A stretch of DNA of 33,756 nt from a virus, in the IMG/VR virus record IMGVR_UViG_3300030380_000444, positions 266 through 34,021 of that record. One strand, given 5' to 3'. The notes below the pieces were generated by a model that did not search any database, was not told where the DNA came from, and saw nothing but the letters and a program-made list of their open reading frames with translations. Positions 1 through 33,756 of the stretch are shown here, one piece after another. The position numbers and the translations under genes are program-made. Each line of letters begins with the position of its first letter. Position 1 is the stretch's first letter.

Positions 1-291
1 AATACTAAATCTGCTTTGGCCCAGGCAAAAAAAAGAGGAGTTGTTTTAGGTAATACTAAAAACTTAAAACAAGCTGCAAAAAAAGGTAATGATAAAAAGA
101 AATTGTTAGCTAATGAAAAAGCAAAATTAATTAACAACATAGTTATTGAACTTAAAAAGTATGGAGTAACTACATTATCTGAAATAGCTAAAGCTCTAAA
201 TGCAAGAGGAATTCCTACAGTTAGAAATGGTGTGTGGCATCCATCAACTGTAAAGAATTATATGGACAGATGTTCTTCAAATGTTCATTAG
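1..291 (+). CDS. Serine recombinase, C-terminal part (5' end cut by window)
   Basis: This is the C-terminal part of a small resolvase/invertase-type serine recombinase. The frame is open from base 1 and the first residues read NTKSALAQAKKRGVVLG, matching the family's E-helix tail (usually RTKAALAAAKARGVKLG). A helix-turn-helix DNA-binding domain follows at about codons 45-95, with the typical pattern IAKALNARGIPT...W.PSTVKNY. The matching N-terminal catalytic domain lies at the other end of the window (33419-33756). No start codon belongs here; the TTG at 16 is internal. Together the parts would make about 220 residues, a resolvase-sized enzyme and not a large serine integrase. It leads the rightward unit. 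Confidence 0.88.
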   Translation, partial: NTKSALAQAKKRGVVLGNTKNLKQAAKKGNDKKKLLANEKAKLINNIVIELKKYGVTTLSEIAKALNARGIPTVRNGVWHPSTVKNYMDRCSSNVH

Positions 292-364
292 AAATATAAA
301 CAATAAGTGTCTAAAAGATAAACTATACAAGGTCATTTGGACACCAATTAACAAAGGAGTAAAA

Positions 365-523
365 ATGATAGAGTTAATAAAAAAGTATAAAGAACAAATT
401 ACGTTTGTTGCAGAATGTGTAACTTTTATTTTATTTTTAATAGCAATGTACTTTGCTGTCTTAGTAATGTGTGCGTTGAGTGATAACTGTGCATCCTACT
501 ATGGAATGATGGGAGGTCTGTAA
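365..523 (+). CDS. Small single-pass membrane protein, unknown
   Basis: This encodes a 52-residue protein with one strong membrane segment at about residues 13-37 and a short tail with two cysteines. I chose the ATG at 365 because AGGAGT at 355-360 sits just upstream; the in-frame ATG at 281 would overlap the recombinase and has no such site. The stop overlaps the next gene's start by one base (TAATG), so the two are probably translationally coupled. I do not recognise the family. Placement between a recombinase and an exonuclease does not reveal its role; a small early membrane effector is one possibility. Confidence 0.6.
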   Translation: MIELIKKYKEQITFVAECVTFILFLIAMYFAVLVMCALSDNCASYYGMMGGL

Positions 524-1494
524 TGAAACTCACATCATATGCAAGAAGAGAAATAGGATCTAGTAGTCTACCAAGTGTAGTTTTAACTGAGAAAGGTTTT
601 ATAGGTTTCAACTCTCCGAATGAGGAGTTGGATAAAGCACAAGATGCTTTGCAAGGAAAGGAGGCTAAGAATGACTTAGCTAATAATCCTAAAGTGTTGG
701 CTGGTACAGTATTAGAACCGGCCATCTTTCAACTATTCCAAGATCAAATCAGAAGTATAGCTGGGGAACTCCCTCTTGAGTTTGGCATACCTAATGAGGC
801 TTACTTCCATGATGTTGATGGAGGAAAGATTGGTAGCAGCCTGGATGGTATTATAAATATCAAAGGTCTTTTAAACTTAACTGACTACTTAGGCACCTCC
901 CACAGCCTAAGTGGATTGGGTGTGGTTGAGATTAAAAATTATTCTGGTGCTGCTACTGATCCTGTATCTGAAATTTATAAGATGCAAGTTGAGGCTCAGA
1001 TGCTTACAACTAAATATCAGTATGCAATATTAGTAAGACTTTGTAGAGGCTGGGAGCTGCAATGGTTTGTATTTAAACCTAATAAAGAAATGCAAACTAA
1101 ACTTATAGATGCTGCAACAGAATTCTTTTACAGATTAGATGGTGTCATGGAAGGTAAAAACCTTTGGTACAAAATGGGATCTAGTAAAGAGGCATCTAAA
1201 TTTATTAAAGGTAATGGATCTAAAGAAGTTGTAGATCTATCAACTAACAATGAATTACCACAACTCATTGATGATTATCAAGCTGCTAAAAAAACTATCT
1301 CAGCTGGTAAGAAAATAGAGGATGAGGTTTCTATAAGGATCAAAGAAATATTAGGCGCTAATGAACTAGCTGTTTGTAATGGTTATGAAATAAAACATAC
1401 AACAACTAAGAGAGTTAAAACTAAAACCATCCAACTTAAAGATGAACCACCTACAGTATCCAGGAGGCTAACTCTAAAAGAAATAAATGGATGA
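523..1494 (+). CDS. YqaJ/lambda-exonuclease-like recombination nuclease
   Basis: This 323-residue protein is a likely 5'-3' double-strand DNA exonuclease of the PD-(D/E)XK superfamily (YqaJ viral recombinase). Visible motifs are GTVLEP at 61-66 (candidate E65), GSSLDG at 104-109 (candidate catalytic D108), VVEIKN at 134-139 (E136 and K138, the ExK element), and Q155-VEAQ as the motif that follows in lambda Exo relatives. Residues 210-323 form a charged, probably helical C-terminal extension. It would resect DNA ends to produce single strands for the ERF annealing protein encoded at 1713, the classic two-component phage recombination pair. It starts inside the previous stop codon and overlaps the next gene by 8 nt. 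Confidence 0.85.
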   Translation: MKLTSYARREIGSSSLPSVVLTEKGFIGFNSPNEELDKAQDALQGKEAKNDLANNPKVLAGTVLEPAIFQLFQDQIRSIAGELPLEFGIPNEAYFHDVDGGKIGSSLDGIINIKGLLNLTDYLGTSHSLSGLGVVEIKNYSGAATDPVSEIYKMQVEAQMLTTKYQYAILVRLCRGWELQWFVFKPNKEMQTKLIDAATEFFYRLDGVMEGKNLWYKMGSSKEASKFIKGNGSKEVVDLSTNNELPQLIDDYQAAKKTISAGKKIEDEVSIRIKEILGANELAVCNGYEIKHTTTKRVKTKTIQLKDEPPTVSRRLTLKEING

Positions 1495-1753
1495 TCCAAA
1501 AACAATATTTCAAATCAATGCATATGTACTTGCTAAAAAAGAGGCAGCCAGGCTGTTTAGAAATAAGATATTCGATAAGACCGGCCTGGACCTCGAGCAA
1601 GAATTTTATGAAGAGATCGTTGACTACGTTGCAATGGCAGCTGTTGAAGGTCTTAAAATACAACATGAAATATTTACAATTAACGTAATAAAAACAGGAG
1701 GAAACCAAACTCATGAACCAGGAGAAGAAGATGATGACGAAACAAAACACTAA
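1487..1753 (+). CDS. Hypothetical protein between exonuclease and ERF
   Basis: This encodes 88 residues. The N-terminal two thirds look helical (AYVLAKKEAARLF, LEQEFYEEIVDYVAMAA) and the tail is acidic (EPGEEDDDET). It overlaps the exonuclease by 8 nt and the ERF gene by about 40 nt. That dense packing and the sensible amphipathic composition support a real gene. The competing reading frame from 1491 has no such composition and was discarded. I do not recognise a family; a recombination accessory role is only suggested by position. Confidence 0.6.
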   Translation: MDDPKTIFQINAYVLAKKEAARLFRNKIFDKTGLDLEQEFYEEIVDYVAMAAVEGLKIQHEIFTINVIKTGGNQTHEPGEEDDDETKH

Positions 1754-2390
1754 AAATATAAAAGATGCATTAAGTAAATTTCAAGAAGAGGCTAACGTAG
1801 CTAAGAAGGATAAGAAAAATCCTTACTTCAAATCTACTTATGCTGGATTAGAAGATGTAATTGCAGCTGCTAATCAAGGGGCCAAGTATGGTTTATCTTT
1901 TACACAAACTATTGATTATGAAAAACAACTCATTGATGGTGTGATTGATACTACAATGTATGTAACTACTGTACTCATGCATAATGAAAGTGATGAGGTA
2001 ATTAAATCTAGATATTTAATTGTACCAAAAAATAATAATTATGCAGATAGCCAGGCTCTTGGATCGGCTATAACCTATGCTAAGAGATACTCTCTCCAGG
2101 CTATCTATGGATTACCTAGTGAGGATGATGATGGCAATGCTACGCAAGTAGATAAATCTAAAGTTGATGATCTTATCAAATGGAAAGAGTACGCAAGAAC
2201 TCAAGTAAGAGGGATGCAAGGTATAGCAAAAGATAAAGACATGGATAAAGAAAAGAAATTAGCCATGCTTGAGGAGCAAGAAAGCAATCAATTAAACTCC
2301 TGGAATAATCTTAAAGTAGTTGATGAGGCTACCTATGATTTGATGATGAAACAATTTGCGAAAATTAAAAAGGAGTTAGTCAATGTCTAA
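1713..2390 (+). CDS. erf: ERF-family single-strand DNA annealing protein
   Basis: This 225-residue protein of the ERF superfamily anneals complementary single strands in phage homologous recombination. Diagnostic motifs are NPYFKSTYAGLEDV at 36-49, GSAITYAKRYSL at 117-128 and the acidic EDDDGN at 137-142, in the family's usual order. The C-terminal third (150-225) is a charged helical tail. Two starts are possible: ATG at 1713 (AGGAGG at 1696-1701, 11 nt upstream) and ATG at 1731 (GGAG at 1721-1724, 6 nt upstream). The domain is intact with either. It sits after the YqaJ-like nuclease, its expected partner. Confidence 0.88.
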   Translation: MNQEKKMMTKQNTKNIKDALSKFQEEANVAKKDKKNPYFKSTYAGLEDVIAAANQGAKYGLSFTQTIDYEKQLIDGVIDTTMYVTTVLMHNESDEVIKSRYLIVPKNNNYADSQALGSAITYAKRYSLQAIYGLPSEDDDGNATQVDKSKVDDLIKWKEYARTQVRGMQGIAKDKDMDKEKKLAMLEEQESNQLNSWNNLKVVDEATYDLMMKQFAKIKKELVNV

Positions 2391-2598
2391 TCTTATGATT
2401 ACAAAGAAACAACTTAAACTTTTTAAATTTATAAAAGGTTATGTAGAAAAGGAAGAGGTACCTCCAACTGTGAGAGAGTGTGCATCACATATGGAGTGTG
2501 TTCATTCTAATGTACATCGTATGCTGCGTTTACTTGAGAGAGATAATCTTATTAAAGTATATCCAGCTAAACCTAGAGGTATAGAAATATTACAATGA
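2383..2598 (+). CDS. Stand-alone LexA-type winged-helix protein
   Basis: This 71-residue protein matches the N-terminal DNA-binding domain of LexA. It has TKKQLKLFKFIKGYVEKE then PPTVRE (27-32), the helix-turn-helix with SNVHRMLRLLERDNLI, and a closing RGIEI strand. The S24 autocleavage domain that normally follows in LexA (about 130 residues with the Ser-Lys dyad) is absent, and the stop codon follows the wing directly. It could occupy host or phage LexA-like operators but could not be inactivated by RecA-stimulated self-cleavage. It overlaps ERF by 8 nt and the next gene by 4 nt, so it is part of the recombination operon. The target is unknown. Confidence 0.78.
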   Translation: MSNLMITKKQLKLFKFIKGYVEKEEVPPTVRECASHMECVHSNVHRMLRLLERDNLIKVYPAKPRGIEILQ

Positions 2599-2891
2599 AG
2601 ATCTTTAAGAGTAGGTTCAGTAAAGAATTTATAAAAGGTTTGATTGAGGCATTCAATGGAACTGAAGATGTTATTGTTCTAACTATACCAGAGCAAGACG
2701 AACCTCATGTTGATCAGTATCAAAAATTTTATACAGCTGGTTCAGCAGAGCTTTCTAAAATAGAACACAATCCATTGTTTCCACAAAATGTAGAAGTAAG
2801 ACCTTATGAAGAGTTATGGATTGATACACACAGAGATAAGATCGAACATCTTTTGTTAAAAAAACTAAAAGAAGATCCGAGTGGCAACTAA
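2595..2891 (+). CDS. Hypothetical protein
   Basis: This encodes 98 residues with no recognised family. The start codon overlaps the stop of the LexA-like gene (ATGA), so coupled translation is likely. The sequence has an N-terminal helical part (FSKEFIKGLIEAF), two probable strands (DVIVLTIP, NVEVRPYEEL) and a charged C-terminal helix (DKIEHLLLKKLKED). No signal peptide or membrane segment is visible. It is soluble and probably early-expressed. Confidence 0.6.
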   Translation: MKIFKSRFSKEFIKGLIEAFNGTEDVIVLTIPEQDEPHVDQYQKFYTAGSAELSKIEHNPLFPQNVEVRPYEELWIDTHRDKIEHLLLKKLKEDPSGN

Positions 2892-2897
2892 ATAATT

Positions 2898-3146
2898 GTG
2901 AAACTTTTTGTTTTAATTTTATACCTGGGTGTTGGATCTGAATTGTACATGATGCATCCTGTCCAGGTTACAGAAGAGCAATGCAATGATCCACATGAAC
3001 AAAATTTATTTGAACATCGAGTAATAAAAGATGGTGATGCAGAGCTAGATAGATTTTTTTATTATGATTATGTAGTCTTTGGCAGCTATTGTGCTGGATT
3101 AATAGGCTCAGTAGAGAACATACCGAACACTTTAGCTTTAAATTGA
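2898..3146 (+). CDS. Hypothetical protein with signal-like N-terminus, GTG start
   Basis: This 82-residue protein starts at GTG, 6 nt after the previous stop. The N-terminus MKLFVLILYLGVGSELYM resembles a short signal or anchor sequence. The mature part carries two cysteines (EEQCNDP and SYCAGL) and could be disulfide-bonded in the periplasm. It is the last gene of the rightward unit; the next gene is convergent. The start is uncertain because no ATG precedes the hydrophobic stretch. Family unknown. Confidence 0.5.
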   Translation: MKLFVLILYLGVGSELYMMHPVQVTEEQCNDPHEQNLFEHRVIKDGDAELDRFFYYDYVVFGSYCAGLIGSVENIPNTLALN

Positions 3147-3196
3147 ATATAAAGCCTATACAGAGGGTTTAGTATTTATACATCCAATCACACAGG

Positions 3197-3460
3197 CTAC
3201 CCCTTTAAACTTAATCTGTGAGCCTCTCTGATGGCCTTTTGACTTCGTTTATCGAAAACTTCTATCGGATAACAGTTTCTATCCCCAAATCCGAACTCAT
3301 TGTTTTTTGTTTGATAAGATGCAAACGTTCTTACATATTCTCTACCATCATCCACAAAGATGTCATAGACATATGCCTCTGTAATTATTTCACCTACAAT
3401 ATCTAACCAGGTTAATTTCTTAAAAAAATATTTTGTATTATTTATGGTAACTGATTTCAT
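3197..3460 (-). CDS. Hypothetical protein, last gene of the leftward unit
   Basis: This encodes 87 residues whose ATG directly abuts the stop of the phosphoesterase gene (3461). The composition alternates strands with charged turns (SVTINNTKYFFKKL, AYVYDIFVDDGREYVRTFASY) and looks like a small beta-rich soluble protein. No signal peptide, membrane segment or known motif is visible. It follows the lysis cassette and phosphoesterase and faces the end of the rightward unit. Confidence 0.6.
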   Translation of the reverse strand: MKSVTINNTKYFFKKLTWLDIVGEIITEAYVYDIFVDDGREYVRTFASYQTKNNEFGFGDRNCYPIEVFDKRSQKAIREAHRLSLKG

Positions 3461-4171
3461 CTAGACAATCTTACCATCCCATCTGTTATCTTTATTTAAT
3501 CTCATGATGTATAGTTTAGGTTGACCATTAATGACAGCTCCTGTTCCAATAACAAATCTCATTTTAAAATTACGAGCATACTCAAATGCTAATGAAGATT
3601 GTTTTGTTAAGCAACCAACTTGCATAGACCATATTAATGAAGAGGGATTACTAAAATATTGTATGTTCATCTTGCTGTGGAAGTGGCCCTGGATTGTGTG
3701 AAGGCCATATTGCATAGCAAGTTTTAATCCATCAGCTGCCATACCATGTGTAGCAAATGCTTTAGTACCATCTGATAATGGGATTGTGATATCATCTACC
3801 CATTCCCATCCTGGTCCTACTTCTAAAAAACTATTATAAGATTTTAAATAAGCTCTTGGCATCCCATGTTTCAATGCTCTTCTATAGATTAATGATGAGT
3901 GATTAGAATGCAGTAGTGTCATTTCTGGAAAAATTTTTTCTAATTTATGTAGTTTCTTTTTAGTAGCAATAAGCTCATCACCAGCTGACATAAGATCTGG
4001 ATCACTATCATGCATTGACAGGGCATGGGCATCTGCCTCGTCACCAGCTCCCAGCACAAAGTCCGGCTTAATTTTTTTCTTTAATGCTTTTAAAAATGCA
4101 AACGCATCTGGGTGTTCCCAAGGACAATGGAGATCTGAAATAACGAGAACACGAGAATAACCTTTAGCCAT
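3461..4171 (-). CDS. Calcineurin-like metallophosphoesterase
   Basis: This 236-residue protein carries the binuclear metal motifs of the calcineurin-like superfamily in order: SDLHCPWEH (D13, H15), GAGDEAD (D44), HSNHSS (N90, H91), THG (H142) and GHFHS (H163, H165). It probably hydrolyses a phosphomono- or diester; the substrate cannot be read from sequence. I chose the ATG at 4171 because the longer frame reaching 4249 would run 86 nt into the amidase gene, while 4171 overlaps its stop by only 8 nt and places the first metal motif near the N-terminus as usual. Its position just after the lysis genes suggests a late product. Confidence 0.82.
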   Translation of the reverse strand: MAKGYSRVLVISDLHCPWEHPDAFAFLKALKKKIKPDFVLGAGDEADAHALSMHDSDPDLMSAGDELIATKKKLHKLEKIFPEMTLLHSNHSSLIYRRALKHGMPRAYLKSYNSFLEVGPGWEWVDDITIPLSDGTKAFATHGMAADGLKLAMQYGLHTIQGHFHSKMNIQYFSNPSSLIWSMQVGCLTKQSSLAFEYARNFKMRFVIGTGAVINGQPKLYIMRLNKDNRWDGKIV

Positions 4172-4577
4172 AAAATTCTTCTTGGACCCATTCTTTAACA
4201 TTGAACCCAGGGCAATGTGGTTTTTTAGGTTCAACATCAGAGTGTCCAATAATTTCTAAATCATCGTACATACTGTTAAGAGTGTTTATTAAATTATGTA
4301 ATCCAAAAAATTGATCTTCTGTAAAATTATCACCTCTACCCACTAGGCATATGCCTACTGAATTAGAATTGACAGCTCTTGCATGAGCAGCTTGTACCTT
4401 AACATCTCTGCCTGGTTCTATCTTACCATCTCTTTTAATAATATAATGATAACCAACATCATCCCAGCCTCTCTCTTCAACATGCCACTTACGAATTGTT
4501 TCTACACCAATGTCCATATCAGCTGGAGTATCAGCACAATGTATTACAATGTATTTAGTTTCTTTTCTTTCTATCAT
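4164..4577 (-). CDS. N-acetylmuramoyl-L-alanine amidase (endolysin, T7 lysozyme-like)
   Basis: This is a 137-residue amidase_2 family zinc enzyme that cuts the amide bond between muramic acid and L-alanine in peptidoglycan. It is close in length and order to T7 gp3.5: IVIHCADT (zinc ligand H13), WDDVGYHYIIKRDG (catalytic Y43), GRDV...AHA, SVGICLVG, GHSDVEPKK (zinc ligand H112) and HCPGF (zinc ligand C122). There is no signal peptide, so release to the periplasm should depend on the holin at 5214. In T7 the homologue also inhibits the phage RNA polymerase; no such polymerase is encoded here, so only the lytic role is expected. It overlaps its upstream neighbour by ATGA. Confidence 0.93.
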   Translation of the reverse strand: MIERKETKYIVIHCADTPADMDIGVETIRKWHVEERGWDDVGYHYIIKRDGKIEPGRDVKVQAAHARAVNSNSVGICLVGRGDNFTEDQFFGLHNLINTLNSMYDDLEIIGHSDVEPKKPHCPGFNVKEWVQEEFYG

Positions 4578-4822
4578 TTTACTTCCCTTATTATTTTGTT
4601 GATATGTAAAGATTTATCTACTTCTAATATTTCTAATTCTACTTCAGCCTGGATACATTTAAATGTAAGTTTACCATTGGTGTTGCGAGTAGCCTCTCTT
4701 CGTAATTTCATACAACTAGATAGATTGTCGGTGTACATAAACTCTTCTGATGTCCTCCAATCACTAGGATCTCCTTGAGAGTTAAACATTAACAATGCAA
4801 ATACTATAGCTATGCTAGTCAT
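4574..4822 (-). CDS. Small exported hypothetical protein of the lysis cassette
   Basis: This encodes 82 residues. The N-terminus MTSIAIVFALLMFNSQGD resembles a signal peptide or anchor, and the mature part holds two cysteines (SCMKLRRE, FKCIQAE). I chose ATG 4822, which overlaps the upstream stop (TGATG), over the TTG one codon earlier. It lies between a coiled-coil membrane protein and the amidase, where an outer-membrane spanin subunit or lysis accessory would be expected. No lipobox cysteine follows the hydrophobic stretch, so I do not call it an o-spanin. Confidence 0.55.
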   Translation of the reverse strand: MTSIAIVFALLMFNSQGDPSDWRTSEEFMYTDNLSSCMKLRREATRNTNGKLTFKCIQAEVELEILEVDKSLHINKIIREVK

Positions 4823-5217
4823 CAATGTGTTCCATTTCTAAGTTTATCAATTATTATTTCTGACTTCTCTAATCTGTCCTCTAAGAACTCTACCTTTAGT
4901 CTAAGTTTATTTATCTCTGGCATTTCTTCCTCTACACTTTCCTTTAGTTTCTCCTGGTTGCTGCTGATAAATTCTACCAACATGAACAACTCATTTATTT
5001 GTGGAGATACCATGTTGCCTTTTGGTACACCCACAATAAACTCATTAGCTTTCTGTAAATCATTGAGCATTAATTTTTGTTCTGTTTCAATTATGTTTAA
5101 TCTTTCAACAACAGTAAATGCGAACCAGGCTCCGACCAGACATGCCGATACTATAGATAAAAGGTTCTTCATAGGCATGGATACCGGTGTCTTATCTGAG
5201 AGATCTAATCGTTTCAC
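4822..5217 (-). CDS. Membrane-anchored coiled-coil protein, spanin-like
   Basis: This 131-residue protein has one membrane segment at about 18-37, then a long charged, probably coiled-coil region (40-125) rich in Glu, Lys and Leu. Short cytoplasmic N-terminus, single anchor and periplasmic coiled coil resemble Rz-type inner-membrane spanins, and the gene lies between holin and amidase. The start is a GTG at 5217 that overlaps the holin stop; internal ATGs at codons 14 and 16 would still keep the anchor. The assignment rests on topology and position, not on a sequence motif. Confidence 0.55.
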   Translation of the reverse strand: MKRLDLSDKTPVSMPMKNLLSIVSACLVGAWFAFTVVERLNIIETEQKLMLNDLQKANEFIVGVPKGNMVSPQINELFMLVEFISSNQEKLKESVEEEMPEINKLRLKVEFLEDRLEKSEIIIDKLRNGTH

Positions 5218-5627
5218 TTTTTGTCGCTAATTTTTTTTAACTTGTCGAAGGATCTGGCCCCAGTCAATCCTAGGAGGCTAAATAAAACAGTCATGAGAGT
5301 AGAACTATCCAGGGTAGGTAGGTCTATTGTTGTACCTCTCATAGCACAGATCCAATTTGTAATTGGTATAACTAAGAACTGGAACATGAAAGCAAACACA
5401 CACACCCATGCAAGACAGGGCCTCCACAATCGCTGTATCCAAGACAAAGCTCCGGTAGCCTGGGCATCAGCTCTATTTATTTTTGCTTGTTCCTTGTCTA
5501 CATCGACAAGAGCTTTCATTAATTCTTTTTCTAAATCTGCTTTATGTTTTGCAACTTTGTTTTTATCTGGAACTAGGTCCACAGCTTTATTTAATATAGG
5601 GAGTAGGGCAGACAATCCTTGTATCAT
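5214..5627 (-). CDS. Holin, 3TM gene-transfer-agent type
   Basis: This 137-residue protein resembles the 'holin of 3TMs' family found in gene transfer agents and marine phages. A charged helical N-terminal half (20-60) precedes WIQRLWRPCLAWVCVFAF, a motif typical of that family, leading into a membrane segment at about 71-94. A second segment lies at 111-126 (STLMTVLFSLLGL) before a basic tail. It would form inner-membrane holes that let the signal-less amidase reach peptidoglycan. It overlaps both neighbours by 4 nt. Confidence 0.75.
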   Translation of the reverse strand: MIQGLSALLPILNKAVDLVPDKNKVAKHKADLEKELMKALVDVDKEQAKINRADAQATGALSWIQRLWRPCLAWVCVFAFMFQFLVIPITNWICAMRGTTIDLPTLDSSTLMTVLFSLLGLTGARSFDKLKKISDKK

Positions 5628-5860
5628 ATTTGTTTTCCTTTCAATTTAATTAACTCATAATTAACACAATGAAATTGTAAACCTTGTCCTGGTTGTTTAT
5701 TTATTTCATCACGAAATTCGTCAGCTACTATGTAAGAAAATTCATTGCACGATTGATAGCTACTAAACTTTATGTCACTAGCAATTCTAACACATTGCAA
5801 ACTGTTAGGATCATTAACATGAGTTAATAAACATAAGGTTCCAACTAACATCCAATACAT
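5624..5860 (-). CDS. Small Cys-containing exported hypothetical protein
   Basis: This encodes 78 residues with a short hydrophobic N-terminus (MYWMLVGTLCLLT) and three further cysteines (LQCV, SCNEF, HCVN), suggesting a periplasmic disulfide-bonded protein. It overlaps the stop of the XhlA-like gene by one base (TAATG) and the holin start by 4 nt, so it is embedded in the lysis cassette. It has the same general design as the gene at 4574 (signal-like start plus cysteines), although I see no clear sequence similarity. Function unknown. Confidence 0.55.
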   Translation of the reverse strand: MYWMLVGTLCLLTHVNDPNSLQCVRIASDIKFSSYQSCNEFSYIVADEFRDEINKQPGQGLQFHCVNYELIKLKGKQI

Positions 5861-6081
5861 TAAATAATCTTTCCAATCTTTAAACCTCCAATTATTATAG
5901 AAATTATAGCTCCAATATAGAAGATCACTTTAAGACCACCTCGGCCCATAGCTACTTGCTGCTTTAATTCTACAATATCCTTAGTGTTTTGATCGAGATC
6001 TTTATGGATGTGATCTAACTTTTCGTTAATGTGTTTTAAGGTTACACTTTGTACTGTGGCTTTTTTTGAAACTCTTCCCAT
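5860..6081 (-). CDS. XhlA-like coiled-coil/tail-anchored membrane protein
   Basis: This 73-residue protein has an N-terminal coiled coil (about 14-45: HINEKLDHIHKDLDQNTKDI) and a C-terminal membrane segment (52-73: VIFYIGAIISIIIGGLKIG). That is the layout of haemolysin XhlA-type lysis accessories, which work with holin and amidase at the inner membrane. It opens the lysis cassette, 4 nt after the tail-protein gene. The call rests on topology and context. Confidence 0.6.
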   Translation of the reverse strand: MGRVSKKATVQSVTLKHINEKLDHIHKDLDQNTKDIVELKQQVAMGRGGLKVIFYIGAIISIIIGGLKIGKII

Positions 6082-6085
6082 AGTA

Positions 6086-7675
6086 TTAACTGAAAGAACC
6101 CCACTTACTTGTTAAATAACTTTCAACAGTTTGAACATCAGTATCGCTTAATTCAGTATCCCACAATATCCACTCTGCTGCTTTGACACTTGTTGATAAA
6201 TTACTCTCACCAACTCTTTGGCCCCACCATCCAGCTTGATCATCATTAGCTCCACTTGGCTCACTTGCTCCATGACTAAATTTAAATGCTACAGTTAAAT
6301 TACTACCGGTGCTACTAGCATTAGTATTATTGCCATTAACTCTTATGGTTGTACCATCAAGTGTGCTATTACTTCTTGCTACTAACATTCTTAATCCTGT
6401 TGTAGTAGACGCAACATTTATAGGGCTGTTGCCAGATAAACTAAATCTTCTATCTCTACCAAAACCATAAATCAGATCCACCTCACTACCATTACCCTGG
6501 CCACTCTCACCAAAACCCATGTATTGACCAGCTACGTTGTTACCGGTACCCATAAATTGTGTAAACTGGCTTGTAGTAGGATGGCTCATTACAAGAACCC
6601 AAGTGTAAGAATTAAATGTTGTGCCAACATTATCATAACCCCACATTCCACTTCCAGTACCTGGAATATTAATTAAAGTTTTACCAGAGATAGTTGATGT
6701 ATCTTGTGTTGGACTTACACCACTAGAAAATTTTCTAAATTGAACATTACTTCCATTCACTCTACTATTCCATTGTGTAACTGTACTTCCAGATAAAGTT
6801 TGTGTATTTGTTGCATTAGCATCAAACCACATTCTTAAACTATTTGATTGTATAGCACCTACAACATTATTACCTACAACATAGCTGAATGCTCTATCTG
6901 CTGTCTTACCATTTGCTGTTGCTCTTGCAGTAAATGAAATTGTTGTATCTGAACTTACATCTGTTGGATCTCCAGATATTGTGCCATCTGAATTTAAAGT
7001 TAAACCAGAACCGGAAACATTACTTCCTCCTGTTTCTGCAAACGTAACAGCATCACCATCTGGATCTGATGCAGCAATAGTAAAGTGTGTTCCAGTTGCA
7101 TCTTCTTCTACTGTTCCTAAACTACCAGCAGCAGTAGTGAATGCTGGAGAATTATCTACATTTATTTGATCAGCTAATAACCCAACATTATTAGAGTTTG
7201 TATTTGTAACTTGTATATCATAAGGTTCTTTAGCATTTGCGAAAGATGACTTTGCAATAACAGCTGTAATTGAAGTAGCTGAATTAACTGTTACTGAACT
7301 TGCTGTAATTTCTGATGCGTCATTAGCTATAAATTTTACAGTAGCTCCAGCAGTTGAAAAATTTGTACCGGTTATTGTAAAAGTTTCGTTACCACCAGCA
7401 GCACTTTCTACATTAGTAGGACTTACAGATGAAATAGTTGGTGATGGAGCTATCGTAACAAATGAACTTGCATCTCTACCTTCAAATAATCCTGTAGTAG
7501 TATTAAATCTCCATTGCCCTTGAGTAGAACCTCGTTGTGCTGTTGTACCACTAGCAATTTTTGTACCTTCAGTACCAGTATCGCTGATGTTTTCAAATGA
7601 CACATCAAGATTAGAACCAGCTATCTTGCCATTTGATGTCGATAATAATTTTGATAGATCCCTAGCTTTAGTCAT
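6086..7675 (-). CDS. Tail-associated adhesin with TIG/Ig-like and LamG-like domains
   Basis: This 529-residue virion surface protein has visible modules. A short N-terminal adaptor (1-75) contains the fibre-like TTAQRGSTQGQWRFNT. An IPT/TIG-type Ig domain lies at about 78-170 (PTISSVSPTNVES...ITGTNFS). A cadherin- or putative-Ig-like domain lies at about 175-265 (AASDPDGDAVTF, LNSDGTISGDPTD). The C-terminal concanavalin/LamG-like domain (about 285-529) runs from MWFDANATNTQTL and ends VESYLTSKWGSF, a hallmark of that class. It probably binds surface glycans as a second receptor-binding protein. It overlaps the preceding small tail gene by 8 nt. Confidence 0.7.
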   Translation of the reverse strand: MTKARDLSKLLSTSNGKIAGSNLDVSFENISDTGTEGTKIASGTTAQRGSTQGQWRFNTTTGLFEGRDASSFVTIAPSPTISSVSPTNVESAAGGNETFTITGTNFSTAGATVKFIANDASEITASSVTVNSATSITAVIAKSSFANAKEPYDIQVTNTNSNNVGLLADQINVDNSPAFTTAAGSLGTVEEDATGTHFTIAASDPDGDAVTFAETGGSNVSGSGLTLNSDGTISGDPTDVSSDTTISFTARATANGKTADRAFSYVVGNNVVGAIQSNSLRMWFDANATNTQTLSGSTVTQWNSRVNGSNVQFRKFSSGVSPTQDTSTISGKTLINIPGTGSGMWGYDNVGTTFNSYTWVLVMSHPTTSQFTQFMGTGNNVAGQYMGFGESGQGNGSEVDLIYGFGRDRRFSLSGNSPINVASTTTGLRMLVARSNSTLDGTTIRVNGNNTNASSTGSNLTVAFKFSHGASEPSGANDDQAGWWGQRVGESNLSTSVKAAEWILWDTELSDTDVQTVESYLTSKWGSFS

Positions 7676-8060
7676 TTGTTATTTCTACCCATCCTTTCAT
7701 GTTATCACTTTGATATAATTCTTCATCCCATTTATAATGTCCTGTTGGTTTTGTTATAGGAGGTTCCCACAAACAAGTTGTTTCATTAAGTGTCCAAGAT
7801 GTAAAAGGTTGAGGTGCTATAAAGGCATCTTTATCTTTATCGTAAGTGTATCCTAAACCAGCATAATTTTTTCTTAAAGATTTTGATTGATCATTACTTG
7901 GTGTATTTGTGTTAGGCTGATAATGAATTCCACCTCTTGTATTATAAGAAGTTTGTATCCATTCTCCTGGAGTATCATCAACAAATGTATCAAAAAATTC
8001 TTTTTCAGCTACGATAACATTTATCACTTTACCATCTAATACTTTTGCATAATGAGCCAT
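7668..8060 (-). CDS. Small conserved tail-accessory protein
   Basis: This 130-residue protein begins MAHYAKVLDGKVINVIVAEKEFFD, a pattern common in small structural proteins encoded beside tail fibres of marine phages. GEWIQTSYNTRGG and the aromatic PFTSWTLNETTCLWEPP are typical of that group. It is probably a fibre-associated or fibre-capping virion protein; the exact position in the particle is unknown. It has a strong ribosome site (AAGGAG) and lies between the main fibre and the second adhesin. Confidence 0.65.
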   Translation of the reverse strand: MAHYAKVLDGKVINVIVAEKEFFDTFVDDTPGEWIQTSYNTRGGIHYQPNTNTPSNDQSKSLRKNYAGLGYTYDKDKDAFIAPQPFTSWTLNETTCLWEPPITKPTGHYKWDEELYQSDNMKGWVEITND

Positions 8061-8072
8061 TATTTATTCTCC

Positions 8073-11000
8073 TTAAATTGTTGTTGTATCATACCTTACG
8101 ATTACTATTCCAGATCCACCTTGACCACCAGTAGTTGAACCAGATCCTCCAGCTCCACCTCCACCAGAGCCTGTGTTAGTTGTACCAGCTTGTCCATTTG
8201 ATCCACCATTAGCACCACCATTTCCTCCACCACCAGAGCCACCACTACCAGCAGCAAGGCCTTGGTCTGAAGTAAAACCTCCACCTCCTCCACCAGCTCT
8301 AGTTACAGAAGATCCTGTAATATTATTTACTAAACCATTTCCACCATTACCACTACTTGAGGATGTTGCATTTGCTCCAGCAGAACCAGCACCACCTCCA
8401 CCACCTTGTGAGTAGTGAGGTCCAGATACACCATCACCTCCATCAAATCCTTGTCCAGATGTACCAGAACCACCAGTACCACTATAAAATGCACCACCAC
8501 CAGAACCACCATTTCCTCCACCAGTTGGGGAAGATGCCTCACCAGAACCAAAACCACCTCCTGTAGAAGTGATACTATCAAAAACTGAACTACCTCCTTG
8601 ACCTCCGGATTTTGTGTTATTAGCAATACCTCCAGCACCACCTCCACCAACAGTTACAGTTTTGTTTCCTGTCGATAATGTTAAAGCACTTTCAGTAGAA
8701 GAGTTTCTCCCAGAAGTTTGACTAGTAGCAGAAGTACGATACCCTCCGGCTCCTCCACCTCCACCATAGTCGCCCCCACCTCCACCACCTCCAGCAATAA
8801 CTAAATATTGTACTGAAAGATTTGCAACAGTATTACCAAATGTTCCAGAAGATGTGAAAGTGTGTATTCTAAAATTACCAGAATTAGTAATAGATCCACC
8901 AGTAGGAAAGGCTATAGCATTTACATTTGCTGTATTACTGATACCACCATCTGCATTTGTAACTTTTATAGTAACAGCATTACCATTTGTAACATTATTA
9001 TAAACAGCTGCTGGAACAGCAACTGTAGCAGAAGTATTTGAAGATGCAGTAACTGTAACATTTTCATTAATGCTATCAGATGTTTGTACAAAATTAACAA
9101 TAAGTGATCCTGTTAAAAATCCTGTTCCTGTTAATGTAAGATTTCCAGCATCACCAACAATAATTTTTCCACTAATACTACTTAATGTTGGAACAGTAGA
9201 ATTTATTTTAATCCAATTAGTACCATCAGAATAATATACGACATTGTCATCTGTATCATATCTAATAGCACCTTCATTAGCAGATGCTGGTGTTACTTGT
9301 TGTGAAGTTGTTCCTCTAGGTAAATTAAGGTGTGTAGTGTTAGCAGATAAATCTATTGTGTTACCATTACCATCTAAGTTACCACCTAACTGTGGAGATG
9401 TGTCTGCTACTAAATTTGTATTAACTGTACCCCAGGAACTATTGGTTCCATCAGTAGTTAAGAATTTACCAGCATTACTAGATTGTGAAGGAGTAATCTC
9501 ATCGAAACTTTTTGGTACAAAGTTTGTTCCATCGTATCTTAATAAATCATTAGTTGCTAAACCAGTTGTGTTAACATTACCTAAATCTCCAACATCGGAA
9601 TTTAATAATTCAAACGTTCCATAGGCAATCACTTCTAAAATATCATTGGCAGCAGCGCCAGAATTTAGGACAATGCTTGTGCCATTAGTTGCTACATAAT
9701 CATTAGATCCACCAGAAACAAGTTTAATACCATTCAAAAAAATATCTACAAATCCGGCATCGTATGCCAAGGTATTTGAGTTATCATCCGAGCCAGTAAA
9801 TGTTGTTTGATTAGAAGTTGCTGTATATGTAAAACGATTTGCTGTGCCATTAACAGCAGACGCAGCTGTAACAAATCCAGATGCTGAGTAGACTTTCATA
9901 ACCGAATTCGTGGTATCGAACCAGAGATCTCCGATATCCAAACTTGTTGTTGGAGCATTTGCAGAGATACGATAAGTATTGGCAAAATTATTTACATCAG
10001 AAATATTTGATGCAACAGTATTTACGTTGCTTATAGATCCGGCTAATGAATTAATATTACTTATAGATCCAGCAGTAGTTGCAATATTTCCAACAACACC
10101 ACTTGCTCCTAAAGTTGCCATATTGTTTACGTTAGCTGTTGTTGCTAATAAATTCATATCAGTAACAATGTCTGAAGTTGCAAGGGTATTTAAATCTGCA
10201 ATAAAATCTGAACTAGCAAGTTGAGCCATATCAGCAATAACATCTGACGTAGCAAGTAAAGCCATGTCAGCAACTACATCACTCGTGCCTAATAATGCCA
10301 TATCAGCAACAACATCTGAAGTACCAAGTAATCCTATTTCAGTAACTTTACCAGCCACAGCATTAATATTGCTTGAGTTAGAATTGACAGCATTAATATT
10401 TGTAGCATTTGAATTGACAGCTGAAACAGCAGCAGAAATACTATTCACTCCAGTTATTGCAGAGCTTATACCAGCAAGGGTATTCATGTTAGTTACATTT
10501 TGAGAAGTAGCCAAAGTATTCATGTCGCTTACTACATCTGAAGTACCAAGGGTATTCATATCTGCAACAACATCGGCAGTAGCTAAAGTATTCATATCAG
10601 CCACTACGTCAGCAGTACCCAGGGTATTCATATCTGCTACAGCATCAGCAGTACCTAATCTTCCAATTTCAGTTGTCTTAGCAGCAAGAGCTTGAACTTC
10701 TGTACTGATTGTTGAAAGTGTAGTTAATCCAGCAGTTGTTGGTCCTAAAATTAAAGAAGTACCATTGCTATCATAAGCTATAACTTTATCTGCGTTGTTA
10801 GATGCAGTTGCATCATAAGGAAAATTTAAAGGACCAGAAGTACCAGTACCAGTTACAGTACGAGGAGTAGATGATTTTAATTGAATACTACGATCTGTAA
10901 TTTCTTTTAATTGTTGTTGTCTAATAACGACATTATCAAAATCAGTTTCAAGAGCTGCTGGTGTAATAACTTGGCCTGTACTAAATACTGATGTTCTAGA

Positions 11001-11282
11001 TAATGGTTGATCACCAATAATAGTAATACGATCATTTTCTGCTGGAGTATAATTAGTACCTCCAGATCCAGAGTTATCTATAAAAGTTATAGATCCTGTT
11101 CCATCTGTATTAAGAGTAGCAGAATATTGTGTAGATAGAGTAAGCTCTGTATCATTTTGAAATACTAATAACTCAGATGTGGCATTAACCTGGAAATTAA
11201 AAGTATAAGGACCAGCTCTATTACTAGATCCTACGATAGATTGTACTCTTCTGTTTGTATCGTTTACACTAAATGTTGCCAT
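8073..11282 (-). CDS. Tail fibre with T7 gp17-like N-terminus and poly-glycine tip
   Basis: This 1069-residue protein is the main tail fibre. Residues 1-150 resemble the T7 gp17 particle-binding domain (MATFSVNDTNRRVQSIVG, YTFNFQVN, ALETDFDNVVIRQQQLKEI). A repetitive shaft follows at about 205-435, with twelve 12-residue units of the LGTSDVVADMAT type. A fibre domain comes next (about 440-690), then an IPT/TIG-type Ig domain (about 697-794). The tip (about 820-1069) is extremely glycine-rich with GGGGG runs and ends GSGIVIVRYDTTTI, like glycine-rich adhesin tips that determine host range in other phages. The gene lies in the standard podovirus position after the ejection proteins. Confidence 0.85.
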   Translation of the reverse strand: MATFSVNDTNRRVQSIVGSSNRAGPYTFNFQVNATSELLVFQNDTELTLSTQYSATLNTDGTGSITFIDNSGSGGTNYTPAENDRITIIGDQPLSRTSVFSTGQVITPAALETDFDNVVIRQQQLKEITDRSIQLKSSTPRTVTGTGTSGPLNFPYDATASNNADKVIAYDSNGTSLILGPTTAGLTTLSTISTEVQALAAKTTEIGRLGTADAVADMNTLGTADVVADMNTLATADVVADMNTLGTSDVVSDMNTLATSQNVTNMNTLAGISSAITGVNSISAAVSAVNSNATNINAVNSNSSNINAVAGKVTEIGLLGTSDVVADMALLGTSDVVADMALLATSDVIADMAQLASSDFIADLNTLATSDIVTDMNLLATTANVNNMATLGASGVVGNIATTAGSISNINSLAGSISNVNTVASNISDVNNFANTYRISANAPTTSLDIGDLWFDTTNSVMKVYSASGFVTAASAVNGTANRFTYTATSNQTTFTGSDDNSNTLAYDAGFVDIFLNGIKLVSGGSNDYVATNGTSIVLNSGAAANDILEVIAYGTFELLNSDVGDLGNVNTTGLATNDLLRYDGTNFVPKSFDEITPSQSSNAGKFLTTDGTNSSWGTVNTNLVADTSPQLGGNLDGNGNTIDLSANTTHLNLPRGTTSQQVTPASANEGAIRYDTDDNVVYYSDGTNWIKINSTVPTLSSISGKIIVGDAGNLTLTGTGFLTGSLIVNFVQTSDSINENVTVTASSNTSATVAVPAAVYNNVTNGNAVTIKVTNADGGISNTANVNAIAFPTGGSITNSGNFRIHTFTSSGTFGNTVANLSVQYLVIAGGGGGGGDYGGGGGAGGYRTSATSQTSGRNSSTESALTLSTGNKTVTVGGGGAGGIANNTKSGGQGGSSVFDSITSTGGGFGSGEASSPTGGGNGGSGGGAFYSGTGGSGTSGQGFDGGDGVSGPHYSQGGGGGAGSAGANATSSSSGNGGNGLVNNITGSSVTRAGGGGGGFTSDQGLAAGSGGSGGGGNGGANGGSNGQAGTTNTGSGGGGAGGSGSTTGGQGGSGIVIVRYDTTTI
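10077..10328 (-). repeat. Coding tandem repeat, block 2 (7 x 36 bp)
   Basis: Seven further 36-bp units encode 12-residue repeats such as LGTSDVVADMAL and LATSDIVTDMNL. They degrade toward the C-terminal side (LGASGVVGNIAT). A spacer rich in INAVNSN-type sequence separates them from block 1. They probably build a regular fibrous shaft. Confidence 0.8.
10479..10658 (-). repeat. Coding tandem repeat, block 1 (5 x 36 bp)
   Basis: Five consecutive 36-bp units encode 12-residue repeats in the tail fibre shaft, running from LGTADAVADMNT to LATSQNVTNMNT. The reading frame is continuous and third positions vary between units. The similarity is therefore maintained at protein level. A second block lies at 10077-10328. 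Confidence 0.85.
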
Positions 11283-11338
11283 ATATAATACCTAATCTTG
11301 TGTTATCGTTTTGTATAGTTGAACAAAAAAAAACCACC

Positions 11339-14300
11339 TTAAAAATCTCCTCTCGCTGGTGATTTACCATACAAGTCAATGTAATTATTTCTCTTATCAA
11401 TTCTGCCCTGTATCTCTTTTTTTATTTCCATTTGTGCCTCTGTTAAATACATACTTCTAATATTAGCAATCTGATCTTTTTGTCCTTTAAGTGTATTTGT
11501 TTTAAAACTTTTAGACATTTGTGAATTGCCTGTAATTAATTCTTTATAATAGTCTAATAAATTACCTTTACCTTTACCACCAGGTATAGCCAATTCTTTA
11601 GTGTTCATTAATATTATCATTTTATTATATTGAGTAGCAGTTAGGGGAATTCCTTCTATAGTTTTTGGTGGCATTCTAAAACCACCTCCATTTAAATTTA
11701 CTCTAAAATATTCATCAACAACATTATACTTACTTTCTTTTATTCTAAATGGTGTCCAATATTGCCAACTAATTTCTGCACTACCAATACTAACTTCTTC
11801 ACCCCAATGACTTAATTGAGGTTGAACATCATCACTAAACAATGGATTTCTAGATCTCCATTTTTGTACAGCCTCTCTCCATCCTAATAAAAACATTCCT
11901 CCAGTAGTATCTTCAGCCATAACATTAGATGAAGTAGGGTCCATATATCTTTCGTATGTAGCGACCATACTTTCTGGAGCTAATCCAAAAGTTAATGCTT
12001 GTTGAGTTACATTAATTGCATAACCACCAACTTGTTTTCCTAATATTTGTTTTGCTCTTGCAATTCTTTGATCAAAACTTTCATAGTCTGCTCCCCACAA
12101 TTCTGATACTTCTGCAACAGCCTGGAGCATTGGCATTTGATCCATGTAATTATAAAGAGCTGAACCACCATGCATCATTACATTTGTTAAATCATCTACT
12201 ATCCCTTCTGAGTTTGGAGAATGATTAGCCATCCATGCATAGTCAGCAGATATAGCTAACAATCCAGATAAAGGTTCAAATCTTGAGTAACCTATACTTG
12301 TGTATTTTTTTGTTTCTGGATTATAAAATGCAATAGAGTAAGGTTCTATTCCTTGTGCTTTCCATGTTTCTCTACCTTCTTGATCAAATGGAGCTTTACC
12401 AGTTATAACAATATCTTGGTTCCATCCACCACTTGCCTTATCAGCAAAGTATGCAATTAAAGAAGTACCTAATACAAATTTACCTAATGCTGCATCTGAC
12501 TTAGCACCACCAGCTGTCATATCTCTCCAGAACGATGGCATAGTTACAGCTAATGGAGATCTCTTACCAAGCTCTAACATTATGTTAGTTGGTGTTTTAT
12601 AAAATGGTATCCAGATCTTAGCAAGAGGACTAGACATTGTACCTTGCATATTACCTAAAAAGCCATCTAATTCTTGTTGAAAAGTTAACTCTGTAGCTTT
12701 GTCTTTAGCAGCTTGAACAATAGCCGGAGGAGGGTTACTCATAAATAATGCAGCTGCTCTTGATGCCTCTTCTTTACTTCCTGTTTCAGAAAATATTTTC
12801 ATACCATGTCTATAGGCTTGAGAGTGTAACTCTGCTCTGTATGCTAGAGTTTTAAACCATTCATCTTCAGCAACTAAAAATCTACCAGGGCCTCTATATA
12901 ACATACCCATAATATCTACTGTTTTACCAAAGGCAGTATCTTTTAAATTATCTGGTAATAAATTTTCTGCTGTAATAGCTTTTCTTTTTCTTACATCAAG
13001 TTTAGTTACAGGATCTAATGGTTCTTCTGTTTTTAAAACTTTATAAAAGTTTCCTGTAGCCTCACCTAATGCTCTACGCATTCCATATAGTTTGGCATAA
13101 CTCTCACCCATGTAAACTCTATCACCATCACCCTTACCTAAAATTTTTGGACCACCAGGCCATAATGGAATTCCATTAGGTAGTATTTTATTTACTTGCG
13201 TTCTAACACCACCAATAGCACCAGATACAGCTGTTTCCGGAACTTGATACATAGCAAAAGCCATATTAGAAAAAATGTTTATTTCATGAGTAACAGGAGA
13301 AGATAACAATGAATTGATCCATAACTCAGATAAAACATCTCCAGATTTTTGTAACCAGGTACTATCTTTTGCAAACTTAGAAGAAGAATACTGATCACTT
13401 ATAATAGTAAAATTATTTGCGTGTTCTTTTATATTTTCTATTCCTGGTAATAATTCTTGTAATTTTTCTAATGATACAACATTTTCTGGATTGTCAATTC
13501 CTTGTGCGCCAAAATATCTTTTAATATGACCAAGTATCATAAGAGATCTACCTACTTCAGCATTGTTGCCAGATACTGATGAAAGTATAGCAGAATGAAA
13601 TCCTACAGCTTGTGCATACTTAATTTGTGTTTGTTCAACAGTTAGTTTACCATCTCTTTTACCAGCTCTAACTAGATTAGCTAATCGTTTTGCCTCAAAT
13701 AAACTTTGTATTGTAATGATGTTTGCTTTTAAAACTTCAGCAGCAGATTGGAATTGAGTACCTTTTTCTCTCTTCATAATTTTGACTACCATGTCATCGT
13801 AGCCAATCTTAGCTGCATCATTTAATAATTCTTGTACAGTAACTGATCCTCTTCTTGCCTCTTCAATATACTTAGAAAATACTTTTGATACTTCATTTTG
13901 ATATTGGGCAATATCATCTACATCTACTATTTGATCTAAGTTAGGTCTAATAATAGGATAATCTTTTGGTGTACCAGAAGATGCACCGGTACCCATAATG
14001 TCATCCATTAATTTTATTTCTTCGTCAGTAGCATCTCTAATAAAAACTTTACCTCTAACATCAGTTACAAGATCTTCAGTTTGAAATTTGTACATTGGTT
14101 GAGCATCTGATGCTGTTTCCTTTATACCTTTAAAAACATTATAGAACCCTTGCCCCATAGCTAATTGTACAGGCTCTTCTTCTTCTACAATTTCTGTTTG
14201 AGTAATATCTGGTACAGCAAGATTTTCTTCTTGCTCAATAACAGGATTATCATCCTGTGAAATATTTTGTGCTACACTTTCAGTAGTAGGGGATATTAAT

Positions 14301-14359
14301 GTATTAATCTCTTCTTCGAGATTAGGCTTTTCCTGTAGTAGATCCTTGGGTATTGACAT
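11339..14359 (-). CDS. Large internal/ejection virion protein (gp16-like position)
   Basis: This 1006-residue protein is the largest of four ejection-type genes between tail tube B and the fibre, the place of the T7 internal core proteins. It starts with an acidic, probably disordered region (1-70), followed by mostly helical sequence with several hydrophobic patches (for example around IWIPFYKTPTNIMLEL). I find no lytic transglycosylase or peptidase signature. The role as a DNA-ejection channel or core component is inferred from size, order and composition. The start overlaps the upstream stop (TAATG). A 56-nt gap with no clear signal separates it from the fibre gene. Confidence 0.6.
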   Translation of the reverse strand: MSIPKDLLQEKPNLEEEINTLISPTTESVAQNISQDDNPVIEQEENLAVPDITQTEIVEEEEPVQLAMGQGFYNVFKGIKETASDAQPMYKFQTEDLVTDVRGKVFIRDATDEEIKLMDDIMGTGASSGTPKDYPIIRPNLDQIVDVDDIAQYQNEVSKVFSKYIEEARRGSVTVQELLNDAAKIGYDDMVVKIMKREKGTQFQSAAEVLKANIITIQSLFEAKRLANLVRAGKRDGKLTVEQTQIKYAQAVGFHSAILSSVSGNNAEVGRSLMILGHIKRYFGAQGIDNPENVVSLEKLQELLPGIENIKEHANNFTIISDQYSSSKFAKDSTWLQKSGDVLSELWINSLLSSPVTHEINIFSNMAFAMYQVPETAVSGAIGGVRTQVNKILPNGIPLWPGGPKILGKGDGDRVYMGESYAKLYGMRRALGEATGNFYKVLKTEEPLDPVTKLDVRKRKAITAENLLPDNLKDTAFGKTVDIMGMLYRGPGRFLVAEDEWFKTLAYRAELHSQAYRHGMKIFSETGSKEEASRAAALFMSNPPPAIVQAAKDKATELTFQQELDGFLGNMQGTMSSPLAKIWIPFYKTPTNIMLELGKRSPLAVTMPSFWRDMTAGGAKSDAALGKFVLGTSLIAYFADKASGGWNQDIVITGKAPFDQEGRETWKAQGIEPYSIAFYNPETKKYTSIGYSRFEPLSGLLAISADYAWMANHSPNSEGIVDDLTNVMMHGGSALYNYMDQMPMLQAVAEVSELWGADYESFDQRIARAKQILGKQVGGYAINVTQQALTFGLAPESMVATYERYMDPTSSNVMAEDTTGGMFLLGWREAVQKWRSRNPLFSDDVQPQLSHWGEEVSIGSAEISWQYWTPFRIKESKYNVVDEYFRVNLNGGGFRMPPKTIEGIPLTATQYNKMIILMNTKELAIPGGKGKGNLLDYYKELITGNSQMSKSFKTNTLKGQKDQIANIRSMYLTEAQMEIKKEIQGRIDKRNNYIDLYGKSPARGDF

Positions 14360-16392
14360 TATTGACCTTCCCCTGGTTGCGTTGAGCTAGTATTACTTTC
14401 CTTGCTCTGTGGAATGCCTCCATCTTCGACATTGGTTTCTCCGAAGATTTTTCTGGTTGCGTCTGCGTAACTTTTTGGTTCACTATAAACTCCTAATTTT
14501 GTATATAATCCTTGCTCAAAGTACCATAGAACAGCTTGTGTGTCACGTCTATTTAATCCAACTTGTGCTGCAATTTGATCAATATAATTATTCATTATTT
14601 CTCTTTCTTTTAAATTTCTAGGTTGTCCGGCAACTGATTTCTCACCTTCTTTAGTAACAATAAACATATTACCGGCTTTTCTGTTAAAGCCTCTAGTAAA
14701 CCAAATATCTGGTACATTGTTATCACTTGTTCCCATAAGGTTAGCCATAAATGGGCCAACTTTAGGACCGAACATATCAGCACCATAAATTTGTTTATTC
14801 ATTGCACCGGCTATAGGTTTGAAACCTAAATCTTTTCTTAATGCGTTTACTTGTTTAACTGTAGTTTCAGTTGATAAGAAACTTAAAAATTCTTCTAAAC
14901 CAAACTTATCTATGTATGCTTGAGTAAATAATAATTGAGTTTTGATTGCTGGTCGTCTTGTCCACCCAGCTTTTGTTTCTGGGTTCATATTTGGTAACTT
15001 GCCTGTATCTGCGTAAATGTTTGCAAGTTTTACAGCAACTGTCCAATCAGCACCTACCGGTGTACCTGGAGAGGCAATAGCTGTTAAAAATGGTATTAAA
15101 TCTTTTATGTTAGCATTGTTTGCAATTTTAGGATTAGCATTTGATGCAATCTCCATAGCCTCTGCAACATCTTTATCGTACCATCCAACTCCTGTTATAT
15201 CTTGTTTAAGTTGGTAATTAATTTCTTTGACACCAATATCTACCATTGTAGCAAAATCTTGTTCATTAGTAATGTCAAGTTTAGGTTGGTTTTCAAAATA
15301 GTTTATAATGTCATCTACTTTAACTTTATTGTTTTTTCCTGTGCCTGTAATTATAGGTTCTTGAGAATTCATTATTTGTATTGAAGTAAGATTATCTGTA
15401 TTAGCAGCTGCACCTAATGATGTCGGTACAGCATCCTCATCAATCAATGCCTCTTCTTGATTAAACTCATCAGCTAAACCTTCTAACTTTTCTTTGTTTG
15501 TGCCTTCTGATATTTCTATTGGTTGAAAGAATTCATCTTCTGCCTCAGTATCAATAACTACAAACTCTCCTGTTTTTTGTTCGTTTTCATCTAGCTTTTC
15601 TACAACTTGATACCTATTAATTTTTATTGCCTCTTGTTTTAATTCTGGATTATTTTTTAATGCTCTCATTATTTTACCAATATGAAAGATAGGTTCTATT
15701 GCTATACCAGCTGGAGCATCACCAATAATAGCTTTTAGTTTTGTCATTAAAACACCATCTTCTTCTGTAGATCCCACCCAATTAATTACTTCTCTGTAAA
15801 TTGTATCTGCATTCTCATCATTAATACCGGACATATCTCTAATTAATGTTGCTAAATTTGGATCTCCTTTTCTTGGAGCTGTAGCAGCAATAATTGGTTC
15901 TGCTAAAATAACTCTTCCAAGACCTTTAATAAATAAACCAGCAATTCCATAACCACCTATTACAGCTGGAGTATATTGACCAAAACCTCTAGCAATATTA
16001 CCAGACATTCCTAATTCGCTTTCTGGAAATATACCTTCTAATTTAGCCTGGAGTTGATTGTCATTAATCCAAGTGTCTAACCAATCAATAGATCCTCCAG
16101 TTGCATCATTTAATGGAGATAAAAATAAACTTGTTGTACCTTCTACAAAATCTCCTAAACCTCTAACAACACCTTTCCCAATATTAGGAGCATTATCAAT
16201 CATAGCTTTAGTCATTGCTGCACTACCTTCTGCTCGTAGCTGCATACTTTGAGAATAACTTTCTCCAATAATATCTAAGAATGATCTGTCTTTAGTTGTA
16301 CCCATACCATCACCATTAAATCTAAGTACAATTTCACCAGAATTATTAGATCTAGCAGTATACTCATCTTCAAAATATTTATTTAGATCCAT
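14359..16392 (-). CDS. Internal virion protein
   Basis: This 677-residue protein has a glycine/alanine-rich hydrophobic region at about 125-170 (FGQYTPAVIGGYGIAGLFIKGLGRVILAEPIIAA, seen as two adjacent patches) that could insert in a membrane during ejection. Acidic linkers and a helical C-terminal half follow, ending in a Ser/Thr-rich tail. No enzymatic motif is recognised. It overlaps the upstream gene by 14 nt and the downstream gene by one base, within the block of four ejection-type genes. Function inferred from position. Confidence 0.58.
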   Translation of the reverse strand: MDLNKYFEDEYTARSNNSGEIVLRFNGDGMGTTKDRSFLDIIGESYSQSMQLRAEGSAAMTKAMIDNAPNIGKGVVRGLGDFVEGTTSLFLSPLNDATGGSIDWLDTWINDNQLQAKLEGIFPESELGMSGNIARGFGQYTPAVIGGYGIAGLFIKGLGRVILAEPIIAATAPRKGDPNLATLIRDMSGINDENADTIYREVINWVGSTEEDGVLMTKLKAIIGDAPAGIAIEPIFHIGKIMRALKNNPELKQEAIKINRYQVVEKLDENEQKTGEFVVIDTEAEDEFFQPIEISEGTNKEKLEGLADEFNQEEALIDEDAVPTSLGAAANTDNLTSIQIMNSQEPIITGTGKNNKVKVDDIINYFENQPKLDITNEQDFATMVDIGVKEINYQLKQDITGVGWYDKDVAEAMEIASNANPKIANNANIKDLIPFLTAIASPGTPVGADWTVAVKLANIYADTGKLPNMNPETKAGWTRRPAIKTQLLFTQAYIDKFGLEEFLSFLSTETTVKQVNALRKDLGFKPIAGAMNKQIYGADMFGPKVGPFMANLMGTSDNNVPDIWFTRGFNRKAGNMFIVTKEGEKSVAGQPRNLKEREIMNNYIDQIAAQVGLNRRDTQAVLWYFEQGLYTKLGVYSEPKSYADATRKIFGETNVEDGGIPQSKESNTSSTQPGEGQ

Positions 16393-18301
16393 TTATCTGT
16401 CCTTTTATGTCAATAATTTCATTTATTAATATTTCGATAGCTGTGTAATCAGTTAATGATGGTAACTGTATTTTTTTGTTTTTTAATTTAGGATACTGTT
16501 CTTGTGCTTTTATAAAATTGTACCATTGTCTTAAATCAGATATTCCTAAATCTGGAGAAAAAGTTGGTAGAGTTACTTGTTTATCATTTATTGTAACAGT
16601 ACGTTCTTCTAAATACTCTGAATACTTTTCCATACTTGATAAGGCTGATTGTAAATCTTGATTTAATTTACTACTCTTAGTGTCATCAATTAATTTATTA
16701 ACTTCTGATAATGCATTAAAATCTTTGTTTTCTAATTTACTTGAAATTAATTGTGCTACAACATCATTGTATAATTGAAGATCTAATCTATCATTGTATG
16801 CGTTACTTGCTGCTACCATTTCTGGTTCTCTACTTTTTAATAATTTAGCAGCTGCAATTCTAATTGCATCTTGTACATCTGCATCTTGTGATGTTGCCCA
16901 TTTTTCAGATAGTGTTACAGCATCTGTCATACTTAATAGATCTGGAATTCCATCACTATTAAAGTCAATTTGTTCTGCTCCATTGACATATTTAAAAATT
17001 TTATCTGCACTTATTCTTCTGTAAAATATTTCTTTTTCTAAAAATGGAACTAAACCTGGAGTAGTTTGACCTATTTTAGTTTTATCGAAACCTAACATTT
17101 CACTATAACTTAAAAATTTACTAGCATCTAAAGTTTCTATAATTGATAAAAAATTACCAGCCTCTGCTAATTTACCTTTTTTTAATGCTTTTATTAATCC
17201 AACTTCAGATCTTAATAATGCCTCTTCAGTTGTTGCTTTTACAATATCTTCTTCTATTGTTTTAATATTATTAAGTTGTGTAATCTTAGCAGTTATGTCA
17301 CCTAATATTTTACTTCTTTCTGTTTCACTTGAGTTATCCCATATTTCTTTTGCAATTAATAATTCGTTATTAGTTTCAACATCCATATCATTTGTTACAT
17401 CTTTTGATGCACCAAAGAACGTTCCATTTTCTACTTCATGATAAAATAGTAATTCTTTACCATTAAAATCCTCCATATTAGTCATACCCAATATAAAATC
17501 TGATTTAGCTGCAAGTACAGCAGTATCGTATTTTTCTAAATACGTTTTTATTTTGTCTGCTTTAAAATTTTTTTCTGTTAAGAAATTTTCTAAGTTTATT
17601 CTTCCTATGTTAAATTTCATATCAATAGAAAGATCTTGTTCATCACCAGTTTGATCTGTGTAAGTGTTTGGTCCTCTAATTAATTTTGCTACTTCATCTA
17701 TAGATTGTGTAATAAAACCTACAGAGTTTGCTTGATCTCTAATATTCCATTCTTTAATCATTCTATCAGAGTAAGAAAGATAGTAGGTGTTTGCTTTAGT
17801 AGATAGTTGAGCATTAAGTTTTATAGCAGCATCTGGTGATACATCCATTAATGCCTCTGTTGATCCTTCTATAATGTCATTTAGTTGACTTAAATAGTCT
17901 TCTGGAGATGTATTGTTTTTAGTTGCCTCTACTTCTGCTTTTGCAAACTGTTGTGAAGAAGTAATTAAAACTTGATTAGATAAAATACTTAAAGCTGTAT
18001 TACGAGCTGACTTACCATATGTAGTTGATTTATTACCTGGTAATAAACTTTCTCTATCTTCTGCATTAGCATTTAAAAATTCTGATACACTAGGAGCATT
18101 CTCAGCACCATAGACCATACCTTCTTGAGCTTTATCTTCACCATATTGTTCTAATGCAAATTGTTGGATACTATCAAGTTTTTTATTAATATTATCAAAC
18201 ATTGATGCTTTAGCCTGGACATCAGCAAGAGAAAGTTGAAGATCACCAGCAGTAAAACCTCTAACACCAATCGGTCTATATTTAATTCTTTCTTTGGCCA
18301 T
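16379..18301 (-). CDS. Internal virion protein (gp15-like position)
   Basis: This 640-residue, almost entirely helical protein begins MAKERIKYRPIGVRGFTAGDLQLS and has Gln/Asp/Lys-rich helices throughout. There are no membrane segments and no transglycosylase motif. Size, composition and order (after the gp14-like gene) match podovirus ejection proteins such as T7 gp15. Start and upstream stop share a base (TAATG). No catalytic function can be proposed. Confidence 0.6.
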   Translation of the reverse strand: MAKERIKYRPIGVRGFTAGDLQLSLADVQAKASMFDNINKKLDSIQQFALEQYGEDKAQEGMVYGAENAPSVSEFLNANAEDRESLLPGNKSTTYGKSARNTALSILSNQVLITSSQQFAKAEVEATKNNTSPEDYLSQLNDIIEGSTEALMDVSPDAAIKLNAQLSTKANTYYLSYSDRMIKEWNIRDQANSVGFITQSIDEVAKLIRGPNTYTDQTGDEQDLSIDMKFNIGRINLENFLTEKNFKADKIKTYLEKYDTAVLAAKSDFILGMTNMEDFNGKELLFYHEVENGTFFGASKDVTNDMDVETNNELLIAKEIWDNSSETERSKILGDITAKITQLNNIKTIEEDIVKATTEEALLRSEVGLIKALKKGKLAEAGNFLSIIETLDASKFLSYSEMLGFDKTKIGQTTPGLVPFLEKEIFYRRISADKIFKYVNGAEQIDFNSDGIPDLLSMTDAVTLSEKWATSQDADVQDAIRIAAAKLLKSREPEMVAASNAYNDRLDLQLYNDVVAQLISSKLENKDFNALSEVNKLIDDTKSSKLNQDLQSALSSMEKYSEYLEERTVTINDKQVTLPTFSPDLGISDLRQWYNFIKAQEQYPKLKNKKIQLPSLTDYTAIEILINEIIDIKGQINGSK

Positions 18302-18762
18302 TATGTTTTAAAGCCTCCTTGCATTCCTACATTACCAGCTGTTAATGCTACATCAGATATAGCAGTAATAAATGCACCTTTTTTAGATGTCTTAGCTGCA
18401 TTGTTTAACATTGCTGCCTCTGCAATACTGAAACTTTCTACAATGTCTTGAGTAAGTTGTGATGTTCTAAATTCTTCACCAGCAACTTTACGAGATACAA
18501 AATTTAAATTTTGATTAGATCCTGTAAATGGGTTCATACCACCAGCTGCATTACGAGCTACGTTAGTACCTATAATAGCATTTAATTCTCTTAATACTTT
18601 TACACCTTCCTCTTTAGCCTCAACTTTTTTTGTTCGGCCTTGTAATAATGCTATATCTGCTTTACCTTCGTAGTATGCTGCCATAGCATAACCAGAATAA
18701 ATTGTGCCATATGCTTTTACCATACTTGCACCAACAGCTAATATTGCCCAAGGGTTTACCAT
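18301..18762 (-). CDS. Small internal virion protein (gp14-like)
   Basis: This 153-residue protein begins MVNPWAILAVGASMVKAYGTIYSGYAMAAYYEG, a hydrophobic glycine/alanine-rich N-terminus typical of the smallest podovirus ejection protein (T7 gp14 type), thought to form a pore in the outer membrane. An alpha-helical basic middle (LLQGRTKKVEAKEEGVKVLREL) and a glycine-rich patch follow. The gene is directly coupled to tail tube B upstream and the gp15-like gene downstream. Confidence 0.68.
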   Translation of the reverse strand: MVNPWAILAVGASMVKAYGTIYSGYAMAAYYEGKADIALLQGRTKKVEAKEEGVKVLRELNAIIGTNVARNAAGGMNPFTGSNQNLNFVSRKVAGEEFRTSQLTQDIVESFSIAEAAMLNNAAKTSKKGAFITAISDVALTAGNVGMQGGFKT

Positions 18763-20723
18763 TATTGTCCTACACTCACTTTATACTCTATCCCTAATAA
18801 TGTGAAGAATAGGGGAGCTGATTGACTAAATGTTAGTTGTCCTTCACGATCATAACCTAACATTGGTTTTCTTCTTTTCTTTCCTGTAAAAAATTGTGCA
18901 GCAGTAAACGCAAAATCTTTTGCATCTAATGTTAAATTTTGTGAAAGATAGACTAATGCTGTTGCGTCAACTATTCTTTTCTTTTGACCTATAATATTTC
19001 CACTTGGTAATTTTAATTCTACCGGCATTGTTTTTATTGTAGGTGTGTAATCTAAACCTATTTCTACATAAGTAGTAGGAACAGCATCCAGGGTAATTCC
19101 ACCACTAGAAATAGTTTTGTCGCTTTGCATTCCATCATCAACAATTACTTTTACAGTTTTTCCTTCAAGATGACTTAATCCTGTGACAGAAGTTGAACTA
19201 GGTTTACTTGATCCAGATAATAAAGTTGCACTATCTGTTGTGTTGTCATCATTTAATGCCTCAACATAATATTTTGTAGCTGAGTTTACTGTTCTTTTAA
19301 CAACAGTATAAATTGTGTCTACGTCTACTCCAACATTTATAAACTCTCCATCAGTAGTTGACAAAGAAGGAGCTATAACATTTTGCCCTCTAAGAATAGA
19401 GTAGGTTGCCAAGGTACCATCAGTATTACATAACAATAATAAATCGCCATCATCAGTAGAAGTTGCTTTTCGTAAAGCCATATCAACAGGATCAACAAGT
19501 AAGTGAGATGATAACAAAGAAATATTATTTGATATGTAAGATAATTCTACATCACTAAATAAAAATTCTCTTAATGATTTACCAGATCTTTGGATAAACA
19601 TTGTACCACTTTCAGCCCCCACAGGCTTAATACCTTCTTTTGATCCTCTTTTTGTAGCTCCTTGTATAACAACATTATTGGGTGTGATTGGATCTAAACT
19701 TGTTTGTGGTAGAAAAAATTCTCCACCTTTAGTAAAGAGTTGTAAATCTCTTCCAGAAAACATTCCTGTAATTGCATTAACTTGTCCGGTGTTTAATGTT
19801 ACTTCAATAGCATCATCATCTAAACTTTCACCTGGATTAAAATCAAAAAATCTTGCTACTCTAGATGCAAATACTGTATTTGGTAAAGATTTAGAACCAC
19901 CAAAATATAATCTACCTTCATGAAAAGTAACTGTTCTAGGATATCCATAAGTTGCTGACCATACATCTACATAATCAGTTTCTAATAACCAAGATCCACT
20001 AGCAATAGCAGCTGTATTAAAAAAAGGTATTTCAACAATAGCCTCTACAACTGTAGAACTTTCAAATCTTGTTATTCTAGCTCTACCAATTCCATCTGCT
20101 GCCTCAACATAATCATGAACATTACCAGATGCAAAAACTCCAGAGGATGCAGTTAAAGTTATGTTACCATCTACAGCACTAGGTGTTAGTGTAGCTGAAG
20201 GATTTGATGTCGATAAACTAAATGGATACTTTGGTATAAACTCAAAACTAATATCAGCAATGGTCCAGGAAGTATGACTACCACCTCTAGTAATTTTTTT
20301 AGGAGCCATATCTTCTTGCACAACAATTAAGGTGTCAGCAGATTGTGCAAAATCCATTGTCTTAATCATTGTAGAAGTAATAGTTGTTACTAGGTAATCG
20401 TTACCAGAACTATTAATATTAGTTTGTAAAACTTTGTCTTTGTAAATGTACATTCTGTTATGTACAAATAACAGCATATAACTTTGTGTAGTTGAAAATT
20501 CAAAAGGTACTAATCGACATCCATCTTGAGGATTAGCAGCAGAAGGGATCTCAGATAAAAATTGTAATCCAGGTCTACGAGTTGCACCACCTTGTGGCTG
20601 TATCAAAACATTACGAGCCTGTTCTAATGCATTGTAATATTGATTAATATCTATTCTTGATTTTAACAAAGGATCTATTTCCCCTGTTGTAAAATTTGAT
20701 TGTAAAGTTACAGCTCTTGTCAT
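18762..20723 (-). CDS. Tail tubular protein B / nozzle
   Basis: This 653-residue structural protein begins MTRAVTLQSNFTTGEIDPLL and continues with YYNALEQARNVLIQPQGG and ATRRPGLQFL, the conserved opening of podovirus tail nozzle proteins of the BPP-1/T7 gp12 type. Further typical elements are VPFEFSTTQSYMLLF and PRTVTFHEGRLYFGGS, a beta-propeller-like signature. The product should form the hexameric tip of the short tail. It shares a base with the start or stop of both neighbours. Confidence 0.82.
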   Translation of the reverse strand: MTRAVTLQSNFTTGEIDPLLKSRIDINQYYNALEQARNVLIQPQGGATRRPGLQFLSEIPSAANPQDGCRLVPFEFSTTQSYMLLFVHNRMYIYKDKVLQTNINSSGNDYLVTTITSTMIKTMDFAQSADTLIVVQEDMAPKKITRGGSHTSWTIADISFEFIPKYPFSLSTSNPSATLTPSAVDGNITLTASSGVFASGNVHDYVEAADGIGRARITRFESSTVVEAIVEIPFFNTAAIASGSWLLETDYVDVWSATYGYPRTVTFHEGRLYFGGSKSLPNTVFASRVARFFDFNPGESLDDDAIEVTLNTGQVNAITGMFSGRDLQLFTKGGEFFLPQTSLDPITPNNVVIQGATKRGSKEGIKPVGAESGTMFIQRSGKSLREFLFSDVELSYISNNISLLSSHLLVDPVDMALRKATSTDDGDLLLLCNTDGTLATYSILRGQNVIAPSLSTTDGEFINVGVDVDTIYTVVKRTVNSATKYYVEALNDDNTTDSATLLSGSSKPSSTSVTGLSHLEGKTVKVIVDDGMQSDKTISSGGITLDAVPTTYVEIGLDYTPTIKTMPVELKLPSGNIIGQKKRIVDATALVYLSQNLTLDAKDFAFTAAQFFTGKKRRKPMLGYDREGQLTFSQSAPLFFTLLGIEYKVSVGQ

Positions 20724-21355
20724 TACCTAACATCAGTTAATGGAAACTCATGTATTGCGTAAGAAGTTTTACCTCTACCATCAGCATTAGTAGCTTGTCT
20801 AAAATATCCTCCTCTGCCACTTTCTGATGGAGTACCAACAGCAATGTTTTTCCAATAATCTGCCTTTGTTGTTTGATCTGTTACTGGTTCTGCTAAATGC
20901 CATGCCATCATATAAACAAGTAACTGTACAAAGTATGAAGGCATTAATCCTTCTGTAATAGCACTTGTTATGTAATCAATATAAATGGTTGTTTCATTTG
21001 TAAAGATTGCTGGACCAGAAGAAGTATATTGTAATTCATAACTTGTAATAGGCATAGATCCTGTTGCGTCTGTGTTGTAAACCTGGAAAGGCTGACCAGC
21101 TACAGCAGTAGAAGGTAAATCAAATCTGTTATCCCATTCTCCTATTGGAGCTGTACCAGATTTTGTTAATTGTAATTTTGTTAATGCAAAACTCCAAGGA
21201 TACATTGATAGAGTTTGTCTTTTGATTGTTTCGTAAATATTATTACATATAGCAGCAGCATCGTTAGATGTATCAGAAAAAGAGCTTATAGTATCTGAAC
21301 CTAGCAAGTTTAATGCCTGGTTGCAGATTGTTATATTTGTATCACCACTTGCCAT
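20723..21355 (-). CDS. Tail tubular protein A / adaptor
   Basis: This 210-residue protein resembles T7 gp11-type adaptors, which form the dodecameric ring below the portal. Signature elements are ICNQALNLLGSDTISSF near the N-terminus, AAICNNIYETIKRQTLSMYPWSFAL, then FDLPSTAVAGQPFQVY and the C-terminal YFVQLLVYMMAWHLAEPVT. It precedes tail tubular protein B as in other podoviruses. A GC-rich hairpin lies in the short gap upstream (21375-21394) and may lower its expression relative to capsid. Confidence 0.85.
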   Translation of the reverse strand: MASGDTNITICNQALNLLGSDTISSFSDTSNDAAAICNNIYETIKRQTLSMYPWSFALTKLQLTKSGTAPIGEWDNRFDLPSTAVAGQPFQVYNTDATGSMPITSYELQYTSSGPAIFTNETTIYIDYITSAITEGLMPSYFVQLLVYMMAWHLAEPVTDQTTKADYWKNIAVGTPSESGRGGYFRQATNADGRGKTSYAIHEFPLTDVR

Positions 21356-21374
21356 ATAAATTCCTAATTAGGAA

Positions 21375-21394
21375 GAGGCCCACTTAGGGGCCTC
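21375..21394 (-). terminator. GC hairpin between capsid and tail genes (candidate attenuator)
   Basis: GAGGCCC (21375-21381) and GGGCCTC (21388-21394) form a perfect 7-bp stem with a 6-nt loop, in otherwise AT-rich DNA. A perfect 14-bp palindrome, TTCCTAATTAGGAA (21361-21374), adjoins it on the downstream side for minus-strand transcription. No run of U follows the hairpin, so it may act as an attenuator or RNA-processing site and not as a strong terminator. Confidence 0.4.
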
Positions 21395-21408
21395 CTCACA
21401 TTTATTTA

Positions 21409-21690
21409 TTAGTCTGCGTCAGCAACTGATAGAGCTGTTCCATCAGATACGTCAACGACACCACTCGCATTTGATAACACAGTTACCAAAGTTGAAGTAG
21501 GTACTGAACTATCCCAGACATGAATAAGATCACCAACTTTTAATACATCGGATGCATCGTTAAAGTATCCTTCTGTATTAATGTCTGCAATCGCATCAGC
21601 TCCAGGTGCTGTGTAGCTCCACATTTGAGGAGCAGTACCAGCTTTAGATTGTCCACCTATCGGTTGTAGGTTTGTTTTGTCATAAGCCAT
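21409..21690 (-). CDS. Probable head decoration protein
   Basis: This 93-residue protein contains the pattern MWSYTAPGADAIADINTEGYFNDASDVLKVGDLIHV, shown here only as a landmark at about 23-58 (key pieces: DAIADINTEGYF and LKVGDLI). That pattern is common in small proteins encoded directly after the major capsid gene in marine phages. The sequence is beta-rich and acidic. It is likely displayed on the capsid or stabilises it. It lies 17 nt after the capsid gene and before the hairpin at 21375, so it should be expressed at capsid-like levels. Confidence 0.65.
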   Translation of the reverse strand: MAYDKTNLQPIGGQSKAGTAPQMWSYTAPGADAIADINTEGYFNDASDVLKVGDLIHVWDSSVPTSTLVTVLSNASGVVDVSDGTALSVADAD

Positions 21691-21707
21691 AATTTAATCC
21701 TCCTCTA

Positions 21708-22559
21708 TTAGCTTTCATCAGCAGTTATTTTTACAATACCTTCGTCATCGATAGCTACAGCGCCAGCACTAAACATTGAGTTAACTAGGAACGAAGTTTT
21801 CTCCGGAACATAGTTGATCTCTGTTTTTTGAGCCATATTTGTAGCCATACCACATGCACTTCTATGGAAAGCAAAAATACTTCTGTCGTTTGAACTTAAT
21901 GGTAAACCACCTTCATCTCTATCGCCTAATACATAAAAATTAAATCCTAGAAATGTGTTGATCTCACCACTTACTAATGCCTTAATAGACGCAAAGTCAC
22001 TTGAGATTGCTCTCTCGTCACCTAATAGACCAGCTAAGTTATTAGCATGAACTACGATATGTCTATCATCAAACGGAACGTTTTTCGCATCAAGAGCTTT
22101 TTTTGCTGCTATTAGCTTACCAACGTTTAGATTTGATGCAGCTGCACTTCCACTTGTAACAACAGTTTTAGCAACTGTCGAAGGTGAAGATGCACTATTT
22201 AAAGCATCGATAATTAATTGGTCCATTCTTCTACCGATAGCTTTCGATACTACTTGAACCAACTCTGATCTTTCATCAAAGTTTACTTTTGCTTGATGGA
22301 AGATGTCAGAATACTCAGCTGCATTGTAATCACTCATACTTGCAGTTACCTGTGAATAGGTAACATTAAGAGGTGTTACGTCAGTTTGTGGTATTCTGGC
22401 TGTTGCTGTACCTTTCCCTAATTTTGGGAACTTGTACGTTTGCCCTGTTACACCTTGTCTTAGCCTTACACATGAAAGCAATGAACTTTCACTTTGGTAT
22501 GCTTGTTTTACCTCGGCATCGAAAAGTGTGACAAAAGCATTAGTTATTGATTGTGCCAT
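21708..22559 (-). CDS. Major capsid protein
   Basis: This 283-residue protein begins MAQSITNAFVTLFDAEVKQAYQ and continues with LRQGVTGQTYKFPKLGKG and YSDIFHQAKVNFDERSELVQV. These are typical of the capsid family in podoviruses that use a separate scaffold (HK97-fold). It follows a scaffold gene and precedes the decoration and tail genes. The ribosome site is very strong (AAAAAAGGAG about 7 nt before the ATG), and a 180-nt leader with a candidate promoter precedes it, both consistent with high late expression. Confidence 0.88.
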   Translation of the reverse strand: MAQSITNAFVTLFDAEVKQAYQSESSLLSCVRLRQGVTGQTYKFPKLGKGTATARIPQTDVTPLNVTYSQVTASMSDYNAAEYSDIFHQAKVNFDERSELVQVVSKAIGRRMDQLIIDALNSASSPSTVAKTVVTSGSAAASNLNVGKLIAAKKALDAKNVPFDDRHIVVHANNLAGLLGDERAISSDFASIKALVSGEINTFLGFNFYVLGDRDEGGLPLSSNDRSIFAFHRSACGMATNMAQKTEINYVPEKTSFLVNSMFSAGAVAIDDEGIVKITADES

Positions 22560-22696
22560 ATATCACTCCTTTTTTAAGTTTAACACATTGTTTTTTTCTT
22601 AACTCAGTTGTCTGGTAAAAAAGCCAGGCTGACAATTTGGTGTAGTTGCTCACCAGCCAGAAGGCCAAATAAAAATTTCGGTTATCTTCAATTTGG

Positions 22697-22725
22697 AATT
22701 TAATCTTTTTTTTATAAAATGTAAA
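22697..22725 (-). promoter_or_regulatory. Candidate sigma70-like promoter for the capsid gene
   Basis: On the minus strand TTTACA (22725-22720; 5 of 6 to the -35 consensus) is followed after 17 bp by TAAATT (22702-22697; 4 of 6 to the -10 consensus). It lies in the 180-nt gap between scaffold and capsid genes, about 140 nt before the capsid start. The transcribed leader also has the inverted repeat CCAAAT/ATTTGG (22691-22696 and 22665-22670). AT-richness makes chance matches likely. Confidence 0.35.
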
Positions 22726-22739
22726 TACCCTTTAACAAA

Positions 22740-23546
22740 TTATATTTGACCGGTTGATGTAGCAGTACCAGGGAAAGCTCTTTCGAACTGTTTCTCTACT
22801 TTAGCTCTAAATCCTGGATCTGTTTTGTACTTAGGATCAGCAACTAAAGCAAATAACTCTTCTCTTGAAGGCTGCCCATCTACATCAGTAGGAGCTGTAG
22901 GTATTGTTTGTTCACCATAATATTGCCTAATTTTGTTTATTGCATTGATACCATCAGCAGTAGCAGTAAATATTTTACCTTCTTCAAAATCAGTTTCTGA
23001 CCAAATACCTTTAGCTACTAAACCTTGCATCCAGGTAACAGTACCTTTTACAATTTGATCTGCATTAGGTCCTAACTGTTGTTTTTCTGCTGCAACATCA
23101 ATATTATCTTCTTGTTCTTGTGCTACTGATAATTCTTTAAATTTATCTACTAGCTCGTTAAATGCACCTTGTGTTGGTTTGTATTTGTTAGACCAATCTA
23201 AAAAGAATTGTGATAACTCATCATTCTCTACATCTACATCCTCTAATACTTCTAAATCATATTCTTTAGGAGCTTTGTGTTTACCCATAGAAAATTGTTT
23301 TTGTAATTCACTAAAAGATTTATTTAGATCTTCTGTTTTTATTTCACCATTTTCTTTATCCCAAAATTTATCTTCTAACCATTCTGGTTTTTCTGCTGCA
23401 TCAGTTTTTGTTTCTTTTGCCTCACTAACATTTTCTTGTTGTTCATCTACTTTATGAGGTACAACATTATCTTCTGGATTTTCTACCTCTTGTTCCATAG
23501 CTGGTGCATCAGCAGTTAAACCATTTTCATTTATTTCTTCACTCAT
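22740..23546 (-). CDS. Capsid scaffolding protein
   Basis: This 268-residue, strongly acidic, mostly helical protein sits immediately before the capsid gene. Residues 1-60 are Glu/Asp-rich and disordered-looking. The middle contains WLEDKFWDKENGEIKTEDL and LNKSFSELQKQF, typical of podovirus capsid assembly proteins. The C-terminal end has SREELFALVADPKYKTDPGF followed by RAKVEKQFERAFPG, a conserved terminal signature. It guides procapsid assembly and is expected to leave the mature head. It overlaps the Bbp19-like gene by 8 nt. Confidence 0.83.
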   Translation of the reverse strand: MSEEINENGLTADAPAMEQEVENPEDNVVPHKVDEQQENVSEAKETKTDAAEKPEWLEDKFWDKENGEIKTEDLNKSFSELQKQFSMGKHKAPKEYDLEVLEDVDVENDELSQFFLDWSNKYKPTQGAFNELVDKFKELSVAQEQEDNIDVAAEKQQLGPNADQIVKGTVTWMQGLVAKGIWSETDFEEGKIFTATADGINAINKIRQYYGEQTIPTAPTDVDGQPSREELFALVADPKYKTDPGFRAKVEKQFERAFPGTATSTGQI

Positions 23547-23805
23547 TTTTTGCCCTTTCCATTCGCATTAGTATATCTCGAATAACAGAATTCTGTCCTT
23601 CTCTTGCATAACCAAAAGATGGTTCTGATCCTGGTACCCATGTTGGTTGATTTAATGTTTTAGATTTTAGATGCTCCAAAACTTTTTTTCCTTCTTCGGT
23701 ATCAAAGGTTCTAGCATAAGCTTTATCTAATTGAATTTGATCATCTTTAGATTGGATGCCAAGTGTTTCTATTCCTTCCCATCCTGGGGCATTAATATCT
23801 GCCAC
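23539..23805 (-). CDS. Bbp19-like small phage protein
   Basis: This 88-residue protein has the pattern of the Bbp19 (Bordetella phage BPP-1) family: a central LDKAYARTFDTEEGKKVLEH segment, then a GYAREGQNSVIRDILMRM C-terminal helix. The family is found between portal and scaffold genes in many podoviruses; its molecular role is not established. The same position here supports the assignment and a relationship to BPP-1-type heads. Confidence 0.72.
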   Translation of the reverse strand: MADINAPGWEGIETLGIQSKDDQIQLDKAYARTFDTEEGKKVLEHLKSKTLNQPTWVPGSEPSFGYAREGQNSVIRDILMRMERAKNE

Positions 23806-25406
23806 TATGCTCTAGCCTCTTCTTCCAAAGCCATAGCTGGTTCTTCTGGAGGAGGAGCTTGAGATGCTGCTTGTCCAGGTGATTGTTGTGGCCCCATCAT
23901 TTGTGATTGAGCTAAAGCTATAGCCTCTTGTTGGATTTGTTGCTTTTCTTCTTCAGTATTTCTTAACTTAGCAGCAATACCAAGTTTATCTCCTACGAAA
24001 GCAGCAATCGCATCCGGTTTAATTTCGGCCATCCCACCTGGGCCTAATGCGTTAGCAATTTGGAAAAATTGCATAACTTCGTTTACCTCATCCAAGTTTT
24101 GGGCCTTGGCAAGAGGTGATATTGGTACAACTTTAATCTCTAATCCATTTACTTTTAGAGGCAGTTGTATCAAACCTTTTTCATCCATTATTTGTAAAGT
24201 ACGTCTAATAATAGGAACCATTGTTTCTGTAATTAATCTTCCAAAAGCAGCTCCCATGTTTTGAGCTAACTCTTTCATTCTTTCTACAATCTCAGTTGCA
24301 GATCTTGCACTCATGTTGTCTGGTGGAAGAGTATCATCTAATAAAGTTTTTTTAATATTCATTCTTAGATCATTAATAACAATTTGAGATACATTAAAAT
24401 CTCCAGATCTAGGAAGAGGGGCCAAGGATGCACCTTGAGGACCACCATTACGAGCTACAGGAATTATTGCACCTGGTTGTATTTTAATACTGTTAGGATT
24501 TATTACTCCATCATCAGCAGCTGTATAAACACCACTAATAGCTAATGATGCATTTTTTAATAATAATTCTAAAGTTTTATTTAATGTTTTAATATCTGGA
24601 ATTGCTGTAACTAGAGGACCTCTACCCATAACTTCACCAGGTACTTTCATATATCTACTTACTACCCAAGGAGTTTGATCCATTCTTCTAAATACTAATT
24701 CCTCTTTAGTTTTTTCATGTATGATATGATAACAATAATCTTTTCTTTGTGGATCTATTAACACAGCCTCTAATAATTCTATTTTTTCTTGTGGCTTATC
24801 CTGGATTAATCTTTCTAAGTCTGATGAAATTTTAGCATCTGGAAATTGTCTTTTGATTGTATCAGCTGGTATCTTTAATTTTCTATAAACATTATCAACT
24901 GTACCATTAGGTCCTTCTTCAATAGCAATTAAGTATTGAGGAACAGGAGTATAACTTATTGGATTAAGATCATCTCCAGGCTGTATTAACATAGCAGCTG
25001 TACCTACCGAAAGATCAAGAAGAAATTCACCGATTGCTAAATCAAAATTACTCTGACGGAGAACAGAGAATAATTTATCTAAATATAAATCGAGAGCTTG
25101 TTGAACTTCTCCTCGTCTTTCTTCCGGTATATCATTCCCAGGTTCTAGACGACACCACTTTTTGTAAGGAGGAAAAAGACCGGATTGTATTCTATTAGCG
25201 AACCTTTGAACAGAATGAATTGCTGTACTATCGAAAACTCTAGACATTTTATTTTGTCCAGGAACGTTTCCTTCGTAATATCCATCATAGAGATTTCTTT
25301 GTGGTAATGCGTATTGATAGCATTCCTCATAGATTGTTCTCCAATTATCTTTAGCTGCGAATGCTTGTTTAGATCTTTTTGAAACTTCTTGTGGTTGTAA
25401 TTGCAT
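23805..25406 (-). CDS. Portal (head-to-tail connector) protein
   Basis: This 533-residue protein resembles podovirus portals of the 'head to tail connecting' type. The N-terminus has WRTIYEECYQYALPQRN and the pattern VFDSTAIHSVQRFANRIQSG. GRGPLVTAIPDIKTLNKTLE and MSARSATEIVERMKELAQNM are conserved family elements in the stem and wing. The C-terminus is Gln/Pro/Glu-rich (about 490-533). The dodecamer forms the DNA entry channel and docks the terminase. The length agrees with T7 gp8-like portals. Confidence 0.9.
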   Translation of the reverse strand: MQLQPQEVSKRSKQAFAAKDNWRTIYEECYQYALPQRNLYDGYYEGNVPGQNKMSRVFDSTAIHSVQRFANRIQSGLFPPYKKWCRLEPGNDIPEERRGEVQQALDLYLDKLFSVLRQSNFDLAIGEFLLDLSVGTAAMLIQPGDDLNPISYTPVPQYLIAIEEGPNGTVDNVYRKLKIPADTIKRQFPDAKISSDLERLIQDKPQEKIELLEAVLIDPQRKDYCYHIIHEKTKEELVFRRMDQTPWVVSRYMKVPGEVMGRGPLVTAIPDIKTLNKTLELLLKNASLAISGVYTAADDGVINPNSIKIQPGAIIPVARNGGPQGASLAPLPRSGDFNVSQIVINDLRMNIKKTLLDDTLPPDNMSARSATEIVERMKELAQNMGAAFGRLITETMVPIIRRTLQIMDEKGLIQLPLKVNGLEIKVVPISPLAKAQNLDEVNEVMQFFQIANALGPGGMAEIKPDAIAAFVGDKLGIAAKLRNTEEEKQQIQQEAIALAQSQMMGPQQSPGQAASQAPPPEEPAMALEEEARA

Positions 25407-25660
25407 TATGCACTTGCCTTATTGTTTGCAGCAAAACTAGCAGCTGCCTCTTTTGATCCAAATCCCCATTTTTTGAGTGCCAGTTTCAGCCTCGTTGGCT
25501 TTCCATCTTTCATTAAAGGTCCTTTAACTTTTGAGAACCTCGCTGCAAAAGAAATTCTTCGAGGATTTTTTCCAGAAGAAACTGGAGCCTTTACTCCAAA
25601 TTTTTTTCTACCGGCATCATTAAGACCACCTTCTGGATTTTGAAATTTTTTTGCTACCAT
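25406..25660 (-). CDS. Small basic conserved phage protein
   Basis: This encodes 84 residues starting MVAKKFQNPEGGLNDAGRKKF, with KGPLMKDGKPTRLKLALKKWGF and an alanine-rich tail. It is strongly basic and probably binds nucleic acid. I chose ATG 25660 because it overlaps the stop of the tiny gene upstream (TAATG), and the longer frame to 25741 only adds sequence that is coding in another frame. AGGAG about 11 nt upstream supports it. The type occurs near portals in other phages; function unknown to me. Confidence 0.65.
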   Translation of the reverse strand: MVAKKFQNPEGGLNDAGRKKFGVKAPVSSGKNPRRISFAARFSKVKGPLMKDGKPTRLKLALKKWGFGSKEAAASFAANNKASA

Positions 25661-25770
25661 TAAAAAAACGTAGCTCCTAAAGCAAAAGATATAATAGCTA
25701 TGATAATAGAAGTTTTGTGTAACATAGCTCTTCTCTTCCACTCTCTAGGAGTATGTCCAAATATAATCAT
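25660..25770 (-). CDS. Tiny membrane protein (36 aa)
   Basis: This 36-residue gene starts at ATG 25770 and ends at TAA 25660-25662. The protein begins MIIFGHTPREWKRRAMLHKT and then has one membrane segment (about 20-36) up to the end. AAAGG lies 6 nt before the start. It sits between two basic mini-genes, shares a base with the downstream start, and lies 1 nt after the upstream stop. That tight packing with a coherent positive-inside topology supports a real product. Function unknown. Confidence 0.62.
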   Translation of the reverse strand: MIIFGHTPREWKRRAMLHKTSIIIAIISFALGATFF

Positions 25771-25771
25771 G

Positions 25772-25903
25772 TTATGCCTTTTTGTTTTTTTTCGCAGCAG
25801 CTATAATATCGCCTCTAGTAATTTTTTTCTTATCACCATACTGTGCTGCAAGATTTTTATTTTTATTACTAGAAGATTTTTTTTTCATTTTCATTTTATA
25901 CAT
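25772..25903 (-). CDS. Small lysine-rich protein (43 aa)
   Basis: This encodes 43 residues, starting at ATG 25903 inside the upstream stop codon (TAATG). The product is Lys/Asn/Ser-rich in its first half, then has NLAAQYGDKKKITRGDIIAA followed by a basic tail. The charge suggests nucleic acid binding. The precise fit between neighbouring stops and starts is the main support. A second in-frame ATG three codons in could also be used. Confidence 0.6.
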   Translation of the reverse strand: MYKMKMKKKSSSNKNKNLAAQYGDKKKITRGDIIAAAKKNKKA

Positions 25904-26088
25904 TATGCAACTAATCCTTTCTTACGTTTTCTTTTTGGAAATCCAGCTTTCATATTTGCATAAGCCTCATCGCTTATTGTTGATTTAGCTTTAGTATTAC
26001 TCGTGCCGGATTTTTTTTTCTGGTTAATATTATAGTACAAACCCTTTTTTGCTTTTTTACCAGATTTTGTTGTATGATACTCAGCCAC
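25903..26088 (-). CDS. Small basic conserved phage protein, GTG start
   Basis: This encodes 61 residues with the pattern TKSGKKAKKGLYYNINQKKK, which I recognise as recurrent in small phage proteins of unknown function near terminase and portal genes. The C-terminus is very basic (FPKRKRKKG). The start is GTG at 26088, with GGAGG 7 nt upstream; it overlaps the last base of the upstream stop (TAGTG). A nearby ATG is in another frame and stops after four codons. Confidence 0.65.
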   Translation of the reverse strand: MAEYHTTKSGKKAKKGLYYNINQKKKSGTSNTKAKSTISDEAYANMKAGFPKRKRKKGLVA

Positions 26089-26204
26089 TATTCATCCTCC
26101 TTCTTTCTTTCTTTTTGACACTCACAAGTTTCTTTACACTCACAAGATTTTTTTAAATCTATAAATCTAGGATTTCTTTTGTACTCTGGTATTCCTCTAT
26201 CCAT
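26088..26204 (-). CDS. Mini-protein with two CxC motifs (38 aa)
   Basis: This 38-residue gene lies between ATG 26204 and TAG 26088-26090. The product has CECKETCEC near its middle: two Cys-x-Cys pairs four residues apart, flanked by basic and acidic residues (DLKKS before, QKERKKEDE after). Four closely spaced cysteines suggest binding of one metal ion, for example zinc. It starts directly after the TAA of the neighbouring basic gene (26205) and overlaps the next start. Family unknown. Confidence 0.55.
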   Translation of the reverse strand: MDRGIPEYKRNPRFIDLKKSCECKETCECQKERKKEDE

Positions 26205-26492
26205 TTATGCCCCTAGTTTAGTCTTTCCTGTACCAGTTGGATTTCTAACTCCTGTGCCTAATGCCTCTGCTGTTACTGGTTCTATAAATCCAGCTAAATT
26301 AGATCTTCTTCTTCTGTTTCTTCTAATTCTTCTTCCAACTAATTTTTTACCTTTAGGTAATGTTTCTTTAACAACTTCTTCTCTTCTATCTTGTATTTTA
26401 GATGTTGCCGATACAGCTGGTGCTGCACTTGAACTTCCACCCAATGCTTTTGTGATAGTTTTTTTAATTACTTTTATTGGTGATCCTCCCAT
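26205..26492 (-). CDS. Basic Arg-rich hypothetical protein
   Basis: This encodes 95 residues with an Arg/Lys-rich core (KGKKLVGRRIRRNRRRRSNL at about 47-66) and Gly/Ser-rich flanks. It is likely a nucleic-acid-binding or virion-packaged protein. The start at 26492 overlaps the preceding stop codon. Its place is in the string of small basic genes between the GNAT-like gene and the portal. Function unknown. Confidence 0.6.
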   Translation of the reverse strand: MGGSPIKVIKKTITKALGGSSSAAPAVSATSKIQDRREEVVKETLPKGKKLVGRRIRRNRRRRSNLAGFIEPVTAEALGTGVRNPTGTGKTKLGA

Positions 26493-26761
26493 TATGTGTA
26501 CCTACTTCCTGTGTCCATTGGATTACGATTAATACTGTCTGAAGGTGACATATTGTTTGTTACTCCTAAAGCTGGAACATTATTTTCATCAGAAAATAGT
26601 AATCTACCACCTTTACGTCTAGCTCTAGCTCTTGACGCAAGTTTTCTTCTTTCATTTTTTTCTCCAGCCTCTGCTCTTTTTTCTCTTTCTTCAATAGCTT
26701 TATTAGCTGTATCGATAGCAGCTGGTGGCTCATATTTTGGCATTTTCAATAATGATCCCAT
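26492..26761 (-). CDS. Small basic phage protein upstream of portal
   Basis: This encodes 89 residues starting MGSLLKMPKYEPPAAIDTAN, with a basic centre (ERRKLASRARARRKGGRLLF) and a polar tail. Proteins with an N-terminal Pro-rich stretch and central Arg-rich helix are common near head genes of tailed phages. I chose ATG 26761, 4 nt after the GNAT-like stop; the longer frame to 26812 would overlap that gene by 47 nt. Function unknown. Confidence 0.6.
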   Translation of the reverse strand: MGSLLKMPKYEPPAAIDTANKAIEEREKRAEAGEKNERRKLASRARARRKGGRLLFSDENNVPALGVTNNMSPSDSINRNPMDTGSRYT

Positions 26762-26765
26762 AGTT

Positions 26766-27254
26766 TTAAAAGTACCTCGCAAACATTTTATAATCGGAAC
26801 CATCAACACCATAGTGTTTTAGAATTCCTTCTTGCTCAAAATATATGCTTTTTATCCATTTGAGAGCAGAAACATTTAAAGAACTTACAGTTACTTGTAA
26901 TCTTTTTAATTTTAAATCATTAGCAACTAACTTCATGAACTGTAATGCACCTTTATGAAATTTAATTTTATGTTCTGAAATTTTATTTTTATCAGGGATC
27001 AACCATAATTCTGCAACTCCAGGCCAATAAGGAACTACTCCAAAACAAAGCATAGGCTTACCATCATCAATAACACAGTATCCATAACCTTGTTCAGCAG
27101 CTGCATCCATGTAGTCTGTGTAATTAGGCTGTGATAAATTTAGTTTATCAAACTCATTTAGATCCATAATATTAAACAAGTAGGACCTAAATGGTATTAC
27201 ACTAATCTTGGTTCCCTGGACTTTGAATATCTTTTCTAATGTTTGTAGTTTCAT
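26766..27254 (-). CDS. GNAT-fold protein (T7 gp13/DUF2833-like)
   Basis: This 162-residue protein resembles the acetyltransferase-fold proteins encoded near podovirus packaging genes. The core runs YGYCVIDDGKPMLCFGVVPYWPG then VAELWLIPDK, and later LKRLQVTVSSLNVSALKWIK and FEQEGILKHYG, matching GNAT strands and the conserved C-terminal turn. The classic acetyl-CoA loop (Q/R-x-x-G-x-G/A) is not evident, so catalytic activity is doubtful. The first ATG overlaps the upstream gene by 53 nt; a later start at codon 30 would remove the first strand. Confidence 0.62.
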   Translation of the reverse strand: MKLQTLEKIFKVQGTKISVIPFRSYLFNIMDLNEFDKLNLSQPNYTDYMDAAAEQGYGYCVIDDGKPMLCFGVVPYWPGVAELWLIPDKNKISEHKIKFHKGALQFMKLVANDLKLKRLQVTVSSLNVSALKWIKSIYFEQEGILKHYGVDGSDYKMFARYF

Positions 27255-27396
27255 CTATTTCTTCTGCTGTAACTCTTGTTCCTTTTTGATGTAGAATTAA
27301 ATTTTTCCAATTATCATTTTCTACTTCTATTATTTTTTCTTGTAGCAATTCTACTTCTCCAAACTTCCACACTTTGATTAAATATTTTTTTTTCAT
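27202..27396 (-). CDS. Hypothetical protein after the large terminase
   Basis: This encodes 64 residues with a lysine-rich strand at the N-terminus (MKKKYLIKVWKFGEVELLQE) and an acidic C-terminal part. The start is coupled to the terminase stop (TAATG). Overlap with the next gene leaves some doubt about where one or both begin or end. No family recognised. Confidence 0.5.
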   Translation of the reverse strand: MKKKYLIKVWKFGEVELLQEKIIEVENDNWKNLILHQKGTRVTAEEIDETTNIRKDIQSPGNQD

Positions 27397-28910
27397 TAAA
27401 AAATATCAAAGTCTGCGTTTGCTACAGCTGCTGTAAAGTTTCTGTTGCCACCCCTGGTTAATCTTTTATGCTCACCACCACCCAATAATAAATACATAAA
27501 TGCATCACCGACATGCGAATGCTCATTCTTATTTGGCTGATCTTTATATCTTTCACCTCCAGATATTTGTACTCTCTTGAAATGATAACCACCACTCAAG
27601 GCTTTTCTTAATCTCTTACATCTTTTATCAACTAATAATCCAGGCTTACCCTGTATCAATCTATTCATAGGAGCTGCACCAGCCTCTCTACGAACTCTAA
27701 AATCATTCGTAGCAGTTGGTCTAGCAACTAATCCAATGGTTCGTAAATGATCAAATGCTGTAACTTCAAAGATCTCATCTCTCTTTTGTCCAGCTGGATC
27801 ACCCCATACTAATACATCAAACTTAGGGAACCTTGTTTCTAATTCACCTTTTAACATATAACCAAATCTCTCTAGGCCCATATCAAATGTTACTAGCTCA
27901 TGAAGTATTACCCATTGACCATTAGGAAGTTTCTGTCCGAATATAGCTGCTGGAGTTAAACCAAAGTCAACACCTACCTGGATAGGGTATGAAATATCTG
28001 GTTCAATATACTCCTCTGTCATTAGTGTATCATCATACTCACCCATAACAGGCTTACCTTCTTGAACGTAAGTATATTTGCCCTGGGCATAACATCTAAT
28101 CCAATCTAAATTTTTACCAAGTAATGTTTGTTCGTAATATCCATTAGTTAAGTTTTTTTGATTTTCTGCATTTGGATTTTGTAACCACCATTTACCAGCA
28201 CTAAATACAAAACCATTAGCCTCTGGATTTTCTGGTAATTCTTTTACGATAGCCTCTTCAACAGCTCCTGGTTGTTTAAAAAACTTCCAGGCATATTTAC
28301 CTTTCATCTTTTCTTTTTCTGCTAAGTTAAACCACCAATGATCATCATCCATTGGGTTCGTATCCATAATAATAAATCTATTAGTAGATCCACCATCAGC
28401 TTTAGTAGGGTATCTTCCTACTCGGTGTGTAAGACCATCAATTACTTGTTTAGGCAACTCTCTAGCCTCATTCACCCAAGCTCCTGTCAATTCCATTGAT
28501 AATAATTTTCTTACGTCTTTAGGCTGATCTAATGCTAAGAATATAACTTCACAATCAATGCCTGGCGCATTATCTCTAGCTGGTAATTTTATATGATGCG
28601 TTAATGGTGGTGACCATCTAAATGCACCCCAAATGTTCTCTGGAAATAATTCTTGCCATGTTTTAATAGTAGTTGTCCTCAACTCTGGATAAGAATTACG
28701 AACTACAACAAACCTAGAATACTTAATTCCATCACGAGGACTTTGTACTTGAGAAACAGCTTTGATCATAATCTCTGCTGCACACGCATACGATTTGCCG
28801 GAACCTACTGGCCCCATCAATCCTCGTACAAAACTTTTATCTTGTAAAAATTTCCAAACAGTAGGTGATGTACTAAAGTCTAGATTTAAATTTGCTATTG
28901 CATTACTCAT
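27396..28910 (-). CDS. terL: Terminase large subunit
   Basis: This 504-residue packaging motor is an ATPase plus nuclease. The ATPase part has Walker A GPVGSGKS (33-40), a Walker B-like segment GAWVNEARELP (143-153, candidate catalytic E148) and a motif III-like IIMDTNP (180-186). The RNase H-like nuclease part has VGVDFG (D315), WGDPAGQ (D371) and HSHVGDAF (D469), giving the expected acidic triad. Length and layout are full. It acts with the small terminase at 29024 and the portal at 23805. It overlaps the HTH mini-gene upstream by 8 nt. Confidence 0.93.
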   Translation of the reverse strand: MSNAIANLNLDFSTSPTVWKFLQDKSFVRGLMGPVGSGKSYACAAEIMIKAVSQVQSPRDGIKYSRFVVVRNSYPELRTTTIKTWQELFPENIWGAFRWSPPLTHHIKLPARDNAPGIDCEVIFLALDQPKDVRKLLSMELTGAWVNEARELPKQVIDGLTHRVGRYPTKADGGSTNRFIIMDTNPMDDDHWWFNLAEKEKMKGKYAWKFFKQPGAVEEAIVKELPENPEANGFVFSAGKWWLQNPNAENQKNLTNGYYEQTLLGKNLDWIRCYAQGKYTYVQEGKPVMGEYDDTLMTEEYIEPDISYPIQVGVDFGLTPAAIFGQKLPNGQWVILHELVTFDMGLERFGYMLKGELETRFPKFDVLVWGDPAGQKRDEIFEVTAFDHLRTIGLVARPTATNDFRVRREAGAAPMNRLIQGKPGLLVDKRCKRLRKALSGGYHFKRVQISGGERYKDQPNKNEHSHVGDAFMYLLLGGGEHKRLTRGGNRNFTAAVANADFDIF

Positions 28911-29094
28911 TTGTGATCCTTCCTACCATCATATGTATTCTAGTATTTTCTTCTTTCTTTTTTTTAAAAACTATATCTCTGTAATCTTTCAAAGAACGAC
29001 CACACAGCCTAGCACACTCACGATCACTTAGTTGTTTCTTTAACATCGCTACTTGGATCTTCTCTACTTCCTTGTGCGTTATTAATCTCATCAT
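28903..29094 (-). CDS. Small HTH-like protein between terminase genes
   Basis: This encodes 63 residues; an alternative start at 29046 gives 47. The segment LSDRECARLCGRSLKDYRDI resembles a helix-turn-helix, followed by a basic patch (FKKKKEEN). The longer form overlaps the small terminase by 71 nt, the shorter by 23 nt. The position between the terminase subunits suggests a packaging or regulatory DNA-binding role. No family match is obvious. Confidence 0.5.
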   Translation of the reverse strand: MMRLITHKEVEKIQVAMLKKQLSDRECARLCGRSLKDYRDIVFKKKKEENTRIHMMVGRITNE

Positions 29095-29527
29095 CTTCTG
29101 CCTCTATTATTTTAGGTTCTTCTGGACCACTCATGTTAATCTGTACGACACTCGGTCTATCTGCATCCTGTTCTTGCTCTAATAATCCAGATGCTTTAGC
29201 CAGGACACGCAGCACTCCAACCTTATCATGTAGCTCTACTTCTAACTGTGGCCCCATCTTTGTCGGTGTTACTTTAATTTTTTTTATAGCCTTGATTGCT
29301 GACTTAGAAATATTTTTAGGATCTTTAATACTAACATTACCATCAGCATCCCAATCCATTATCTCATCAATATTCGCAGTAGCTATATCAATTAATTCTT
29401 GAGCAACATTATCTTTATTATGCTCAATGACTTCGGACTTCCTAATCCTCCTCTGAACCACTCGGACACCACCGAACCGATCCAGGGGAGGTTTTATAAT
29501 CCTTTTTTTAGAAGGGGATGTCGTCAT
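29024..29527 (-). CDS. terS: Terminase small subunit
   Basis: This 167-residue protein has the C-terminal half of Terminase_2-like small subunits: AQELIDIATANIDEIMDWDADG (42-63), KSAIKAIKKIKVTPTK and LEVELHDKVGVLRVLAKASGLL (95-116). It should recognise phage DNA and stimulate the large subunit. The usual N-terminal helix-turn-helix of this family is not visible; residues 1-40 are basic and Pro-rich instead. I chose ATG 29527, preceded by GGAG with 7-nt spacing, over the longer frame to 29572, whose extra residues look non-coding. The tail is acidic. Confidence 0.78.
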   Translation of the reverse strand: MTTSPSKKRIIKPPLDRFGGVRVVQRRIRKSEVIEHNKDNVAQELIDIATANIDEIMDWDADGNVSIKDPKNISKSAIKAIKKIKVTPTKMGPQLEVELHDKVGVLRVLAKASGLLEQEQDADRPSVVQINMSGPEEPKIIEAEDDEINNAQGSREDPSSDVKETTK

Positions 29528-29828
29528 CCAATTTCTCCATATCAGCCTCTGCTGCAAGATTAGTAGGAGCATCTTCCGGATCTAACTTACCTTCTTCTTT
29601 ATTCTCAAATTGTCTAAAGAATAATATCGGATCACCTTTACCATAATCTTTATTAGGATCTTTTTTGTAGATCTTAATATCAACAGTACCAGGTACAGAA
29701 GTGTACTCTCTTGTTTCTTTATTGTAATCAGCTCCAGGCCAGGTTTCTATAATCACTTCTGTATCTTCTGGGATAGTTGTTTCTTTATAGAATTTAAAAC
29801 CTCTGTTGCTGTAGATTGGTTTTGCCAT
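29508..29828 (-). CDS. Protein with SSB-type acidic C-terminal tail
   Basis: This 106-residue protein ends EADMEKLDDDIPF. DDDIPF is the exact C-terminal tip by which bacterial SSB binds its partner proteins (exonuclease I, RecO, PriA and others). The body (1-75) is beta-rich (RGFKFYKETTIPEDTEVIIE, GTVDIKIYKKD), compatible with a small OB-like single-strand-binding fold, though I cannot show this from sequence. A phage SSB, or a protein that mimics the SSB tail to recruit or block host repair and replication proteins, are the two readings. It follows the 200-nt repeat region and overlaps the small terminase by 20 nt. Confidence 0.65.
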   Translation of the reverse strand: MAKPIYSNRGFKFYKETTIPEDTEVIIETWPGADYNKETREYTSVPGTVDIKIYKKDPNKDYGKGDPILFFRQFENKEEGKLDPEDAPTNLAAEADMEKLDDDIPF

Positions 29829-29870
29829 TTTATTACCTCACTTTTTATTTCATGTTTTTTCTGCAATAAA

Positions 29871-29937
29871 ATTGTGTGACACCCCCCATATATATACTAG
29901 ACGTAGGGGGGCCGAAGGTGTCAAATTTTGCCACAAT
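29871..29937. repeat. Nested inverted repeats in the intergenic region
   Basis: Three nested pairs occur around an AT-rich centre: ATTGTG (29871-29876) with CACAAT (29932-29937); TGACACC (29877-29883) with GGTGTCA (29917-29923); and CCCCCC (29882-29887) with GGGGGG (29906-29911), the last sharing two bases with the second. The centre is ATATATATACTAGACGTA. It lies in the 200-nt gap between the replication-initiator-like gene and the SSB-tailed gene. It could be an origin, an operator/promoter or a packaging site. No U-tract follows, so it does not look like a simple terminator. Confidence 0.7.
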
Positions 29938-30004
29938 CCTAGTCGTATATTTTAGGGCCTGTATCACTTTATTATTTTTGCATTGTTATAAATCATATAG
30001 GAAC

Positions 30005-30021
30005 GTTTACGTTTTGTAAAC
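30005..30021. repeat. Short inverted repeat after the initiator gene
   Basis: GTTTAC (30005-30010) and GTAAAC (30016-30021) are perfect inverted repeats with a 5-nt spacer, 8 nt beyond the stop of the replication-initiator-like gene. No T-run follows on the minus strand, so an operator or RNA-end-protecting hairpin is more likely than a terminator. Confidence 0.5.
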
Positions 30022-30028
30022 TATAAGG

Positions 30029-30880
30029 TTACCTGGGCATCTTCATTTTATTACTGAGCCTCTTGACCATATCCTGTACTGATAGCTGCTTGTTATAAGC
30101 CTTATCCTTCCTAAAGAATACATCCTTAAAGAAATACATAGTACCTGGACAATCTCTTCTGTTCTCTTTTCTCCATTGTATGGTTCTTCTCATTGCAATC
30201 ATAGCTGCATCAAACGATAAACCTTTACCTACCCAATCTTTTACTAAATCTTCTTGCTTGGTATCGTAGATTTTATGCTGTCCGAATATTTCTTCACACA
30301 ATTTTACATATCCATTACATATAGCTCTACTAGTATTAAGAATATATATATTGTTAGTTGGAGTGTTATGTATGTAGTCTGAGTGCATATCTACATATGT
30401 ACTGGAGTGAATATCTGTCTTTTTATCCTTATCTTTAGTATGTACTCTGGGTGCATAATTACTTTTATGCTTAGTATTAGTTAATGGGCCTTTCGGAACA
30501 TCTACCTTCTCTTCGAATGATCTATCATCTACTGTAGCTATTGCCTTCGCATCCTCTTCCTTAATCTTAGGATCAAAGACCATGAAGTATTTGTTGCCTT
30601 TTAATCCAGGATGTTTCTTCGCATATCTTATGTATCCCCATTCAATTAACTTCTTAATGTGCCTGGATACAGTTGATTGTGTGATCTGTAGGTTATTGGC
30701 AATAGTAATCTGATTAGGCCAGCACACACCGGTTCTGGATGTGTAGTTACCTAGACAAGCCAGGATCATAAAGGTCCTCGGATAATTCTTAAATCGAGGA
30801 TCTACTACAGCTCTTTGTGGTAGTACACAGAATGCTCCAGGTGTCTTGCCCTTACCATAATCAGCTTTGTTCTTTGGCAT
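30029..30880 (-). CDS. Replication-initiator-like winged-helix protein
   Basis: This 283-residue protein has an N-terminal winged-helix domain (about 14-102): FCVLPQRAVVDPRFKNYPRT, then GVCWPNQITIANNLQITQST and VSRHIKKLIEWGYIRY, as in phage and plasmid replication or HTH_36 proteins. A charged linker (110-175) and a C-terminal domain (about 180-283) follow, with VKDWVGKGLSFDAAMIAMRR and a basic end. It probably binds the phage origin and recruits host factors, in the manner of lambda O-like proteins. The adjacent intergenic repeat region is a natural candidate target. It overlaps the DnaA-like gene by 20 nt. Confidence 0.68.
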   Translation of the reverse strand: MPKNKADYGKGKTPGAFCVLPQRAVVDPRFKNYPRTFMILACLGNYTSRTGVCWPNQITIANNLQITQSTVSRHIKKLIEWGYIRYAKKHPGLKGNKYFMVFDPKIKEEDAKAIATVDDRSFEEKVDVPKGPLTNTKHKSNYAPRVHTKDKDKKTDIHSSTYVDMHSDYIHNTPTNNIYILNTSRAICNGYVKLCEEIFGQHKIYDTKQEDLVKDWVGKGLSFDAAMIAMRRTIQWRKENRRDCPGTMYFFKDVFFRKDKAYNKQLSVQDMVKRLSNKMKMPR

Positions 30881-31361
30881 CGAGAAGTTGCTTTTTAATC
30901 TTGTTGAAGTCGTTCCATAATTCTAATCCATGATCCTTCTTCATGCTCCAATGTTTGGTGTTAGTTTGTTTTAACTTCTCATGATAGCATACAGTTGTGT
31001 GATCTCTCTGACCACATTGCCTGGCTATGTACGTTACACCATGCCTGGTTAATTCTAAACTTAGATTAATAAATAAAGATCTAGCTCGAACTAATTCCTT
31101 GTACCTTCTTGATCCTAGTATCTCTGATGGAGTGAAATCCATGTACCTACAAACAGCAGCCATAATATCATTAAGCCAGATCCTACCTTTGTACTTCTCT
31201 GGAGTGTATGCGATAGCTGCTTTCTTTAGTTTTAACTCTTCTTGTTTCTTCTCTATCTCTTGCTCTAATTGTTCTATTTCAATTACATCTAGATCATGTT
31301 TAGATAGTCGGTTTAGCTCTTTTGCTGGTCGTATAACATTATTAGGTATTGGGGTTACCAT
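30861..31361 (-). CDS. DnaA domain IV-like DNA-binding protein
   Basis: In this 166-residue protein, residues 65-131 match the C-terminal DNA-binding domain of the bacterial initiator DnaA: IMAAVCRYMDFTPSEILGSR, ARSLFINLSLELTRHGVTYIA, then the signature RDHTTV (119-124), whose DHTT residues contact the DnaA box in bacteria. The AAA+ ATPase domain of DnaA is absent; instead a coiled coil (about 25-50) precedes the domain. It could bind DnaA boxes in phage or host DNA, to help initiation or to compete with host DnaA. It sits between DUF3310 and the initiator-like gene, overlapping both by 20 nt. Confidence 0.82.
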   Translation of the reverse strand: MVTPIPNNVIRPAKELNRLSKHDLDVIEIEQLEQEIEKKQEELKLKKAAIAYTPEKYKGRIWLNDIMAAVCRYMDFTPSEILGSRRYKELVRARSLFINLSLELTRHGVTYIARQCGQRDHTTVCYHEKLKQTNTKHWSMKKDHGLELWNDFNKIKKQLLDAKEQS

Positions 31362-31722
31362 CTTTATCCTCTTTCTTTTTTAGTTTTACAATCTTAGCGC
31401 CAGGGTTCAGTAGCTCCTGTAAATCTTCCTCAGTTAAATCTTCTAGATTTATGTCTGTTAGATCTTTTTGTTTTTTCTTTTTTAATTTATTGATTTGATC
31501 TGTTAGCTCTTTGAGTAGCCTCTCTAAATACCAATGAGCTTTACCGGCATCATCCCTGGCTCCTTCAAGAGTTACTACCTTCTTACCCATACGCATTATG
31601 TATTTTAAGATCTGACCTTTGATGTATCCAATCTTCTCTGCTGTTGTCATTTGTGAGATGATCGCATCAAAAGTTTGTATTGGATTATCTTTGTAGTGGG
31701 GTGGATTTATTTTATCTGCCAT
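31342..31722 (-). CDS. DUF3310 protein (SaV-like)
   Basis: This 126-residue protein has the DUF3310 pattern at residues 5-70: INPPHYKDNPIQTFDAIISQ, then GYIKGQILKYIMRMGKK and DAGKAHWYLERLL. The family is widespread in phages beside replication genes and has been linked to nucleotide kinase-like annotations, but no activity is established from this sequence. The C-terminal third is Lys/Glu-rich, probably disordered. It starts 1 nt after the WPTP gene's stop. Confidence 0.78.
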   Translation of the reverse strand: MADKINPPHYKDNPIQTFDAIISQMTTAEKIGYIKGQILKYIMRMGKKVVTLEGARDDAGKAHWYLERLLKELTDQINKLKKKKQKDLTDINLEDLTEEDLQELLNPGAKIVKLKKKEDKDGNPNT

Positions 31723-31723
31723 A

Positions 31724-32968
31724 TTATTCCTTCCATTCTATTGTTGTTGTGTGAGTTAACTCTTCGTTAAATTTAATGGGATTAAGATGTTGTTTGATTT
31801 TGTTCCAATCATCTATTGAAGGATAACTGAAACCTTTTTCATCGTATCTAAACCAATGCTCAACTGTAGTTAATTTTATGTTAGTTAATGCAGCTAAATC
31901 TTTTGGATTAGTTTGAGATCTTAAATAATCTACAAACTCTTTTTGATTAGGTAACTGATCTCTTTTTACCATCTCATCTTTTAAAAGTGATTGTATTTGC
32001 TCTGGATTGTTTTTTAATTGTTCCATTGCAATATCCATAGACAAAGTTTTTTGAACCGGATGATTAGATGATCTTTTTACCTTACCAGCTAATATCCTAG
32101 CAGCATACTTTTCAACATTTTGATTAGTATCCATTGCTGTTGGTGTTCTAAACATCTTCTTGGATTGCTTGAATGATGCATTGTCCAACTGCGTATGCGA
32201 GTTGGGGTACAACTGCGTTTCCGAGGGATTTAATTCTGTCCACCCTATTGGGAACCCCATTAGCCACTCTACCCACATTGGGTTCAGATGAGAACCAGGA
32301 GCTTTCTCTTGAAAAGCTACTTCTGTTTCCAAATATTTTTTGTGTCGTAGCTTGGCCATGTTCTTTGTTAACTTCATTGTCATACCTATTGCTGCTCTTG
32401 GAGTTGGCCACATTCTTACTGTGTCTGCTAGGTTCAGAGAATGACTGTTCTTGCCATCCTTCGTTAATCTTCTCCCGGTTGGAGTTAGTTTCATGTTGGG
32501 ATGTTCTATCTCTTGTGTCGTTGGAGTTGGCCACATCTTGACTGGGTTCGAACTCGCTGCGTCTTTTATTGCTGTTATTAAATTGATTTGATGTTTCTTT
32601 TCTCTCAAATTTTTCTGACTTCGTGGACCTCTCTTTCCATCCCATGCATTTGGAGTTGGCCATAGCAATGATGAACACTCTGTACCTTCTGTGTGGGGCA
32701 TTGATTGCACTAGCTGGTAATATAAAAGGTTGTACTTCGTAACCTTCGCTTTCCAAGTCAGAGATACAAGCTCCGAGTGCCATTTGTACGTTAATAAGGC
32801 CTGGCACATTTTCTCCAATAACGATTGATGGTTTTGCATCTTTAATAATTCTAAACATCTCTGGCCATAAGTGTCTTTCATCATTTTTGCCTTTTTGTTT
32901 TCCGGCAACAGAGAAGGGTTGGCAAGGAAATCCTCCCACAATAACATCGGATCTAATTTCTTTACCAT
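31724..32968 (-). CDS. 'WPTP' protein overprinted on the methyltransferase gene
   Basis: In this 414-residue protein, residues 1-273 lie in the +1 frame of the cytosine methyltransferase gene. Features are SLTWKAKVTKYNLLYYQLV (69-87), three WPTP motifs (103-106, 146-149, 187-190) and a related FRTPTAMD (273-280), LNPMWVEWLMGFPIGWT (228-244), and a C-terminal domain outside the overlap (about 339-395: NQKEFVDYLR, LTTVEHWFRYDE, FSYPSIDDW) that looks helix-turn-helix-like. I recall database proteins with the same WPTP and GFPIGWT elements beside phage methyltransferases. GAGGG lies 6 nt before the ATG, supporting independent initiation. A 414-codon frame without stops in AT-rich DNA, ending 1 nt before the next gene, argues for real coding. 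Function unknown. Confidence 0.75.
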   Translation of the reverse strand: MVKKLDPMLLWEDFLANPSLLPENKKAKMMKDTYGQRCLELLKMQNHQSLLEKMCQALLTYKWHSELVSLTWKAKVTKYNLLYYQLVQSMPHTEGTECSSLLWPTPNAWDGKRGPRSQKNLREKKHQINLITAIKDAASSNPVKMWPTPTTQEIEHPNMKLTPTGRRLTKDGKNSHSLNLADTVRMWPTPRAAIGMTMKLTKNMAKLRHKKYLETEVAFQEKAPGSHLNPMWVEWLMGFPIGWTELNPSETQLYPNSHTQLDNASFKQSKKMFRTPTAMDTNQNVEKYAARILAGKVKRSSNHPVQKTLSMDIAMEQLKNNPEQIQSLLKDEMVKRDQLPNQKEFVDYLRSQTNPKDLAALTNIKLTTVEHWFRYDEKGFSYPSIDDWNKIKQHLNPIKFNEELTHTTTIEWKE

Positions 32969-33137
32969 CTATATCCCTCACATCTGGAATGATTGGAACA
33001 TTGGGCCAATGCTTTTTTAAAACTTTTTGACAGAAGGGATCTAATTCTGAAAATAGCTCTGTCTTGAAATGTCCTGTCATTTCTAATCCAAGATCTATTC
33101 CACCAATTCCAGAAAATAATGATGTAACTGTTAGCAT
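32148..33137 (-). CDS. DNA cytosine-5 methyltransferase
   Basis: This 329-residue enzyme transfers methyl from S-adenosylmethionine to C5 of cytosine. Motifs appear in order: I SLFSGIGGIDLGLE (6-19), IV GGFPCQPFSVAG with catalytic C72, VI ENVPG (109-113), VIII HRRYRVF (149-155) and IX-X RIKSLGNAVVPQ (301-312). The region that should hold target recognition (about 160-290) is Asn/Ser/Arg-rich with repeated VANS/MANS elements, an odd composition that coincides with the overlapping WPTP frame. No restriction endonuclease is nearby, so protection of phage DNA from host restriction is the likely role. It directly follows the ribbon-helix-helix gene. Confidence 0.9.
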   Translation of the reverse strand: MLTVTSLFSGIGGIDLGLEMTGHFKTELFSELDPFCQKVLKKHWPNVPIIPDVRDIDGKEIRSDVIVGGFPCQPFSVAGKQKGKNDERHLWPEMFRIIKDAKPSIVIGENVPGLINVQMALGACISDLESEGYEVQPFILPASAINAPHRRYRVFIIAMANSKCMGWKERSTKSEKFERKETSNQFNNSNKRRSEFEPSQDVANSNDTRDRTSQHETNSNREKINEGWQEQSFSEPSRHSKNVANSKSSNRYDNEVNKEHGQATTQKIFGNRSSFSRESSWFSSEPNVGRVANGVPNRVDRIKSLGNAVVPQLAYAVGQCIIQAIQEDV

Positions 33138-33314
33138 TCACTTTCTTGCTCCCATGATTTGTTTTTTGATTTTTTTTCGTTGTGGTAATCCCATCTCCAA
33201 TACTTCGGTGATTAAAGTGACCATAGGAATACGTTCTTTCTTGGCCTGGACCTTCAATTTATCCTTTAAATTAGCTGAAATATTGAGGAAAATAGGGGTT
33301 AATTGTGTACTCAT
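33138..33314 (-). CDS. Ribbon-helix-helix (Arc/CopG-like) regulator, 58 aa
   Basis: This 58-residue gene lies between ATG 33314 and TGA 33138-33140. The product reads TPIFLNISANLKDKLKVQAK, then RIPMVTLITEVLEMGL, the strand-helix-helix pattern of Arc/MetJ/CopG repressors, followed by a basic tail. AAGGA lies upstream of the ATG. The stop directly abuts the methyltransferase start. It is first in the leftward unit and faces the recombinase across about 100 nt, so autoregulation and control of the divergent promoter are likely. Confidence 0.75.
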   Translation of the reverse strand: MSTQLTPIFLNISANLKDKLKVQAKKERIPMVTLITEVLEMGLPQRKKIKKQIMGARK

Positions 33315-33344
33315 ATTTTTTTTTCCTTTTTATTAAATTAACTG

Positions 33345-33373
33345 TTGTAATTTATATATCGTAAATATATATT
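33345..33373 (+). promoter_or_regulatory. Candidate promoter of the recombinase unit
   Basis: TTGTAA (33345-33350) and TATATT (33368-33373; 5 of 6 to the -10 consensus) are separated by 17 bp, in the intergenic region between the ribbon-helix-helix gene and the recombinase. Transcription would start near 33380, placing the AGGAG at 33406-33410 and the ATG at 33419 in a short leader. The region is nearly all A/T, so the match is suggestive only. Confidence 0.45.
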
Positions 33374-33418
33374 TAGGAAATGAACAATATAAGAACAACA
33401 ATGATAGGAGTTAGTACA

Positions 33419-33756
33419 ATGAAGAAGTATGTGGGTTACACTAGAGTTAGTACAGATAAGCAAGGTAAAGAAGGTTATGGATCTGCTGATCAATTACAAA
33501 CTATTAATGAGTTTGTTAAGAATGATGAGCTGTTACAAGTATTCCAGGAAGAAGAAAGTGGATCTAAAAATAATAGACCACAATTAACACAGGCCCTGGA
33601 ACTATGTAAAAAAGAAAAAGCAACTTTGGTTATAGCTAGACTTGATAGACTATCTCGTAATCTTGCATTCACAGCATCATTAATGGAAAGTAACATTGAG
33701 TTTGTATGTTGTGATATGCCATCAGTAAATAAATTTACGATACAAGTTTTGGCTGC
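33419..33756 (+). CDS. Serine recombinase, N-terminal catalytic part (3' end cut by window)
   Basis: This catalytic domain of a resolvase/invertase-type serine recombinase opens with KKYVGYTRVSTDKQ, with nucleophile S11 and supporting R9, and continues to LVIARLDRLSRN with D76, R77 and R80, the conserved active-site set of gamma-delta resolvase. The sequence runs to FTIQVLA, where the family's long E-helix begins, and is cut by the window end. I chose ATG 33419 because AGGAG (33406-33410) lies 8 nt upstream; in-frame ATGs at 33380 and 33401 are less well placed. The C-terminal part is at 1-291. It may resolve multimers, invert a segment or integrate; sequence alone does not decide. Confidence 0.9.
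   Translation, partial: MKKYVGYTRVSTDKQGKEGYGSADQLQTINEFVKNDELLQVFQEEESGSKNNRPQLTQALELCKKEKATLVIARLDRLSRNLAFTASLMESNIEFVCCDMPSVNKFTIQVLA

Follow-up and report, generated by a model that had tools for sequence, protein, structure and literature searches.

A C5-cytosine methyltransferase very probably made as two polypeptides from overlapping reading frames of a phage gene and its relatives

The window, the whole stretch of viral DNA analysed here, comprises 33,756 nucleotides and is part of a 34,021-base IMG/VR virus record. Two long open reading frames overlap on its minus strand. The first, alpha (positions 32148–33137), encodes a C5-methyltransferase of 329 residues with motifs I to VIII, a neutral linker and motif X. 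Alpha matches PF00145 (E 4.9e-55, residues 3–322), TIGR00675 (E 2.6e-47) and phrog_363, and the match to PF00145 together with the invariant motif columns indicates that the catalytic core of a C5-cytosine methyltransferase (motifs I, IV with PC, VI with ENV, VIII and X) is present. The second, beta (31724–32968), lies in the +1 frame and encodes a WPTP protein of 414 residues, composed of an N-terminal region, putative recognition cassettes, motif IX and a C-terminal tail. The Pfam and NCBIfam scans of beta returned no family match. A separate profile search of the WPTP protein matched phrog_1008, labelled "DNA methyltransferase" (E 7.8e-35), showing that relatives of the protein are already grouped there and that it is not wholly undescribed. 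The two frames share 821 nt (273 codons), and beta runs 141 codons further.

Elsewhere in the window, the phage ORF at 30861–31361 encodes a DnaA C-terminal helix-turn-helix domain (PF08299, E 1.3e-15) and is adjoined by a DUF3310 protein (31342–31722). A serine resolvase N-terminal domain (PF00239, E 1.1e-19) is encoded on the plus strand at 33380–33754, where the gene leaves the window at its end.

All features of the pair are on the minus strand. A GAGGG Shine-Dalgarno-like site (32975–32979) precedes the beta ATG (32968–32966) with a spacer of 6 nt. Alpha motif IV, GGFPCQPFS with the catalytic Cys, is located at 32910–32936 and is invariant in alignment A4, and motif VIII, APHRRYRVFIIA, at 32664–32699, occupies conserved columns of the same alignment. 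The stretch of 32663–32968, which encodes alpha motifs IV to VIII together with beta residues 1–102, including SLTWKAKVTKYNLLYYQLVQS, is constrained in both frames. It is followed in beta by the recognition region with three WPTP cassettes (residues 103–227, 32288–32662), where alpha reads as an ANS/VANS linker. The beta motif IX, LNPMWVEWLMGFPIGWTE (residues 228–245, 32234–32287), reads SEPNVGRVANGVPNRVDR in alpha, and alpha closes with motif X and a C-terminal helix, IKSLGNAVVPQLAYAVGQCIIQAIQEDV (32151–32234). The same bases are therefore read as MANS.. in alpha and WPTP.. in beta, and as RIKSLGNAVVP in alpha and TELNPSETQLYP in beta. The original prediction had described two long overlapping frames that are both real, these paired readings, a GAGGG ribosome site belonging to beta and a unique C-terminal part of 141 codons. 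The coordinates and the content of both frames were confirmed, the readings proved exact, and both frames are conserved.

The non-overlapping tail of beta (31724–32147) carries a further cassette-like MFRTPTAMD and has no Pfam match. Beta tails longer than 100 residues were found in just 4 of 243 family members, and that of the window has a close relative in locus L113. The window tail holds one more RTP cassette, along with an uncharacterised domain that L113 shares. The long beta tails of loci L035 and L039 are additional WPTP cassettes.

The overlap of alpha and beta is real and goes beyond chance. When synonymous codons were shuffled with the alpha protein kept, beta was open in 1 of 20,000 trials, with a mean of 8 stops, so that a chance frame of such length is very unlikely, as had been argued from the sequence of the window. 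Among 87 loci beta was open in all, while the shuffles were open in about 1% or fewer. The beta-frame HMM score over the same loci has a median of 295 bits, versus 86 bits in the shuffles (shuffle maximum 152); one of the 87 loci scored, L044, was wrongly clipped, which makes the null too high.

The beta starts fall inside the alpha gene and are accompanied by initiation signals throughout the family. A Shine-Dalgarno sequence of at least 4 nt is found before the beta start in 83% of the genes versus 27% in shuffles, and one of at least 5 nt in 51% versus 10%. An ATG is present in 88% versus 60%. Counting against a two-polypeptide reading, 37 of 319 beta ORFs are without a clear ATG near the N-terminus.

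The pair is widely distributed. Relatives of the WPTP protein were found in 586 viral stretches and in 94 phage records; a divergent query raised the latter to 342. When the methyltransferase served as query, 80 loci were retrieved, and beta was in the +1 frame in all 80. The pair of alpha and beta is also present in genome contigs of Bacillota, Bacteroidota, Pseudomonadota, Marinimicrobia, Acidobacteriota, Planctomycetota, Spirochaetota and others. In 10 genomes, the 12 strong family members all carry beta, and 9 clearly canonical C5 enzyme loci are without it; one more canonical locus gave only a beta match of 62 residues and 30 bits, which is within what the code alone yields. On the Roseovarius chromosome OX638333.1, at least five places (L229, L230, L232–L234) have an identical beta-frame match score, which probably means that the pair is there in five near-identical copies.

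Selection was estimated as dN/dS by a simple OLGenie-like counting of single changes with Jukes-Cantor correction, on blastn-aligned gap-free stretches of 89 independent pairs; the saturated classes (SS and some SN) were excluded from the conclusions. The dN/dS of alpha is 0.07 before the overlap, 0.15 in motifs IV to VIII, 1.01 (0.87–1.19) in the cassettes, 0.73 in motif IX and 0.09 in motif X. For the beta frame the corresponding values are 0.70, 0.38, 0.13, 0.14 and 0.74. The differences at alpha codon positions 1, 2 and 3 change from 0.11, 0.06 and 0.36 before the overlap to 0.30, 0.10 and 0.07 in the cassettes, and those at the third position decrease from 0.36 to 0.195 in the doubly constrained stretch of IV to VIII. 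The frame under constraint changes exactly at the functional boundaries. Dual coding, which had been proposed for the whole overlap, thus holds for roughly motifs IV to VIII and fails from VIII to X, where beta alone is selected and alpha is a neutral open linker. Purifying selection on one frame only, the pattern named in advance as speaking against a second gene, does occur between VIII and X, yet stops are absent from alpha there.

This openness of alpha is pronounced. In 241 genes, which were picked for an alpha ORF reaching motif X (among the 329 scanned loci the exceptions were just L192 and L241), no stop was observed in alpha across the cassettes and motif IX versus 1,401 expected from the beta protein. 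Alpha was stop-free through the cassette region in 241 of 241 genes versus 3.2 expected, and the third frame contained 2,846 stops in the same region versus 2,490 expected. Since alpha stays open here with neutral residues, it is presumably translated through as a linker to reach motif X. In the usual single-chain form, a constrained recognition region and motif IX are in the same polypeptide; alpha, with values of 1.01 and 0.73, was found to have neither under such constraint. As for L241, its beta is cut by a shift, and the locus looks decayed.

The alternation of constraint between frames could also be produced by programmed ribosomal frameshifting. Ribosomes would translate motifs I to VIII in alpha, slip to beta for the cassettes and motif IX, and perhaps slip back for motif X, yielding one fused enzyme. 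Fused single-frame relatives do occur in actinophages, and genes that are closely related can differ in being fused or split. However, the arrangement of the window would need two shifts to reach motif X, and start signals belonging to beta are enriched. The beta N-terminal region, constrained at a dN/dS of 0.38 over IV to VIII, would be of no use to a frameshift product, and the absence of stops from the neutral region of alpha would be pointless if ribosomes left the frame. A frameshift gene is recognized by a downstream frame without a start and an upstream frame free to close, which is not what was found. The openness of alpha and the start signals of beta disfavour frameshifting, and we consider it highly unlikely.

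The identity of beta is indicated by its motif IX and by its relatives. The beta pattern L-N-P-x-W-V-E-W-L-M-G-F-P-x-G-W has the spacing of a canonical motif IX, for example L-T-V-R-E-A-A-R-L-Q-S-F-P-D-S-Y of an enzyme from the control genomes, and alpha is without that pattern. In beta, LNPMWVEWLMGFPIGW shows both the canonical spacing of motif IX and its position before motif X. Alignment by hhalign of beta with the single-frame actinophage enzymes (98%, E 1.8e-13) placed WPTP on their LLPTP cassettes and LNPxWVEWLMGFPxGW on RLAAAFPEWMMGWPAGW, directly before motif X; the part of beta from WPTP to IX is thus homologous to what these enzymes have between motifs VIII and X. An LNP..WVE..LMGFP element before motif X had been ascribed to single-frame methyltransferases and taken as a sign of an evolutionary frame shift. 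Such enzymes were found, and the frame shift is correct.

Other comparisons of beta were less informative. Against canonical methyltransferases alone, the profile alignment falls at motif IX and is not significant (E 0.39). The PADLOC oMTase model, the sole methyltransferase model in the libraries outside PHROGs to match beta, does so in the right register but weakly (E 3e-4; 2 of 100 members). A Pfam scan of isolated IX–X segments yielded no useful match, which is unsurprising for pieces so short. The AlphaFold prediction of beta alone was poor (pLDDT 66.5, pTM 0.33), and fold recognition with this model gave no significant match; such a result would fit a partner-dependent part, yet is no evidence for it. 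The predicted structure of a single-frame relative matched the fold of M.HhaI over the full length (E 5.5e-15), with confidence in the core and in IX–X, and low confidence in the cassette region.

Rearranged relatives carry the same parts in other combinations. In L192, alpha ends after motif VIII and beta runs through motif IX into motif X. The mycobacteriophages BubbleTrouble (78/77) and YungJamal (7/6) and the Arthrobacter phages ArV1 and Jamun have an alpha with motifs I to VIII and a beta with cassettes, IX and X, and the same division is seen in the actinophage loci L330–L333. Fully fused single-frame forms are represented by L334, L340 and L346. The whole enzyme is also in one frame in Filuzino gp68 and its relatives, and a gene that is fused in one phage may be split in a near relative. 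Cassettes are present past the alpha stop as well in L035 and L039.

Two further observations concern these loci. The L192 copy, from a Bacillota MAG (L192:2751–4053), contains LNPDWVEWLMGFP plus a separate WLPEPDIPRVAVGVKDRANRVKCLGNAVVP, both in one frame. In about 30 single-frame actinophage relatives (L334, L339–L378), a leftover +1 ORF of the beta N-terminus stops at the same place. The beta-frame TAG sits exactly at alpha V-D-L-L-P-T-P (e.g. near 2739 in L346), and the Val of this motif is nearly always GTA despite the GC-rich genomes. The shared TAG end of the leftover ORF looks selected.

Beta might instead be a protein in its own right, with a function unconnected to the methyltransferase whose gene it overprints. 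Such a reading would agree with its own start signal, the absence of any Pfam or NCBIfam match, and the long unique tail in the window and L113. We assign this a very small probability. Alpha is without motif IX and a constrained recognition region, and the matching region of beta is homologous to precisely this portion of the single-frame enzymes; in the split genes (L192, L330–L333) motif X itself is on beta. No beta without alpha was found among the 329 loci. That the beta frame is an untranslated by-product of the conserved methyltransferase frame is scarcely conceivable, for although shuffled alpha genes still score about 86 beta-like bits, and alpha EPxVGRVAxGVPNRVDR and beta LNPxWVEWLMGFPxGW largely fix each other via the code, the real score of 295 bits exceeds the null maximum of 152, the cassette region is selected in beta and not in alpha, and cassettes occur past the alpha stop and in single-frame proteins, the HMM scores, dN/dS and synonymous shuffles ruling out a chance or by-product frame.

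The number of cassettes, by a simple pattern count, ranges from one to seven per family member. Between the window and L011, identity is 100% over alpha motifs I to VIII but only 59% in the beta cassettes. The window and L012 are 44–55% identical in the catalytic part of alpha and 87% identical in the beta cassettes, with 58% for the alpha reading of the cassette bases. Judging from these identities, the cassettes apparently exchange between genes.

The methyltransferase and the separate WPTP protein of the original prediction are better understood as two parts that complete each other in one enzyme. Very probably, the pair encodes a single C5-cytosine methyltransferase in two polypeptides, alpha being the catalytic part and beta contributing the cassettes and motif IX. 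Alpha would provide the SAM-binding and catalytic core of motifs I to VIII, followed by the open, sequence-neutral linker and motif X. Beta would be started from its own Shine-Dalgarno sequence inside the alpha gene, and would provide the recognition domain of tandem exchangeable WPTP cassettes together with motif IX. The two polypeptides would then assemble physically into an active, sequence-specific enzyme with cassettes that recognise the DNA target; this enzyme probably shields the phage DNA from host restriction. The selection pattern and the rearranged relatives suggest that both polypeptides are required for activity.

The arrangement is known as a kind from M.EcoHK31I, the beta polypeptide of which was reportedly placed by Lee, Kam and Shaw in 1995 within the alpha gene, in another reading frame. 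In the phage pair, the small polypeptide is in the +1 frame of the large one's gene, with an overlap of 821 nt in the window, and this is kept across the retrieved set. M.EcoHK31I has been called naturally split (PMC3439449) and consists of a larger polypeptide with motifs I to VIII and X and a smaller one with motif IX (PMC3404938). In this M.EcoHK31I, a YGGCCR methyltransferase like M.EaeI, resembles the phage pair, the likeness being one of motif layout as described. The predicted recognition domain of M.EcoHK31I was placed in the larger subunit (PMC3404938), whereas that of the phage enzyme is assigned to the smaller one by selection and homology; going by the selection pattern, the small subunit should house the recognition domain as well. 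Phage beta further differs by its several exchangeable WPTP cassettes and, in the window phage, by the tail of 141 codons.

M.AquI likewise has two polypeptides, with the recognition and motif IX part apart from the catalytic part. Its small subunit, however, contains both IX and X (PMC3404938), while motif X of the window stays on alpha. The pairs of L192 and of actinophage L330–L333, with motif X on beta, are closer to M.AquI. The single-frame actinophage enzymes, such as Mycobacterium phage Filuzino gp68, have the same order as the pair, namely motifs I to VIII, PTP cassettes, IX and X, but differ in that all are in one frame and the beta N-terminal ORF alone persists in +1.

In the databases, phrog_1008 holds the relatives of beta and phrog_363 those of alpha. 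Both are labelled just "DNA methyltransferase", and the annotation is silent on the overlap. Both ORFs are annotated in several phages (e.g. Leyra, K1ind1). In two RefSeq E. coli prophage copies alpha is annotated and beta is not, and a table of Klebsiella plasmids, known to be incomplete, lists alpha alone. Usually the pair is left unannotated. With just the catalytic half annotated in the two E. coli records, a specificity prediction would therefore read the neutral linker. For a methyltransferase of a Bacillus anthracis prophage, the target of EaeI has been predicted (PMC4722110), and this type of enzyme may thus already have been met in prophages. No description of the overlap in phages was found in the open-licence literature, within which the breadth of the family, the selection switching between frames and the evidence for a recognition domain in beta are new.

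It is rare for a long same-strand overlap to have independent support in both frames, and in this one selection is seen passing between the frames and back along a single gene. Tentatively, and with a little less than even confidence, we propose that the pair belongs to a very large, mostly unannotated family of C5-methyltransferases in phages and bacteria, in which the whole sequence-reading part, with tandem recombining cassettes and motif IX, lies in the other frame of the catalytic gene. Specificity could then be swapped by recombination without touching the selected catalytic residues, and several cassettes may give several specificities. If this is true, the family would offer a split methyltransferase of natural origin whose recognition cassettes can be exchanged, the recognition domain would be reassigned to the small subunit instead of the large one, and the findings suggest that M.EcoHK31I is the type case of a widespread family and not a curiosity.
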